NCBI GenBank assembly: GCA_903902705.1
Contig: CAIUVX010000205.1
Location: 1 to 64,000 of the forward strand
Origin: an uncultured Methylococcales bacterium
Lineage (GTDB): Bacteria; Pseudomonadota; Gammaproteobacteria; Methylococcales; Methylomonadaceae
DNA: 64,000 nucleotides
Reading direction: 5' to 3'
How positions within the stretch are numbered: position 1 is the first letter of the stretch; the number at the start of each line of letters is the position of its first letter. The position numbers were made by a program, and so were the translations under genes. The notes under the pieces are model-generated. The model was not told where the DNA came from, searched no databases, and worked only from the letters and a program-made list of their open reading frames with translations. Positions 1 through 64,000 of this stretch are shown in pieces.

Positions 1-3000
1 GCTGATATTTCTCTTGTTAATAGTTGAAACACATCGAACTTATAATTATCTAAAACTGTTTCATAGGCTGTTATTGAATTTTCCAAGTCAAAATCTTCAC
101 TGGATATTTCAATGAAATATAACAAATCACGCTTTAATGTACTTTTTTCAGAAAATTCTTTTGCAATGAATAATGCCGATAAATTACGCGGTGAATATCC
201 TAAAGTACGTCTAGCTCTTGCGTAAGCATCTTTAGGATAAAGTTTTAAATCTACAATAATATTAAAAAGGTCATTCCAGTCAAAAATATGCTTTTCAGAT
301 AATATGTCATCTAATCGCCGTAAAACGTCTTCACTGTCTTTTGAAAATTCTAGGGGATTTGCTTTTTCAATTTTAAAATTTAAGTCACCAACACAGCTAC
401 TACAAAAACCACAACGATAATTTTCAGCTATTGCCATGTTTGGTGAAAAATACCTGACAACAGCAACTCGTTGACAGTTTTCAGTATTGACGATTTCGGA
501 TAATAAATCTTGTAATAAATTGTAACGCATTCTCCGTACATCATCATAAATATGATGTAATATGACCAATAAATACCCCGATATTATATAAAAAGACTCT
601 TTATGTTTATCATGATGGCTCAGTGGTTCTTTTTCTAATCTACTGCTTAAAGGCTGCCAATACTCTGAATTTTCGATGAGATATAAAACTTTTTCTTTTT
701 TGTACTTGTCTTTATTTTGACTAATATCATTTTTTTGCAAATAAATTAGCGTTTTATCTAGCGTATCTTTTTCATTAATTGGAAAATTAAAACCATCAAT
801 TTCAAAAACAACTGAGCCACTTTTATAATCAATAAAAAACTTTTCAATCACACCAATAATAAGTAAACGATGCAAAGCTAATTCAATATTATTTTGGTTT
901 TGTAAGGATGTTGAAATATAAATTATATCCTCATCTTGATTTAACCTAGCATCTAGCAATCTATTTAATGTGCGTAAAATCTGCATGGCATCTGCATCAA
1001 CGCTCGGATAACTACTTTTAATAAAATTATGTTGCTTGCCATAATCACATAATCCCTGTTTATTCGGATAACTACAGCCGCTTCTAAAATTACAAGGTGG
1101 CGGTTTTGTATTGTTCAAATACTCTTCATAACAGGCTTTCAGCGGCACATCCACGATTTGCACACAATGAGAGGCTTCCCTATCTCTTCCTGCGCGTCCT
1201 ATTTCCTGATACCAAGATTCAATAGAGCCTGACATTGCTGTATGAATAGCAAAGCGTGTGCTGCCTTTATCTATTCCCATGCCAAAGCCTTTTGTTGTTA
1301 CCAATATATCTAAATCACTCGATTTAAAGGCTTCTTGATTTCCTTTTGTAATAGCTCCCCAATTAGGAGGTTTTATAGTTTCATTCTGTGAGAATTGATG
1401 ACCACTGCCACATTGATAAATTGTATTTCCTATACTGTTATAATAAGGCGAATCACAATGCGGGCATAAGGTCGGTTCTTTTGAGGAAAAGGCTCTTATT
1501 TTACCCGTGCCAAAATCCTCAATACTAAAGTCCGTTCGATGTTCTAATAGGCGTTGAGTTTTATCTAAATAGCTCGCTATTCCATCATTAATACTTTCTT
1601 TACCGTGCGGGTCGGCGTAAATACAAAAAACTAATCCAACTGGTTTTTCTTGCCTTTTTGTGAGTGTAGAAAACAAAGTAATCATGTTCTTTTGTTTTAA
1701 TGCAGTGAGTATATCGTGATTAATAACTTGCTCGTAAGCTTGTCTTTTTTCAGGATAACTATTTACTTTTATCACTTGATAACTTAATTCTGGGCGGTCA
1801 AAGTTTTCAGCCGATTCAACTTGTTTATCCTCTAAATTTAAAATATTCATCATATCTTTTTTAACAATCTCACCCGCAGTGGCTGTTAAAGCAATAATAG
1901 TCAATTTAGTATTATATGTTTTTAAATAGGCTACAAAATCAGGGATTCCTAAATAAGAAGGTCTAAAGTCATGACCCCATTCAGAAACACAATGCGCCTC
2001 ATCGACAATTAAAAAATTAATAGGAACAATACTTAATATGCTTGATAACTCATCTCTGAATTTTTTAATTAGCAAACGCTCTGGTGCAATATATAAAATT
2101 CGAATATTACCTAGCTTTATGTCGGTGTAAATAGCTTCTCTACCTGCATTACCAATATCAGAGTTAATAAAAGCCGATGAATTAACGCCAAAGTTTTTTA
2201 AAGACAAATCTTGGTCTAGCATTAAAGAACGCAACGGACTAATAACAATGCTAAGACCAAATTTTATTAACGCTGGTAGCCAAAAACAAAAGGATTTACC
2301 ACTGCCTGTTGGTAATAAAGCCAACACATCTTGCTGTTGAAAAATACGTCTAAAAATTGGACGTTGACGGGTAGTAATTCCATTATAACCAAATATACTA
2401 CTGGCAATATAATCAAAATTATATGCTACTTGGTCATCTGTTTTTATTTTTGCAGGATTGCGAAAATTTATAGTGGTAAACGATGTGTAAGGCGGTTTGT
2501 TTTGTGAAATAAAATCAAGTAAAATTTTCTTTTCAAATTCTATGTGAAACTCAATAGTAAATTCTTTTTTAAAAGATATTTTAGGGTGAATATTGGGTAT
2601 TTCATGCTGTGAATAGTTGATTATTTCTAATTCAGGGAAATTGAACGGTAAATCAAAAACACTATTTAAACTTTCAAAATAGTAATACAGACTAGAAAGC
2701 GCACAAGCAATTAATGAAAATTCAAAATTTAAGTTATCGCTTAATAAATAAATTCGTTTTTTGAAATTATCTAAGTATTTTTCTATAAAGTAGTCTTGAA
2801 TAGCATAAAATAAATTTATGGTTTCAACTACATCATGATTAAAATTGTTTAATTCGGTTAAATCTTCTTGTAAATCCTTTGAAAAACTGGATTCAATGAA
2901 TCGACAAAGTTGTTTATCATGACTAAAAATATTAACAATTTCTTTTGCTGTTTTCTCGGTTGAATTTATAACATCTGAATAAGAATAACGATAAATTGTC

Positions 3001-3512
3001 CAGCCTTGTGAAATTAAATAATTTTGTCTTTGTAAAAATTTATCAAGGGCATCTTTATATTCAAATTTACCAAAACCATCTAATTCAATGATATAATTTT
3101 TATCGCCCTGTATTGCAAAATCAACAAAATATGAACCTATCTTTTTTTGTGGTTCAAATTTATCCAAGCCATCAGCCTTAAATAAATAGGTTAATATTTT
3201 TACAATAAATTTAACTTCTAAATAATAAATTTCACCATCAGGATTTTGCCAGTTTTTAAAATAATTTTGATGCTTTTTGAAAAATCGGTTTTTCTTATTC
3301 GTTAATGTTTCAGAAAGTCCTGTTGCTGATAGTGTCAGAATATTGTTTGAAAGGTCGTTACTAAATTTTAATTGTTGCTCGAAAAATTCTTTGTATTCAT
3401 TTGGTAAGAAAGCCCATTTTGTTTTAATAAATTTCTTGTTATCAGTATTTTTTATTAACTGATCGTAGCGATAAACACCGCGCACCAGTGAAGGTAAGAA
3501 TAGTTTTAGCAT
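1..3512 (-). CDS. RecQ-family ATP-dependent helicase with N-terminal nuclease-like domain (partial, C-terminus off window)
   Basis: One open frame reads from an ATG at 3512 down to base 1 without a stop, giving at least 1170 residues, so the C-terminus is missing. Around residues 95-175 there is a VSR/DUF559-like PD-(D/E)XK pattern (VDFAIQGDKNYIIELDGFG, preceded by a conserved E). The helicase core follows: Walker A LLPTGSGKS near residue 403, DEAH box IVDEAHCVSEWGHDFRP near 503, and motif VI QEIGRAGRDRE near 772. A small CPHC/CGSGH zinc-ribbon-like insert lies in the second RecA lobe near residues 680-710. A RecQ zinc-binding cysteine set (C, then CGFCSSC) is near 1010-1040. Ordinary RecQ is about 600-700 residues, so this is a large variant. 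RecQ proteins unwind DNA in recombination and repair. The nuclease fusion suggests DNA processing or foreign-DNA defence, which is inference. The ribosome site is weak. Confidence 0.85.
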   Translation of the reverse strand, partial: MLKLFLPSLVRGVYRYDQLIKNTDNKKFIKTKWAFLPNEYKEFFEQQLKFSNDLSNNILTLSATGLSETLTNKKNRFFKKHQNYFKNWQNPDGEIYYLEVKFIVKILTYLFKADGLDKFEPQKKIGSYFVDFAIQGDKNYIIELDGFGKFEYKDALDKFLQRQNYLISQGWTIYRYSYSDVINSTEKTAKEIVNIFSHDKQLCRFIESSFSKDLQEDLTELNNFNHDVVETINLFYAIQDYFIEKYLDNFKKRIYLLSDNLNFEFSLIACALSSLYYYFESLNSVFDLPFNFPELEIINYSQHEIPNIHPKISFKKEFTIEFHIEFEKKILLDFISQNKPPYTSFTTINFRNPAKIKTDDQVAYNFDYIASSIFGYNGITTRQRPIFRRIFQQQDVLALLPTGSGKSFCFWLPALIKFGLSIVISPLRSLMLDQDLSLKNFGVNSSAFINSDIGNAGREAIYTDIKLGNIRILYIAPERLLIKKFRDELSSILSIVPINFLIVDEAHCVSEWGHDFRPSYLGIPDFVAYLKTYNTKLTIIALTATAGEIVKKDMMNILNLEDKQVESAENFDRPELSYQVIKVNSYPEKRQAYEQVINHDILTALKQKNMITLFSTLTKRQEKPVGLVFCIYADPHGKESINDGIASYLDKTQRLLEHRTDFSIEDFGTGKIRAFSSKEPTLCPHCDSPYYNSIGNTIYQCGSGHQFSQNETIKPPNWGAITKGNQEAFKSSDLDILVTTKGFGMGIDKGSTRFAIHTAMSGSIESWYQEIGRAGRDREASHCVQIVDVPLKACYEEYLNNTKPPPCNFRSGCSYPNKQGLCDYGKQHNFIKSSYPSVDADAMQILRTLNRLLDARLNQDEDIIYISTSLQNQNNIELALHRLLIIGVIEKFFIDYKSGSVVFEIDGFNFPINEKDTLDKTLIYLQKNDISQNKDKYKKEKVLYLIENSEYWQPLSSRLEKEPLSHHDKHKESFYIISGYLLVILHHIYDDVRRMRYNLLQDLLSEIVNTENCQRVAVVRYFSPNMAIAENYRCGFCSSCVGDLNFKIEKANPLEFSKDSEDVLRRLDDILSEKHIFDWNDLFNIIVDLKLYPKDAYARARRTLGYSPRNLSALFIAKEFSEKSTLKRDLLYFIEISSEDFDLENSITAYETVLDNYKFDVFQLLTREIS

Positions 3513-3667
3513 AATTATAAATAATCTACTTGTGCTGATTAGGTTGGCAAGCGTCTTTTTTTCTTGCCCACCGATGATTATGCCAATTCAGTGAGAGCAA
3601 ACGATAGAGATGTTTGCCCATACTACATGGCTATGTCAGATTACCGATGTTTACATGAGCGTTACAA

Positions 3668-3985
3668 CTACAGACAAGTTGGCGGCTTCGGTAATCCTGC
3701 TAATTTACAGGCATCGCGTAATGGTGCGTCGGGAAATAAGCCATGTAAATAGCGGCTATTGCCTTTGTTTTCACCTAAGGTTTTGGCAATGGCTTTGGTA
3801 AAAACACGCATATTGGGTAGGTGTTTATAGTGCTGATAATAATCGCGGATGAAGTGAATGATTTCCCAGTGGGCGGGGGTTAAAACGATATTATTTAATT
3901 GTGCGTGTGTGGTTGCTACGCTTTCATTCCAATCTGCTACATTGATTAAAAAGCCTTGTGACGTGGTTTCTGGCATTACGACCAT
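3668..3985 (-). CDS. tusE: DsrC/TusE family sulfur-relay protein
   Basis: This 105-residue protein matches the DsrC/TusE family, which carries persulfide sulfur in tRNA thiolation (TusE) or dissimilatory sulfur metabolism (DsrC). The C-terminal arm reads DACKLAGLPKPPTCL. It has both the penultimate cysteine found in all family members and a second cysteine 11 residues upstream, which is a DsrC hallmark usually absent from TusE. The start overlaps the end of tusB by 10 bases. An ATG three codons in is an alternative start. It is the last gene of the herA-gdx-tusB-tusE operon. No dsrAB or tusD/tusC is visible in the window, so the choice between TusE and a regulatory DsrC-like role is open. Confidence 0.85.
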   Translation of the reverse strand: MVVMPETTSQGFLINVADWNESVATTHAQLNNIVLTPAHWEIIHFIRDYYQHYKHLPNMRVFTKAIAKTLGENKGNSRYLHGLFPDAPLRDACKLAGLPKPPTCL

Positions 3986-4266
3986 GATTGAATGACCGAA
4001 TGCTTGATGGTTAAGGCGACTAACTGCGGATAATCAATGACGCTAATGCCTTGCACTAGCTCTTCTGCGCTGATACCGCGCACTGTTAAGGTGTCGGCTA
4101 ATACATAAAGTTGATGATTTTTGAGTAACGCGCTTAAGATTTGATTTAATTCGCCTTGTTGTAATAATCGCAACACGGCATTATCAAGAAATACCAATTC
4201 ATCGCTAACCGCGACGCGCTCCAATACCGCGCTTTCAATCGGTGATTGTGAAATAAGATGTAACAC
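3976..4266 (-). CDS. tusB: TusB/DsrH family sulfur-relay subunit
   Basis: A 96-residue protein opening with MLHLISQSP, the usual TusB/DsrH start. It ends with the typical hydrophobic strand, then a polar C-terminus (HSVIQSW). In the family, TusB joins TusC and TusD in a heterohexamer that passes sulfur to TusE for 2-thiouridine formation in tRNA. Here tusC and tusD are not next to it. The start codon is GTG, two bases after the gdx stop, so translation is probably coupled. Function is inferred from family and from tusE just downstream. Confidence 0.8.
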   Translation of the reverse strand: MLHLISQSPIESAVLERVAVSDELVFLDNAVLRLLQQGELNQILSALLKNHQLYVLADTLTVRGISAEELVQGISVIDYPQLVALTIKHSVIQSWS

Positions 4267-4267
4267 G

Positions 4268-4588
4268 TTAATTATTATCGGTTAATTTAAGTCCGATGAT
4301 GCCGATAATTACCAAGGTAATGGATAATAAACGTATCCAGTCCATCGATTCTTTGAATAGAATAATGCCCATAATGGCAACACCGACCGCACCCATGCCT
4401 GTCCATACGGCATAAGCTGTTCCTAATGGTAGGCTTTTAATTGCCCACATTAATAAGCCAAAACTACCTGCACCTGACAGACAAGTGATGATGCTGGGTA
4501 ATAGTTTGGTAAAACCTTGGTTGTATTTAAGGCTTAGAGCAAAGACGATTTCTACGCACCCTGCGGAAAATAAAATTAACCACGCCAA
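4268..4588 (-). CDS. gdx: SMR-family exporter, SugE/Gdx type
   Basis: A 106-residue small multidrug resistance protein with four membrane helices. It follows the SugE/Gdx branch closely: N-terminal MAWLILFSAGCVEIVFALSL with the essential membrane glutamate (E14), the LPLGTAYAVWTGMGAVG signature, and the C-terminal IIGIIGLKL. Characterised Gdx proteins export guanidinium in exchange for protons. The start is TTG, chosen because the sequence AAAGGAG lies seven bases upstream and because Gdx proteins begin M-x-W. The ribosome site overlaps the stop codon of the HerA-like gene, so the genes look translationally coupled. No guanidine riboswitch was recognised upstream. Confidence 0.88.
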   Translation of the reverse strand: MAWLILFSAGCVEIVFALSLKYNQGFTKLLPSIITCLSGAGSFGLLMWAIKSLPLGTAYAVWTGMGAVGVAIMGIILFKESMDWIRLLSITLVIIGIIGLKLTDNN

Positions 4589-4595
4589 CAGATTT

Positions 4596-4602
4596 CTCCT
4601 TT
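4596..4602 (-). promoter_or_regulatory. Ribosome binding site of gdx overlapping the herA-like stop codon
   Basis: AAAGGAG on the minus strand shares bases with the TAA stop of the upstream gene and sits seven bases before a TTG codon. This decides the gdx start and implies coupled translation. Confidence 0.7.
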
Positions 4603-6262
4603 ATCGTCTGTCTTGTGTGCGCCATAGCTGCACGATTTCTTCGACATCCAAATCAGCAACGCCTCTACGCCAGCCAGTCACATAATCCACGTCATTACTT
4701 TTTGGCTCTGGATTCGGTTTGTAAAGTTGTACACGCGTTGGTAACGGGACGGCTTCACCTAATACTAGAGCTTCGCCTCTGCCAAGTGAACTTAACACAT
4801 CCGCTAAATTACCCTCAGATTCTGGAATCAATCCTCTGATATACACTTGATCTTCTAAGCTGGTGGTGCGTAAGCAGATAAAAGAGCTGCATTGTGACAG
4901 CATGGTTTCAGATAACTCGGTGGGTCTTTGACTCACCACGCCAATAGACACGCCGTATTTTCGACCTTCTTTGGCAATACGCTCCATCATTTTTTTCGAG
5001 CCTTCAAATTGCCCGCCTTTTTCTTTGGGAATGTAAACATGGGCTTCTTCACAAATCAGGGTGATGGGAAATTCGCGACGGTTAGGATTCCAATAATTAA
5101 ACTCGTAAGCTAAACGCCCCACTTGCGCGGCAATCGCAGGGCGAATATCGGACGGCACGGCACTTAAATCCACCACCGTGACATTGGCTTTTTTGTCACC
5201 TAAGCCGACAAAAGTGCGCAATAAATCCACCATGCTTTCTGAGCTTTTACGTTTTTTGGGTCTGAGTAAAAAGTCATAACGCACGTCGTTTAAGCGACTT
5301 TGCATTTTAATGAGAAAATTATCAAACTGTCCAAATAAAGGACCTAGCACTTTACCAAACGCCTTTTTTTCTTCATTGGCGGTTTTAAACGCGATGTACA
5401 ATTCTGCTAAGGAAAAATAGATAGGCGTATCAATAGAAAACGTTGCCAAACCGATACGCTTAGATTCTTTGCGCTTAAGCTGCATCAATACTTCACTCAT
5501 GAAGGACATTTGCGTGGACGCACCTTTATCTTCACGATCAATGAATAAGTCTACCAATTCGGCATAACTCATCATCCAATAAGGCATTTCCATTTCTTGT
5601 GCATCGATACAATTCACAATATTTTCATCAAACGCCGAATATCTCACGCCTTTGGTGTCTTTCCAGCAATATTCACCATGTAAATCCAGCAAAATAATAT
5701 GACTTTTTGGCATGGATTTAACGGCACGTTGAACCAGATTAGTCACTGTCCATGATTTACCTGAGCCAGACTGCCCGACAATAGCAAAATGCCGACTAAA
5801 GAAAATCTGCGGATCAAGACTGAGGTCATAACCCCTATGGGAAGATAATTGACCAATAAAAAATTTATATTTGCGATATTTGGAGAAAATAGCACTGACT
5901 TCAGTGATACCAACTGCATAAACCTTTGCACCTGAGGTAGGGTAATTGGTGATACCACGCAAAAAAGTACCGTCTGTTTGAATTTCACCCACGGGAGCTA
6001 AGGCAATAAAGCGATCGGTTTTACGCATATCAGCATTATCAAAACGGTGCTTTTCCCACATTTGAATGGTAATGGCTAAAATACTAATATCAGCTTGCCG
6101 AATAGCGACATACGAACCAATATGACCGACCAAAATTTCTTCATTGTCTACTTTGATACGCGAGGTATCTTTGACATACTCATCTGCGATTCTGGCATCC
6201 ATACCGTTATTACGAACTTCAGATAAATAGCCAATGAGAATACTGGATGACTGGGTGGACAA
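4601..6262 (-). CDS. HerA-like ATPase (FtsK/HerA superfamily, DUF87)
   Basis: A 553-residue protein. The N-terminal 100 residues look like a HAS beta-barrel (SSILIGYLSEVR... IGSYVAIRQ). The ATPase core has Walker A VGQSGSGKSWTV near residue 165, ILLDLHGEYCW, and a Walker B ITLICEEAHVYIP near 405, followed by an arginine-rich GRKYGVSIGVVSQRP segment. HerA ATPases form hexameric rings that translocate DNA, usually with the NurA nuclease in archaea or with Sir2/DUF4297 partners in bacterial defence. No such partner is adjacent here; downstream are gdx, tusB and tusE. The start is TTG, set by AGGAG seven bases upstream. Confidence 0.85.
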   Translation of the reverse strand: MSTQSSSILIGYLSEVRNNGMDARIADEYVKDTSRIKVDNEEILVGHIGSYVAIRQADISILAITIQMWEKHRFDNADMRKTDRFIALAPVGEIQTDGTFLRGITNYPTSGAKVYAVGITEVSAIFSKYRKYKFFIGQLSSHRGYDLSLDPQIFFSRHFAIVGQSGSGKSWTVTNLVQRAVKSMPKSHIILLDLHGEYCWKDTKGVRYSAFDENIVNCIDAQEMEMPYWMMSYAELVDLFIDREDKGASTQMSFMSEVLMQLKRKESKRIGLATFSIDTPIYFSLAELYIAFKTANEEKKAFGKVLGPLFGQFDNFLIKMQSRLNDVRYDFLLRPKKRKSSESMVDLLRTFVGLGDKKANVTVVDLSAVPSDIRPAIAAQVGRLAYEFNYWNPNRREFPITLICEEAHVYIPKEKGGQFEGSKKMMERIAKEGRKYGVSIGVVSQRPTELSETMLSQCSSFICLRTTSLEDQVYIRGLIPESEGNLADVLSSLGRGEALVLGEAVPLPTRVQLYKPNPEPKSNDVDYVTGWRRGVADLDVEEIVQLWRTQDRR

Positions 6263-6269
6263 TGTTAGA

Positions 6270-6274
6270 CTCCT
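6270..6274 (-). promoter_or_regulatory. Ribosome binding site selecting a TTG start for the HerA-like gene
   Basis: AGGAG on the minus strand, seven bases before the TTG at 6262. No in-frame ATG in the neighbourhood has comparable spacing. Confidence 0.6.
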
Positions 6275-6436
6275 GTTTGTTGAGGTAGCGTGAATTCAGG
6301 TCTTCAACTTAAAATGCTTCACTCAAGAACAGATATTATAAGACAAGCGGAAATATGCGAATTTTAAATGCTTGAAAATAAACCATTCCACACTAAGTTG
6401 GATAGTGCTATTTTAGACGAACACGCTTTATCGTAG

Positions 6437-6661
6437 CTATTTATTTATCCACTCATAAAGTTCTGTCAACGTAGGATCACATTTACAGCAACCTGTACCA
6501 CAAGAAGATTTCAGCGGCACAACGCGCACATAACCTTTGCTAATCCATTTACTCAACATACCGCGTAGTGCATTAGCATCAATGTTAAAATGATTTACCA
6601 AATCAGCCAAAGCAACTGTATGCTGTTGTTTTAAATAACTTCTTAAGTCAGATAAAATCAT
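6437..6661 (-). CDS. feoC: FeoC-like transcriptional regulator/iron transport accessory protein
   Basis: A 74-residue winged-helix protein (LSDLRSYLKQQHTVALADLV, then a recognition helix) with a cysteine cluster CGTGCCKC near residues 54-61, as in FeoC proteins that bind an iron-sulfur cluster. It overlaps the end of feoB by one base (TAATG). FeoC is thought to regulate or stabilise FeoB. It closes the feoABC operon. Confidence 0.85.
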   Translation of the reverse strand: MILSDLRSYLKQQHTVALADLVNHFNIDANALRGMLSKWISKGYVRVVPLKSSCGTGCCKCDPTLTELYEWINK

Positions 6662-8958
6662 TAGCTAAGCTCCTGAAAGGTTTTTTCTGGTTTTTTTCCC
6701 AGTAACCACAAGCCAAATAATATTGATGAAAAAGCCAGTAATAATCCTATTATCCAGAGTAGAGAATAGCTTGGATGTTCGTCATAAGTCATGGCTTGAT
6801 AAAAAATAGTCGCAGTTATATAAGCAATGCCTGTCGTCCAAAACACCACAAACAGCGTCCAATTACGGTTAGTTTCGCGATAAATAGCGGCAGTCGCGGC
6901 AACACAAGGCGCGTACAATAAAATAAATAATAAATACGCAAACGCGCCTGCTTTACCATCAAAACTGTGCTGCATGGCGGCAAAAGTCGTGGTATTCAAC
7001 GCCTGCTCCTCATTCACGGCATTGAGTCCTAATGGGTCTAGGAGATTAGTTGCTACGGTGTGTAAATTTTCGGGAATGGTTGCACAAGCCGCTAATAGCG
7101 CGTCTTTAAGATTAAATACAAGTGGCTCAGTTGGTGCGTTAGCGGTTGCCATTTGACTATACAACGCATTCAATGTGCCTACCACCGCCTCTTTCGCTAA
7201 CACACCCGTAAAAATACCAACGGTGGCAGGCCAATTGTCGTTGCTGATCCCCATTGGTTTAAATGCGGGCGTTAAACTACGTCCGATTTCGCTTAATACT
7301 GATTTATCACTGTTTTCCTGACCAAAACTGCCATCTGTTCCTAGTGCATTAAGAAAATTTAACACCAGCACCATTGGTACAATCACCTTACCCGCATTGG
7401 TTAAAAAAGAATGCAATCTATCCCAAGTGCGTAACAACACTCCCCGAAAAGTCGGCAAATGGTAAGTAGGTAATTCCATGATAAATGGCGTGGTTTCGCC
7501 TTTAAATAGGGTATGACGCATGATTAAACCTGTCAATACTGCGACTGTAATCCCCAGTATATATAAACCAAATACTAAATTCTGCCCACCGACAGGAAAA
7601 AACGCCGCTGCAAATAACGCATACACAGGCAGTCTTGCACCACAAGACATAAACGGATTCATTAAATTAGTCAGTATACGGTCACGCTGATTTTCTAGTG
7701 TGCGTGTCGCCATAATTGCAGGCACGTTACAACCAAACCCGACTATCATCGGCACAAACGATTTTCCTGGGAGACCAATTAAACGCATGAATCTATCCAT
7801 GACAAACGCCGCACGCGCCATATAGCCAGAATCTTCCAATGCGGATAAAAACAGAAACAAAAAACCCACAATCGGAATAAAAGTGGCAACCACTTGAATA
7901 CCACCACCTAAGCCTTTGGTGATTAATACTTGCAACCATTCTGGGGTAGCTATTTGAGCCAACAATACGCCTAAACCATCGACCAATAACGCACCGACCA
8001 CTTGATCGAAAAAATCCACAAACGCACTGCCGATGTTGATGGTAAACATAAACATGGCATACATCACCAGCAGAAAAATCGGAATGCCTAAAAAGCGATT
8101 TAACACAATATTATCGATGCGTTCCGTGCCGTGGCGACTAATTTCATTGAGTTTACAGACTGCACCTTGAGTGATTTGATTAACAAAACCGTACCGCGCA
8201 TCAGCGGCTAAAATATCGATTTCATCGTCTGTTTCTTGCTCGACTTGCTGCTGATATTTTCGCGCTTTGGGTAAAAATAGCTTGCCTGCAATTTCCTTCG
8301 CCAGCGTATCATCTTCTAGTAAACGTAAGGCTAACCAGCGACAATCACAAGGATAGTGCTGTGCCGTTTCAAGCAACAGCGGGGAAATTTCTTCGACTGC
8401 CGCTTCTAAGGCAGGATGATAAGTGATACAAGCAATGGGAACAGGTTTAGCGATAACCGCGCTATTAATTGTTGTTTGAAGCTGATGAATACCGAAACGA
8501 CTTGCGGCAGAAATCGCAATTACAGGACAGCCTAATTGCTCAGCCAAAAAATGGGTGTCGATTTTAATACCACGTTGTTTCACCACATCAATCATATTGA
8601 GTACCAAAATCATAGGTACGCGCATTTCAATAAGCTGTGAGGTTAAATAAAGATTACGCTCAATATTAGAGGCATCGACGATATTGACAATCAAATCAGC
8701 GGCTCTACTTGCCACATAATCACGAGCGACTTTTTCATCTAACGATACCGAATCGTCGGCAGACTCTAGGGAATAAGTTCCTGGTAAATCGACCAATTCA
8801 ATGTATTTATCAGCAAAGCGATACTCGCCCGTTTTTTTTTCAACAGTGACACCTGGCCAATTACCAACGTGTTGTTTAGAACCTGTCAGAACATTAAATA
8901 GCGTAGTTTTGCCGCAATTAGGATTGCCGACAACACCGACGATAAAATCACAATCCAT
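6661..8958 (-). CDS. feoB: Ferrous iron transporter FeoB
   Basis: About 765 residues, the normal size for FeoB. The cytosolic G domain shows G1 GNPNCGKTTLFN, G3 DLPGTYSL and G4 NMIDVVK. A guanine dissociation inhibitor helical region precedes two Gate repeats with the conserved cysteine motifs (GFGCNVPAI, MSCGARLPVY, LYAPCVA). FeoB takes Fe(II) across the inner membrane in a GTP-dependent way. I prefer the ATG at 8958, which forms TGATG with the feoA stop; a GTG one codon earlier is also possible. It is the middle gene of feoABC. Confidence 0.97.
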   Translation of the reverse strand: MDCDFIVGVVGNPNCGKTTLFNVLTGSKQHVGNWPGVTVEKKTGEYRFADKYIELVDLPGTYSLESADDSVSLDEKVARDYVASRAADLIVNIVDASNIERNLYLTSQLIEMRVPMILVLNMIDVVKQRGIKIDTHFLAEQLGCPVIAISAASRFGIHQLQTTINSAVIAKPVPIACITYHPALEAAVEEISPLLLETAQHYPCDCRWLALRLLEDDTLAKEIAGKLFLPKARKYQQQVEQETDDEIDILAADARYGFVNQITQGAVCKLNEISRHGTERIDNIVLNRFLGIPIFLLVMYAMFMFTINIGSAFVDFFDQVVGALLVDGLGVLLAQIATPEWLQVLITKGLGGGIQVVATFIPIVGFLFLFLSALEDSGYMARAAFVMDRFMRLIGLPGKSFVPMIVGFGCNVPAIMATRTLENQRDRILTNLMNPFMSCGARLPVYALFAAAFFPVGGQNLVFGLYILGITVAVLTGLIMRHTLFKGETTPFIMELPTYHLPTFRGVLLRTWDRLHSFLTNAGKVIVPMVLVLNFLNALGTDGSFGQENSDKSVLSEIGRSLTPAFKPMGISNDNWPATVGIFTGVLAKEAVVGTLNALYSQMATANAPTEPLVFNLKDALLAACATIPENLHTVATNLLDPLGLNAVNEEQALNTTTFAAMQHSFDGKAGAFAYLLFILLYAPCVAATAAIYRETNRNWTLFVVFWTTGIAYITATIFYQAMTYDEHPSYSLLWIIGLLLAFSSILFGLWLLGKKPEKTFQELS

Positions 8959-9191
8959 CACAATTTCTCTATTTGTAAAATAGCTGCTTCATCTTTACGC
9001 AAAGTGAGTGCAAACCCACGCAATTTTATTTCCACAGGATCACCCATAGGCGCGAAACGCGTAATACTGAATTCTGTTCCAGGCGTTAAACCCATTGCCA
9101 ATAAGCGTTTACGATAGGCTTTACCCGAAGGTTCAAAACCAATTATTTTCCCCAAATCGCCTACCGCAAGATTTTTAAAATTAATAGCCAT
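8958..9191 (-). CDS. feoA: Ferrous iron transport protein A
   Basis: A 77-residue SH3-like FeoA protein with the family pattern LAVGDLGKIIGFEPSGKAYR, LLAMGLTPGTEF and DPVEIKLRGFALTLRKDEA. FeoA is a small cytosolic partner needed for full FeoB activity. It is the first gene of the operon, with the promoter expected in 9192-9300. Confidence 0.95.
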   Translation of the reverse strand: MAINFKNLAVGDLGKIIGFEPSGKAYRKRLLAMGLTPGTEFSITRFAPMGDPVEIKLRGFALTLRKDEAAILQIEKL

Positions 9192-9243
9192 AATAAAGCC
9201 CCCAAGGGTAAAGTGTGCTTGATTGCCAAGCGATTATCGAGCT

Positions 9244-9262
9244 ATCAACAATCATTCTTATT
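9244..9262 (-). promoter_or_regulatory. Possible Fur-like operator upstream of feoA
   Basis: AATAAGAATGATTGTTGAT on the minus strand matches only about 10 of 19 positions of the classical Fur box. It is placed where an iron-responsive operator for feoABC would be expected. Location argues for it, sequence only weakly. Confidence 0.25.
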
Positions 9263-9352
9263 GAGCTAGACTATAGCATACAAAAAGCCGCGAGTGGCAA
9301 GGAATTACACTAAAACTTAATGTGTATGATACAGGGCAGAATAAGCCCTAAC

Positions 9353-9396
9353 CCTTACCGCATAGTTAATCGTAAATTCGATTCAACACGGTAAGG
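9353..9396. repeat. Inverted repeat between feoA and the small lipoprotein gene
   Basis: CCTTACCG at 9353-9360 pairs with CGGTAAGG at 9389-9396. The rest of 9192-9503 shows no gene. A further small hairpin (CCACA/TGTGG) lies near 9455-9470. Confidence 0.4.
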
Positions 9397-9503
9397 TGCT
9401 TAAAAATTTAAGGATCTATAGATAATCACGATGACCAGAATAGCGTACGCTCAACCACATCCCTGTGGCTGAGTTTCAATTCATGCTGAATGTAACCTGT
9501 ATT

Positions 9504-9740
9504 CTACTGCTGAGTTTTTTCTATGGTTTCACGCTGCTCAGCCGCAGAATCCTGAATCATTTGATTGACTTGTTTAGAATCCTCTAACGCTTTTTGGGCA
9601 TTATTGATACTAACAGCTTCCGTTTTTATAATGTCAGTAACGGCTTTTTGCACGGCTGGTTCGGGCTGATTTTCTTCTTTGCTGCAAGCGGTACTAGCGA
9701 TCAGCACCAGTATCGCTATTACTGAGATAATTAATTTCAT
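9504..9740 (-). CDS. Small predicted lipoprotein
   Basis: A 78-residue protein with a short charged start, a hydrophobic helix (LIISVIAILVLIASTAC) and a cysteine at 19 that can serve as the lipid-modified residue. The mature part is polar, rich in Gln, Glu and Lys, and probably helical. No family recognised. It starts nine bases after the DUF502 gene and has an AGGAC ribosome site, so the two are probably co-transcribed. Confidence 0.65.
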   Translation of the reverse strand: MKLIISVIAILVLIASTACSKEENQPEPAVQKAVTDIIKTEAVSINNAQKALEDSKQVNQMIQDSAAEQRETIEKTQQ

Positions 9741-9749
9741 TTTTTTGTC

Positions 9750-10340
9750 CTAAGGTAATTGTGTGGCTTCAAACGCTTTGTCGTAATCGACACCGACACT
9801 GACGATGAAACTGGTTGCCTCTTCAATATTCATGGTGGAGGTTACGATTTTTGACTTATCAACAATGACAGTAAAGCCAGAAGTGGGATTGGGTGAAGTC
9901 GGAATAAACAGGATGAATTTGTCCTTTTGTCGATTTGTGACATAGGCGGGAACCCAAATACCCTCTTTTGGATATTCGACATAAACCACTTCTTTGGCAA
10001 TCGCTTCATCATGTGACAAAAACATATTGATGACTTTCTTCAACACACGGTAAACAGTGTTTAGTAGCGGAATTCTGTCAATAATAAAGTCAAATGCTCT
10101 AATAACGAAAGAGCCGCCTTTTTGTGCGATGGTGTGACCTATCCACGCCAGCAGAGAAAAACTGATAATAAAAATAAGCGCGGTATAAAGAGAGCTGTCA
10201 GAAAAAATATAAACAACACGAAATAGATCGGAGATTAAACCTTTAACAAAAATGATAATCTGCAATACGATAACGATGGGAATAATGGCAAAAACGCCGA
10301 TTAGGAAATTATTTAATAACTTTTTAGAAGTTTGGTGCAT
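9750..10340 (-). CDS. DUF502 family membrane protein
   Basis: A 196-residue protein with two N-terminal membrane helices (about 10-32 and 50-72). The family's conserved cytosolic part has RIPLLNTVYRVLKKV and the hallmark PTSPNPTSGF near residue 148. DUF502 proteins are widespread and of unknown function; plant relatives are called COV (continuous vascular ring). GAGGAG lies just upstream of the start. It leads the small operon with the lipoprotein gene. Confidence 0.85.
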   Translation of the reverse strand: MHQTSKKLLNNFLIGVFAIIPIVIVLQIIIFVKGLISDLFRVVYIFSDSSLYTALIFIISFSLLAWIGHTIAQKGGSFVIRAFDFIIDRIPLLNTVYRVLKKVINMFLSHDEAIAKEVVYVEYPKEGIWVPAYVTNRQKDKFILFIPTSPNPTSGFTVIVDKSKIVTSTMNIEEATSFIVSVGVDYDKAFEATQLP

Positions 10341-10581
10341 TTTTTTCTCCTCGATTTAACTCATGCGTCATTACTCAATGGCTAGTACGTTGTTGCCATT
10401 ATTGGCTGATTTCAACTACCTGACGCTTATAATAGTAGCGTTAGAATTGTGCAATGTATAAGCTCTTAAGTCTACAAAATTTCAAGCTACTGCCTTGTTT
10501 ATCTTAAATTAGACCACTATATAGTAGTGGGCAAAGCACAAATATGCGGGGTTTTATCTGTCACTAACGACGTAGACAGTA

Positions 10582-10587
10582 TATAAT
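10582..10587 (+). promoter_or_regulatory. Candidate -10 box for secA
   Basis: A perfect TATAAT lies about 45 bases before the secA ATG. The expected -35 region (TGTCAC at 10559-10564, 17-bp spacing) is a poor match, so the assignment is tentative. No gene was seen in 10341-10632. Confidence 0.4.
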
Positions 10588-10632
10588 CCCCCACTTTTCA
10601 ATCATTTACTAAATACACTCTGGAAAAAAAGC

Positions 10633-13401
10633 ATGTTGGGGAAACTGGTTAAGTTTGTTGTAGGAAGCCGTAACGATAGGCTTATCAAAAAGAAAACGAA
10701 GCGGGTCAAGCAGATCAATGCCTTGGCTTTCGAATACGAAAAACTATCTGATGCGGCGTTAACAGCAAAAACGCAGGAATTTCGAGATCGCTTGGCACAA
10801 GGCGAAACTCTGGATGACTTGATTCCCGATGCGTTTGCAGCAGTGCGAGAAGCCTCGACGCGGGTTTTTGGTATGCGTCATTTTGATGTTCAGTTAATTG
10901 GCGGCATGATTTTACATGACGGCAAAATTTCTGAAATGAAAACGGGCGAAGGTAAAACCTTGATGGCAACCTTAGCCGCGTATCTCAATGCCTTGTCTGG
11001 GCGAGGTGTTCACGTTGTCACGGTCAATGATTATCTTGCTAAGCGTGATGCAGAATGGATGGGCAAGCTTTATAATTTTCTGGGCATGACCACAGGGGTC
11101 ATTATTAGCCAAATGGATAAAAGCGAACGCCGCAGTGCGTACGCCGCCGATATTACTTACGGCACTAACAACGAATTTGGTTTTGATTATTTACGCGACA
11201 ATATGGAATACACGCTGGAACAAAAAGTCCAACGTGATTTAAGTTTTGCTATCGTCGATGAAGTCGATTCTATTTTGATTGACGAAGCTCGTACCCCGCT
11301 GATTATTTCTGGTCCTACCGAAGAAAGCACCGACGTTTATATCAAAGCCAACGCCATTATTCCCTTTTTAATCAAACAAGAAAAAGAAAACGATAAAGAA
11401 GGTAATACGGTAGGCGAAATCGGCGATTACACGGTGGATGAAAAAATCCGTCAAGTACATCTCACCGAATCAGGTCATGAACACGTTGAACGCTTAATGG
11501 CTGAACATGGCTTAATGGCTGAAGGCACTAGCTTATATGGTGCGGCAAATATTCGCTTAATGCATTACTTGAACGCCTCATTACGCGCTCATGTATTATT
11601 CAAAAAAGACGTGGATTATATCGTTGCCAATAATGAAGTTATCATTGTTGATGAATTTACTGGGCGTATCATGCCTGGTCGTCGTTGGTCAGAAGGGCTG
11701 CATCAAGCCATTGAAGCCAAAGAAGGCGTGACTATTAATAACGAAAATCAAACCCTCGCCTCTATCACCTTCCAAAACTATTTTCGTTTATACGAAAAAT
11801 TGTCAGGCATGACGGGGACTGCCGATACCGAAGCCTTTGAGTTAAATTCAATTTACGGGCTGGAAGTGGTCATTATTCCGACGCATCGTCCGATGATTCG
11901 TAAAGACAAAGGCGATGTTATTTTCCTGACCACCGATGAAAAATATTTAGCCGTTGCCGAAGACATTAAGGAATGTAGCTTACGCGGGCAACCTGTATTG
12001 GTCGGCACAACCTCGATTGAAAATTCTGAACGCCTGTCAGCCCTTTTACACAAACAAGGCGTTAAACACGAAGTCCTCAATGCCAAACAACATGAGCGTG
12101 AAGCCCATATTGTTGAACAAGCGGGTATGCCAAGTGCGGTGACTATCGCTACCAACATGGCAGGTCGTGGTACTGACATCGTGTTAGGTGGTAATCTGGA
12201 AGCCGAATTAAAAGCCCTAGGCGAAGATGCCAGCGAAGAAGAAAAAGCCAGAATACGCGGTGCGTGGTTAGACAGACACAATCAAGTTATTGCCAGTGGT
12301 GGTTTACACGTTATCGGTTCAGAGCGTCATGAATCACGTCGTATCGATAACCAATTAAGAGGACGTTCAGGTCGTCAAGGCGATCCTGGTTCTACTCGTT
12401 TCTATTTATCGCTACAAGATGACTTAATGCGCATTTTTGCCTCCGAGCGTGTTGCAGGCTTAATGCAAAAACTCGGCATGGGCAATGGTGAAGCCATTGA
12501 ACACCCGTGGGTTACTCGTTCTATTGAAAATGCGCAACGCAAAGTTGAAGCGCGTAACTTTGACGTGCGTAAAGAAATTCTGGCGTATGACGATGTGGCA
12601 AACGACCAACGTAAGGTTGTTTACGCACAGCGCAATGAACTAATGGCGGCAGAAGAAATTTCTGACATTATCAGTGCAATCCGTGCGGATGTGGTCAACA
12701 ATGTCATTACCCAATATATTCCAGCCAAAACAATGGTGGAACAATGGGATATTAAAGGCTTAGAAGAGCATTTACAGCACGAATTTACGGTTGAAGTTCC
12801 AGTGCAGAAAATGCTGGACGACGATCATAATTTAACAGAAGAAAGATTACGCGCTCGCATTATTGAACTTCTTGAACAAAATCACCACGAGAAAGAAAAA
12901 CACATTGATGGTGGCAAACCCGTGTTACAACATTTTGAAAAATCAGTGATGATGCAGGTGTTGGATAACAGTTGGAAAGAGCATCTATTGGCAATGGACT
13001 ATTTGCGTCAAGGTATTCATTTACGCGGCTACGCACAAAAAGACCCTAAGCAAGAATACAAACGTGAAGCTTTTGAAATGTTTAGCACCTTGCTGGAAGA
13101 CATTAAATACGAAGTCATCAGTATTCTATTTAAAGTCAGAGTGAGTCAAGACGAAGAAGTACAGGCATTGGATGAGCAACAACAAGCTCCCAGAGAAATG
13201 CACTTCGACCATGCCCCCGCACCGACGCTAGATGCTTATGAGCAGTCATTACTTGAGACTGAGCATGATGAAGAACAAGAAAATGAATCGGAGCAACCGT
13301 TTGTTCGTGAAGGACATAAAATAGGGCGTAACGATCCTTGCCCTTGTGGTTCAGGCAAAAAGTATAAACAATGCCACGGTAAGTTAAGCCACGAAGAGTA
13401 A
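10633..13401 (+). CDS. secA: Protein translocase ATPase SecA
   Basis: A 922-residue SecA of normal length. It has Walker [10 protein letters not shown] near residue 103, the DEVD box [15 protein letters not shown] near 208, a second nucleotide fold with [14 protein letters not shown] near 505, and [12 protein letters not shown] near 575. The C-terminal tail has the zinc-binding SecB-contact motif [18 protein letters not shown]. SecA drives preproteins through SecYEG. It stands alone, with a strong terminator directly after it. Confidence 0.98.
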
Positions 13402-13403
13402 CC

Positions 13404-13432
13404 AAAAAAGGGAGCGTAAAGCTCCCTTTTTG
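13404..13432 (+). terminator. Rho-independent terminator of secA
   Basis: An 11-bp stem (AAAAAGGGAGC with GCTCCCTTTTT) and a five-base loop, starting three bases after the secA stop and ending in a T run. Confidence 0.92.
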
Positions 13433-13543
13433 CACCTTATAAAAAACATCATTGGGCGATTAAATGAAATCCAGAATGATCTTAAACTCCGCTTTAACAA
13501 CCAGAAAACTATTCAATCCATGTTGATTTAGACAGGTAACTTA

Positions 13544-13843
13544 ATGAGTAACATCGAAAAACGAAATGAACCGCGAATTAATATACAGTGCGAAATTTTT
13601 TGTAAATTACAAGGTTCTAATAAATTATATGAAGCTCTTTGCTTAACTCTCAGTAGTACAGGCGTTTCTCTTGTTTGTCAGCATCCTTTTGAGGTTGATT
13701 CTGTTGTAGAGGTCAGTATTATTCAGGAAACAGCTATGCCTATGCTGGATTTTCTTATTACAGTTGCCAGATGTCAAGTTCTTGAGGATGGCGGTTTTGA
13801 AATCGGAGCAATTATGCGATTGCCTGAAGAATCAGTTGAATAG
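13544..13843 (+). CDS. PilZ domain protein
   Basis: A 99-residue single-domain protein. The N-terminal RNEPRINI supplies the arginine motif, and LTLSSTGVSL corresponds to the (D/N)xSxxG loop. Both are parts of the c-di-GMP binding site in PilZ domains, although the D/N position is a threonine or leucine here. A c-di-GMP effector role is therefore likely but binding is not certain. It sits between convergent secA and fabI and appears monocistronic. Confidence 0.7.
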   Translation: MSNIEKRNEPRINIQCEIFCKLQGSNKLYEALCLTLSSTGVSLVCQHPFEVDSVVEVSIIQETAMPMLDFLITVARCQVLEDGGFEIGAIMRLPEESVE

Positions 13844-13873
13844 GGATGAAGAAACACTGAAGGTTTTAAGCGT

Positions 13874-13907
13874 ATCGTAGAGACGTTGTAATGCAACGCT
13901 CTACGAT
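13874..13907. repeat. Hairpin repeat between the PilZ gene and fabI
   Basis: ATCGTAGAG at 13874-13882 pairs with CTCTACGAT at 13899-13907, with an inner CGTTG/CAACG stem. It lies between convergent genes and could end both transcripts, but there is no clear T run. It resembles a dispersed palindromic repeat. Confidence 0.6.
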
Positions 13908-13946
13908 GACACAAATCACTCGGTTCTCAGACTACTTTTAATTTCA

Positions 13947-14729
13947 TCAAGATGCCGCTAAACCTGCAATGTTATAACCGCAATCCACATAAGTAATCTC
14001 GCCCGTAATACCCGAAGCCAAATCAGAACACATAAACGCCGCCGCATTACCGACTTCTTCAATAGTGATATTTCTCTTTAATGGCGACGTATCCGCCGCT
14101 TTATTGAGCATCGCTTTAAAATCATTAATGCCTGACGCTGCCAAGGTTCTAATTGGTCCTGCGGAAATCGCATTCACCCGCGTTCCTTCTGCACCCAATG
14201 CTACCGCCATATAACGCACATTGGCTTCTAAACTGGCTTTCGCAACACCCATCACATTGTAATTAGGAATCGCCCGTTCTGCGCCTAAATAGGTCAGCGT
14301 TAATAATGAACCATTACGACCTTGCATCATAGCGCGTCCTGCTTTTGCCAACGCAGTAAAGCTGTATGAACTGACATCATGAGCAATATTGAAATTTTCG
14401 CGAGTCGTCACATCGACATAATCGCCATTCAATGCGTCACGCGGTGCAAACGCCACTGAATGCACGATGCAATCCAAACCATCCCACTGCTCGCCCAGTT
14501 TTGCAAATACATTGTCGATATGTGCATCAATACTGACATCACATTCAATGATAATGTTAGAACCACATTGTGCCGCCATGTCTTCCACACGACTTTGTAG
14601 TTTTTCATTTTGAAAGGTGAAGGCTAATTCCGCACCTTCACGGTGCATCGCTTGTGCAATTCCCCATGCAATAGACCGATTACTGGCTAATCCGACTATC
14701 AACACCCGTTTGCCCTGCATAAAACCCAT
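13947..14729 (-). CDS. fabI: Enoyl-[acyl-carrier-protein] reductase (NADH), FabI
   Basis: A 260-residue short-chain dehydrogenase of the FabI type. It has the NAD-binding N-terminus [20 protein letters not shown], the conserved [12 protein letters not shown] segment, and catalytic YNVMGVAK (Y-x6-K) near residues 158-165. FabI catalyses the last reduction of each fatty acid elongation cycle and is the triclosan target. GAGGAG lies just upstream of the ATG. It stands alone. Confidence 0.97.
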
Positions 14730-14863
14730 GATTCTCTCCTCGTTTTTGTTATTAAAATGAAAGGTAGGCTAAGATTATTTTCCTGCTTACCTAAAGTGAA
14801 GCCGCGCCTGAAAGCAAATCAAGCTGAGCGGACTGTGTATAGAATCATAGCAATAGTTAAACA

Positions 14864-16120
14864 TTAACACCACCGTTCATGAGTAACGCTACGTCCACCC
14901 CCACATTGCGGCAATTGCTTTAAAACCTCTTGTGCGTCAACATTGCCTTGTTCAGCGGCTTTACGAATCCACGCGACTGCTTGAGCGTTGTCTTTGGCGA
15001 CCCCTGTGCCACTTATATACATAATCCCTAATCTAAATTGCGCTCTTGCATAACCTTGTTCAGCGGCTTTACGAAACCATGTGACTGCTTGCGCTTCATC
15101 TTTGGTGACACCTTCGCCAGTTGCATACGCAAACCCTAAATCAGATTGTGCATCTGCATCGCCTTGTTCAGCGGCTTTCCGATACCACGCGACTGCTTGC
15201 GCCTCATCTTTGGCGACACCTCCTGTACCATTGTAATACGCATACCCTAAATTAGATTGCGCTCTTGCATTTCCTTGTTCAGCGGCTTTGCGCCACCACG
15301 CTACAGCTTGCGCATCGTCTTTGGCAACACCTATGCCATTGTAATACGCAGCCCCTAATTTAAATTGCGCTTTTGCATCTCCTTGTTCAGCGGCTTTGCG
15401 AAACCATGCAACTGCTTGGGTTTCATCTTTGGCGATGCCTGTACCATTGTAATACGCAACCCCTAAATTAGATTGCGCTCCTGCATCTCCTTGTTCAGCG
15501 GCTTTGCGAAGCCACGCGACTGCTTGGGTTTCATCTTTGGTGATGCCTATGCCTTTTTCATACATAATCCCTAAATTAGATTGTGCATCTACATTTCCTT
15601 GTTCGGCGGCTTTGCGAAACCATGCAACTGCTTGGGTTTCATCTTTGGCGACCCCTCTGCCTTCTACATACATAGTCCCTAAATTAAATTGCGCTTGTGC
15701 ATAGCCTTGTTCAGCAGCTTTGCGAAACCATGCAACTGCTTGAGTTTCGTCTTTGGAGACACCTGTGCCATTGTCATACGCAGACCCTAAATTAGATTGC
15801 GCATTAGCATAGCCTTGTTCAGCGGCTTTACGAGTCCACGCGACTGCCTGAGCATCATCTTTGCCGATACCTTTGCCGAAATGATAGCAGCCACCCAATA
15901 ATGTCTGTGCGATGGGCTGTCCTTGTTGCGCCGCCTGTGTCCAAAAATCAATTTGTTTAGGGCAGTTTTCTGAAAAATAGGTTTCGCTTGAACCGTTGTG
16001 ACGCGCACGACTACTGTCCATTTCTTCTGCCATTGCTTTTAGGCGAGTTTGTGTATCATCGGCAATCGCTATACCATTGACGGCAAAAAGACATAATAAA
16101 GTCAAAAATCGTTTTTTCAT
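14864..16120 (-). CDS. Secreted Sel1-repeat protein
   Basis: A 418-residue protein with a signal peptide (MKKRFLTLLCLFAVNGIAIA, then DD). It is followed by about nine full Sel1-like repeats of 36 residues and a partial tenth, each ending in a near-identical AVAWxRKAAEQG. The seventh repeat has one extra glycine. The C-terminus is Cys-containing (QCGGG...RWC). Sel1 repeats form alpha/alpha solenoids for protein-protein contacts. The partner is unknown. The DNA repeats have a 108-bp period and are very alike, so copy number could change by recombination. Confidence 0.85.
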   Translation of the reverse strand: MKKRFLTLLCLFAVNGIAIADDTQTRLKAMAEEMDSSRARHNGSSETYFSENCPKQIDFWTQAAQQGQPIAQTLLGGCYHFGKGIGKDDAQAVAWTRKAAEQGYANAQSNLGSAYDNGTGVSKDETQAVAWFRKAAEQGYAQAQFNLGTMYVEGRGVAKDETQAVAWFRKAAEQGNVDAQSNLGIMYEKGIGITKDETQAVAWLRKAAEQGDAGAQSNLGVAYYNGTGIAKDETQAVAWFRKAAEQGDAKAQFKLGAAYYNGIGVAKDDAQAVAWWRKAAEQGNARAQSNLGYAYYNGTGGVAKDEAQAVAWYRKAAEQGDADAQSDLGFAYATGEGVTKDEAQAVTWFRKAAEQGYARAQFRLGIMYISGTGVAKDNAQAVAWIRKAAEQGNVDAQEVLKQLPQCGGGRSVTHERWC

Positions 16121-16234
16121 GATCTATTCCTTAAGGTTTATCAGCATTTGATAACGGCACAGACTAACAGAAAACAGTTAGTAGTCAGTCCATTTTATTT
16201 TGACGACTTTAAAGTTACTGGCTAGGCTTACTTA

Positions 16235-16268
16235 ATGACTGCCAGTCCTTTAAAGGACTGGCAGTCAT
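16235..16268. repeat. Palindromic element, copy 1 (34-bp perfect palindrome)
   Basis: A perfect palindrome centred on CCTTTAAAGG with arms ATGACTGCCAGT/ACTGGCAGTCAT. Copies occur at 17833-17868 (inside the RND gene) and 24232-24265. Copies 1 and 3 also share about 28 bases to their right, so the mobile unit may be longer than the palindrome. Confidence 0.9.
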
Positions 16269-16327
16269 GCTCAAAAGTAAAAATAACAGATTTAATACGC
16301 TACTCAAATTATTAATAACCCTACATC

Positions 16328-19300
16328 ATGCTTAGCACCCTAGTCCGTTTTTCCATTCGTTTTTACGGTATCGTTATCGCGTTGGCGATAGTTATTTTAC
16401 TGGTCGGGGCGTATCGCTTTACCACCGCTGGTCTGGATATTTTTCCTGAGTTTTCTCCCAAGCAGGTGATTATTCAAACTGAATCAATCGGTTTGTCGGC
16501 TGAACAGGTTGAAGTATTGGTTACGCATCCGATTGAAACGGCTGTAAGTGGTTTGGTGGGCTTAAAAGCGGTGCGCTCTGAATCGATACAAGGTTTGTCG
16601 ATTGTCATCGCCACCTTTGCAGAAAACAGTAATATTTATCTGAATCGGCAATTGATTAGTGAACGCTTGGCGAGTTTGACAGCGCAGTTACCGCAAGGTG
16701 TTACTCCGATTACCTTACCCTTGTCCTCGTCATCTGCAACGGTTTTAACCATCGGTTTAAGCTCAGAACAGCAAGATTTAATGGCGTTGCGCAGTTTGGT
16801 GGATTGGACACTGGTGCCGCGTTTATTGGCTGTGACGGGGGTTGCGGATGTTAATGTGTTTGGCGGCGAGATTAAGCAGTTACAAATTCAGCTTGATCCT
16901 GTACAGTTGCAACGCTTCAATGTATCGCTGGAGGAAGTGATTCAAACTGCCTCTCAAGCGGGGATGATTCAAGGCAGTGGTTTTATTGAAAACCAAAATC
17001 AACGCTTCACTCTGCAAGTGACAGGGCAACCGCAAACGCCAGAACAATTTGCAAAAATACCCTTGCTTAACCAAGCATCGGGTAATCAGCCAATTACCTT
17101 AGGTGAAGTTGCTCACATTGAATACGCGCCAGAACCGCCGATAGGCGCGGCGCAAATCATGGGCAAACAAGGCATAGTGATGATGGTGATTGGTCAATAT
17201 GGCGCGAATACGTTATCAGTATCGCGGCAGGTTGAACAAACGCTGAAAGAATTTGAACCGCTGTTTCAAAAGCAAGGCATTCAGTTTTATGCGCATTTGT
17301 TTCGCCCCGCTGATTATATCGAAACCTCATTGCGTAATTTATCAGGGCATTTGCTGTTGGGTGGCTTGTTCGTGGTCATTATTTTGTATGGCTTTTTGTT
17401 TAATATTCGCACCGCGTTTATTTCCGCATTGGCAATTCCTGTGTCCTTGACGGGCGCGATGTTGGTATTGTTACAAGCAGGGGTTAATCTGAATATTATG
17501 GTATTGGGCGGTTTGGCAATTGCCTTGGGAGAAGTGGTGGATGATGCCATTATTGATACTGAAAATATTTTTCGCCGTTTGCGCGAAAATCGTTTATTAC
17601 CTCAGCCACAACCCGCTAGTTATATTGTTTACACTGCGTCAATGGAAGTGCGTAGTTCGGTGGTGTATGCCAGTTTTATAGTCGCGTTGGCATTTGTGCC
17701 ATTGTTAACCTTAAGTGGCGTGGTCGGACGTTTATTTGCACCGTTGGGCTATGCGTATATTTTGGCAATTTTAGTGTCGTTACTGGTCGCACTGACGCTT
17801 ACCCCCGCGTTGTGTTATGTGTTGTTGGGTAACAGGACTGCCAGTCCTTTAAAGGACTGGCAGTCCTGCTCTGATGACCCTCCGTTGATTAAGCTGCTCA
17901 AACCGCGCTATAAGGCGTTTTTGGGTGTGATTGCTAAGCACTTTAACGCGGTGATTATTGCCAGTGTGTTGTTATGTATTGCGGGTATTGCGGCTTTTTT
18001 CCAGTTCGATAGCAAACTGTTACCCGAACTGCGCGAAGGGCATTATATTGTCCACACCACCAGCATTCCAGGGACTTCGTTGCAAGAATCCTTGCGTATC
18101 GGTAGTCAACTCACTGAGCAGTTTATGAAAATTGACGGCGTGCAATCGGTGTCGCAATGGGCAGGACGGGCAGAACGCGGTGCAGATACTTATGGCAGTC
18201 ATTACAGTGAATATGAAATTCGTTTGAATCCGTCATCAGGTGCAGAACAACAACGTATTCTTGAGCAATTGCGCGACATTCTGGGCAATTTTTTGGGTAT
18301 TTTATACGAAGCTAATACTTTTTTAACTGAACGAATTGATGAAACTATCTCAGGTTATACAGCACCTGTGGTGGTGAATATTTATGGTAATGACTTGAAT
18401 GTGCTGGACAGCAAAGCGCAAGCGGTTTCGGCTATTTTGCATGATATGCAGGGAGCTACTGATATACAACTACGTTCACCGCCTGCAACACCGCTGTTAC
18501 AAGTTCAGTTAAATCTCGACCAGCTTACCGCAACAGGCGTTAGCACGATGCAAGTCATGGATAGTTTGCAAACTGCTTATGAAACCCGCGTGGTCGGTAA
18601 AAACCTACAAGGCAATAAAATTTATAATGTGGCAGTAGCGTTGTCGCCAGAGTTAAGACAGCAACCCGAATCTATTGCGCAACTGCCACTTAGGGCGCGG
18701 GATGGTAGTCTGATAAGATTGGAGCAAGTCGCCGACATTACTCATACCGCCAGCCGTTATAATATTCTGCATCAAAATTCCCAGCGGAGGCAAACCGTGA
18801 CTTGCAATGTGCTAAATCGCGATTTGGATGAATTTATGGCAGAATTAAAAAAACGGGTATTAACAGATATTGCCTTTACCGCTGACAGTTATCCTGAATT
18901 TACAGGCGCGGCAGTTGAGCAAGCCGAAGCGCGGCGTAATTTAATCGGTTATTCTTTGTTAGCAGGCGCGGGTGTGTTAATGTTAATTTATATCGCTATC
19001 GGCAGTTTACGCAATGCGTTACTGACATTGGTTAATTTACCGTTCGCGCTCATTGGTGGCGTGGCGGCGGTGTTGTTAACAGACGCAACTTTATCGGTAG
19101 GTTCAGTGGTGGGTTTTGTCACTTTGTTTGGAATTACGGTGCGTAATAGCATTATGCTGTTGTCCCATTATCAGCATTTAGTCGAAGAGCAAGGTAAAGC
19201 GTGGAATTTGGATACTGTACTGCTAGGTGCGGGTGAGCGTTTACCGTCTATACTAATGACCGCTCTGGTAACTGCTTTAGCGATGTTTCCGATTGCTTTT

Positions 19301-19432
19301 AATAGTGATAATGCAGGTCGCGAGATTATGGGACCAATGGCGGCGATTATTATTGGTGGTTTAGCGTCTTCAACACTATTGAATTTATCATTGCTGCCTA
19401 TTATGCTACTGCGTTATGGACGTTTTAAATGA
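16328..19432 (+). CDS. RND-family efflux transporter, inner-membrane permease subunit
   Basis: A 1034-residue RND permease with the usual two halves of one plus five membrane helices and large periplasmic loops. The TM4 motif GEVVDDAIIDTENIFRRLREN near residues 399-415 has the acidic residues of proton relay and resembles the CzcA/HME group. RND pumps need a membrane-fusion protein and an outer-membrane channel; none is adjacent, so this is an orphan subunit. Substrate unknown. A palindromic repeat is inserted in frame at residues 502-514, in the cytosolic loop between the two halves, and the frame continues through it. No clear ribosome site precedes the ATG. Confidence 0.93.
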   Translation: MLSTLVRFSIRFYGIVIALAIVILLVGAYRFTTAGLDIFPEFSPKQVIIQTESIGLSAEQVEVLVTHPIETAVSGLVGLKAVRSESIQGLSIVIATFAENSNIYLNRQLISERLASLTAQLPQGVTPITLPLSSSSATVLTIGLSSEQQDLMALRSLVDWTLVPRLLAVTGVADVNVFGGEIKQLQIQLDPVQLQRFNVSLEEVIQTASQAGMIQGSGFIENQNQRFTLQVTGQPQTPEQFAKIPLLNQASGNQPITLGEVAHIEYAPEPPIGAAQIMGKQGIVMMVIGQYGANTLSVSRQVEQTLKEFEPLFQKQGIQFYAHLFRPADYIETSLRNLSGHLLLGGLFVVIILYGFLFNIRTAFISALAIPVSLTGAMLVLLQAGVNLNIMVLGGLAIALGEVVDDAIIDTENIFRRLRENRLLPQPQPASYIVYTASMEVRSSVVYASFIVALAFVPLLTLSGVVGRLFAPLGYAYILAILVSLLVALTLTPALCYVLLGNRTASPLKDWQSCSDDPPLIKLLKPRYKAFLGVIAKHFNAVIIASVLLCIAGIAAFFQFDSKLLPELREGHYIVHTTSIPGTSLQESLRIGSQLTEQFMKIDGVQSVSQWAGRAERGADTYGSHYSEYEIRLNPSSGAEQQRILEQLRDILGNFLGILYEANTFLTERIDETISGYTAPVVVNIYGNDLNVLDSKAQAVSAILHDMQGATDIQLRSPPATPLLQVQLNLDQLTATGVSTMQVMDSLQTAYETRVVGKNLQGNKIYNVAVALSPELRQQPESIAQLPLRARDGSLIRLEQVADITHTASRYNILHQNSQRRQTVTCNVLNRDLDEFMAELKKRVLTDIAFTADSYPEFTGAAVEQAEARRNLIGYSLLAGAGVLMLIYIAIGSLRNALLTLVNLPFALIGGVAAVLLTDATLSVGSVVGFVTLFGITVRNSIMLLSHYQHLVEEQGKAWNLDTVLLGAGERLPSILMTALVTALAMFPIAFNSDNAGREIMGPMAAIIIGGLASSTLLNLSLLPIMLLRYGRFK
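17833..17868. repeat. Palindromic element, copy 2, in frame within the RND gene
   Basis: A 36-bp perfect palindrome (CAGGACTGCCAGTCCTTT and its complement), core-identical to copy 1. In the RND reading frame it encodes RTASPLKDWQSC and introduces no stop. Confidence 0.95.
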
Positions 19433-19521
19433 TGCTGAATTTTATGTCCTGTTACTTACTTTATGTTCAATAGCTAACGCGATTGAACTCCCGTTGTCCA
19501 TTAGGTAAAAACATTTTGCTT

Positions 19522-22401
19522 ATGCCCTGTAAATTTTGCTTACAACTTGTCACACTGATAATCGGCTTACTTGCCGCAATAACTGTGCATTCGGAAACCA
19601 TCGATTTACAACTACGCTGGCACCATCAATTTCAATTTGCGGGCTACTATGCCGCTGTGCAACAAGGTTATTATAAACAAGCAGGGCTGGACGTGGTAAT
19701 ACACGAAGGCACGCCCGACAAAATCCCCGTTAATGAAGTTTTACAAGGTCATGCGCAATACGGTGTTGCAAATAGTGAATTAGTGTTGGATCGCTTAAAA
19801 GGAGAGCCGCTGGTGTTACTGGCGGCTATTTATCAGCATTCACCTTCGGTGTTACTGGCTCGAAAAGAGGCGAAAATTTTTTCACCCAGTGATCTCATCG
19901 GTAAAAAAGTCATGATGATAGACCCACGCGTTGATGTTGATTTTCTCGCCATGTTCAGTAGTGAACACGTTAATGTAAAAGATATTCAGATTATTCCCAG
20001 CAGTTTTGATATTCAGGATTTAGTGAAAGGAAAAGTGGATGCCTTCAATGGTTATCTCAGCAATGAACCCTATTTTTTAAAACAACAAGGCGTTGAATTT
20101 AATGTACTTAATCCGCGTAATTACGGCATTGATTTTTATAGCGATATGCTGTTTACCAGCGAAAATGAATTAAAGCAACATCCAGAGCGTGTTAAAGCAT
20201 TCCTGAATGCCAGTTTGCAAGGGTGGCAATATGCACTCTCACATCCACAGGAAATTATTGCCTTATTACAAAATCAATACAAAGTAACTAAAACCAAAGG
20301 ACATCTGGAGTTTGAAACCGAAGCTACCCGCTCACTGATAGTCTCAGACTCGGTAGAAATAGGTCATATCAATCCTTGGCGGATCGAACACATGGCGGAT
20401 ATTTTTATACAAGCAGGTATGGTGGCTAATCATGATTTATTGGATAACTTTATTTATAATCCTAATGCCACCGAAGAGCATTTAGTCCGCTATCTAAAAA
20501 TAATGGTGTTGTTTGCGTTCTGCATTTGTGTGCTTGCCGCAGTTCTGTACGCCTCCTACCAATCTATAAAACGAGAAAGTCGCCAGCGTGAACTTATAGC
20601 GAAAGAATTGCATAGCCGTACCGATGAACTGGCATTACGCAATCATGTTTTGCAAGCAATTAATCAGGGCATTGCTTTACCCGACTTACTGAATGAATTA
20701 GCACTGCAAGTTGAAAAACTGCATCCTGGAATGCTCTGCTCAATTTTACTAATCGATGACAATAATAAGCTACGATTTGGTGCAGCTCCCAGTTTGCCTT
20801 ATTTTTATACCCAAGCTATTAATGGTTTGGAGATTGGCGAAAGCATGGGCAGTTGTGGTACGGCGGCTTATCATAGCGAATGCTGTATTGTTGAGGATAT
20901 TCAACAGCATCCATTTTGGGCTGATTTTCGTGATCTAGCTCAACAAGCAGGCGTGCAATCGTGCTGGTCTCAACCCATTAAAAACAATCAGGGTAAAGTG
21001 CTGGGGACATTTGCTATCTATCATGCGCAGCCAGCAAAACCATCCGCCGCAGACATCGAATTAATTGAAAGTTATGCCAGCTTGACGCAGCTTAGCATTG
21101 AACAGTCAAGAGCAGATATGGCATTGATAGAAAGCGAACGGCGTTTACACTTCGTTTTAAAAGGCAGTGGATTAGGTTTTTGGGATTGGAATGTCGAGAC
21201 TCATAAAGTAGAAATTCATACTATTGAAATGAAAGTTTTTCGCTATCACTATCCCAAAATATACCCCATTCCACCACAATGGTTGGATTTTATTTATCAC
21301 GAAGACCGCGAAAAAGTCTGGCAATCAATACGCGCTGTAGTGAATGGTAAACAAACCAGCCATCAAATTGAATACCGTGTGCCAGATGACAAAGGTGTCC
21401 TGCATTGGGTTTTGGATCATGCCAATATTGTTCAACGTGATTCAGACGGCAAACCGATACGCATGAGCGGCACACATATTGATATTACTGATCGTAAATT
21501 CTCAGACCAGCAATTGCGTGAGAGTGAACAAAGGCTAACGCTCTGTCAGCATTATGGTGGCGTAGGAACGTGGGAATTGGATTTAATTACTCATCAAAAA
21601 ATCTTGTCACCCATCGCTTGTAAACTACTCGGCGTTTCTGAATCATCAGAAACTAAGTGGGAAGATTTTTTAGCGGTCATACATCCAGATGACTGGCATA
21701 TCTTTGTTGATGCTACCCAAGCACATCTCGAAGACAGAGAAAAATATGATGTGGAATACCGTATTATCGATGCCAATAAACAAGTGCGTTGGATACGTTC
21801 AGTAGGACGCGTTGATGAATCCAGAAATGCCGAGCCGACTTATTTTAGGGGTATTATGCAAGATATTACCGAACGTAAAGCCGCCGAAGAACAAATTAGG
21901 CAACTAGCATTTTATGATCCGCTGACTAAACTACCTAACCGTCGTTTGTTAGATGAACGCTTGCATCACGGTATAGAACGGGCGCACCGTGAGGGCAATC
22001 AACTTGCCGTATTGATGCTCGATTTAGATCGTTTTAAAGCCGTCAATGATAATTTTGGGCATAAAGCAGGCGATGAACTATTGCAACAAGTGTCAGAACG
22101 AGTTTTAGCTCAGTTGCGTAAAATAGACACAGTGGCGCGTTTAGGGGGCGATGAGTTTGTGGTTTTACTTCCCGACATCAATCATCACGAAAATGTCGCA
22201 CGAGTAGCACTAGCGATTATTTCTGAACTAACCAAACCGTTTTTGCTACGCGAAACCGATAGTGTGAACATTGGCACGAGCATTGGTATTAGCTTCTATC
22301 CAGAACACGGCACTAACCCAGAAATACTGCTAGATCGTGCCGATACTGCGTTGTATCAAGCCAAAGATCAAGGACGTGGTTGCTTTTGTGTCGCGGTCTA
22401 G
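19522..22401 (+). CDS. Membrane diguanylate cyclase with NMT1/THI5-like sensor, GAF and two PAS domains
   Basis: About 959 residues from the ATG at 19522; the frame also allows a TTG 13 codons earlier. Order: signal peptide; periplasmic NMT1/THI5-like binding domain (LRWHHQFQFAGYYAA... LKGEPLVLLAA) to about residue 315; membrane helix near 325-345; GAF about 380-535; two PAS/PAC domains about 545-800 (both with ITDRK/ITERK ends); GGDEF domain from about 805 with DPLTKLPNRR, ARLGGDEFVVLLPD and an RxxD inhibitory site (RKID) five residues before GGDEF. It probably makes c-di-GMP in response to a small periplasmic ligand, possibly thiamine- or pyrimidine-like. The ligand is inference. No EAL domain. 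The PilZ protein at 13544 is a possible effector. Confidence 0.88.
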   Translation: MPCKFCLQLVTLIIGLLAAITVHSETIDLQLRWHHQFQFAGYYAAVQQGYYKQAGLDVVIHEGTPDKIPVNEVLQGHAQYGVANSELVLDRLKGEPLVLLAAIYQHSPSVLLARKEAKIFSPSDLIGKKVMMIDPRVDVDFLAMFSSEHVNVKDIQIIPSSFDIQDLVKGKVDAFNGYLSNEPYFLKQQGVEFNVLNPRNYGIDFYSDMLFTSENELKQHPERVKAFLNASLQGWQYALSHPQEIIALLQNQYKVTKTKGHLEFETEATRSLIVSDSVEIGHINPWRIEHMADIFIQAGMVANHDLLDNFIYNPNATEEHLVRYLKIMVLFAFCICVLAAVLYASYQSIKRESRQRELIAKELHSRTDELALRNHVLQAINQGIALPDLLNELALQVEKLHPGMLCSILLIDDNNKLRFGAAPSLPYFYTQAINGLEIGESMGSCGTAAYHSECCIVEDIQQHPFWADFRDLAQQAGVQSCWSQPIKNNQGKVLGTFAIYHAQPAKPSAADIELIESYASLTQLSIEQSRADMALIESERRLHFVLKGSGLGFWDWNVETHKVEIHTIEMKVFRYHYPKIYPIPPQWLDFIYHEDREKVWQSIRAVVNGKQTSHQIEYRVPDDKGVLHWVLDHANIVQRDSDGKPIRMSGTHIDITDRKFSDQQLRESEQRLTLCQHYGGVGTWELDLITHQKILSPIACKLLGVSESSETKWEDFLAVIHPDDWHIFVDATQAHLEDREKYDVEYRIIDANKQVRWIRSVGRVDESRNAEPTYFRGIMQDITERKAAEEQIRQLAFYDPLTKLPNRRLLDERLHHGIERAHREGNQLAVLMLDLDRFKAVNDNFGHKAGDELLQQVSERVLAQLRKIDTVARLGGDEFVVLLPDINHHENVARVALAIISELTKPFLLRETDSVNIGTSIGISFYPEHGTNPEILLDRADTALYQAKDQGRGCFCVAV

Positions 22402-22468
22402 TGACACTGTTCGAACGATTGAATTGTATGTTGATAAATAATTCTCTATGATTGCAAACTATTTTTAG

Positions 22469-22825
<357 letters not shown>

Positions 22826-22846
22826 TGGCACTATAAGGATATAACC

Positions 22847-24148
22847 ATGTCGTTTTCAGCTAGGTACGCAATGCGTACCCTACCACTGCTGTTACTGCCA
22901 AAACTGGCTTTGGCAGACGCACTCCAATTAAATCAAGCCAATACTGCGTGGGTCTTAACCTCCACTGTCTTGGTTTTATTTATGACCATCCCTGGCTTAT
23001 CGTTGTTTTACGCAGGATTGGTCAGAAGTAAAAACGTGTTATCCGTATTAATGCAATGTTTTGCCATCACCTGCTTAGTATCCATATTGTGGCTAGCAGG
23101 GGTTTATAGTTTTATTTTTACCGATGGAGCGGGTTTGCAAGCCGTCATCGGTGGCGCGTCTAAAATATTTTTACCCGATATAAACACCACCGTCTTGGTA
23201 GGTGATATTCCTGAAACGGTTTATTTCATGTTTCAAATGACGTTCGCCATTATCACACCCGCCTTGATTGTTGGCGCGTTTGCCGAGCGTATGAAATTCT
23301 CTGCCATGCTATGGTTTAGTGCCTTATGGTTAATTATTGTTTATATGCCTGTCTGTCATTGGATCTGGGGCGGTGGTTGGCTAGCCAAATACGGCGCGAT
23401 GGACTTTGCTGGCGGTATCGTCATTCATGTCAACGCTGGGGTTGCCGCGTTAGTGTCCGCGTTAGTATTGGGCAAACGAAAAGGTTTTCCCACTACTGCA
23501 ATGCCACCGCACAATATGACTATGGTGGTCACAGGCGCGGGTATGTTATGGGTCGGCTGGTTTGGTTTTAATGCAGGCAGTGCCTTAACCTCAGACGGAC
23601 GTGCAGGTATGGCAATGCTAGTCACCCATATCGGTGCTGCTTCAGGATCATTGACGTGGATGTTTATCGAATGGAAACGCTTTGGTAAACCCAGCGTTTT
23701 AGGTATCGTCACAGGTATGGTTGCAGGCTTAGGTACGATTACCCCCGCTTCTGGTTTTGTTGGACCTTTTGGGGCATTATTTATTGGTGTGACTGCTGGG
23801 TTTGTGTGTTTTTATGCCACGCAATACGTTAAACGCACACTAAAAATTGATGACTCATTAGACGTATTTCCTGTCCACGGCATAGGCGGTATCACAGGTT
23901 CATTATTAACAGGCGTATTTGCTGCCAGTAGTTTTGGTGGTTTAGGTTTGCCTGAAGGTGTGAGCATCATCAAACAAGTCGGCATTCAAGCGTTGGCGAT
24001 TAGCGCGACCATTTTATGGAGTGGCTTATTCAGTTATCTCATCCTAAAAGGTTTGGATAAATGGATCGGTTTACGCGTTACCCCTGACGAAGAAGTACAA
24101 GGGCTAGATACCGTTCTACATGAAGAAACGGGTTACTTAGACTTATAG
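22847..24148 (+). CDS. amtB: Ammonium transporter AmtB
   Basis: A 433-residue Amt protein with an N-terminal signal-like helix ending LALADA and about 11 membrane helices. It shows GLSLFYAGLVRSKN near residue 50 and the twin histidines of the pore: the first in GIVIHVNAGVAALVSALVLG, the second in DVFPVHGIGGITGSLLTG. AmtB conducts ammonium across the inner membrane under GlnK control. AAGGAT lies just upstream. Confidence 0.97.
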   Translation: MSFSARYAMRTLPLLLLPKLALADALQLNQANTAWVLTSTVLVLFMTIPGLSLFYAGLVRSKNVLSVLMQCFAITCLVSILWLAGVYSFIFTDGAGLQAVIGGASKIFLPDINTTVLVGDIPETVYFMFQMTFAIITPALIVGAFAERMKFSAMLWFSALWLIIVYMPVCHWIWGGGWLAKYGAMDFAGGIVIHVNAGVAALVSALVLGKRKGFPTTAMPPHNMTMVVTGAGMLWVGWFGFNAGSALTSDGRAGMAMLVTHIGAASGSLTWMFIEWKRFGKPSVLGIVTGMVAGLGTITPASGFVGPFGALFIGVTAGFVCFYATQYVKRTLKIDDSLDVFPVHGIGGITGSLLTGVFAASSFGGLGLPEGVSIIKQVGIQALAISATILWSGLFSYLILKGLDKWIGLRVTPDEEVQGLDTVLHEETGYLDL

Positions 24149-24231
24149 TGTTTCTTAGACTATATTTAAACCTAATCTACCTACAACTAAAGAGTTTTTG
24201 GTAATGTGTTAAATCTGTTACAGCGATATTA

Positions 24232-24265
24232 ATGACTACCAGTCTTTTAAAAGACTGGCAGTCAT
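24232..24265. repeat. Palindromic element, copy 3
   Basis: A 34-bp palindrome with one mismatch, related to copies 1 and 2 but with a TTTTAAAA centre. The right flank (AGTAAAAACAACAGA...) is shared with copy 1. It lies in the 400-bp gap between amtB and ompA, upstream of the ompA promoter. Confidence 0.85.
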
Positions 24266-24440
24266 GCACAACAGTAAAAACAACAGACTTAATCCCCTAC
24301 CCTATTTTGACTCCAGTAATCATCTCTTTAGCCTTCTCCGTGGCGATTATTTATTCTCATTTTGTAATACCAAGTACACGACAACGCCAGTTTTTTTGTT
24401 GTTTTATTTTAACATTTTGTAGTGAATTTGTCTTTTTACA

Positions 24441-24469
24441 TTGAAGAAACTCAGTGTAACTGCTAGAAT
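24441..24469 (+). promoter_or_regulatory. Sigma-70-type promoter of the OmpA-family gene
   Basis: TTGAAG at 24441-24446 and TAGAAT at 24464-24469 with exactly 17 bases between. Transcription would start near 24476, giving a 5' UTR of about 75 bases that holds the 8-bp tandem repeat. Confidence 0.65.
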
Positions 24470-24482
24470 CAAAGCCGTTGAC

Positions 24483-24538
24483 AATTCTTTAATTCTTTAA
24501 TTCTTTAATTCTTTAATTCTTTAATTCTTTAATTCTTT
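24483..24538 (+). repeat. Seven perfect tandem copies of AATTCTTT in the ompA 5' UTR
   Basis: Seven uninterrupted copies of the 8-bp unit fill 56 bases and end directly at the AGGAG ribosome site of the OmpA-family gene. A tract of this kind can change length by replication slippage, altering leader length or structure. Confidence 0.97.
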
Positions 24539-24549
24539 AGGAGAATCTT

Positions 24550-25743
24550 ATGCTAAAAAAACATTTACTTGCGCTTGCTGTATTAGCAAGTATAGGCAGT
24601 ATCTCTCTGGCTCAAGCTGACGAACCTTTAGATACTAGCGTGTCTCAGGCTAGCGCACCTGTCGATACCCGATGGTATGTTGCCCCTTTTGGTACGTTTA
24701 TAACGACAGGTAGTGGCAAAGCGGGTAATGGCTGGGGTGGTGGACTTGCTGTTGGTAAAATGCTTGATAAGCATTTTAATGTTGAGGTAAAAGGTTTTTA
24801 TGACACCGCAAGATACACTGGACGAGCTTACGACAATACCAATGGGCTAGACATTTTTGGAAGTCGCACGCGTGGTGATTGGAATTTAGCGGGTGCTACC
24901 ATCGATTTACAATACTACTTTATGCGTGGAAAGTTTTCACCTTATTCCGTTATTGCTTTGGGTGGCATGGATACTGACATTACATCTACACACACAAGAA
25001 TAAATGGTGTCGTGGATAAGCGTAGCCGCAGTGCGTCAACTTTAATTGCTGAAGCTGGCTTAGGTTTTACCTATGAAGTACTTGACAATCTATTAGTGCG
25101 TAGTGATGTTCGTTATCGCTTTGGTGATACCTTTACTAGCAACGATCGCGTCAATAACCTCGCTGGTTACAATAATAACATTGATACCAGTAGAGTAACC
25201 AACGACATGACGGTTAATCTTGGTGTTGTTGTTCCTTTTGGTCCTAAACCAACAGCACCAGAACCCGTTGCTCCCGCACCAGAACCTGTTGCTGTTGTCG
25301 ATTGCTCAACGCTGGATTCTGATAATGACGGCATTAATGATTGTATCGATAAATGCGCTGGCACTTTAGCAGGTAGCAAAGTTGATGCGACAGGTTGCCC
25401 AATCAGCTTGGAATTAAAAGGCGTAAACTTCAAATATGATTCAGCACAACTGACTGAAAATGCGCAATACATTCTCGATGGTGTTGCACAAAATCTGATC
25501 AACTACCCATTGAAAAACGAACTTGAAGTTGATGGCCATACCAGCAGCGAAGGTAGCAACGCTTACAACCTGAAATTATCACAAAAACGTTCATTGTCTG
25601 TTGCTAATTATTTAGCCTCAAAAGGTGTAACCAACAGATTACACGCTAAAGGCTATGGCGAAAGCAAACCAGTTGCTGATAACCGCACTGAACAAGGCAG
25701 AGAACAAAACCGTCGCGTTGAATTAATCTGGATTGGAAACTAA
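24550..25743 (+). CDS. OmpA-family outer membrane protein
   Basis: A 397-residue protein. The signal peptide ends SLAQA; residues about 35-225 form an eight-stranded OmpA-like beta-barrel. A Pro/Ala hinge (PTAPEPVAPAPEPVA) follows, then a calcium-binding-like DSDNDGINDCIDKC segment, then the peptidoglycan-binding OmpA C domain (FKYDSAQL, GHTSSEGSNAYNLKLSQKR, NRRVEL). It tethers outer membrane to cell wall. Expression is probably affected by the repeat tract just before the ribosome site. It ends in a strong terminator. Confidence 0.93.
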   Translation: MLKKHLLALAVLASIGSISLAQADEPLDTSVSQASAPVDTRWYVAPFGTFITTGSGKAGNGWGGGLAVGKMLDKHFNVEVKGFYDTARYTGRAYDNTNGLDIFGSRTRGDWNLAGATIDLQYYFMRGKFSPYSVIALGGMDTDITSTHTRINGVVDKRSRSASTLIAEAGLGFTYEVLDNLLVRSDVRYRFGDTFTSNDRVNNLAGYNNNIDTSRVTNDMTVNLGVVVPFGPKPTAPEPVAPAPEPVAVVDCSTLDSDNDGINDCIDKCAGTLAGSKVDATGCPISLELKGVNFKYDSAQLTENAQYILDGVAQNLINYPLKNELEVDGHTSSEGSNAYNLKLSQKRSLSVANYLASKGVTNRLHAKGYGESKPVADNRTEQGREQNRRVELIWIGN

Positions 25744-25771
25744 TCATCCGATTAAATTAACCGTGTCAGAC

Positions 25772-25803
25772 AAAAAAGCCCGCTACTAGCGGGCTTTTTT
25801 TTT
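25772..25803 (+). terminator. Rho-independent terminator of the OmpA-family gene
   Basis: A 12-bp stem (AAAAAAGCCCGC with GCGGGCTTTTTT), five-base loop, and a T run, 28 bases after the stop. Confidence 0.93.
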
Positions 25804-25923
25804 GTGAACATAGTTATTGATATTTATGTAACAATACAATTGAAAAACTTGCCTGTATCACCATTGAGGCATAATTTAAGACATTGTAGATTTTAAACAT
25901 TATCAGATAGTTAGGAGTAAATC

Positions 25924-26310
25924 ATGGGTATTTTTTCAAAAACTTTTATTCTGAGCGTTCTTTTTACGATGAGTGTATCTATTGCTCAGGCTGCCGTGGA
26001 ATTAGTGACTGCTAAGGATGCGTCTACCTTGTATGCAGAGAAAAAAGCGATCATTGTCGATGTGCGTGAAGATGACGAATGGAACGATGAGCATATTGCA
26101 GGTGCGCTTCATATTCCTTTAAAGCAATTAAATGACCGTGTGTCAGAGCTGCAATCCTACAAAGACACCACTATCATTACTCAGTGTAAAAGTGGTGGAC
26201 GTTCTGCTAAAGCCTTAGAGTTATTGAAAGCAGCTGGATTTACTAAGGTGTATAGCATGGATGGCGGCATAAAAGCGTGGGATCAACAAGGTTTAGCAAC
26301 CACAAAATAA
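25924..26310 (+). CDS. Periplasmic rhodanese-domain protein
   Basis: A 128-residue protein with a cleavable signal peptide (ending SIAQA) and one rhodanese domain. Features are IIVDVREDDEW, HIAGALHIPL and the active loop CKSGGRS with the catalytic cysteine. Rhodaneses move sulfane sulfur; the export signal places this one in the periplasm. AGGAG precedes the ATG, and the flavin reductase gene follows after 22 bases, probably in the same operon. Confidence 0.9.
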   Translation: MGIFSKTFILSVLFTMSVSIAQAAVELVTAKDASTLYAEKKAIIVDVREDDEWNDEHIAGALHIPLKQLNDRVSELQSYKDTTIITQCKSGGRSAKALELLKAAGFTKVYSMDGGIKAWDQQGLATTK

Positions 26311-26332
26311 TCGATTAATTGGAGAACATATA

Positions 26333-26818
26333 ATGACCGTGAGTGCGGATGATTTTAAAAATGCGTTGCAACTGTGGGCGAGCGGTGTCACCGTGGTAAC
26401 AACTCAATCCGAAAAGTTCGGTGTGCAGGGTATGACAGTCAGCGCGTTTTCTAGCGTGTCTGTTAATCCACCGCTAATTTTGGTGTGTATCAATGATGCG
26501 GCGGATACAGGCGATGGTATTGCAGAAAGTCAGTGTTTTGCCGTGAATGTATTAACGACCGAACAACAAGACACCTCCAATCAATTTGCAGGAGGCACTA
26601 GCCAACAACAACGCTTTGAAAATGCCGATTGGTCAGCGGGTATCACAGGCACACCGTTGTTAAATAACAGCTTGATGTCGCTAGATTGTACCGTGGTTGA
26701 AAAAGTGCGTGCGGGTACTCATTGGATTATTATCGGCGAAGTACAAGCCGTTGAATGTCGTGCAGGTGAGCCGTTGCTTTATTATCGTGGGGCTTATCGG
26801 CAAGTTGCTAGCGATTAG
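26333..26818 (+). CDS. Flavin reductase family protein
   Basis: A 161-residue split-barrel flavin reductase-like domain with family features: LWASGVTVVTT, GMTVSAFSSVSVNPPL, a central FAVNVL, and H-W-I-I-x-G-E near the end. Relatives supply reduced FMN/FAD to two-component monooxygenases or act on other flavins. The partner is not visible here. GGAGA lies upstream. Confidence 0.88.
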   Translation: MTVSADDFKNALQLWASGVTVVTTQSEKFGVQGMTVSAFSSVSVNPPLILVCINDAADTGDGIAESQCFAVNVLTTEQQDTSNQFAGGTSQQQRFENADWSAGITGTPLLNNSLMSLDCTVVEKVRAGTHWIIIGEVQAVECRAGEPLLYYRGAYRQVASD

Positions 26819-26829
26819 CACTTAATATT

Positions 26830-26853
26830 CTCCCCGCACTAAGGGACGGGGAG
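26830..26853 (+). terminator. Possible terminator after the rhodanese/flavin reductase genes
   Basis: CTCCCCG at 26830-26836 pairs with CGGGGAG at 26847-26853, followed only by a short CTTTAC. Weak T run, so tentative. Confidence 0.4.
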
Positions 26854-26890
26854 CTTTACTACTATAGCTAACCGTGGATAAAATGATTAC

Positions 26891-26968
26891 AAAACCGTTC
26901 GCACTGAGCCTGTCGAAGTGTGAATGTGGTTCGACAAGCTCACCACGAACGGTATCATTTTATTGTGC
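26891..26968. repeat. Dispersed palindromic repeat of the TTCGACAAGCTC type, copy 1
   Basis: ACCGTTCG at 26894-26901 pairs with CGAACGGT at 26946-26953, with CTGTCGAA/TTCGACAAG inside. About 78 bases, including the tail ATCATTTTATTGTGC, recur at 59522-59614. The motif is of a kind commonly seen between genes in proteobacteria. Confidence 0.85.
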
Positions 26969-27067
26969 GTTAGCTCTAGGTTATCATGCCAAACCACAAG
27001 TAATATCTCTATCTACACTCTTCACAGCTATTCAACAAAACCGTTATTACTTGGAAAAAGCACCACC

Positions 27068-30000
27068 ATGACCGATACCCAACCGAGCAGCAAAAAAAAT
27101 AATAACGCTTTGTTTAATCCAAAATTTATTAAGAAAGCCATAGAGACCGCTGGCATTCTTAAAGAAGGTGAAATTCCCGCTAAGCATAAAAAAATTATCG
27201 AAAGACGTTTAAGCAATCAGGCTATTCATCAAAAAGCCAAAGAACTTGAACAAAGTCATGATTTTTTGGTTTTCTTTAAAGAATTATTGGGCTACCAATC
27301 GGTAGGCGACCAAACGAATGCCAAAACGTGGGATGTAATGAATGAACTGAAAGGCATTGATTATGCCCTAGGCGAATTTTCTAAAACTCAAAAAATCGTG
27401 CGCGTGCCGTTTGAGCTTAAAAGCCCCAAAACTTCTGATTTGACTCGCCCCATGTTAGGCAGAACTGAATCGACTGTTATGCAGGCAGCTCGCTACGCAC
27501 TGAATAGCCAAGGCACAGCAAAATGGTTTTTAGTCTCTAATTGCTCAGAGTTTCGCCTGTATAAATTCCCAGAATCCACCAGCCAATACGAACAGTGGTT
27601 TATTGACGACCTAATACAGCCAGAGGAATATGCGCGGTTTGTGTTATTGCTGAGTAAAACTAATTTGCTAGGCGGCACAACTGAAACGTTGTTTAACGAC
27701 TCACAACAACAACAAAAAGACATCACCGATCAACTGTATCGTGATTATCGGCAATTACGCATTGACTTGATTAACGGCTTGAAGAAAGACAATAACAGCA
27801 TTCGCCGTAAGACAATGGTGCGAATCAGCCAAAAGTTATTAGATAGAATGCTGTTTATCGCCTTTGCTGAAAACAGGGGCTTACTGCCTAGACGTACCTT
27901 GCATAGTCGTATTTTTGCACAACCCATTGCGGGTGTAACTGTGTGGAAAGTGATAAAAATACTGTTTACTGCCATAGATAAAGGCGACCCAGAATTTAAC
28001 ATCCCTGAGTATAACGGCGGTCTATTCGCGCTAGATGCTGAGCTGGAAAGCCTAAAAGTCAGCGATGATTTACTAAAAAAATTCAAAATTTTATACGACT
28101 ACGATTTTGACAACGACATCGGCACGCCAGTTTTAGGGCATATTTTTGAACAATCCATTGCCGATTTAGACGAAATTTATGCCACTGTTAGCGAAGAGCA
28201 AGAACTACAAAGCTCTGCCAAAGCAACCAGTACAACGGGCAAACGCAAACAGGATGGTATTGTCTATACCCCTGAATTTATTACCGACTACATTATTCAA
28301 CATACCCTCGGCGGTTATTTAAAACAGAAGCAAGCCAGCATAACGCATGAACCAGAGAGCGCGGCTTATTGGTTAGCCTATCGAGAAATATTAGCCAACA
28401 CCCGTGTACTTGACCCCGCCTGTGGCAGCGGTGCGTTTCTAATTGGCGCGTTTAAATATCTGAAAAATGAATACGATTTTGTCAATCGCCGTATTCAAGA
28501 CCTAGACCCGCAACACGCGGATTTATTCGGTTTGGATTTAGACGCGGAAATACTCAATAACAACTTGTTTGGTGTTGACCTTAATCCAGAATCGATTGAA
28601 ATCACCCAATTAGCCTTATGGTTAGAAACCGCTGAACGTGGCAAAAAACTCAAGCCGTTGGATAAAAATATCCAGCAAGGCAATAGCATCATTCATCATA
28701 AACACACCGACAAACAAGCATTCTTGTGGAATGTCCAGTTTAATAAAGTCATGCAATCTGGCGGTTTTGATGTGGTGTTAGGTAATCCACCTTATGTCCG
28801 CCAAGAACGCTTAAGCGAAATCAAACCGTATTTACAGGAACACTATCAAACCTATCACGGCGTGGCTGATCTCTACACCTACTTTTTTGAACTGGGGCTT
28901 AACTTACTGAAAAAAGGCGGGCGTTTAGGCTATATTTCCTCTTCGACTTTCTTTAGAACCAACAGCGGTACACCGTTGCGCGAATTTTTAAAAGTGCAAA
29001 GTAACTTGTTAACCGTGATTGATTTTAACGACTACCCTGTATTTGAAGGCGTAACCACTTATCCAGCGATTTTAATCATGGAAAAACCCGACCGCTTACG
29101 CAAACAAGCCCCAAAATCAGAGTTCAGCTTTTTAAACATCACCGCCAAAAAAGACCCACAACATGGCGCGTTAAAACAGCAACTACAAACTGACTTCGGC
29201 GTGATGAAACAAGCCGCGCTAAAAGCCGATGCGTGGCAGTTGGAAGATGAACGTTTTTCCAATGTGCGGCAAAAAATTACCAAAGGTTATAAAACCTTGA
29301 AAGAAGTTTACGGTTCGCCTTGTTACGGTATAAAAACAGGATTTAATGAAGCCTTTACGATTAATGCTCAGCAATATGAACACTTAAAACAAGACGACCC
29401 AAACGGAAAAATTTTAAAGCCGTTTTTAGAAGGTAAGGATTTAAAACGCTGGCGGTCAGAAAGTCGAAATTTGTATTTAATTTTTACGCGGCGTGGAGTG
29501 GATATTGATAATTATCCATTGATTAAAGCGCATTTAGAGCAATTTAGAGAACAGTTAGAGCCTAAACCAGACGATTATCCAAAAAATAAAATATGGGCAG
29601 GTCGTAAGGCAGGAGAATATCAATGGTATGAAATTCAAGATACGGTGGCTTATTATGAGAAATTTGAAGAAGACAAAATTGTTTGGGGAAATTTACAAAG
29701 TAGCCCATCATTTTTATATGACGACCAAAAATATTTTATTAACGCACCTTCTCCAATATTGGCAACAACTGAAAAATGGTTAGTTGGTTATTTAAACTCA
29801 ACGGTAGCTTGGTATTTTCTCAACAATATAGCCATCGGGCGTTCAGGAGGATTTATTGAATGTAAACCTATGTACATTAATCAAATACCTATTCCTACTG
29901 TATCGCCTGAACAAAAACAAACGATTGCCGATTTAGCCGAACAATGTCAAACCCATGCCCAAACCCGTTATGAGTTAGAGCAAAAAGTACAACGCCGATT

Positions 30001-30319
30001 CATAGAAAACTTACGCCCTGCAAATAACCATGAACCGCTGAATACTAAACTAACCCAGTGGTGGAAACTATCAACGGTGACAAAATTGGCAACCGAAGCG
30101 CGTAAAGCTTTTAAGTTAAAAAAGTCCGAAACGTTAAAAGTCGATTTAACCGATTTGAATCAACAAGATGTGTGGGAAAAATATCTCAAGGAAAATATTG
30201 GAAAATGGCAAGATACGACTAACACCATTAACGGCTTAGAGAAACAAATCAATGAAGCCGTTTATACGTTATTTAAGCTAACTAAGGAAGAAATCAGTTT
30301 GATTGAACGTAGCACCTAA
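27068..30319 (+). CDS. Type IIG restriction-modification enzyme (Eco57I-like, single chain)
   Basis: A 1083-residue protein from the ATG at 27068; the same frame extends 48 codons further up, but that part is repeat-derived. The N-terminal third has a PD-(D/E)XK-like nuclease pattern with VPFELKSP near residues 115-122. The methyltransferase core has SAM motif I VLDPACGSGAFLIGA near 445 and catalytic NPPYVRQERL near 570. The C-terminal half resembles the TaqI/Eco57I specificity domain (KPFLEGKDLKRW, LVGYLNSTVAWYFL). Type IIG enzymes methylate and cut with one polypeptide. No separate methylase, specificity or BREX/DISARM genes are adjacent. Confidence 0.87.
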   Translation: MTDTQPSSKKNNNALFNPKFIKKAIETAGILKEGEIPAKHKKIIERRLSNQAIHQKAKELEQSHDFLVFFKELLGYQSVGDQTNAKTWDVMNELKGIDYALGEFSKTQKIVRVPFELKSPKTSDLTRPMLGRTESTVMQAARYALNSQGTAKWFLVSNCSEFRLYKFPESTSQYEQWFIDDLIQPEEYARFVLLLSKTNLLGGTTETLFNDSQQQQKDITDQLYRDYRQLRIDLINGLKKDNNSIRRKTMVRISQKLLDRMLFIAFAENRGLLPRRTLHSRIFAQPIAGVTVWKVIKILFTAIDKGDPEFNIPEYNGGLFALDAELESLKVSDDLLKKFKILYDYDFDNDIGTPVLGHIFEQSIADLDEIYATVSEEQELQSSAKATSTTGKRKQDGIVYTPEFITDYIIQHTLGGYLKQKQASITHEPESAAYWLAYREILANTRVLDPACGSGAFLIGAFKYLKNEYDFVNRRIQDLDPQHADLFGLDLDAEILNNNLFGVDLNPESIEITQLALWLETAERGKKLKPLDKNIQQGNSIIHHKHTDKQAFLWNVQFNKVMQSGGFDVVLGNPPYVRQERLSEIKPYLQEHYQTYHGVADLYTYFFELGLNLLKKGGRLGYISSSTFFRTNSGTPLREFLKVQSNLLTVIDFNDYPVFEGVTTYPAILIMEKPDRLRKQAPKSEFSFLNITAKKDPQHGALKQQLQTDFGVMKQAALKADAWQLEDERFSNVRQKITKGYKTLKEVYGSPCYGIKTGFNEAFTINAQQYEHLKQDDPNGKILKPFLEGKDLKRWRSESRNLYLIFTRRGVDIDNYPLIKAHLEQFREQLEPKPDDYPKNKIWAGRKAGEYQWYEIQDTVAYYEKFEEDKIVWGNLQSSPSFLYDDQKYFINAPSPILATTEKWLVGYLNSTVAWYFLNNIAIGRSGGFIECKPMYINQIPIPTVSPEQKQTIADLAEQCQTHAQTRYELEQKVQRRFIENLRPANNHEPLNTKLTQWWKLSTVTKLATEARKAFKLKKSETLKVDLTDLNQQDVWEKYLKENIGKWQDTTNTINGLEKQINEAVYTLFKLTKEEISLIERST

Positions 30320-30360
30320 AACAACAAGCAACCACACGCTTAAATTATATGCTGGAGTAT

Positions 30361-33300
30361 CTACTGGTTCTTTTGAATCGTATTACCTTTATCGGCACAC
30401 CATTCAGGCGTAACTGATCGAATATGAATATCCCGTTGTGGAAACGGAATTTCAATATTATGTTCGCTTAAGGCTTTTGCGAGTCGAATATGTAAATCGT
30501 GAGTGACAGGCATACGATTTATGGTTTCACTGACAAACACCCGCACTGAAAATAGTAAAGCACTGTCGCCGAATTCAACTAACATCACGCTAGGTTCTGG
30601 GTCTTGTAACACTAGCGGTGCGGCACAGACGGCTTCCTGCATCACTTTGTGCGCCAACTCAATATCAGAACCATAGGCAATGCCAATAGGAATAACCACG
30701 CGGGTAATCGCATCATTGAGTGTCCAATTGATTAATTGGGTGGTGATAAAGGATTTATTCGGCACGATGAGTTCTTTTTGATCGGAATCTATGAGTGTGG
30801 TGGCTCTCATGTGAATAGAATGAACTGTACCCGTGACATTACCAATGGTGACGGTATCGCCGACGCGAATCGGGCGTTCAAATAACAGAATAATACCCGA
30901 AACAAAATTGGCAAAAATTTCTTGTAAACCAAATCCTAATCCGACACTGAGCGCGGCAACTAGCCATTGTACCTGCGACCAATTAAAACCCAGTATATTG
31001 GCTACCGAGAAAAAACCGATAGTGGTCAAAGTGTAGCTTGTTATCTTATTAACCGCATAGCGACTCCCTGCGGTTATCGTTATACGGCGAAATATTAATA
31101 GTTCATTAACCCCCGAAAAATTCTGCACCGCCACCACAGTGATAAAAGCATAAACCCCTGCTAATAATAAATGAATGAGGGTAATTGCATGGTAAACCTC
31201 TTTATTGTTGACGATAATTTTATTATGCCAAAGTTCAATATCATTCAAAAATGAAAAAGCAGGCAGTATGTTTTTCCAAATTGCCCAGAAAACTGCCGCT
31301 AACAGAACACAGAAAAAAACATTCAATAGGGTGACGGTTTGTGCATTTATTTTGGGAATGTCAATGAGTTCATCTTCAAGCAGAATCGGTTTTTCTGCCC
31401 CCTCAATAACCGCTGGTTTTTTTTGTTCAGCTGTCTGCTTACGTTTTTCCTGTAAATTTTTCATCGCTAATTGCCGATTTGCTAAGGTCAACCAGCGCAG
31501 GGATAGATCATAAAAAATCACCATTGAAAAAACAAACCACAGAGTAACAATTGCTTTTTGCTGTAATTCCAAAGCACTTAAATAATAACCCGCTATCGAA
31601 AAACCAATAATGACTAACGGCGCATAAGCCGCTAAATAATAAAAATAACGTAATTTAGCAATCCAACCATCAGGATAAAGAATGATGGTATCTCGTGTTA
31701 AACCATGACGTGGACTCAGTAGTTTAGCTAAAAATATCACCATGACAAGTACGCCAATATTAAGTGCAAAACGTCCTAAACTATCGCTATAAGCAGGCAT
31801 TCCAGAGTTGAGTGTTACTCTGATAATAAACGAGCAAGGAATCATAATAAAACGTAGCCACGCAACCTGCTTGTGAAACAAGGCAGCGGTATGTTCTTGC
31901 CATTGAAAATGTTGGCGCATCAACCCTGCTGGTTCAAACAGGCGATAATAGAATTGAAACATTAGCCACGGCAATGCGATTCTATTTAAACCCATGCCAA
32001 CGGCGAACGTAAAACCACCATTGACGACATGGCTTAAAAACCAACCAAAATATGCAATAATCAGCGGCACGGGGGCAACTAATACCAGCGTGTAGACTAA
32101 TGCCTCTAAGGTGTAATAAAAATGGTCGCTATAAATTTTGCTAACTTTCGCGCCAATCAATGTTAAGCGTTGCTTTGCCCAGTGTTTAGCCAGCAGTAAC
32201 ACAGTAATATTGAGTAAAGCGAATAGACTTAAAAATGGATTTTGTGTCGGTAGTTTGGCAACATTGTTAAGTAAACTATGCCAGTTACGCGGTGATAATA
32301 ACCAGCGAGTCGCACGTTGTAATTCAATAATGGTTTGACTACCCACTACTTCAGAACTTCTTACCCATAATAAACGCTCATCTAAATAGAGGGCAAATTT
32401 TTCGACTTTGTCGTATTTTTGTTGTCTGGCAAAATCAAAATCACCCAGCGTTCGCAAATAAGTGTTGTAAGCAACCGATAATTGATTGAGTGACTCAAAC
32501 TGATCATTCAATACCATGCGCAATTCAGCCTGAATCATCATGCGCCCTTGCTTAGGTAGCTGTTTATCAACGCTAGCATCCATTATTTGCTTTAACTGGG
32601 TGTCAACATCAACGAATTGCTTAAGCTTGTCCTCAATGACCAGTTGCTCCAAATTAGTGCTTGCCGTCTCTGCTTGAATCGCCTCTGACTGAGTAATAAA
32701 GTTATCTTCGTTTAATAGTGTGCGACGTTGTTCATGCAGTATTTTACCCAACGGTGGACTTAAACTGGCTAAATCAATTTTCTTTGCCGCACTACTAAAA
32801 TTGGTATCAATTTCATTAATCTGTTTATCAGTGCTAATCTTTTCTTCGTTGTATTGATTGATTTTGCTTTTAATCGCTTGTAACTGTTGGCTGTATTTAA
32901 TATTTTCTCGTGTGACATTCTGAATAGCAATGTGTTTACCCGATAAGTCTTTTTCGGCTTGATCAAGGCTATCCTGCCTGTCTTTTTCGGCTTCCTGCTG
33001 TAGATCTGTCAACACATCTGCTATGGTGTCAATCACGGGAGCAAACGCATTTTTTTGGAGTCCCAGTAATTGCACTCGCGCTTTAAGTAAGCCGAGCCTC
33101 GCGGTATAACTGACTATTTCAGCATCTAACATCGCTAATTTTGCGGTGTTAGCGTCAAGCTGGGTTTTTAAATACACCTGTTGCGCATCGATTAACAGCT
33201 GTGAATCCGAAGCCACAGGGCTACTGTCTCGCATTGCTTTATTTACATTCTCAAGTGCTTGCTTCGCATTGAGCATTTCTTGGCGAATAAGATTGGGACG

Positions 33301-33870
33301 GAGGTTTTGTTCGTTAGCCAATTCAATTTCTAGTTTTTTAATCTGTTCTTCTAAGTGTTTTACTTTGTATTGTTCAATGGCTAGCCGTTGTGTCAGCTCT
33401 TCAAGGGGAATTTTTACAAACTCTTGCTTATCGGGTGTAGGTGGCTTTTCCGATGCTTGCTCAATGTCTTTTTGTAATTTTTTAGTTAAGTCAGGGGCTT
33501 TTTGAATAGCATCCTTAAAAGCAATGGTTCGCTCATTAAAGGCGGTAATATTAGACAGTTCATCTTGCGTTGATTGATAAATAGCCAGCACGTTTAATTT
33601 TAGTGCCTCATCTAAGTCTTTTCGATTGGTCAACGCGTCAATTTTAGCCTGCACACTGACTTGGGTGATGTCCAGCGTGGTGCTGGGTGGGGTGACAGTT
33701 GCTATTGAATCAGTGCTGTCGGCAAAAACATTGACTGAGTAACACTGAGTCATTAGCAGCAACAACAATAACAAGGTAGGATGAGTAGACTTTTTTGTCC
33801 ACCAAAATAAAAAGGTGGGCATAAAAACGTTGCCCACCCTATGCACAACAGGAAAAAAGGTGATTTTCAT
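30361..33870 (-). CDS. MscK/KefA-like mechanosensitive channel
   Basis: Up to 1169 residues. After a signal peptide (hydrophobic LLLLLLLMTQCYS, ending NVFADS) come about 450 residues of periplasmic coiled coil, then about eight membrane helices. The C-terminal MscS domain has LSVGLGFGLQEIFANFVSG, FERPIRVGDTVTIG and VPNKSF near residues 985-1070. Such channels open under membrane tension and release solutes. The first 30 residues are encoded by a palindromic repeat (GTGGGCA...TGCCCAC), so the true start could be the ATG at 33822 or 33870. Confidence 0.9.
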   Translation of the reverse strand: MKITFFPVVHRVGNVFMPTFLFWWTKKSTHPTLLLLLLLMTQCYSVNVFADSTDSIATVTPPSTTLDITQVSVQAKIDALTNRKDLDEALKLNVLAIYQSTQDELSNITAFNERTIAFKDAIQKAPDLTKKLQKDIEQASEKPPTPDKQEFVKIPLEELTQRLAIEQYKVKHLEEQIKKLEIELANEQNLRPNLIRQEMLNAKQALENVNKAMRDSSPVASDSQLLIDAQQVYLKTQLDANTAKLAMLDAEIVSYTARLGLLKARVQLLGLQKNAFAPVIDTIADVLTDLQQEAEKDRQDSLDQAEKDLSGKHIAIQNVTRENIKYSQQLQAIKSKINQYNEEKISTDKQINEIDTNFSSAAKKIDLASLSPPLGKILHEQRRTLLNEDNFITQSEAIQAETASTNLEQLVIEDKLKQFVDVDTQLKQIMDASVDKQLPKQGRMMIQAELRMVLNDQFESLNQLSVAYNTYLRTLGDFDFARQQKYDKVEKFALYLDERLLWVRSSEVVGSQTIIELQRATRWLLSPRNWHSLLNNVAKLPTQNPFLSLFALLNITVLLLAKHWAKQRLTLIGAKVSKIYSDHFYYTLEALVYTLVLVAPVPLIIAYFGWFLSHVVNGGFTFAVGMGLNRIALPWLMFQFYYRLFEPAGLMRQHFQWQEHTAALFHKQVAWLRFIMIPCSFIIRVTLNSGMPAYSDSLGRFALNIGVLVMVIFLAKLLSPRHGLTRDTIILYPDGWIAKLRYFYYLAAYAPLVIIGFSIAGYYLSALELQQKAIVTLWFVFSMVIFYDLSLRWLTLANRQLAMKNLQEKRKQTAEQKKPAVIEGAEKPILLEDELIDIPKINAQTVTLLNVFFCVLLAAVFWAIWKNILPAFSFLNDIELWHNKIIVNNKEVYHAITLIHLLLAGVYAFITVVAVQNFSGVNELLIFRRITITAGSRYAVNKITSYTLTTIGFFSVANILGFNWSQVQWLVAALSVGLGFGLQEIFANFVSGIILLFERPIRVGDTVTIGNVTGTVHSIHMRATTLIDSDQKELIVPNKSFITTQLINWTLNDAITRVVIPIGIAYGSDIELAHKVMQEAVCAAPLVLQDPEPSVMLVEFGDSALLFSVRVFVSETINRMPVTHDLHIRLAKALSEHNIEIPFPQRDIHIRSVTPEWCADKGNTIQKNQ

Positions 33871-33949
33871 GGATTCAAAAATAACTAAAACGGAGTCTTA
33901 AGTATAAAGTAGCCTGCTTAAACTTTGTTTAAGCGAGTAATAACGGTAG

Positions 33950-33968
33950 GGGCGAATTGCATTCGCCC
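33950..33968. repeat. Short palindrome between the MscK-like and UbiH-like genes
   Basis: GGGCGAAT and ATTCGCCC around a three-base loop. It looks like a dispersed repeat element; it might also weaken read-through from the UbiH-family gene. Confidence 0.6.
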
Positions 33969-34022
33969 ACGTCATCCGCAATTACCGATACTGCGCGAAT
34001 TTATCGCACCTACACCTAAGTC

Positions 34023-35240
34023 TTAACTTATGGATTCACCACGCGCTAGTTTAGGCAATTTACCTTCTAAACCCATCGCGCCACGCATGGCTTTATGTTT
34101 AGCGGGTTTTATCCGTTCTGCTAAGCCCAGCCCTAAATTTCGTAAAAATTTAACAGGCAAAATATCGTTGCTAAATACCGAATAAAATATATCCATCACC
34201 GTCATCATTTTTAAATTCTCGTGTCGGCGCATTTTTTCATAACGCTTTAATACGCTAATATCACCAATATCTAGCCCTTGTTTGTGAGCGTCTAACAATA
34301 CTTCAGCCAATGCGGCGGCATCCAATAAACCAATGTTTACCCCCTGCCCTGCCAATGGATTAATGGTGTGTGCAGCATCACCAACAAGAGCTACACCTTG
34401 CTTCACATAATGTTGCGCATGGCGGCGAGTTAACGGAAAACTAGCCGTCCCTAATACCGCGTTGACTTTGCCTAAACAATCTGGAAAAGCAGCGGTTAGT
34501 TCGTGTTTTAAATTCTCAGGTGATAAGGCTTTTAAACGACTGATTTCATCGGGTGAGTTATACCAAACAATAGAACCATAATGCCCAGTCAGCGGTAAAA
34601 ATGCTTGCGGACCACTGGCAACAAAGCGTTGCCAAGTAATGTCTTGTTGTTCATAATCAATATCTATGTAAATGACTAACGCGTGTTGCTGATAATCCCA
34701 ACTGGTGAGACCTATGCCAACGGTTTGACGTACACGAGATTGCGCTCCATCGGCACCCACTAACACCTTAGCCGATAAAACACGACCATCACTCAAAGTT
34801 ATTTCAGGCTGCTCGCCTAAGCAGTAGTTAATTTTGCTGATTGTTGTTGGGCAAATCAGTTCGATATTGGTAAATTCTTGCAAGCGATCTAATAATGCCA
34901 GTTGAGTCACACGATTTTCGACAATATACCCCAGCTCAGGGTACTTAATGTCATCACTACAAAATTCGGTATCACCAGCAGTTTCAAACACCCGCATACG
35001 GCGAAATGGACAGAGTCGGCGATTTACAATGCCATGCCACGCACCGACTGTTTCAATAATATTTCTTGAAGCAATGCTCAACGCGGATACCCGTAAATCA
35101 TGAGGTTGTTCGGAGGAAAACGCTTCAGGCGGTGCGTTTTCTAACACCGCAACTTTTAAGGAGCTACCGCCCAAACCACACGCCACAGCCGAACCTACCA
35201 TGCCACCACCAACAATAATTACATCAAATTTTTCGTTCAT
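34023..35240 (-). CDS. UbiH/UbiF/VisC-family FAD-dependent monooxygenase
   Basis: About 405 residues from the ATG at 35240; a TTG three codons earlier lacks spacing to the AGGTGAG site. It has the Rossmann dinucleotide motif VIIVGGGMVGSAVACGL, the mid-chain VGADGAQSRVRQ (DG motif) and the FAD-ribityl motif ALVGDAAHTINPLAGQGVN. These are diagnostic of ring hydroxylases in ubiquinone biosynthesis. The HDLRVSALSIASRNI and YPELGYIVEN segments resemble UbiF/VisC, but which ring position it hydroxylates cannot be told. It diverges from the glutamate synthase gene. Confidence 0.9.
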   Translation of the reverse strand: MNEKFDVIIVGGGMVGSAVACGLGGSSLKVAVLENAPPEAFSSEQPHDLRVSALSIASRNIIETVGAWHGIVNRRLCPFRRMRVFETAGDTEFCSDDIKYPELGYIVENRVTQLALLDRLQEFTNIELICPTTISKINYCLGEQPEITLSDGRVLSAKVLVGADGAQSRVRQTVGIGLTSWDYQQHALVIYIDIDYEQQDITWQRFVASGPQAFLPLTGHYGSIVWYNSPDEISRLKALSPENLKHELTAAFPDCLGKVNAVLGTASFPLTRRHAQHYVKQGVALVGDAAHTINPLAGQGVNIGLLDAAALAEVLLDAHKQGLDIGDISVLKRYEKMRRHENLKMMTVMDIFYSVFSNDILPVKFLRNLGLGLAERIKPAKHKAMRGAMGLEGKLPKLARGESIS

Positions 35241-35430
35241 AAAAACCAACTCACCTTAAAAATAAGTGTGTAAATAACAGCACGCTTTTGCCACCTTAGT
35301 ATTGATAGGTTTCCCTAAAGGATGTTAAACGCTAATATAGCAAACATTACGCAAGCTCAATGCGTTTGACTCTACCACAGATTGAGTTAAAAACGACATT
35401 AAAATACCCTAAAAGATAACGGACAGGACG

Positions 35431-38400
35431 ATGACTGAAAACCCCCGACTTCATACTAAAGAAGCCATGCTTTATAACGCGGAACTTTCGCAAGACAGTT
35501 GTGGCGTGGGTTTTATTACCCACAAGCAAAGCAAACAAAGCCATGATTTATTAGTTAAATCCCATGAAGCCCTGTGTACCATTCCCCATCGTGGTGGTAT
35601 GAGTGCCGAAGGTATTGGTGATGGTGCAGGGGTAAATATTGACTTATCGCTATTGTTCTTTCGTAAAATCACAGCTAATCCTGCGCTGGAATTGGGGCAG
35701 TTTGGTGTCGCCAATTTCTTTTATCCAGAAGACCACGCCCACCATGATTCCGATGCCAACGAATTAGTTGAACGCCATTTTAACGATTTTAAATTACCCA
35801 TACTTGCGCGGCGCGTGATACCTGTTGATAACACGGTGTTAAACGCCGCAGCTATTAAAGCGCAACTACCTATTGAACAATTTATTTTTGCCCGTCCTGA
35901 ACATTTAAAAGACGCAAGCCATGACGAATTTGAACGCTATATTCAAGCGGCGTTATTGGATATTGAAGTCGAAGGTTTTAGCCGTGATGAACTGATAGGT
36001 TTTTATCCGTTATCGATGAGTTCACGCACTCAGGTTTATAAAGGACGCTTGAATTCTCACGAGGTGATACCGTACTTTACTGATTTGTACGATACCGACC
36101 ACTGTTGTCATACCCTATTTTTTCATACCCGTTTTTCTACCAATACCGCTCCTGCCACCATGATGGCACAGCCATTCCGTTACATGGCACACAATGGCGA
36201 GTTAAACACCGACAAGAAAAACCGTTTAAGCGAAAACGCCATTGCCAGACAACACGGCAAACATATCTGTTTTCCCTGTGGGCAATCCGATTCTGGGCGT
36301 TTAGATCAAACCCTAACCCGCCGTATTAACGAAGACAATCTGGACATCGTGACTGCCGTACTCGCTATGATGCCGCCTGCATGGGAAAACGATACCACCC
36401 TGTCGCCTGACGTTCGCGCCATGCTGGAATATTTCAGCCTGTATGAAGAGAAAAATGACGGCCCTGCGGCATTGATTTTCAGTGATGGCATTCGTGTCGG
36501 TGCGCGTTTAGACCGTTTGGGTTTGCGACCGTTACGCTCTGTAGAAACCCACGACTATTTAGCGGTCATGTCCGAAGCAGGACAAATTGATTTTCCACCC
36601 ACTGATATTTTAAAACGTGGACGCATTGAAGCAGGTGGTATGCTGTATTTTGACCACAGCACAGGTGAAACCTACGATAATCATCAAGTGCTGGACAGAC
36701 TGGCAAAAGAAAAAGACTACGCGGCATTGCTGGAACAACGCTGTATTCATTTGTCTGAATTGCCGAAAGTTGAATTGTCTGAACTGAGCAATGAAAACGG
36801 CTTGAATATCGACCAACGCTATACCGCTTATTCGCTGAATCAGGAAAGTTTTAGATTCTTGCTAGACCCGATTTTAGTCACAGGTTTGGAAAAAGTCACC
36901 GCAATGGGCTACGGTCTTGCACCGAATGCCTTATCCAGTGCCGAAGGCGGGATGTCGCGTTATTTCAGTCAACGTTTTGCCCAAGTTACTAATCCACCCT
37001 TAGATTCTATTCGTGAAAGTGACGGAATGACTTTGCGAGTTGCTTTGGGTGCAAAACCGACTTTTTCCGATGACTATAGCAAACAATTAGTGATTGAATC
37101 ACCAATTTTACAACGCACCCAGTTAGAACAAATCCGCCGACAAACAACGGTCAGCACGGTGACGCTGGATATGTTGTACACGCCAGACTTTAATAATGCT
37201 GTACAAAATGAAACCAATCTGACGGACGCATTAACCGCCGTTTGTGAACAAGTAGCAACCGCTGCGCGTAATAACACAGGCATTATTATTCTAACAGATG
37301 TGGCTATTAGTGAAACCCAAGCCGCTATTCCTGCGCTGTTAATGATAGCCGCTGCCAATCAGTATTTAGTTAAACAGGGGTTACGGTTTAATTCCTCATT
37401 AATTGCCGAAACAGGGCAAGCCGCAAGTCCGCATGATGTGGCGACGCTATTGGGTTTTGGTGCATCGGCGATTTGTCCGCTTAGTGTTCATAATCGGGTG
37501 ATGGCGCATTACACACCTGCCGAACAACAAAAAGTATTGGATAAATTCCAAAAAGGCACGGAAAAATCCTTGATGAAAACCATGGGTAAATTCGGCTTGT
37601 GTACTGCTGAAAGTTATATTGGCGGTGAGTTTTTTGAATCCAATTATCTCGATACTGACGAACCCAAGTTAAACCCGTATTTTCCCAATATTCATGCCTC
37701 GGTGGGTGGTGTGCGTTATGCCGATATAGCCGCAAGCAGCACAGAATGGCATCACAAAGCCCTGAGTGTGCGCGAAGAAAAAGATATTCCATTTTTGGGA
37801 TTGTTTAAAGAACGGCAAGACGGCGCGGGGCATTCCTACGGCAACACCGCTGTGCGTGAATATATACGCATGACCGATGAAGCGATTTTATACATTCCCG
37901 AACAAGCACCCGAAGCCAGCGACCTCGCCTATTTAGATTTAGGCTACGAAAAACGCACGCCTGAACAAATCGATGTGTTTGGTATTACCCCCGCTTATCG
38001 TAGCTTCACCAAAAATCTGTATGCCGAGCGTGAGCTAAGACCAGCGGCATTGCGCGACATTATGGATTTTCCTGTTGATGTCACCAAAGCGGAAACCGTC
38101 GATGATTTTGATCGTATTCTTGGCTCGCAAAATCTACGCGGCAACGTAAACTATTTGATTCGCGGTTTATGCGTCAATCGGGCTGATGATTATGAGTTTG
38201 CCATTGGTTTTACCGAACGCGATTCCAATCAGCGAGCAGAAAACTTAGTAAAGCATTTTAAAAAACGCTTTGCCGATACGCCGTTTAATATCGTGGTATT
38301 GGAAAATACCATCGTCATTACACTGATTGATAACTACAGCTTATTAGCCAATTATTTATCTTCAATACAAACAGCCCGCCCACCCATTGCCTTAGCCAGC

Positions 38401-40872
38401 GTCCAACCCGCGCATGAAATAACCACGACTTTAGCCTCAGGCGCGATGAGTCACGGCGCGTTACTGGCAGAAGCCCATGAAGCTGTTGCCCAAGGCACAA
38501 ACATTGTTGGTGCGTTAAGTAATTCTGGTGAAGGCGGCGAACATAGCAGTCGTTTTGGCACACTGCGCTCCAGCAAAATCAAACAATTTGCTTCTGGACG
38601 CTTTGGCGTGTGGGTGGGTTATTTAGCTGATTCCAACATTGAAGAAATTGAAATTAAAATCGCTCAGGGCGCGAAACCAGGCGAAGGTGGACAATTACCC
38701 GCAGCGAAAGTCTCAGTAGAAATTGCTGCCTTGCGTGGTGGTACACCGCGTGTGGAATTAGTCAGTCCACCGCCACATCATGACACTTATTCGATTGAAG
38801 ATTTAGGGCAGTTAATCCACGATGCCAAAGCGGCGCGGGTTAAAGTTGGCGTTAAATTAGTATCATCTGAAGGCATAGGTACGATTGCAGTCGGCGTGGC
38901 AAAAGCGGGTGCGGATGTGATTAATATCGCGGGTAACACAGGCGGTACAGGCGCGGCAGCCGTGACCAGCTTAAAAAACAGCGGACGCTCGCCTGAAATC
39001 GGTATTGCCGAGGTGCATCAAGCGTTAGCGGTCAATGGTTTACGCGATAAAGTTATTTTGCGTTGCAGTGGCGCACATCAAAGCGGTTCAGACGTGATTA
39101 AATCCGCTATTTTGGGCGCGGATTCGTTTGAATTCGGCACCACTGCATTGATGATGTTGCGTTGTGTAATGGCAAAAAACTGTAATATCAAATGCCCCGC
39201 AGGGCTAACCACTGCGCATGAAGAATTTAAAGGCGATCCGCGTGTGCTTGCCCAATATTTCATGAATTTAGCCCACGAAGTCAGAGAACTATTAGCAACA
39301 TTAGGCTATCGCAGTTTACAAGAACTACGCGGCAAAACTGAATTACTGCATTTAATCAATCATCCCAGCATGGTTGGGCAATTGGATTTGCGCAAAATGC
39401 TCGCCTCTGTTGAGGTGGTAAAAATCGACAAAGCCATTTATCTGGAAGCCAATTTTCATATTGATGACAACATTATTGCCCAAATCAAAGCAGGTTTAGA
39501 TAGCCATCAAAAACAGATTGTCATCGAAGGCAAAGGCTTTAAACTCAATAACTGTAACAAATCCGTGGGTGGTCAAGCGGCAATTGATTTAGAACGTTAT
39601 TTAAACTACCAACAAACCGAATCGCACCCGCTTATTTATCGCACAGCAGAAGGACGGAGATATTTAGCCTCCGATAGCGTGATTATTCGCACTCACGGCT
39701 CAGCGGGACAAAGCTACGCGGCATTTTTAAATGACGGAATGCGTTTGGAACACAAAGGCACTTGCAATGACGGCGTAGGAAAATCCGCTTGCGGTGGCGT
39801 ATTAGTGGTTGAATCCCCAGGTGGTGGTATTAAAACTCAGGGGAATAACGTGCTGATTGGCAACTTTGCCTTGTTCGGTGCAACAGGCGGTAAAGCCTTT
39901 ATTAACGGCGAAGCGGGCGACCGTTTTGCGGTGCGTAATTCAGGCGCGATGGCAGTTGTCGAAGGCGTGGGTGATTTTGCCTGTGAATACATGACCAACG
40001 GCGCGGTGTTAAATATTGGCGGTTTTGGTAAAGGTTTCTGCAATGGTATGTCAGGCGGTAACGCTTACCAATATGACCCCGACAACCGTTTGCAAGCCTT
40101 ATACGATAAAAGTTCAGTCGAACTACACCGTTTAACCGAAGACACAGAATCCGCCCAAGCCCATGAACAAATCATTTTGTCCATGCTGGAACAACACGCT
40201 GATTATGCCAATTCCAGCAAAGCGCGACATTTATTGGCTAACTGGGCAACTGAACGCCAACATTTTGTGTTTGCCCTGCCGTTATGGTTGTTTAAAACCC
40301 AAACAGCCAAGCATTTACAAGCGGCAATCGACCGTAAAGAAATGCTGGAAGAATTAGCGGTAGAACTAGCGCAAGTGCAAATCGCCCAAGTCCAAAAAGC
40401 CTATAAAGCGGAACAACCATTATTTGGCGGTGCGATTCCTGAACAAACGTCTAAATTAATCAACAGCTTTGCGGTACTCGATAAAGCGGGACAGATTGCG
40501 CGTGAACTGTATAAAAATCCAAAACAGGTTTTGGACTCCAGCAAAATCGAACAGGCTGCGCGTAAACTTATTTTGGAGCGTCCGCGTAAATTACAGGAAG
40601 CACTGGTTAAAAACACCCGCGAAGCCTACAGCCATTACACCGATGAACAGTTAGCGTGCTTATTAGCCAGTAAGCGCATTAACGACTACAAAAGCGCGTT
40701 AATCAACCGCGCTGTACAAAGCATTTATTCCTTCGGTTCTACCGTGTGGATTATTGAACAGGACAGACAAAACCGCGAAGCACTGGCAGGCATCCCCTGT
40801 GTTGAACAACACCTCGCCAATATCATCACCCTTGAAATTGCCCAAACAATGCAAAGCGAAGCGGCCGCCTAG
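35431..40872 (+). CDS. gltB: Long GltB-like glutamate synthase large subunit
   Basis: An 1813-residue protein, about 300 longer than E. coli GltB. A short propeptide precedes the nucleophile Cys24 (CGVGFITH) of a class II glutamine amidotransferase domain. The central domain follows, then the FMN synthase barrel (ALSNSGEGGEHSSRF, KPGEGGQLPAAKVS, NIAGNTGGTGAAA), the cysteine cluster C1245-x5-C1251-x3-C1255, and the GXGXG domain (MSGGNAYQYD). About 220 extra residues follow. GltB-type enzymes make glutamate from glutamine and 2-oxoglutarate. The Fe-S spacing is one residue shorter than the C-x5-C-x4-C I know from GltB, and no gltD lies beside it, so its electron donor is unknown. Confidence 0.9.
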   Translation: MTENPRLHTKEAMLYNAELSQDSCGVGFITHKQSKQSHDLLVKSHEALCTIPHRGGMSAEGIGDGAGVNIDLSLLFFRKITANPALELGQFGVANFFYPEDHAHHDSDANELVERHFNDFKLPILARRVIPVDNTVLNAAAIKAQLPIEQFIFARPEHLKDASHDEFERYIQAALLDIEVEGFSRDELIGFYPLSMSSRTQVYKGRLNSHEVIPYFTDLYDTDHCCHTLFFHTRFSTNTAPATMMAQPFRYMAHNGELNTDKKNRLSENAIARQHGKHICFPCGQSDSGRLDQTLTRRINEDNLDIVTAVLAMMPPAWENDTTLSPDVRAMLEYFSLYEEKNDGPAALIFSDGIRVGARLDRLGLRPLRSVETHDYLAVMSEAGQIDFPPTDILKRGRIEAGGMLYFDHSTGETYDNHQVLDRLAKEKDYAALLEQRCIHLSELPKVELSELSNENGLNIDQRYTAYSLNQESFRFLLDPILVTGLEKVTAMGYGLAPNALSSAEGGMSRYFSQRFAQVTNPPLDSIRESDGMTLRVALGAKPTFSDDYSKQLVIESPILQRTQLEQIRRQTTVSTVTLDMLYTPDFNNAVQNETNLTDALTAVCEQVATAARNNTGIIILTDVAISETQAAIPALLMIAAANQYLVKQGLRFNSSLIAETGQAASPHDVATLLGFGASAICPLSVHNRVMAHYTPAEQQKVLDKFQKGTEKSLMKTMGKFGLCTAESYIGGEFFESNYLDTDEPKLNPYFPNIHASVGGVRYADIAASSTEWHHKALSVREEKDIPFLGLFKERQDGAGHSYGNTAVREYIRMTDEAILYIPEQAPEASDLAYLDLGYEKRTPEQIDVFGITPAYRSFTKNLYAERELRPAALRDIMDFPVDVTKAETVDDFDRILGSQNLRGNVNYLIRGLCVNRADDYEFAIGFTERDSNQRAENLVKHFKKRFADTPFNIVVLENTIVITLIDNYSLLANYLSSIQTARPPIALASVQPAHEITTTLASGAMSHGALLAEAHEAVAQGTNIVGALSNSGEGGEHSSRFGTLRSSKIKQFASGRFGVWVGYLADSNIEEIEIKIAQGAKPGEGGQLPAAKVSVEIAALRGGTPRVELVSPPPHHDTYSIEDLGQLIHDAKAARVKVGVKLVSSEGIGTIAVGVAKAGADVINIAGNTGGTGAAAVTSLKNSGRSPEIGIAEVHQALAVNGLRDKVILRCSGAHQSGSDVIKSAILGADSFEFGTTALMMLRCVMAKNCNIKCPAGLTTAHEEFKGDPRVLAQYFMNLAHEVRELLATLGYRSLQELRGKTELLHLINHPSMVGQLDLRKMLASVEVVKIDKAIYLEANFHIDDNIIAQIKAGLDSHQKQIVIEGKGFKLNNCNKSVGGQAAIDLERYLNYQQTESHPLIYRTAEGRRYLASDSVIIRTHGSAGQSYAAFLNDGMRLEHKGTCNDGVGKSACGGVLVVESPGGGIKTQGNNVLIGNFALFGATGGKAFINGEAGDRFAVRNSGAMAVVEGVGDFACEYMTNGAVLNIGGFGKGFCNGMSGGNAYQYDPDNRLQALYDKSSVELHRLTEDTESAQAHEQIILSMLEQHADYANSSKARHLLANWATERQHFVFALPLWLFKTQTAKHLQAAIDRKEMLEELAVELAQVQIAQVQKAYKAEQPLFGGAIPEQTSKLINSFAVLDKAGQIARELYKNPKQVLDSSKIEQAARKLILERPRKLQEALVKNTREAYSHYTDEQLACLLASKRINDYKSALINRAVQSIYSFGSTVWIIEQDRQNREALAGIPCVEQHLANIITLEIAQTMQSEAAA

Positions 40873-40890
40873 TGTTTGTAGTTCATCTTC

Positions 40891-40916
40891 CATTCCCAAG
40901 CTCCCGCTTGGGAATG
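40891..40916. repeat. Palindrome after the glutamate synthase gene
   Basis: CATTCCCAAG/CTTGGGAATG around a six-base loop, followed by a second small hairpin (TCAAG/CTTGA). It is a REP-like element next to REP-associated transposase remnants and may double as a transcript end. Confidence 0.75.
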
Positions 40917-40942
40917 CCTACCCTCAAGCTCTGCTTGACGTA

Positions 40943-41116
40943 TCAATACAACAAAACAACAGGCAACAGAGAATCCTGACTCAGATAAGCTCTCGCACTT
41001 GAATAACGCCAATGTTCCAATAAATCGAGAATCTGTCTGGCGGTGAATGATTTGAATTGCTGTATGCGTTTGCTATGCTCGCTACCGCTCGAAATAAAAT
41101 GCAGGTGGTTTTTCAG
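40943..41116 (-). pseudogene. Remnant of a REP-associated (Y1/IS200-like) transposase
   Basis: The minus frame reads LKNHLHFISSG, then IQQFKSFTARQILDLLEHW, then RYSSARAYLSQ before a stop at 40943. The first part corresponds to the degenerate NHLH metal-site motif, the second to the family's F-K-S-F/Y-T-A-R segment and the third to the W-R-Y-S-S-A-R tail. The segment between the second and third is missing, and no start is present. It is an internally deleted fragment of a different transposase from the one at 41159-41703. Confidence 0.65.
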
Positions 41117-41158
41117 CCCACTACAGAACTATCTTTACTATTGTTAGGTTTTTAACAA

Positions 41159-41703
41159 TCAATCATCGTCATAATCAGCAAACTGAGGAAAATTCATACC
41201 AACACATCCCCATTGTTCATTGAGTATTCCCAGTTTGATATAACGATGAATACTGGAATACTGCCAGTCAGCAGCAAGTTTGACATAACCATGTTTGACA
41301 GGGTTATAGTGAATATAATTGACATGATGCTCATAATCTTGGTCATCACGAATCAAATGCTCCCAAAAACGGCGATGCCAGATGCCACGCTCACCTTTCA
41401 CTGACGGCTGACAGAAATACGCTCAGTAGCTTTAATCTGACGCGAAAAACCGCTTTTTATCAAACTCCAGCGGGTCGAAAAATCATCATCACCTTCTGGC
41501 AAAGTCCAAATCGCATGTAAGTGATTCGGCATAATCACCATCGCATCAATAACAAACGGATGCTGTTGTTTTACATGACGCACTGACGCTCTTAACAAAT
41601 CCACATGAGTGACCAACAAACGACTCTTTTTTTCTGCCAGATTGACGGTGAAAAAATAACAACCGCCCGCCACTCTTAATCGCCGATAACGCATGAAACA
41701 CAC
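41159..41703 (-). pseudogene. REP-associated tyrosine transposase (RAYT), split into two frames
   Basis: The 5' part (41398-41703, 101 residues) contains GGCYFFTVNL and the metal-binding MPNHLHAIW. The 3' part (41159-41401, 80 residues) continues with KGERGIWHRRFWEHLIRD and the tyrosine region YIHYNPVKHGYVKL. Together they make one normal-length RAYT. The break is a single-base shift where TGA overlaps a GTG (GTGA); no slippery heptamer is present, so it looks like a disabling indel, though the second half could be made by coupled re-initiation. RAYTs mobilise REP palindromes. Working status is doubtful. Confidence 0.85.
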
Positions 41704-41879
41704 TCGCTAAAGTCATTGAAACGCAAGCGACAATAATACATCGAAATTAATTCAAAAAATTAAGATTTACTGTAGCACATAAGCAACACGCAAGCATCAC
41801 AACGGAATGTTGAGATTCGAGTTATTGAATTGCTGGCGAGTGTGGGAAAATGTTGGGGTTCGCTATCACTCACCCCAAC

Positions 41880-41923
<44 letters not shown>

Positions 41924-41927
41924 TATT

Positions 41928-42533
41928 TTAATTGACCGTCCACGATTTACCGTTATAGGTAATATCCCGATAAATATTTCCAACAACAAGTCGTGAAAAC
42001 TCTAACTTAACCTCAGCTTCTTTTCCCTTATGATCAAAAGAACAATAAACCTTTGCATCAGTAGAATCGGCACCAGCAAAGGTGGTGACTCCAACTTCAT
42101 GTTCTTCTAATTCTCGTTTTTCTCCGCTCGAAATTTTAGCTTTAAAAGGCTTTTGTTGCCATAAATGAATTTTTCCTGAGCAATTTATAGGAAAGCTGTT
42201 TCCATTTATTATTGTAAGAAATACTACTTGCTCCGTTACCCAAGTTTTCTTGTTGTATGCTGCCTCAGAACTACAATTTACTGCTACACCAACCCGATTA
42301 GTGCAGCCAGTGTCGCTTGTCACAAGCGGTGCTCTAGTTTTCAAGTTAATTTTTGAAGCCAAGACTTCAACCTCATTTTTAATTGCTTCAGCTTCTTTGC
42401 ATTTAGCATCACAAGTTTCTTGCCTAACATAAGAAGGAGGCGAATTTTCATATGTACTATGTCTTCTTACACATCCGTTTATTAAAAGCGATGCACAAAC
42501 AACAATAATTAATTTTGGATAAAGTTTTTTCAT
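41928..42533 (-). CDS. Predicted lipoprotein of unknown function
   Basis: About 201 residues from the ATG at 42533 (an upstream extension of 20 residues is possible but would hide the signal peptide). MKKLYPKLIIVVCASLLINGC is a classic lipoprotein signal with lipobox LINGC. A Cys-rich stretch (CDAKCKEAE) is followed by a beta-rich domain with further cysteines that may form disulfides. No family recognised. It sits alone in the accessory patch. Confidence 0.7.
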   Translation of the reverse strand: MKKLYPKLIIVVCASLLINGCVRRHSTYENSPPSYVRQETCDAKCKEAEAIKNEVEVLASKINLKTRAPLVTSDTGCTNRVGVAVNCSSEAAYNKKTWVTEQVVFLTIINGNSFPINCSGKIHLWQQKPFKAKISSGEKRELEEHEVGVTTFAGADSTDAKVYCSFDHKGKEAEVKLEFSRLVVGNIYRDITYNGKSWTVN

Positions 42534-42664
42534 GGTGATTCCATATTTCACATTTTTGCAAGAAATTACAGCGCAGAACCATCCGATAAACACAATTTAA
42601 TTGGATAGTGGCGAGTGCTTGAGTATGTCGGGTGGGTGTGCTTCACCCAATCGTGTGCGGTTCG

Positions 42665-42859
42665 CTATATCCGCTTTTCATTAGTTTCTGTTTTTCCACA
42701 TTTAGTACATTTAAGCCATTCTTTAAAATTGTAACCTGCCGATCTGTTATCATCGTAAGTAGATGTGTCAGTGACAATCCAACTGTTCGCACCACAATCA
42801 CATTTAAATTTACGCTTTTCACCTTGTGGTTCTGAGTTACCAAATCCAAATAAACCCAT
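42665..42859 (-). CDS. Small zinc-ribbon protein
   Basis: A 64-residue protein with two CxC/CxxC knuckles: CDCG near residue 20 and CTKCGK near 52, as in a zinc ribbon. It has a good AGGGAGA ribosome site and starts 16 bases after the stop of the tiny upstream gene. An overlapping reading frame at 42643-42849 has no such features. Function unknown. Confidence 0.65.
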   Translation of the reverse strand: MGLFGFGNSEPQGEKRKFKCDCGANSWIVTDTSTYDDNRSAGYNFKEWLKCTKCGKTETNEKRI

Positions 42860-42875
42860 GACTATTCTCCCTTAA

Positions 42876-43001
42876 CTATGCGCCAAATGGTCGTTCACGG
42901 TTACACTGAACACAGAAGTTTCTATCATCTGGAACAGTGTTTCCACATTTGCATTTCCACTCTAACTTTCTCGGAAACTTACCTAAATATCGTTTGAACA
43001 T
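42876..43001 (-). CDS. Tiny zinc-ribbon protein
   Basis: A 41-residue open frame: MFKRYLGKFPRKLEW, then CKCG, then NFCVQCNRERPFGA. The paired CxC and CxxC match a single zinc ribbon. AGGAG sits nine bases before the ATG. It is directly upstream of the 64-residue zinc-ribbon gene, apparently in one operon, and diverges from the XRE regulator gene. Confidence 0.6.
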   Translation of the reverse strand: MFKRYLGKFPRKLEWKCKCGNTVPDDRNFCVQCNRERPFGA

Positions 43002-43114
43002 TTCACTCTCCTGTATAATTTAATATCATCAAAGATGCCATTTGATTATGCTAGAATCCGATTGAAAAATCGTCCACCTTAAACTCCATATTTATCCAAC
43101 TCGTACTTAACATC

Positions 43115-43558
43115 ATGCAAACTGAAGAGATACAAATCAAAATTGGAAAAAAACTAAAAGAGTTGCGTGCTGTTAATCAATGGACACAAGAACAAATAGC
43201 AGGACAGCTTCATTTAACCCGCAATGCCTACAGTGATATAGAATTAGGTAAAACTGACATTTGTATTTCCCGTTTAGCTCAATTAGCTAATTTTTTTAGT
43301 GTGGATATAAGCTATTTTGTAAATGATAAGGAAAGAGTGGTTATTTATTTAGCGGGAACTCAAAATATTCAATCTGCTAAACATCAAAAAATAAAAAACT
43401 GCCATATGTATCCTACAGAAGAAAAATTACAGCACGAATTGGATAAACAGCAGTTAGTCGTTGAATTAAAACACAAAGAAATTACCATGCAACAACGAGA
43501 AATTGAAAATCTAAAAGAAATTATCGCTTTGCTAAAAACTAAAACGACAGTGAGTTAG
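43115..43558 (+). CDS. XRE-family transcriptional regulator with C-terminal coiled coil
   Basis: A 147-residue protein. Residues about 8-65 form an XRE helix-turn-helix (KIGKKLKELRAVNQWTQEQI... NAYSDIELGKTD). The C-terminal 50 residues are a charged coiled coil (LQHELDKQQLVVELK... REIENLKEIIALLK), probably for dimerisation. It stops eight bases before the antitoxin-like gene, so it may regulate the toxin-antitoxin operon. Confidence 0.85.
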   Translation: MQTEEIQIKIGKKLKELRAVNQWTQEQIAGQLHLTRNAYSDIELGKTDICISRLAQLANFFSVDISYFVNDKERVVIYLAGTQNIQSAKHQKIKNCHMYPTEEKLQHELDKQQLVVELKHKEITMQQREIENLKEIIALLKTKTTVS

Positions 43559-43566
43559 GAGGGATT

Positions 43567-43785
43567 ATGTTATTAGAAGAACAAGTGATTGCAGAAATCA
43601 AACAAATTCCTAGCGATAAATTGGTTGATGTTTATCAGCTTATTCATTATTTTCGTTTGGGCTTACTGCACGAACAACAAAACCAACCAGAAAGTAATAA
43701 TCTTTATGCCTTGCGCGGCACAAAAATTGAATATCAACAACCGACTGAACCTGTTGCAGTTGATGAGTGGGAAAGTTTGGCATGA
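43567..43785 (+). CDS. Antitoxin-like protein (DUF2281/VapB-like)
   Basis: A 72-residue acidic protein beginning LLEEQVIAEIKQIPSDKLVDVYQLIHYFR, like the DUF2281-type antitoxins, and ending in an extended tail that could wrap a toxin. A strong AGGAGGG ribosome site precedes it. Its TGA stop overlaps the ATG of the PIN toxin gene, the usual coupling of antitoxin and toxin. Confidence 0.72.
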   Translation: MLLEEQVIAEIKQIPSDKLVDVYQLIHYFRLGLLHEQQNQPESNNLYALRGTKIEYQQPTEPVAVDEWESLA

Positions 43786-44174
43786 TTGTGTTAGATACTC
43801 ATATTTGGATATGGTGGACACATGGCGATGATGATTTGCCGATTGAATACAGTGAGTTATTACAACAGCATGAACATGAAGGCTTGGGCGTGAGTGTTAT
43901 TTCATGCTGGGAGGTGGCTAAATTGGTTGAGTATCAACGCTTGACTTTACCTTGTTCGGTTAATCAATGGATTAAAATGGCATTGGCTTATCCTCATATT
44001 AAATTGTTAAATCTCACACCCGAAATCGCGCTGGAATCAACACAGTTACCACAACCTTTTCATAAAGACCCAGCCGATCAAATGATTGTGGCAACGGCGC
44101 GTATTTATAACTGTCCTTTGATGACAGTGGATAGCAAAATCCGCGATTATCCTCACGTTTCTTTATTGCCTTAA
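43782..44174 (+). CDS. vapC: PIN-domain toxin, VapC-like
   Basis: About 130 residues from the ATG at 43782. It carries the four acidic PIN residues: D in VLDTHIWIWW, E in SCWEVAKL, D in DPADQMIVATA and D in LMTVDSKI. PIN toxins are Mg-dependent ribonucleases neutralised by their antitoxin. The start overlaps the antitoxin stop (ATGA). Confidence 0.88.
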   Translation: MIVLDTHIWIWWTHGDDDLPIEYSELLQQHEHEGLGVSVISCWEVAKLVEYQRLTLPCSVNQWIKMALAYPHIKLLNLTPEIALESTQLPQPFHKDPADQMIVATARIYNCPLMTVDSKIRDYPHVSLLP

Positions 44175-44188
44175 AAATAAGTTGGCAT

Positions 44189-44219
44189 GGAGTGCCAATA
44201 GCTAAAGCTATTGGACTCC
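44189..44219. repeat. Palindrome related to the compound repeat at 51650
   Basis: GGAGT-CCAATAGCT with AGCTATTGG-ACTCC. It lies between convergent vapC and uvrA and shares the AGTCCAATAGCT arm with the element at 51650-51703. Confidence 0.75.
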
Positions 44220-44233
44220 TGTTAGCGTTACTG

Positions 44234-47026
44234 TTATTTACAAAAAAACCTCCCCAAATACCGCCCAGTATAAGACTGCTCCATGCCAGCCAGAGTCTCA
44301 GGCGTACCCTCCGCCAGCAACAACCCGCCACCATCGCCGCCTTCTGGCCCCATATCAATAATCCAGTCAGCGGTTTTAATCACATCTAAATTATGTTCGA
44401 TGACGATGATGGTGTTGCCGTGGTCGCGCAAAGTATGCAACACAGCTAACAATTGCTTAATATCATGAAAGTGTAGGCCTGTGGTGGGTTCATCGAGTAT
44501 ATACAGTGTGTTGCCTGTGTCGCGTTTCGCCAGTTGTTTGGCGAGTTTAACCCGTTGCGCTTCGCCGCCTGATAGGGTGGTGGCGTTTTGTCCGAGGGTG
44601 ATGTAGCTTAAACCGACTTCAATCAGGGTGTGTAATTTACGCGCTAGACTGGGGACGGCACTAAAAAATTCGGCGGCTTCTTCGACGGTCATGTTTAATA
44701 CGTCATCGATGGTTTTGCCTTTGTAGCGTATTTCTAAGGTTTCGCGGTTGTAGCGTTTGCCGTGACAGACATCACAATGCACGAATATATCGGGTAAAAA
44801 GTGCATGGCGACTTTGATTACGCCGTCGCCCTGACAGGCTTCACAGCGTCCGCCTTTGACATTAAAACTAAAGCGTCCAACGCTGTAACCGCGTGAGCGG
44901 GCTTCGTGGGTGGCGGCAAACAGTTCGCGTACGGGCGTGAATAAGCCTGTGTAAGTGGCTGGATTGGAGCGCGGCGTTCTGCCGATGGGGCTTTGGTCTA
45001 TATCGACGACTTTATCAAACTGTTCCAGTCCGTCTATGCCGTCACAGGGTGCGGGAATACTGCCCGCGCGGTTGATAGCCCTTGCGGCGTAGCGGTATAG
45101 CGTGTCATTAACCAGCGTGGATTTACCTGAACCCGATACGCCTGTCACGCAGGTTAATAAACCGACGGGGAAGTGAATGGTGACATTTTTCAGATTATTG
45201 CCGTGCGCATTGCGGACGGTGATTTGTTTGTCGGGATTGGGCGGGGTGAGTTTTTCAGGGACGTGTATGCCTTGTTTGCCAGACAGATATTGACCTGTCA
45301 GGGAATCGGGGGTGTTGATAATGTCCTCTACCGTGCCTTGCGCTATGACGCTGCCGCCATGCACACCTGCACCTAGTCCTATATCGACTACATAATCAGC
45401 GGCGCGGATGGCATCTTCATCATGTTCAACCACGATGACGGTATTGCCCAAGTCACGCAGTTGTAACAGGGTGTTCAGCAGGCGTTGATTGTCGCGTTGA
45501 TGCAAGCCGATGGAGGGTTCATCCAAAACATACATCACGCCCACCAGCCCCGCACCAATTTGACTGGCAAGGCGTATGCGTTGCGCTTCGCCGCCTGACA
45601 GGGTATCGGCACTGCGATCCAGACTTAAATAATCCAGCCCGACATTGACTAAAAATTCCAGCCGTTGCTCAATTTCCTTGACGATTTTTTCGGCAATTTC
45701 GCCGCGTTGACCTGTCAGAGTCAGTTGTTGAAAAAATGCCAAAGCGGCGCGTATGGATAACCGACAAACGGAATGAATCGGCGTGTCTTCGATAAAGACA
45801 TTGCGGGCTGCTGTGTTGAGTCTTGCGCCATTGCAGGTTTGGCAGGGCGTTTGGGTCAGATATTTAGCCAAGTCTTCACGCACGGCAAGGGAATCGGTTT
45901 CCAGATACCGCCGCTGCATGATGTTTAACACGCCTTCAAAGCGGTGTTTTTTGTGGTTGAGTTCTATCGCGGTTTTGCCTGTGCCGTTTAATACCACATC
46001 CTGCGCGGCTTTGGGCAGTTCGGCAAACGGGGTATGAAGATCAAATTCATAATGTTGGGCTAGGGCGCACAGCACGGGGTAAAAATAGCTGTTGTTTTTA
46101 TCCCAACTTTTAATCGCACCCTCTGCCAGACTCAAGTCTGGACGTTGCACGACCAATTCAGCATCAAAATGTTGGCTGATGCCCAAACCATCACAGCTTG
46201 GACACGCGCCTTTCGGATTATTAAACGAAAAAATGCGCGGTTCGAGTTCGCTTAAGCTATAGCCGCAATGATTACAGGCATAGCGTTCAGAAAAATGCAG
46301 TTCCTTGTTATCGTCCAGACAGACGGCAATGGCAATGCCTTCGGACAGACGCAATGCGGTTTCCAGCGATTCAGACAAACGCAGGGCGACATCGGCGCGG
46401 ATTTTAAAACGGTCAACGATGACATCAATGCGGTGTTTTTTCTTGGCATCCAGAACGGGCAGTTCATCTAATTCATAAATGACATTATCAATACGCACGC
46501 GAATAAAACCCTGAGCGCGTAGATTGGCGAGTAATTGCGTGTGTTCGCCTTTGCGGTCATTGACGATGGGCGCGAGTAACATCCAGCGTTGCTGTTCGGG
46601 TTGCGCTAACAGTTGGTCAACCATTTGGCTGATGGTTTGCGCCTGTAATGAGCTGTGATGTTCTGGGCATTGCGGTATGCCAACTCTGGCATACAGCAAA
46701 CGCAAATAATCGTAAATTTCGGTAATCGTGCCAACGGTGGAGCGTGGGTTATGCGAAGTGGATTTTTGTTCGATGGAAATAGCGGGCGATAAGCCTGTGA
46801 TGGAATCGACATCGGGTTTATCCATCATCGATAAAAATTGCCGCGCATAGGCGGATAAGGATTCTACATAACGGCGTTGCCCTTCGGCATACAGCGTGTC
46901 GAATGCCAGTGACGATTTACCAGAACCTGACAAGCCCGTGATAACAATCAGTTGATTGCGGGGTAAATCGATATTGATGTTTTTGAGATTGTGGGTTCTT
47001 GCCCCGCGTATACTGATGCTATCCAT
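44234..47026 (-). CDS. uvrA: Excinuclease ABC subunit A
   Basis: A 930-residue UvrA of usual length. It has two ABC modules: Walker [15 protein letters not shown] near residue 32 and [13 protein letters not shown] near 635, signatures [12 protein letters not shown] and [12 protein letters not shown], and zinc-binding sets CNHCGYS...CPSCDG and CEACQGDG...CDVCHGKR. UvrA scans DNA for bulky lesions and loads UvrB. No clear LexA box was seen upstream. Confidence 0.98.
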
Positions 47027-47070
47027 CGAGTCACTGCCATTAAGTTAAAGACTTTCTATCATACCGTAAG

Positions 47071-47107
47071 TAGCGATGTAATTCGCACAGCGTGAATTAC
47101 ATCGCTA
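47071..47107. repeat. Inverted repeat upstream of uvrA
   Basis: A perfect 14-bp stem, TAGCGATGTAATTC with GAATTACATCGCTA, and a nine-base loop. It lies between uvrA and the XpaC-like gene. It is not a LexA operator by sequence and looks like a dispersed repeat. Confidence 0.7.
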
Positions 47108-47175
47108 GGCATTTTTGATGCTTGCTTATATTCATGACAAACCTCTAAATAATAATTTTTAAAAGCTGAAATTAT

Positions 47176-47787
47176 TTAAAGCCAATTTTCATCATTAGCA
47201 AATTTACTTTTCAAAAACTCACCTTGTGCAATTAACGCCTCTGCATCTTTACTATTCACACTAATAAGAATTTGCTCGATTTGTTCATTCAAAATAGTTA
47301 ATTGTTCAATTAACATTTCTTGTGAAGTTTTACCATTACGCATTTTGTGCATTCTGGCAAATACAGGTGGCAATTCTAAATAAGTAGTCAACATTTGTGG
47401 CAAATAATCCGTTACCGTTTGTTTGACGACGTGCAAATCATAATCGCCTGCATTCATTTCATTTAAACGCGGCAATAACATTAAAATATTATCTTTAATA
47501 TTAATAACCTTTGTTAATTCAGGTTGCGCCACTCGTTTACTGATTTTTTTAATTAATGCTTCCAACATTACTTGTAAATCACGTCCTGATAATTCACCAA
47601 GAGATTGGTTATGTAATACTTCGGTTTTGGGTGCTATTAAATAACCACAGATATATAAAGCGGGTACGATACCTATTAAAATAGGATTTCTAATGATAAA
47701 AAAAGTAACTAAACCTATTAAACCCCAAATACAAGCAACAATATTTGGGGTGCTGTATAAAAATAATAACAACGACCGATTTGCCAT
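47176..47787 (-). CDS. Membrane protein, possibly XpaC-like, in the TelA module
   Basis: A 203-residue protein with two N-terminal membrane helices (about 5-25 and 28-48). A cytosolic helical domain follows (LPRLNEMNAGDYDLHVVKQ, TDYLPQMLTTYLELP). This helical pattern and the link to a TelA gene recall XpaC-like proteins, but similarity is modest. It starts two bases after the stop of the VWA lipoprotein gene, so the two are co-translated. Confidence 0.55.
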   Translation of the reverse strand: MANRSLLLFLYSTPNIVACIWGLIGLVTFFIIRNPILIGIVPALYICGYLIAPKTEVLHNQSLGELSGRDLQVMLEALIKKISKRVAQPELTKVINIKDNILMLLPRLNEMNAGDYDLHVVKQTVTDYLPQMLTTYLELPPVFARMHKMRNGKTSQEMLIEQLTILNEQIEQILISVNSKDAEALIAQGEFLKSKFANDENWL

Positions 47788-47789
47788 AG

Positions 47790-49379
47790 TTATTGATACC
47801 CTCTGATTTGTTTAAACGCTTGTGCTAACGAACTTTTCCGACTATCGAACATTTTTCCGCCTGTTAAATTAGCCAGATTTTGCATTTCATCAGAACTGGC
47901 ATCACCAAATAAAATAGGGAAGGTGCGAATACCTGCGATAGTGTCTGATTCTTTTACATAAAACGCATTAAAATCTTCATATTTAATACCGTCTTGATTT
48001 AAACCATCCGTCATTAATACAATAGAATAAAAGCGATTAGCATCGGCTTGTTTAGCAACGCGTGCTTGTTGATAAGCCGTTTGTAAAGCGGTAAAAATAG
48101 CCGTGCCACCACCGACCTGCATACTGGTGACATATTGTTTTATGTCTTGTAATGCCGTGCCGTCTTTATCAATATTAAATTCGCGGGTTTCTATCACGGT
48201 ATTATTAAACGTAATCAGTGTGACTTTTTCACGATTTCTAAAACGGGCGAATTGTCCTGTCATTGTCGCATCATCGCCTGTTAAATTATTCATGGCTTGT
48301 TTTAATGCGTCAATTCGACTGCCTTCCATAGAGCCGCTTAAATCTAATACAAAAAATGAATGACTGGGTTTGCGTCTATCATTTAAATACGCGAATAATA
48401 TTTCATTCACCGTGGCGATATTATTAGGAAACGGTAAATCCATTAAATAGCCTTTAGGAAATTGCGCTCCTAATGCCACTTCTGCATTCACAGGACGACG
48501 ATCCGTATTAGTCATCATCCACGTTTGAAATTCAACAGACTTTAAATAATCAACGACTTTTTGATAATCAGCGGCTTTATCTTTATTTAATAAAATAAAC
48601 GGATAATCAGCGGTAACTGTGCCTTCTTTTGGATATAATAAAACTAATTTTTCCGTTAATGCGGGATTACGGTTTAATTTTAATAACTCAGATTCATAAC
48701 TAAATATGCCGTCCAGTTTTATTTGATCGCGTAAAAAACTGTCTGATAAAAAACCAGAACTACCCGCTGTTAAGGTATGCCCACTGAAAAAACTTTTCAG
48801 TTTTTCAGCATCGACATCTTGTGCAGTAATCGCATCACCTTTATTAGCAAACGCCGCCTGCACACTCATCACAGTCGAAAATCCAGAGTTTGAAGCCGTT
48901 GGATCAGTCATGGCATATTTCAATTCACCCGCTTTTACTTTTGCAGCAATATCTGTCCAAGTAATATTAGGATTGTCTATCCAGCCCCATTTTTTCGCTA
49001 AACTTTCTTTTACCGCTGGAATAACAGGTGAAATGCCGATTTTATCCTGCGCTTGAATTAATTTTTTATCGGCTTGTAATAAGCTAAGATATTTAGCATG
49101 AGAAAACCACGCTATATCGAATGGCTCTTGTTGGGCAGTTATTTTTTCCGCACCATCTAATGTGCCGATATATTCAATTTGTAACTGTACACCTGTTTTT
49201 TGTTTAATGGTTTCCAGCATCGGTTCTATATCTTTTAATTCAGAACCTGCGATAACTTTTAATACGGCACTGTTATCAGATGCCGTTGTTTTTTCATCCG
49301 TTGCGTTATTATCGCAAGCGGCTAATACTATTAATAAGGCAAAACAGCCTGTTAATAATAAAGTGCGTAGTAATTTCAT
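47790..49379 (-). CDS. Lipoprotein with substrate-binding and VWA domains
   Basis: A 529-residue protein. The signal ends at lipobox LIVLAAC. Residues about 40-310 are a periplasmic solute-binding fold of the SBP_bac_11 kind (LKVIAGSELKDIEPML... PFDIAWFSH). Residues about 340-529 are a von Willebrand A domain with a complete MIDAS motif (FFVLDLSGSMEG, MTDG). It probably binds a ligand or partner at the outer face of the inner membrane. It belongs with the TelA and second substrate-binding genes. Confidence 0.85.
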   Translation of the reverse strand: MKLLRTLLLTGCFALLIVLAACDNNATDEKTTASDNSAVLKVIAGSELKDIEPMLETIKQKTGVQLQIEYIGTLDGAEKITAQQEPFDIAWFSHAKYLSLLQADKKLIQAQDKIGISPVIPAVKESLAKKWGWIDNPNITWTDIAAKVKAGELKYAMTDPTASNSGFSTVMSVQAAFANKGDAITAQDVDAEKLKSFFSGHTLTAGSSGFLSDSFLRDQIKLDGIFSYESELLKLNRNPALTEKLVLLYPKEGTVTADYPFILLNKDKAADYQKVVDYLKSVEFQTWMMTNTDRRPVNAEVALGAQFPKGYLMDLPFPNNIATVNEILFAYLNDRRKPSHSFFVLDLSGSMEGSRIDALKQAMNNLTGDDATMTGQFARFRNREKVTLITFNNTVIETREFNIDKDGTALQDIKQYVTSMQVGGGTAIFTALQTAYQQARVAKQADANRFYSIVLMTDGLNQDGIKYEDFNAFYVKESDTIAGIRTFPILFGDASSDEMQNLANLTGGKMFDSRKSSLAQAFKQIRGYQ

Positions 49380-49401
49380 GATGAATTCCTAATTATTATC
49401 T

Positions 49402-49461
49402 AGTTCCCACGCGCTGCGTGGGAATTCATTTAATCCGTATTGCGCGTGGGAACCTGAGAAC
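49402..49461. repeat. Repeat unit, left copy bounding the unknown 251-residue gene
   Basis: TTCCCACGC/GCGTGGGAA palindrome at 49404-49424 plus a further GCGCGTGGGAA half and tail. About 60 bases are homologous, in the same orientation, to 50331-50390. Confidence 0.85.
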
Positions 49462-49573
49462 AACTGTGCTTCTCATGTTTTTCCAAGTAAGCCGTAAACT
49501 CAGCTAATTCTTTTTCATATTTAGTTAATTCACCAGATACGTCTTCAATGATGCGATTTATAATCTCCTCCAT
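49430..49573 (-). CDS. Possible small coiled-coil protein
   Basis: A 47-residue frame starting MEEIINRIIEDVSGELTKYE, strongly helical and charged. Its start overlaps the end of the 251-residue gene by 16 bases, and its last residues fall in the repeat. The ribosome site is poorly spaced. It may be real or accidental. Confidence 0.3.
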   Translation of the reverse strand: MEEIINRIIEDVSGELTKYEKELAEFTAYLEKHEKHSCSQVPTRNTD

Positions 49574-50313
49574 TTCCTTTTTTTGACAGGTTTTAGCTCG
49601 AAATTAGTTTTAAGAATAAAACAACCTACAATACACCAAAGAATACCAAGAGATATTGACTCCATGAAACCATAATCAACCCCGACTAGAAATGCCAAAT
49701 ACAAAATAGCGATATATACTTTTGTTATGATGTCTGTTTTTCCACTTTCCAGATCGTGCAGATCTCTCTTCCTAGCCTCTATCAGATTTCTGTTGCCATT
49801 ACATACACTATTAAGCCATCGTGAATTACGCTCTACTATTTCCGATCTACAAAGTTCAATTTCCTCTTTTGTAGACTTAATATCTTTTTGGCGAACGACC
49901 TTCAGATCAGAAACAAGTAGACTAGCATTATAAAAATACATAGTATTACCAAATAGATCCCTACCAGTTCCAAGAGAACGTAATAATTTAGAAGTAATAA
50001 GTGCGTCGCAGGCTTCAATATCTTCTCTATTCATCCCATACTTTTCTGTTCTCCACTTATGGTAGCTATTAAAAATTAACTTCCTTAATTCTGCATCAAA
50101 GGGTCTAATATAACCTTGAATATTTTTATATCGGCAGTATATCTCTTCTTTATTATTTTTTGGTTGATTACCATCAAAATATCCTCCATCTGATATAACA
50201 CCTTCTTTTTGTTCTTCATCGTTATAATGCCACCAAGATACTGGAATAAGCTCGCCTTCTAGCTCTTGTTTATCAAATTTAAATGTAACGTATATTGGAT
50301 TAACTAATGACAT
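49558..50313 (-). CDS. Unknown protein with two C-terminal membrane helices
   Basis: A 251-residue protein not recognised. The N-terminal 200 residues are soluble and charged, with a YCRYKNIQGYIRPFDAELR segment, a long helical stretch (KSTKEEIELCRSEIVERNS) and two hydrophobic helices at about 198-213 and 218-234, ending in a basic tail KPVKKRKWRRL. A GAGAG ribosome site lies upstream. It sits between two copies of one repeat in the middle of the TelA operon, as if inserted there. Confidence 0.7.
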   Translation of the reverse strand: MSLVNPIYVTFKFDKQELEGELIPVSWWHYNDEEQKEGVISDGGYFDGNQPKNNKEEIYCRYKNIQGYIRPFDAELRKLIFNSYHKWRTEKYGMNREDIEACDALITSKLLRSLGTGRDLFGNTMYFYNASLLVSDLKVVRQKDIKSTKEEIELCRSEIVERNSRWLNSVCNGNRNLIEARKRDLHDLESGKTDIITKVYIAILYLAFLVGVDYGFMESISLGILWCIVGCFILKTNFELKPVKKRKWRRL

Positions 50314-50330
50314 AATATTTCTCTCTTTTT

Positions 50331-50390
50331 ACCTAATTTCCACGCGCTGTGTGGTGATTGATTTCAACGTCGCGCGTGGGAAACTAGAGA
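50331..50390. repeat. Repeat unit, right copy bounding the unknown 251-residue gene
   Basis: TTTCCACGCGCTGTGTGG, then CGCGCGTGGGAAA about 20 bases on. Same orientation as the copy at 49402-49461, with several mismatches. Confidence 0.8.
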
Positions 50391-50394
50391 ATAA

Positions 50395-51609
50395 TTATAA
50401 ATGCACGTCATTATTCTGAATTTGTATTTGCGCAGTCACAGCCGCTGATTCTTGTTGCCGTGTTTTATCTAAATATGCTTTAGATTTATCAATTTCACTG
50501 GATAATACATTAACGGTTTTCTGCATATTCGCCAGTGCTTTGATTTTATAATCTGCCATCATATCCATCGTTTGATAAATATCAGCAAACGCGGCTTTTA
50601 ATTTATCTATTTCAACGGTGGAATTAACTGCCTGATTATTAATATCTCCCGCTTGTTGTTTTAACATTTTGGCAGTATTAGCAATCATATTGCTGGTGGT
50701 GGAATTTAACGCATTAATTTGATCTAATACTAATTTTTGATTCGTCAAGGCTTGCGCGACCATGACCGCTGTGCGTAAGGCGGAAATAGTGGTGGTGGTT
50801 GCTCTATCGACACCTTTTATTAATTCCAGATTGTTTTTACGCACCATATCTAAGGCTAAATAACCTTGAATACTCACAGCCAATTGCGTTAATAAATCCT
50901 GTACTTTTTGGCGTACATAAAACAACATTTCTTCTTTAACAATACGCGCTTTTTCAGGGGATTGGCGTTCAATTTCATGGATTCTACTTTCTAGTGTGGC
51001 ATCGATTTGTTTACCTAGATAAATATACTGTTCCAATTTACCCATAATATCCCATAGATTAGCTTTTTCAGTTTCTATGACGGCATTATCTTTGCGTAAT
51101 TCATCTTGCCCGTTATATAAGGCTTCGACAATTTTATTCAAATGGGTTTGTGCGGATTGATATTGATGAAAATAATCCAGTAATTTATTACCGAAGGGAA
51201 TAAAACCCAGTATTTTACGGGTGGCAAATAAATCTTGTTGTGTGGGGTCAAGTTTTTCTACGGTGTCGCGTAAATCAGTTAAGGTTTTACCAATTGGGGC
51301 ATTATCATCAAATACGCCGCCTTTATTCATCGTGTTGGCAGGTCTTTCTAACATTCGATTGGACATACTGGCGGCGGCTCTGATTTCGCTACTGCCCATG
51401 TTGTGAATGACGTTGACTTTTTCTTTGAAGCTGTCGCTATTGACCTCGCTACTCAACACTATTTCGATGAATTCAGCGACTTTTTTATTCAATTGTTCGT
51501 GCTGTTCGGCTGATACAGGCACTTGCGATAAGGCTTTGTCCGTGGGTACGGCGGCGACGGGTTCGGGTGGTGTGAGGGTTGGCGGTGTTAATGTGGCAGT
51601 GTCGGTCAT
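50395..51609 (-). CDS. TelA/KlaA family toxic anion resistance protein
   Basis: A 404-residue helical protein. After a Pro/Thr-rich start comes the TelA core (MLERPANTMNKGG, LDPTQQDLF, FGNKLLDYFHQYQSAQ, LWDIMGKLEQYIYLGKQID). TelA was first linked to tellurite resistance on plasmid RK2, and relatives in chromosomes occur with TerD/VWA-type stress genes. The mechanism is unknown. Here it lies between two substrate-binding-like proteins, with AGAGGAT before the ATG. Confidence 0.9.
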   Translation of the reverse strand: MTDTATLTPPTLTPPEPVAAVPTDKALSQVPVSAEQHEQLNKKVAEFIEIVLSSEVNSDSFKEKVNVIHNMGSSEIRAAASMSNRMLERPANTMNKGGVFDDNAPIGKTLTDLRDTVEKLDPTQQDLFATRKILGFIPFGNKLLDYFHQYQSAQTHLNKIVEALYNGQDELRKDNAVIETEKANLWDIMGKLEQYIYLGKQIDATLESRIHEIERQSPEKARIVKEEMLFYVRQKVQDLLTQLAVSIQGYLALDMVRKNNLELIKGVDRATTTTISALRTAVMVAQALTNQKLVLDQINALNSTTSNMIANTAKMLKQQAGDINNQAVNSTVEIDKLKAAFADIYQTMDMMADYKIKALANMQKTVNVLSSEIDKSKAYLDKTRQQESAAVTAQIQIQNNDVHL

Positions 51610-51649
51610 TACGAGAATCCTCTGGTTAAATTGGTTTTAATATTCGCGC

Positions 51650-51703
51650 AGGAGTCCAATAGCTTTAGCTATTGGATAAAACAGCTAAAGCTGTTTTACT
51701 CCT
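51650..51703. repeat. Compound hairpin repeat
   Basis: Two side-by-side hairpins (CCAATAGCT/AGCTATTGG and AAAACAGCT/AGCTGTTTT) enclosed by AGGAGT/ACTCCT, a three-stem cross-like structure. It lies between the TelA gene and the upstream substrate-binding gene and shares an arm with 44189-44219. Confidence 0.8.
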
Positions 51704-51711
51704 ACGGGCAG

Positions 51712-52812
51712 TTATTTAGCGGTAGAGACTTGGTTAATCATAGCTTCCAGTATTTCATAGCTGGGCGCGTCAATCACATTGACCAATTCGGGCGGTGCAA
51801 CAAAACTGGTAGTCTTCGCCAACGCGCCCGCGTTAGCAGTACGCAAGCCATGTTGAACGGCAATTTGTTGTAAGGTTTCATCATTCATTAACGCATCGGC
51901 GAGTTTTTCAGCATCGGCATTAAAGGGAATAAAAACGTGTTTGGTGAATAAAGTCGGCTCAGGATAGAGCAGTACCATATCGGGTCTAATCGCACTGTTT
52001 TTAGTTTTCTCAACTTCGCGTAAAAATTGCGCTTCATAAATCATCACTAGCGGGGATTTTCCCATACCCATTGTTAAATAATCTTGAAATGGAATTTCGG
52101 TGGAGTTTTCCATAAAGCCTTGACGGGCAAATAAGGAGGTTAATTTAGGCATTAACGGCGTGATTTGCGCTTCATTTTGGACGATTGCATTATTGTTGAG
52201 GATGTAGCTTGCGAGAGCTAAATACATTGCCGCACTGTTTGATTTTGCTACGTTGCTGGTAGCAACTAGAATGGATTTGTTGGCAGGATAGGCATCGCTA
52301 CCTTTTAAATCAGTCCAGCGTTTTTCGTTAATAATCAGGTTAAATAATGCCGTCATGTCAATGATGTAATAGGCATCACCGCGTTTTTTAACGATATTAT
52401 TGGCAATTAATATTTCGGCAATCGGTTTCCATGAGGCAATCACCATCGGCGTGAAAAATGGCTGTACCGATTTTTTTATGTTTTGATCGCGTTTGATTTT
52501 TTCAGCCGCAGACACACCCGCAGGAAAGGCGAAATCATATTGTTTGGCAAGATTTGGTATGTTTGCTATCTCGCGTGAACCAGATTTTTCCACCGTCACT
52601 TTTAAATTAATTTTGGCTAACGCGGCTATGGTTTGTGGATCACGAAAAAACTCTTCTTTTTCTGAACCGATAACGCCTTTAATTTCATGCAGGGTTGATG
52701 ATGAATCAACCGCTGTATTACCCGCTTGTTCAGTAACAGAGACATAAATGGCAGCACCAACGCCTGCTAACAACAGCAGGGTAAGCAATGGTGCAAGTAA
52801 GCGTTTTAGCAT
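51712..52812 (-). CDS. Membrane-anchored substrate-binding-like protein of the TelA module
   Basis: A 366-residue protein from the ATG at 52812, chosen because GAGGA lies eight bases upstream; a GTG nine codons earlier has no ribosome site. A single N-terminal membrane helix (LLAPLLTLLLLAGVGAAIYV) anchors a periplasmic solute-binding fold (IKGVIGSEKEEFF, TVEKSGSREIANI, TMGMGKSPLVMIYEAQFL, RPDMVLLYPEPTLF). It is related in plan to the binding half of the VWA lipoprotein. It leads the TelA operon. Ligand unknown. Confidence 0.75.
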   Translation of the reverse strand: MLKRLLAPLLTLLLLAGVGAAIYVSVTEQAGNTAVDSSSTLHEIKGVIGSEKEEFFRDPQTIAALAKINLKVTVEKSGSREIANIPNLAKQYDFAFPAGVSAAEKIKRDQNIKKSVQPFFTPMVIASWKPIAEILIANNIVKKRGDAYYIIDMTALFNLIINEKRWTDLKGSDAYPANKSILVATSNVAKSNSAAMYLALASYILNNNAIVQNEAQITPLMPKLTSLFARQGFMENSTEIPFQDYLTMGMGKSPLVMIYEAQFLREVEKTKNSAIRPDMVLLYPEPTLFTKHVFIPFNADAEKLADALMNDETLQQIAVQHGLRTANAGALAKTTSFVAPPELVNVIDAPSYEILEAMINQVSTAK

Positions 52813-53206
52813 AAGTCTATCCTCGTTGATTGTGCGCACTGGCTAACCATATACTACTAGAGTTTAGCTTTAAATAAACCACGGTGTGTGGATTGGAGGA
52901 TTTTAACACGCCCAACGCATTCGCACGGTGAGTGTTTTTTACGCTCTATGGTGAAGCGGGGGGGCGTTTTTAATGTGGGATAGACAGATTTGCAGGTCAG
53001 GTTAGTGCCATATCATCATCCTATGAACTTAGCACACCTTATCGCGTTTGTTGCCAAGAACTTATCGTCACCTCCAGAACTTGCACCCAGTGAAATTATC
53101 AGGCATTGCATTGATTGCTAAATTTAAAGTTCCAATGGTTAATGTGATATTTTCCATTGAGTTGCGTGGCTTTGTTGGTTGGATAGATTATAGCAACTAC
53201 CCCAGC
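52813..53206. other. Intergenic region without recognisable gene
   Basis: About 390 bases between uvrD and the TelA module. It should hold the promoter of the minus-strand TelA module. No convincing frame, RNA gene or clear promoter was seen. Confidence 0.5.
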
Positions 53207-55435
53207 TTACAACACATCCAACTTCGCATAAGCCAACATCAATTGCTTAACGCCTACCTGTTTAAAATTAATCATCACGCTTTGTTTATCGCCTTCTCCT
53301 GCACAGGCGATTACGACACCGACACCGAATTTTTCATGACTGACTTTTTGCCCTGTTGCATAACGACCTTTGGTAATTGAAGGGCTGGCGGCGGGTTTTG
53401 GTGGTGTAGACTGCGTGCTGTGTCCCCAACTGGGTTTATTGGCAATAACAGCGGGGCGTGGCGTAGCGGTAATGGGGTAGCTAACGCTAGTTCGCGCTCT
53501 GATGTCGTGGAGCAATTCAACAGGAATATCGCGTAAAAATCGTGAGGGTTTGGGGTCGGTTTTGCGTCCGTATAACCACCTGGATTCGGCGTAGGTCATA
53601 ATCAATTGTTGTCTGGCGCGAGTAATGCCGACATAACACAAGCGGCGTTCTTCTTCTAAGCGTGGAAGATCATCAACCGATTGTGAGGCGGGGAATAGTC
53701 CTTCTTCCATACCGACTAAAAACACCACTTTAAATTCCAGCCCTTTGGCGGTGTGTAAAGTCATTAGTTGCACGCAATCATCGGCTTCATCGCCTTGTTG
53801 ATCGCCAGATTCTAGCGAGGCATGGGTTAAAAATGACTCCAGTTCGCTCATGTTTTCTTCATTGTTATTATCAAAATAAAACAGTTTTGCGGCGTTGGCT
53901 AATTCGGCTAAGTTTTCCAGTTTTTCTTCACCTTTATCTTGCTTGTCTTTTTTGTATAATTCCACCAAACCGCTTTTCTCGCTGACTAACAGCACTTTTT
54001 CGTACAGATCCAAGGCTTCGGTTTGTTGACTTAGCTGTTTAATTAAGTCTAAAAAGGCGATTAAGGCATTGGCGGCGCGTGCAGATAAGCTGTGTTGATT
54101 AATCAGGGCAATCGCTGCTGACCATAACGAAATGCCTTGATCGCGGGCAATAGTACGCAAATCATCCAACGTTTTTGCACCAATGCCGCGTGTTGGGGTA
54201 TTAATCACCCGTTCAAATGAGGCATCATCATGACGATGGGCAATTAATCGTAAATAGGCTAATGCAGTTTTAATTTCGGCACGGTCAAAAAAGCGTAATC
54301 CGCCATAAACACGATACGGTATGGCTTTGGCTACCAGTTGCTCTTCAAATTGCCGTGATTGGGCATTGGAGCGGTATAAAATCGCGGTTTCACTGCGCTG
54401 ACCACCTGCCGCGACATGGGCGCGTATGCGTTCAACGACAAAATGGGCTTCATCGTGTTCATTAAATGCGGAATACACTGAAATTAGCTCGCCATCGCCT
54501 GCGTTCGTCCATAATTCTTTCACCATGCGTCCTTGGTTTTTGGCAATGACTTGGTTGGCAGCTTTAAGAATCGTGCCTGTGGAACGGTAATTTTGCTCCA
54601 GTTTAATGACTTGGTGATTGGGATAATGTTGTTGAAAACTAAAAAGATTGGCGATTTTCGCACCACGCCAGCCGTAAATTGATTGGTCATCATCGCCGAC
54701 AATAAATAAATTATCTTTACCGTTGGTTAATAAACGCAACCACGCATATTGAATGCTGTTGGTGTCTTGAAATTCATCGACATGGACTTGGCGGAAACGT
54801 TGTTGATAATGGGCGAGTAATTCTTCGTTATCGCGTAATAATTCGAATGCGCGTAGCAATAATTCGGCAAAATCCACTAAGCCAGAACGCTGGCATAAGG
54901 CTTCATAAGCTAGATAGACTTGTAGACGTTGGTAGTCGTTTGGATCATCGGGTATTTCCATGTCCTTAGCGCGTATGCCTTCGTCTTTTTGGGCATTGAT
55001 ATACCATTGCATTTCACGCGGAGGCCACGTTTTATCATCCATATTTAGCGAGTTGAGCAAGCGTTTAATCACTCGCAATTGATCGCTAGAATCCATGACT
55101 TGAAAAGTCTCTGGTAACAGTGCTTGCGCTGCGTGTCGTCTGAGCAATCTGTGGGCAATACCGTGAAACGTGCCTATCCACATGGTTTGGGTCGATATGT
55201 CCAGCAATTGCTCGATTCGACCGCGCATTTCTTTGGCGGCTTTATTGGTAAATGTCACCGCTAGAATGCTGTGGGGCGACACTTGATAATGCTGAATTTG
55301 CCAAGCAATACGGTGTACTAATACCCGCGTTTTGCCACTTCCTGCACCTGCTAAAACTAGCACAGATTGTGACGGCGCGGTAACGGCTTGAAGCTGGTCG
55401 TTATTTAACGGGGCAGTAATTTTATGAATATCCAT
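53207..55435 (-). CDS. uvrD: DNA helicase II, UvrD
   Basis: A 742-residue superfamily 1 helicase. Motif I AGAGSGKTRVLVHR, motif Ia AVTFTNKAAKEM, motif II VDEFQDTN, motif III GDDDQSIYGWRGA, motif IV LEQNYRS, motif V TLHTAKGLEF and motif VI VGITRARQQL are all present. The opening LNNDQLQAVTAPSQSVLVLAGAG and the WPPREMQWYIN segment match UvrD rather than Rep. The C-terminal tail has the Tudor-like GQKVSHEKFGVGVVI. UvrD acts in mismatch and nucleotide excision repair. Confidence 0.96.
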   Translation of the reverse strand: MDIHKITAPLNNDQLQAVTAPSQSVLVLAGAGSGKTRVLVHRIAWQIQHYQVSPHSILAVTFTNKAAKEMRGRIEQLLDISTQTMWIGTFHGIAHRLLRRHAAQALLPETFQVMDSSDQLRVIKRLLNSLNMDDKTWPPREMQWYINAQKDEGIRAKDMEIPDDPNDYQRLQVYLAYEALCQRSGLVDFAELLLRAFELLRDNEELLAHYQQRFRQVHVDEFQDTNSIQYAWLRLLTNGKDNLFIVGDDDQSIYGWRGAKIANLFSFQQHYPNHQVIKLEQNYRSTGTILKAANQVIAKNQGRMVKELWTNAGDGELISVYSAFNEHDEAHFVVERIRAHVAAGGQRSETAILYRSNAQSRQFEEQLVAKAIPYRVYGGLRFFDRAEIKTALAYLRLIAHRHDDASFERVINTPTRGIGAKTLDDLRTIARDQGISLWSAAIALINQHSLSARAANALIAFLDLIKQLSQQTEALDLYEKVLLVSEKSGLVELYKKDKQDKGEEKLENLAELANAAKLFYFDNNNEENMSELESFLTHASLESGDQQGDEADDCVQLMTLHTAKGLEFKVVFLVGMEEGLFPASQSVDDLPRLEEERRLCYVGITRARQQLIMTYAESRWLYGRKTDPKPSRFLRDIPVELLHDIRARTSVSYPITATPRPAVIANKPSWGHSTQSTPPKPAASPSITKGRYATGQKVSHEKFGVGVVIACAGEGDKQSVMINFKQVGVKQLMLAYAKLDVL

Positions 55436-55536
55436 TGCTTATTGCTTGCACATTTTTTGTAGCTGTGTATATTGCCATAGATTTTACGCTAACGCGTAAA
55501 GCTGATTTTGCTAACTAATACCCAGAGGATTTTGAA

Positions 55537-55788
55537 ATGAGTTTTGATTATAAACGTATGATTAAGTTTGAACACAATGTAGGCTGCAAAGAAAAAATGT
55601 ATCGCATTTATGCAGGATCGGCAGCATTGTTTATTTCTATTTTCACCGCGTCTATTGCGTTATTGTTGATTGGTTTAATTTTAGTTGCCACAGGCTATTC
55701 AGGCTGGTGTCCTGTGTATTCTGGACTGGAAAAAAACACCAATGAAGCCAGCGCATCACCCGAACAAACACCCGAAGCAACTAGCTAA
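55537..55788 (+). CDS. DUF2892 (YgaP-type membrane domain) protein
   Basis: An 83-residue protein with an N-terminal soluble part (MSFDYKRMIKFEHNVGCKEK), two close membrane helices and the family's GWCPVYSGL motif. DUF2892 domains are often fused to rhodanese. The C-terminus is a polar Pro/Thr tail. GAGGA lies upstream. It ends in a terminator shared with the convergent fxsA. Confidence 0.75.
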   Translation: MSFDYKRMIKFEHNVGCKEKMYRIYAGSAALFISIFTASIALLLIGLILVATGYSGWCPVYSGLEKNTNEASASPEQTPEATS

Positions 55789-55795
55789 AAAGACT

Positions 55796-55823
55796 GGAGT
55801 CAAAAAACAAGTTTTTTGACTCC
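55796..55823. terminator. Bidirectional terminator between the DUF2892 gene and fxsA
   Basis: A perfect 12-bp stem, GGAGTCAAAAAA with TTTTTTGACTCC, and a four-base loop. A/T runs in the stem allow function on both strands between convergent genes. Confidence 0.8.
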
Positions 55824-55824
55824 G

Positions 55825-56262
55825 TTATTCTTCTCGGTGAAACTCACCTTCCAATATATTCTCTTTGCTTGTTGTCGCTTGACTAAAGCCAGCAATAGGT
55901 TGAATAAGATGATGTTCAATGACATATTGAGCTATTTTCTTGCGGGTCGCAGGAATCAAACACGCAAGACCCACTATATCAGTGATAAAACCAGGCGTAA
56001 GCAACAACGCGCCGCCCACTAAAATTAAAGGCCCTTCAATCATTTCATACGCAGGTATTTCGCCCCGCGCCAAACTTTCTTGAAAGCGGCGAAAGGTCGC
56101 AAACCCTTGTTGCCGCAATAGCCAAGTGCCTAACACTGCGGTAAACACCACCAGCACAATCGTTGGAAACGCACCAATAATGCCACCCACTTCCAACAGC
56201 AAATAAATTTCTGCAAACGGCACAATCAGTACAATTAACAACAGGATTTGGAAATTTTTCAT
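55825..56262 (-). CDS. fxsA: FxsA family membrane protein
   Basis: A 145-residue protein with the FxsA pattern: PFAEIYLLLEVGGIIGAFPT, LRQQGFATFRRFQESLARGE and LILVGGALLLTPGFITDIVGL, giving three to four membrane helices. FxsA (phage F exclusion suppressor) is a small inner-membrane protein of unclear normal role. It lies downstream of dcd. Confidence 0.9.
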   Translation of the reverse strand: MKNFQILLLIVLIVPFAEIYLLLEVGGIIGAFPTIVLVVFTAVLGTWLLRQQGFATFRRFQESLARGEIPAYEMIEGPLILVGGALLLTPGFITDIVGLACLIPATRKKIAQYVIEHHLIQPIAGFSQATTSKENILEGEFHREE

Positions 56263-56384
56263 AGTTATACTCTCAAAGGTTCAAGATCGTTGCCATACAA
56301 TATAAAGGCAATTCATGCTAACTTCTAGGATAAATTTTTATCAACCCACGCATTGAAATAGCAACCTACATAAAAACGGATAGG

Positions 56385-58076
56385 TTAAGCCTTAGGCAGT
56401 GTTACGCCTGTTTGCCCCTGATACTTTCCGCCTCGGTCTTTATACGAGGTTTCACATACCTCATCTGCACCAAAAAATAGCATTTGCGCTACACCTTCGT
56501 TGGCGTAAATTTTGGCTGGCAAGGTGGTGGTATTGGAAAATTCTAGCGTTACATGACCTTCCCATTCTGGCTCAAGAGGCGTTACATTAACAATAATGCC
56601 ACAATTTGAGACGAAAACTCCCGCTTCTAAAGCAAAATTGCCCGCTTCTGGTACAGTTAAACAATACACATCATGCACACCCGCCACATCACGAATGGCA
56701 GCGACTTTGTGATTTCTACGCGCAGAGTTACCACGAAAACTATCCAGTTGCTCAGGAAAACGACGAAAAACACTACGGTCACAGTGCAAAAAATTCGCAG
56801 CACCGCGTATTGAACCAGTTTGATCTAAGGCATGACGCACAGTTTCAGCAGTAATGTCCTCGCGGCAATTAATACGTCTAGCAATTTCAGCTTGTTTTAA
56901 ACGACGAGCATCATCACTTTGCCACGCTTTTTTCATTAACTCGGCGTGTTGTTGTCTGGCTTCTGGGTTTGCGTAGCGTTGTAACGTGGCTTGCGAATGA
57001 GCAAAGCGAGTTGCATCACTGGGATTTTGTCTTTGCGTTAAAATTCGTTCACGGATTCTTGCATATTTGGAATTTCGCCAAAAATCCAAGGCGCGTTGTT
57101 GTTGTACTTGACTGAATTTTTCACGCCATTCTGGACTTTCCGCTTGTCTAGCAAGTCCTGCTTTAATTGCCTCGCTATGTGCTTGGACATCAAAATCTTC
57201 ACCATAGCTACGGCTATTGTGATAGCGCAAATGTTCACTAGCATTCATGCGGGTGATGTTCCAAGGCGTGTTATTACGCCGCTCATTATCAATATGATGA
57301 CGATGTGTTCCCGCTTGTTCAGCGTAGACACCGTGTCGTAAATTCCATTCATCGGCAAGTCGATGGGTTGGGTACATTCTGTTGTTTGAGGTTTGATAAA
57401 TCATTTCGTAACCACGGCGTAGGCTACGATACAAAGGCATTAATGATGCACCTTCGCGCAAATCGCCTGCTTGCACCATACGCCCATCCCGATTCAAAAA
57501 CTCATGGTCGGGCGTACAACGAATAACATCGCCCGAATCCAATTCCAACTCAATGAGGTTGTCACGTCCAATATAGCGAGGAGCATCTAATAAGGCGGCG
57601 ATAATTTGCCCACAAGCCCCGATGCTATATCCCCAAAATACTTCACCTGTTTCAGCGCGTTTTGCCATTTCTTCCAGTGTTGGTGAAGTACCATCCAATA
57701 AAGCGACACGAGTATCAGCACTAAAACAACGTGCATACGTCGATTTTCCTAAGCAAATCGTGAGTACATCACGCGGAATACGAAAATATTCTACAGTCCG
57801 CGCCAATGCAAACGAGTTGGGTGGGATGATACAGACATCGGATTTAACATCGACAAAACTGCTGGGATCAAAGTTTTTCGGATCAACGATAGCAGAATTA
57901 ATGTTGGTGAATATTTTAAATTCGTCTGAACAACGCACATCATAGCCATAACTGGATGTTCCGTAAGAAATCACTTTGCCTTGGGCTGATTCGCGCACTT
58001 GACCGCTTTCAAACGGTTCAATCATGCCGTGTTGTTCTGCCATACGGCGTATCCATTTATCCGATTTAATGCTCAT
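56385..58076 (-). CDS. dcd: dCTP deaminase precursor interrupted by an intein
   Basis: A 563-residue precursor. Residues 1-116 and 492-563 join into a 188-residue dCTP deaminase, the normal length; residues 117-491 are an intein. The split lies inside the active-site motif [16 protein letters not shown], right after the conserved arginine and before Cys+1. Dcd turns dCTP into dUTP for thymidylate synthesis. Splicing must occur for activity, because the catalytic-site residues (Arg116 and the glutamate of the LEFSNTT segment) are on different exteins. It follows mrp in the same direction, a common gene pair. Confidence 0.95.
56604..57728 (-). mobile_element. Intein in dCTP deaminase with HNH homing endonuclease
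   Basis: A 375-residue class 1 intein. Block A is [13 protein letters not shown] from Cys1; block B is CTPDHEFL with the T-x-x-H pair at precursor residues 188-191; the C-terminal blocks are [20 protein letters not shown] and FVSN before Cys+1. The residue before the last Asn is Ser instead of the usual His. Between them, precursor residues about 257-290 hold an HNH motif ([19 protein letters not shown]), followed by several short helical DNA-binding-like repeats ([16 protein letters not shown]) and a helix-turn-helix-like [19 protein letters not shown]. The endonuclease looks intact, so the intein may still be mobile. Confidence 0.93.
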
Positions 58077-58182
58077 GAGTGGTTAAAACCTGTGGTGTGA
58101 AAAGTTTAATTTTAACATAAATTAAAAAGTACTGGCTTTGCCAGCACCCTACAGGCGCAAGCAAAGCTCATGCTCCGAATAA

Positions 58183-59274
58183 TTAATTCGCCTGTATCAC
58201 GATATTGGGAAACTTACTGCTGAAATCTTTGGCTTTTAATGCCAATTTAGCGGCGGTAGTACGCGCAATTTTTTGATAAATCTGCGTGGCGCGTCCATTC
58301 GGATCAGCCACAACAGTGGGTTTGCCTGAATCTGCGTTGATGCGTATCGCCATATCCAGCGGTAACTCACCTAGAAAATCCACTTTATTGGCTTCTGCCA
58401 TCACTGCACCACCGCCTGTACCGAAAATAGCTTCTTCATGACCACATTCAGAACAGATATGCACGCTCATATTTTCCACAATACCCAGCACAGGAACATT
58501 GACTTTGGCAAACATACCTAAGCCGCGTTGTGCATCAATCAGAGCAATATCTTGTGGCGTGGTGACAATCACAGCACCACTGACGGGAATTTGTTGGGCA
58601 AGCGTGAGTTGAATATCGCCCGTACCTGGTGGTAAATCGATGATTAAATAATCGAGGTCTTTCCAGTTAGTATCTCTCAGTAATTGTTGCAAGGCATTAG
58701 TCACCATAGGGCCGCGCCAAATCATCGCTTGATCGGCTTCGACTAAATAACCTATCGACATGGTTTGGATACCGTAAGCCACTTTTGGCATCATGGTTTT
58801 TTTGTCTTCGCTATCAGGAAAGCCTGATAAACCCAGCATCGTAGGAATACTAGGTCCATAAATATCAGCATCTAAAATACCAACACTCGCGCCTTCTGCG
58901 GCGAGTGCCAACGCCAAATTAACAGAGGTCGTTGATTTACCCACCCCGCCTTTACCCGATGCAACGGCAATAATGTTTCGTATCTGTGGATGCGGCTTTA
59001 AGGCTTGTTGAACGGCATGGGAAACGATTTTTACCGTCACGTCAACGCTGGCACTACTAATACCTGCCAAGGTTTTTAGATGCTGTTCAACGTCAGCTTT
59101 TAGCGTATCTAGGTAAGTTTTCGCAGGATAACCCAGTTCCAACTTGACGCTAACCGCCTCGCCCTCAACCACAATAGATTTAACCGATTTTGCCGACACC
59201 AAATCGACACCGTGATGCGGATCGATAAATTGGCACAGATGAACTTCTACGTCTGCTTTTGTAATACTTGTCAT
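58183..59274 (-). CDS. apbC: Mrp/ApbC iron-sulfur cluster carrier ATPase
   Basis: A 363-residue protein. The N-terminal MIP18-like domain covers about 1-95. The P-loop ATPase begins with AVASGKGGVGKSTTSVNLA (deviant Walker A) and continues GILDADIYGPSIPTMLG and IDLPPGTGDIQLTLAQ. A CxxC (HICSECGHEE) binds the cluster at the dimer interface. Mrp/ApbC delivers Fe-S clusters to apo-proteins. It precedes dcd, a common order. Confidence 0.95.
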   Translation of the reverse strand: MTSITKADVEVHLCQFIDPHHGVDLVSAKSVKSIVVEGEAVSVKLELGYPAKTYLDTLKADVEQHLKTLAGISSASVDVTVKIVSHAVQQALKPHPQIRNIIAVASGKGGVGKSTTSVNLALALAAEGASVGILDADIYGPSIPTMLGLSGFPDSEDKKTMMPKVAYGIQTMSIGYLVEADQAMIWRGPMVTNALQQLLRDTNWKDLDYLIIDLPPGTGDIQLTLAQQIPVSGAVIVTTPQDIALIDAQRGLGMFAKVNVPVLGIVENMSVHICSECGHEEAIFGTGGGAVMAEANKVDFLGELPLDMAIRINADSGKPTVVADPNGRATQIYQKIARTTAAKLALKAKDFSSKFPNIVIQAN

Positions 59275-59521
59275 GCTTATTGCCTATACAGTGAAAATAA
59301 AAACCAAATGATGAACTCAGGATATAAGGACAGGGCAAGTTTTTCAATACAATTCATTTTATCTTGTTAGCTTGACGCACTAACTTAAAATATCGAAAAG
59401 AAAAAAGTGTGAGTTTTATGAGTAGAGAAAGCAAAAAATCTAACCAGCGGAACTCAAAGCATCGATAGACTGAATCTGATCAAACGGTGGTTAAAAACGG
59501 CTGATAGAGCTAACAGTTAAT

Positions 59522-59614
59522 AAAACCGTTTGCACTGAGCCTGTCGAAGTGTGAACGTGGTTCGACTGTTCGACAAGCTCACAGCTCACCACGAACAGTA
59601 TCATTTTATTGTGC
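59522..59614. repeat. Dispersed palindromic repeat of the TTCGACAAGCTC type, copy 2
   Basis: Homologous to 26891-26968 over the full length. It differs by two short internal duplications (TTCGAC repeated around TG, and GCTCAC repeated). It lies in the 506-bp gap 59275-59780, where no gene was recognised. Confidence 0.85.
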
Positions 59615-59780
59615 TTCAGCCTATACAATCGGAGGAACGTGATTTGTAGCGTTACTCCCTAGGCAAGCTCAGGAAGGTTTTGCAGAGAAACACAGCGTGG
59701 ATTCAAACCCAAGCCGTGAATACTCGGTGTGTAGGTTTTGTCAGCTAGAGCAAGTACGCGTAATGCTTAAGTATGATAAT

Positions 59781-60737
59781 TTAATGTGAAGCCACGCCGT
59801 GTTTCTGCATACGATAAATCAAGGTATCTCTGGAAAGACCAAGCAATTTAGCGGACTTACTGCGATTGCCTTGGGTACGGCTAAGAGCTTGATAAATTAA
59901 ATCCGCTTCTAAGGCATCCAAGTGTAGCCCTATTTCGGGTAAGGTGAAGTCTGTCACTTTTGGGGTGTTATTGGTTCTGATAAACTCATGAGGAAGATTT
60001 TCTGGCTCTATGATTCTACCCGCTAACAAAATACTCAGCCGCTCACAAAGGTTGCGTAGTTCACGAATATTACCTGGCCATGAATAAGCTCTCAGTATTC
60101 TTAGTGAGGCTTTACTGAACTTAGGCGCGGCTATCGAATAACTCTCAGAAAATACCCCTAAAAAGTGTTTAATCAACGATTCAATATCTTCGGCTCGCTG
60201 TGCTAGTGGTGGCAATTCTAAAGGCACGACATTTAAGCGGTAGTACAAATCGCGTCTAAATTCACCTGCGTCTATTTGTTCATTTATATCAGTGTTGGTT
60301 GCCGCAATGATGCGCACATCGATTTTACAGGGGCTGACATCCCCTACTGCAAGGTATTCACCTGATTCTAAAAAGCGCAATAATTTGGCTTGAATGGCAA
60401 CAGGCAAGGAGTTGATTTCATCGAGAAATAAAGTACCGCCATCCGCTGCGGGTAAAAGCCCCTGTTTATTGCAAGTCGCACCTGTAAACGAACCTTTTTT
60501 ATGCCCAAATAATTCGGATTCAATCAAACTTTCAGGTAATGCGGCACAATTGAGGGTGATAAAGGTTTTATTGGCTCTGGGGCTTTGTTTTTGAATAGCA
60601 TTGGCTAACACCTCTTTGCCTGTACCTGTTTCGCCTTTTAGAAAAACAGTGACATCTGTGCTTGCAACTAACCGCGCACTGCGAATCAAAGAATCCATTG
60701 CTGGCGATTGCCCTATGATTGTGTTGAAGTAATCCAT
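59781..60737 (-). CDS. Sigma-54-dependent activator without receiver domain
   Basis: A 318-residue protein. The AAA+ domain starts at once (IIGQSPAMDSLIRSARLVA), with Walker A GETGTGKEVLANAI, the sigma-54 contact loop ELFGHKKGSFTGA (usual GAFTGA), Walker B GGTLFLDEINSLP and the arginine-rich RRDLYYRLNVVPLELPPL. It ends in a Fis-type helix-turn-helix (GNRSKSAKLLGLSRDTLIYRM). It lacks any sensor or receiver domain, so it may be constitutive or controlled by a partner. It is the last gene of pyrF, TauE-like, activator, with a 12-base gap to the preceding gene. Confidence 0.92.
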   Translation of the reverse strand: MDYFNTIIGQSPAMDSLIRSARLVASTDVTVFLKGETGTGKEVLANAIQKQSPRANKTFITLNCAALPESLIESELFGHKKGSFTGATCNKQGLLPAADGGTLFLDEINSLPVAIQAKLLRFLESGEYLAVGDVSPCKIDVRIIAATNTDINEQIDAGEFRRDLYYRLNVVPLELPPLAQRAEDIESLIKHFLGVFSESYSIAAPKFSKASLRILRAYSWPGNIRELRNLCERLSILLAGRIIEPENLPHEFIRTNNTPKVTDFTLPEIGLHLDALEADLIYQALSRTQGNRSKSAKLLGLSRDTLIYRMQKHGVASH

Positions 60738-60749
60738 CGTTATCTCTCG

Positions 60750-61481
60750 TTAGTGTACTGCTGTGGTATGGTTAATAATTGCCATAGGATTAAGCCACGG
60801 CATAGCGGCTAACAACGCAAGAGCAATCATGAATAGACCGATCACTTGTTTAAATCTCGGCGTTCGAGATAGCTTTGTCAATATGCCTGTCATTATACCC
60901 ATTCCCATAACGGCAGGTAAAGTCCCTAAGCCAAAAGCAAGCATAGTCAACGCACTTTTACTGACATCCCCTGCGGTAGCAGAAATAGCAAGCGCGGTAT
61001 AAACCAAACCGCACGGCAACCAACCCCACACCATGCCAAATAAATAAGCTTGAGTATGAGTTTTAACAGGAATTAGTTTGCGTCCGAATGGTTCTATTTT
61101 TTTCCAGAAGTGCGTACCTATTTTTTCAATATAGGCAAAACGCGGAAACCAACCAGCTATGTACAGACCTGCACTCATCATCACCAGTGCTGACAGCAAT
61201 TGCAATAAGCGATGTCCATGTAACTCACCAAACGGCATAATCATCAACACGCCAATAACTCCCGCTAAGCCACCTGCAATGGTATAACTCGTGACACGTC
61301 CAAGATTATAATTAAAGACATAAGGCAGTAAGCGCGTTTTATTATTGCGTATGTCTGGGCTAAGACTAAGCGTCAGAGTGCCGATAATAGAGCCGCACAT
61401 ACCTATGCAATGCAGGCTACTAAATAGCCCCATGGTAAAAGCAACTAAATATGAGCTGGTAAACTCAGGATCAAATGGCAT
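60750..61481 (-). CDS. TauE/SafE- or DsbD-like membrane transporter (copper/sulfur handling type)
   Basis: A 243-residue protein with about six membrane helices and the motifs MGLFSSLHCIGMCGSIIG and YLFGMVWGWLPCGLVYTAL, typical of the DsbD_2/TauE-like family often found with cytochrome oxidase and copper genes. The paired cysteines could carry electrons or metal. Neighbours here (pyrF, activator) do not point to a substrate. Family firm, role unsure. Confidence 0.82.
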   Translation of the reverse strand: MPFDPEFTSSYLVAFTMGLFSSLHCIGMCGSIIGTLTLSLSPDIRNNKTRLLPYVFNYNLGRVTSYTIAGGLAGVIGVLMIMPFGELHGHRLLQLLSALVMMSAGLYIAGWFPRFAYIEKIGTHFWKKIEPFGRKLIPVKTHTQAYLFGMVWGWLPCGLVYTALAISATAGDVSKSALTMLAFGLGTLPAVMGMGIMTGILTKLSRTPRFKQVIGLFMIALALLAAMPWLNPMAIINHTTAVH

Positions 61482-61492
61482 GAATAATCAAC

Positions 61493-62224
61493 TTAACTAG
61501 CTGAAAACTGGGCAAGAATCTGCGCTTGAATTTTTTCTGCCATTGCTTTGCGGTTATCAGCGTCTCGAATAGGACGACCCACAACAATATAATCCGCGCC
61601 ATTTTGAAATGCCATTTCTACGCTGACCACCCGTTTTTGATCGCCTTCTTCACGATTATCGACAGGACGAATACCAGGGGTAATGACTAATAATTTGTGG
61701 TCAAGTTCGTTGCGCAATAATGAAACTTCTAAACCTGACGATACCACGCCATCACAGCCGATTTGTAATGCTCGTTTAGCGCGTGATAATACCAGAGCTT
61801 GCACATCACATTGAAAGCCTAAATCGTCCAAATCACCACGGTCTAAACTGGTTAACGCCGTAACAGCTAACACTTTAAGATCGCCTTTCGCCTGTGCTGC
61901 CGCTTCCATAATGGCATCATTGCCGTGAATCGTCGCTAAATCCACGCCTTTACTGCTCAAGGCTTTAATCGCCCGTCCAACGGTTTCAGGAATATCAAAA
62001 AATTTTAAATCGACAAATACTTTTTTATTCTGTTGTTTCAACCAGTCAATAAAACCAAAATAATCGCCAGCCATAAATAATTCCATGCCGACTTTATAAA
62101 AAATAACCGAATCACCTAATTCTTCGACTATCGCCCGCGCCTCTGACAAACTGGCAACGTCTAGTGCCATAATCAGACGTTCACGAACAGGAATAGGTTT
62201 AGTTGAGATAAAAGAATCAGTCAT
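61493..62224 (-). CDS. pyrF: Orotidine 5'-phosphate decarboxylase
   Basis: A 243-residue TIM-barrel enzyme with the catalytic signature VFVDLKFFDIPETVGRAIK near residues 67-85 (Asp-Lys pair), then TIHGNDAIMEAA and VITPGIRPVD, and the phosphate-binding VVGRPIRDA. It makes UMP from OMP. The start has an adjacent hydrophilic N-terminus typical of PyrF. It heads a three-gene operon with the transporter and activator genes. Confidence 0.97.
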   Translation of the reverse strand: MTDSFISTKPIPVRERLIMALDVASLSEARAIVEELGDSVIFYKVGMELFMAGDYFGFIDWLKQQNKKVFVDLKFFDIPETVGRAIKALSSKGVDLATIHGNDAIMEAAAQAKGDLKVLAVTALTSLDRGDLDDLGFQCDVQALVLSRAKRALQIGCDGVVSSGLEVSLLRNELDHKLLVITPGIRPVDNREEGDQKRVVSVEMAFQNGADYIVVGRPIRDADNRKAMAEKIQAQILAQFSAS

Positions 62225-62374
62225 ATTGGCAGAATGGTTTTAAGGTAAAGGAGCGTGAACTTCATTGGGGGGCATGATAGCCTTTTTTAATTTATAAAGT
62301 CCAGCGCGGTACTCTAAAATCAATACAATCTTTAGCCTGAGTTGATGGGTAGAAGGTAAATCTAGCTAGGTCGC

Positions 62375-62801
62375 TTAATGCGATGAATGGGTACTACGAA
62401 CGCGAGTCTTTTTTAAATCTGACATAATCCCAAAAATAATATGTGAGACCCCCGTGTATAAAAAGAATAACGAAAGATTATCATCCAACTCAATATTATT
62501 GATTTTACTGTAAAAATAAATTGAACCTATCATTAAAACCAGAAAAAAACCCACAAGAATGAAGCATTCATTTTTTTTTGCTGAAAAAGCAATAAGCGCA
62601 AATAATCAGCTCGGTGATCGCAAGGTAAAACAGAGTCACTTTAAAATTACTGACGAATTCGCCGTACAAGTCTTGGTTAAGTTCAAACAAAGAGTAACGG
62701 TCTGATAACGACAACAGCGTACCTGTTATTAGGTAGATCACTGAAATGATGAAATTAACTGCCACTATAACATCAAGGCTGTGAAAAAATTTTGATCCCA
62801 T
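62375..62801 (-). pseudogene. Small four-helix membrane protein gene split by a poly-A frameshift
   Basis: The first frame (62568-62801) encodes 77 residues with two membrane helices and stops at TGA right after nine A residues at 62571-62579. A +1 shift (or loss of one A) leads into a frame continuing to 62375 that starts NECFILVGFFLVLMIGS, adds two more membrane helices and ends RVRSTHSSH. The joined product is 141 residues with four helices. The continuation has no good start of its own. No family recognised. It could be slippage-controlled, a decaying gene, or a sequencing error in the homopolymer. Confidence 0.6.
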
Positions 62802-62829
62802 ACCGCGTGCCTTACCAATAAAATTGATG

Positions 62830-62864
62830 AAAAAACACCCCTTCTACAGCTTACTTAGAAGGGG
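62830..62864 (-). terminator. Rho-independent terminator in the leader of the small membrane gene
   Basis: On the minus strand CCCCTTCTA (62856-62864 template) pairs with TAGAAGGGG (62838-62846) around a nine-base loop, followed by TG and six T residues. It ends 29 bases before the ATG at 62801. Confidence 0.75.
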
Positions 62865-62909
62865 GATATAGAGGAGTTTTAATATTAACGGAGAGAATCG
62901 AAAATATTG
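62830..62909 (-). ncRNA. Candidate small RNA or attenuator leader
   Basis: A promoter at 62916-62944 and a terminator at 62830-62864 define an RNA of about 80 bases with no coding potential. It is either a stand-alone small RNA or an attenuated leader for the membrane gene at 62801. No known riboswitch class was recognised. Confidence 0.45.
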
Positions 62910-62915
62910 GTTATT

Positions 62916-62944
62916 AAATTACTATCCTATAAGATTTTTGTCAA
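62916..62944 (-). promoter_or_regulatory. Strong sigma-70-type promoter
   Basis: A perfect TTGACA (62939-62944) and TAATTT (62916-62921) with 17 bases between, on the minus strand, upstream of the leader terminator and the small membrane gene. Confidence 0.65.
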
Positions 62945-63136
62945 CATATAACTATACAAAATATGGACAAAAATATTACACAGCTCTATAAATAAGGCAT
63001 GAATGACTTTTTTTGTTCAACTTTGTAGAAAAATTTTGATGATTTTGAAAATTTTTCAGTGATAATGCTGTTGTTTCTTGTGACTTACCGCTTAAGCTTA
63101 GCGTTTCAAGAAAAGCGTAAAACTTAATTTATCAAT

Positions 63137-63172
63137 AGATGGACTATGCACCGTAGATGGACTATGCACCGT
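63137..63172 (+). repeat. Two perfect tandem copies of an 18-bp unit
   Basis: AGATGGACTATGCACCGT occurs twice in a row, about 150 bases before ettA. Nothing else was recognised in the rest of the gap 62945-63319 except AT-rich sequence. Confidence 0.9.
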
Positions 63173-63319
63173 CTCCATTGAAAAAATCTGGCTGTGTTTA
63201 CTTGGAATCATACCAAAGTCATCCAGAGTGGTGAGCAAAGTTTGATTCGCTAGCTAGCTACTGAAAAAACATGACACAATAACCCTCACTTTAACCTTAA
63301 TCGTTTACTCCTAAAGACT

Positions 63320-64000
63320 ATGGCGCAATATATCTACTCTATTAATCGGCTGGGCAAACTTGTACCGCCGAAAAAATACATCCTAAAAAACATTTCCTTA
63401 TCGTTTTATCCAGGAGCAAAAATTGGCGTTCTGGGTTTAAACGGTTCGGGTAAATCCACGCTACTAAAAATTATGGCAGGGCTGGACAAAGATATCGAAG
63501 GCGAAGCGATTCCGCTAAAAGGCATTAACATCGGTTATTTGTCGCAAGAACCGCAACTCGATGCGAGTAAAAATGTGCGTGGCAATGTTGAAGAAGCTGT
63601 TGCTCACATTAAAACGGCATTAGCCCAACTCGATGCTGTCTACGCCGCTTACGCTGAACCCGATGCCGATTTTGACAAACTAGCCGCTGACCAAGCGCGT
63701 TTAGAAGACATAATCAACGCCTGTGATGGGCATAACTTAGACCGTAAACTGGAAGTTGCCGCCGATGCGTTACGCTTGCCTGAATGGGATGCGGACGTAA
63801 GCAAATTATCAGGCGGTGAACAACGCCGTGTTGCCTTGTGTCGTTTGTTACTGTCCAATCCCGATATGTTGTTATTGGACGAACCCACCAACCATTTAGA
63901 TGCTGAATCGGTGGCGTGGTTAGAACGATTCTTACACGATTACACAGGCACAGTGGTTGCTGTCACCCATGATAGATATTTCCTAGACAATGTTGCGGGC
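63320..64000 (+). CDS. ettA: Energy-dependent translational throttle protein EttA (partial)
   Basis: The first 227 codons of an ABC-F protein, cut by the window edge. [19 protein letters not shown] is the EttA-type N-terminus. Walker [13 protein letters not shown], signature [16 protein letters not shown] and Walker [13 protein letters not shown] are present, with the EttA arm region between. EttA binds the ribosomal E site and gates entry into elongation according to ATP/ADP ratio. Confidence 0.94.

Follow-up and report, generated by a model that had tools for sequence, protein, structure and literature searches.

A short hairpin repeat of Crenothrix-like methanotrophs that lies between genes and, in frame, within unrelated protein genes

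A palindrome found in frame within an RND transporter gene of an uncultured Methylococcales bacterium belongs to a multi-copy family, which in intergenic DNA often makes up the middle of a 102-bp MITE and whose bare 34-bp form (hereafter F1) occurs in frame in unrelated genes. We consider it very probable that this family is a dispersed non-autonomous hairpin repeat of Crenothrix-like methanotrophs, whose hits in genes have been filtered by selection for an open frame and for permissive loops.

The window, that is the whole stretch of 64,000 nucleotides that was analysed, contains the following features.

16235 to 16268, no strand assigned: intergenic copy of the palindrome, 34 bp and perfect, with a 30-nt core identical to that of the in-gene copy.
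16328 to 19432, forward strand: intact gene of an RND transporter of 1034 amino acids (PF00873, AcrB/AcrD/AcrF family).
17833 to 17868, no strand assigned: perfect 36-bp palindrome in the RND gene, encoding R503 to C514.
17834 to 17867: bare 34-bp repeat unit in the RND gene (A, N, core, N', T), with the core at 17836 to 17865.
24200 to 24301, no strand assigned: 102-bp MITE-like element with the ends GGTAATGTGTTAAA...CTTAATCCCCTACC and a diverged palindrome at its centre.

The first-pass annotation had described a perfect palindrome in the RND gene, with the frame open on both sides, a core-identical copy at 16235 and a related one at 24232, and all of this is borne out. The palindrome at 17833–17868 consists of two 18-nt arms, CAGGACTGCCAGTCCTTT and AAAGGACTGGCAGTCCTG, which are fully complementary and leave a loop of 0; its codons (AGG ACT GCC AGT CCT TTA AAG GAC TGG CAG TCC TGC) read RTASPLKDWQSC, residues 503–514 of a protein whose frame, 16328–19432, is intact. 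We take these residues to lie in the loop after TM6, as that helix is placed in RND proteins generally. The CzcA-like protein matches PF00873 (E 5e-211 in a Pfam scan), and its closest solved relatives are ZneA and CusA, of the heavy-metal efflux type. After the copy at 16235–16268 comes the right MITE arm, up to about 16304, while the left arm is not recognisable; this copy is also found in the genome G006, with one substitution. The palindrome at 24232–24265 has three core mismatches and is the centre of the 24200–24301 element, whose limits were set by eye against the MITE consensus. The core is present three times in the window, whereas 100 shuffled versions of it gave 0 matches each.

That residues of about 502–514 are an insertion, as first proposed, holds with one qualification. 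The search for RND homologues gave matches in 61 of 61 genomes, from which 30 loci were listed, and those 30 were aligned. Residues derived from the palindrome follow the sequence LTPALCYVLLG in four of them (the window's own genome, G000, and G007, G003 and G032), and are absent in the other 26, including those of G006 (97% identical overall), G002 and G001; repeat-free homologues having the same residues at this place were thus not encountered. The loop between LLG and DPP, on the other hand, has 15 residues in the window gene, 9 in G006 and 7 in G022, for example, which makes a net gain of 6–8 amino acids rather than 12. The palindrome therefore appears, from this alignment, to substitute part of a short variable loop, and not to be a clean addition. 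The junctions are similar in G000, G007 and G003 (where the insert has decayed to RTASPLEDGQSY), which suggests that these three probably descend from a single old insertion that has since disappeared from sister species or been replaced there. G032 reads its palindrome in the second open phase, as QDCQSFKGLAVL, so that the same loop was probably struck there independently.

Allowing at most three mismatches, the own genome of the window (3.97 Mb in 210 contigs, 99.79% complete) has the 30-nt core at 75 places and the reversed control pattern at 0. The palindrome is thus anything but absent elsewhere, and many other genes have it in frame. A chance palindrome or an assembly artefact has next to no probability: most of the genomes concerned are metagenome-assembled, which would favour an artefact, but the reversed control gave 0 in every genome searched, and the sites in fmt, smc and an AMP-binding gene recur in the separately assembled G007 (Crenothrix sp. 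D3) and G005.

Within the family, 13 of 237 genomes carry the palindrome at no more than three mismatches. All eight genomes of the same, Crenothrix-like genus do so, with 1 to 79 copies, as do two of the three genomes of the genus g26 (G032 with 44 copies, G056 with 3) and three genomes of two further genera, with one or two copies each; ten of the 13 palindrome-bearing genomes thus belong to the Crenothrix-like genus and one other. Among 101 relatives reaching other families of the order, searched at no more than two mismatches, ten have the palindrome, and none of them lies beyond the family. An exact scan of 84,980 species for the core returned 74 stretches, whose titles are all those of Methylococcales or Methylococcaceae metagenome-assembled genomes, of Crenothrix sp. 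D3 or of an 'uncultured Methylomonas sp.' metagenome-assembled genome. Carriage by phages or plasmids was considered and rejected: viral contigs gave 0 exact matches for F1, and plasmids 0 matches for F1 and for one variant of a second palindrome, F2, described below. The half-site is not an uptake-type word either, since the exact 13-mer GGACTGGCAGTCC is present at only two places of the own genome, each time as an inverted pair.

The copies come in two forms. We gathered 153 distinct copies with at most four mismatches and at least 40 nt of flank, a set that is biased towards well-conserved copies (in named genomes, towards exact ones) and, through 30 loci fetched with the MITE end word, towards MITE copies. 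By their score, 65 of the 153 have the arms of a longer element, whose consensus is 102 bp with the ends GGTAGTGGGTTAAA, and 88 are bare. This 102-bp intergenic carrier is a MITE: it has terminal inverted repeats, and three of the ten palindrome-bearing elements with both ends (L008, L129 and L131) are flanked by exact 8-bp repeats, the other seven by none. The element at L129 has an empty counterpart at the locus L073 of G006, which is possibly a paralogous copy of a repeated sequence. A related 136-bp element that lacks the palindrome (L267) also has an 8-bp repeat.

In the bare copies, conservation ends after the 34-bp unit A-N-GACTGCCAGTCCTTTAAAGGACTGGCAGTC-N'-T, and the bases past position 2 are near background. 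The outer pair N/N' is Watson–Crick complementary in 80 of the 88 (T-A 45, C-G 19, G-C 16). The bare in-gene unit has neither the terminal inverted repeats nor the target-site duplication of a MITE: direct repeats of at least 3 nt at the ends of the 34 bp are found in two of the 88 copies versus a mean of 2.2 for shuffled pairs, and extending the unit by 0–6 nt gave no duplication clearly above shuffled pairs. The two forms also differ in where they lie, since 45 of the 88 bare copies are in frame in ORFs of at least 120 amino acids, versus one of the 65 MITE copies (L076, which overlaps a transposase-like frame). When the loci from gene-directed searches are left out, the numbers in ORFs are 37 of 80 and 1 of 64, respectively (Fisher p 9e-11).

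It may be asked whether the in-gene units are what is left of 102-bp MITEs that entered genes and later lost their arms by deletion. We regard this as unlikely. The identical palindrome is indeed the centre of the MITE, some MITE copies have 8-bp target duplications, and several in-gene copies of G000 and G006 share with the MITE a T-A outer pair and the flanking TAAT/ATGC. However, the in-gene copies stop sharply at 34 bp, with flanking duplications not above chance, and a MITE with its duplication (110 bp) would first have disrupted genes like smc and fmt, which are usually essential. In G032, moreover, MITE arms are not scored for any of the 24 distinct copies examined, although 15 of these are in ORFs. 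(In G000, where 75 copies were counted genome-wide, 56 distinct ones were examined, of which 8 are both bare and within ORFs.)

The genes that host the repeat are unrelated. A Pfam scan of 28 repeat-carrying ORFs, including the window RND gene (P0001) and the MITE-borne L076, found a family at the cut-off of 1e-5 in 24 of them (the exceptions being L069, L114, L121 and L016), and the palindrome is in frame at 25 sites supported by Pfam or by homologues. The hosts, several of which are housekeeping genes, include SMC, methionyl-tRNA formyltransferase (fmt), an AMP-binding ligase, RecC (two inserts), BirA, DabA (two inserts), a Mur ligase whose nearest solved chains are of the MurC/Mpl type, a bifunctional penicillin-binding protein, a YfiH/PgeF-type protein, a PALP enzyme, an epimerase, an ATP-grasp protein, an ABC transporter, a DNA methylase and secreted adhesins. 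Filled and empty versions of these genes coexist. For fmt, 2 of 30 aligned sequences are filled (G007 and G005, 945 nt) and 28 are empty (26 of 921 nt and 2 of 924 nt); for the Mur ligase, 1 of 30 aligned is filled, with a net gain of 30 nt; for the AMP-binding gene, 4 of 17 aligned are filled, two with an intact and two with a decayed insert, and exceed their relatives by a net 2–4 amino acids. The insert falls into alignment gaps when the host is compared to solved Fmt (1fmt), BirA (1bia) and a YfiH-type chain (1xaf). It lies outside any gap in the comparison with the Mur ligase 3hn7, because the loop of 3hn7 is even longer there. In the alignments that we made, the inserts sit in variable segments.

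The 34-mer is free of stop codons in two phases and has a TAA in the third. When orthologues and paralogues are collapsed by an explicit list, 24 in-gene sites are read in the phase that gives (x)TASPLKDWQS and six in the phase that gives DCQSFKGLAV (p 0.0014 against equal use); with the sites supported by Pfam or homologues only, the numbers are 20 and 5 (p 0.004). The peptide of the main phase, (M/R/T)TASPLKDWQS, is hydrophilic. The sharing of one phase by 24 of 30 sites is what would be expected if TASPLKDWQS were a functional motif that has spread through selection on the protein, which we nevertheless find hardly tenable. The identity is at the DNA level and includes synonymous positions, many copies are outside genes, and the host proteins are from unrelated families; the six sites read in the other phase give an unrelated peptide, and those in smc, recC and the RND gene of G032 largely refute the idea. 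Two sites of this minor phase (L064 and L099) are N-terminal, directly ahead of a hydrophobic segment.

Sister species differ in which inserts they have, and the inserts wear away through in-frame deletions and point mutations. For instance, G000, G002, G003, G005 and G007 have the smc unit, whereas G006 has a truncated one and G001 has none. The adhesin paralogues of G000 and G006 have either the full unit, its left part only (L292) or its right half only (L297), always in frame.

The divergence of the palindrome itself is slower than expected. In 20 of 21 orthologous pairs, which are not independent of one another (a 22nd, TPS, was left out for want of alignable flanks), the palindrome differs less than would be predicted from the flanks, eight of them with p <0.05. 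The RND genes of G000 and G007 have 0 differences over 34 positions versus 6.7 expected (p 0.0008), and the smc genes of G003 and G000 have one versus 10.2 expected; the exception is the smc pair of G003 and G002, with six versus 3.3 expected. This slow divergence is not predicted for a neutral insert and runs against the explanation that we favour; re-copying from other members of the repeat is one possible source of it.

It is also one of the observations that would agree with the palindrome being a nucleic-acid signal (a terminator, an attenuator, an RNase site or a protein-binding site) whose presence in genes is regulatory. Others are that the predicted hairpin is very stable (−35.1 kcal/mol, z −8.3), that the outer pair is so often Watson–Crick, and that the MITE-borne copies have six compensated double changes versus a maximum of four in 2000 shuffles; the bare copies overall are not clearly of this kind, with two compensated changes, a number reached by 233 of the 2000 shuffles. 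Still, we judge a signal to be distinctly improbable. Neither the terminator search nor the Rfam search gave anything at the in-gene site of the window, which is not among the terminator-like sites, has no T-tract and has no Rfam match, so these two readings were rejected. The copies in ORFs show 31 one-sided changes of the core and 0 compensated ones, so that maintenance of the hairpin is unsupported for in-gene copies, and maintained palindromicity inside genes is rejected for the core. The palindrome is often missing from orthologues, and a signal would not need the bias in reading phase. An apparent co-variation of the outer pair in situ, in a few orthologous smc sequences, may be a matter of subfamily history.

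We return to the dispersed repeat with filtering by selection. New copies would be made by a copying process of unspecified type, those that break the frame or damage the protein would then be purged, leaving survivors in frame and in permissive loops, and the inserts would be translated, extending the loops in a near-neutral way. That the element is tolerated at the protein level, as the first-pass annotation proposed, is suggested by the open frames, the positions in loops and the bias in phase. A further observation does not fit: in G032, the G-C outer pair is found in 11 of 15 in-gene copies versus 1 of 9 non-ORF copies (p 0.009), which runs against this explanation.

As for how the bare unit enters genes, ordinary transposition is unlikely, given the lack of a target duplication and net gains other than 34 or 36 nt. 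Since a precise insertion of 34 bp would shift the frame, loss or gain of target bases must accompany it. A replacement accounts better than a simple insertion for the net gains observed (24, 30 and about 9 nt), but later evolution of the loop can also explain them. Where flanks were compared between loci of sister species, no bare copy had a cleanly empty counterpart, and there were only loops that differ in length; the one that had seemed clean, L092 in G006, looks like a small MITE variant instead. Our guess, made with low confidence, is that the bare unit enters by a short-patch replacement for which a hairpin strand serves as the template.

Several known systems resemble F1. The rickettsial palindromic elements (RPE-1 to RPE-10) and the palindromic elements of Wolbachia are found between genes and in frame in unrelated protein genes; they form several families, occupy exposed positions and include inserts common to orthologues (PMC2229807, PMC3767692 and PMC10969869). 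F1 is likewise a palindromic repeat that is both intergenic and in frame in unrelated genes, whereas RPEs are about 100–150 bp long and rickettsial and F1, at 34 bp (36 in the window gene), belongs to free-living methanotrophs; the comparison is one of descriptions. For an RPE, a gmk assay reportedly showed that the translated insert is tolerated in the folded protein. The likeness to Rickettsia that had been noted at the outset holds for the mode of action and not for membership, given a unit of 34–36 bp in a gammaproteobacterium of the Methylococcales: by analogy, F1 seems to work like an RPE but not to be one.

Nor are in-frame palindromes known from Rickettsia only, as the same comparison might suggest. 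The GTAG/CGTC REPs are palindromes of 20–40 bp, mostly intergenic, which in several species also lie inside known genes, recBCD among them, and which in one instance occupy nearly the same position in related species (PMC3733652, in whose text words that begin with 'Methylo' number 0). F1 is similarly a short palindrome that is partly inside genes, including recC, but it is nearly perfect, it has the ends A-N...N'-T, without a GTAG/CGTC tag, and the 88 bare copies share no outer tetranucleotide. F1 thus has neither the size of RPEs nor the tag of REPs, and we found no description of it in Crenothrix or relatives in the openly licensed literature.

Bacterial MITEs whose ORFs are fused in frame have been described too, namely ERIC, the 107-bp form of NEMIS and YPAL (PMC2229807), and those of Coxiella now and then insert in frame (PMC5896051). 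The intergenic carrier of F1 resembles ERIC, NEMIS and YPAL by its terminal inverted repeats and the 8-bp target duplications of some copies, unlike the in-gene F1, which has no MITE arms or duplications and is one third of the size. Last, perfect inverted repeats occur in translated mitochondrial genes of Nematomorpha, and template switching has been proposed for their maintenance (PMC6649704); these are longer and mitochondrial, at gene-specific places, whereas F1 is one repeat across unrelated genes. In-frame palindromes have so far been treated mainly as a rickettsial peculiarity, with the REP examples elsewhere. F1 is a perfect 34-bp palindrome, small enough to be defined exactly; there are filled, empty and eroded versions that are closely related, and a MITE-borne form of F1 is present in the same genomes, which makes it possible to test how such units enter genes, why one phase is preferred and whether they seed new protein loops.

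G032 holds a second, unrelated palindrome, F2 (AGACCTTCCAGGTTTTAAAAACCTGGAAGGTCT, 33 bp). It is in frame in smc, twice in DabA and in further ORFs, where it gives DLPGFKNLEGL, while recC has a variant that is read in a different phase. In 400 kb of this genome, taken from two large contigs already known to hold copies (280 kb from C31, 120 kb from C32), we surveyed the hairpins whose arms have at least 10 nt, with crude ORF calls that give a coding fraction of 0.87. In this sample, F1 is in coding sequence in 5 of 16 hairpins and F2 in 3 of 17; the total, 8 of 33 versus the coding fraction of 0.87, is a strong depletion from genes, as expected if most hits in genes have been removed. A separate hairpin family of G032, GTAGAGACG, is in coding sequence in 0 of 11 cases in the same sample. 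In 400 kb of G000, 0 of 10 F1 and F2 hairpins are in coding sequence, so that in-gene copies are rarer there than in G032.

Different palindromes are also found in the same loops. One loop of PgeF has F1 in G032, a palindrome of the F2 type in the congener G056 and a C-run hairpin in G029; a second one has an F2-like unit in G032 and, in G011, G022 and G037, inserts that form hairpins in folds made without a shuffle control. Together with F2, this suggests a wider phenomenon. It may be, and we would put this at somewhat short of an even chance, that the Methylomonadaceae have a general, multi-family system of coding palindromes, in which at least two unrelated units (F1 and F2) and C-run hairpins repeatedly and independently enter the same permissive loops (those of PgeF and RND, the SMC hinge and DabA) through a short-patch copying that is not transposition and in which a few target bases are replaced. 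If so, palindromes would be a natural source from which new protein loops arise time and again in free-living bacteria. The re-use of the PgeF, SMC and RND loops by different palindromes or phases argues that the permissiveness of the loop, and not the sequence of the repeat, decides which copies survive.

The PgeF/YfiH-like genes carry differing hairpin-forming inserts in two of their loops, and they do so across several genera of the family Methylomonadaceae (loci L336, L337, L341, L342, L344 and L347). These inserts are of the F1 type (the 34-bp palindrome found in the RND gene), of the F2 type (an unrelated, 33-bp palindrome of G032, a genome of genus g26), or of a C-run type, which reads as NPPFTKG or NPPLCKRG.

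F2, whose sequence is AGACCTTCCAGGTTTTAAAAACCTGGAAGGTCT (loci L075, L089, L098, L084 and L303), is a second coding palindrome family in G032: it is read in frame as DLPGFKNLEGL in smc, in DabA (twice) and in other genes, and a member of the family in recC is read in a different phase.

In three relatives, homologues are matched in two pieces within a single open frame:

G030 C1:1986737-1989913, RND homologue
G070 C1:752160-755372, RND homologue
G022 C94:20358-23990, smc

These two-piece matches suggest longer insertions that keep the frame: near residues 422-430 of the RND protein for G030 and G070, and at the hinge of SMC for G022.

The MITE (the 102-bp intergenic carrier of F1) has sister elements of 129-136 bp in the bacterium's own genome, G000 (L267 and L287), which have GGTAGTGGGTTAAA-type ends in common with it and a different central hairpin. 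An exact 8-bp repeat flanks L267 but not L287.

A hairpin family tagged GTAGAGACG, which resembles GTAG REPs, is present in G032 on contigs C31 and C32 (11 copies in 400 kb, none of them in a coding sequence). In G000 (C196:1742), a 518-codon ORF contains an in-frame palindrome of a third type, GGAATCCAAACTCATGAGTTTGGATTCC, and similar intergenic palindromes are present in both G000 and G032.

The window also contains two tandem repeats:

15501-15877, 108-bp tandem repeat, inside the minus-strand ORF 14864-16120
24483-24539, 8-bp tandem array of unit AATTCTTT, upstream of the ORF at 24550
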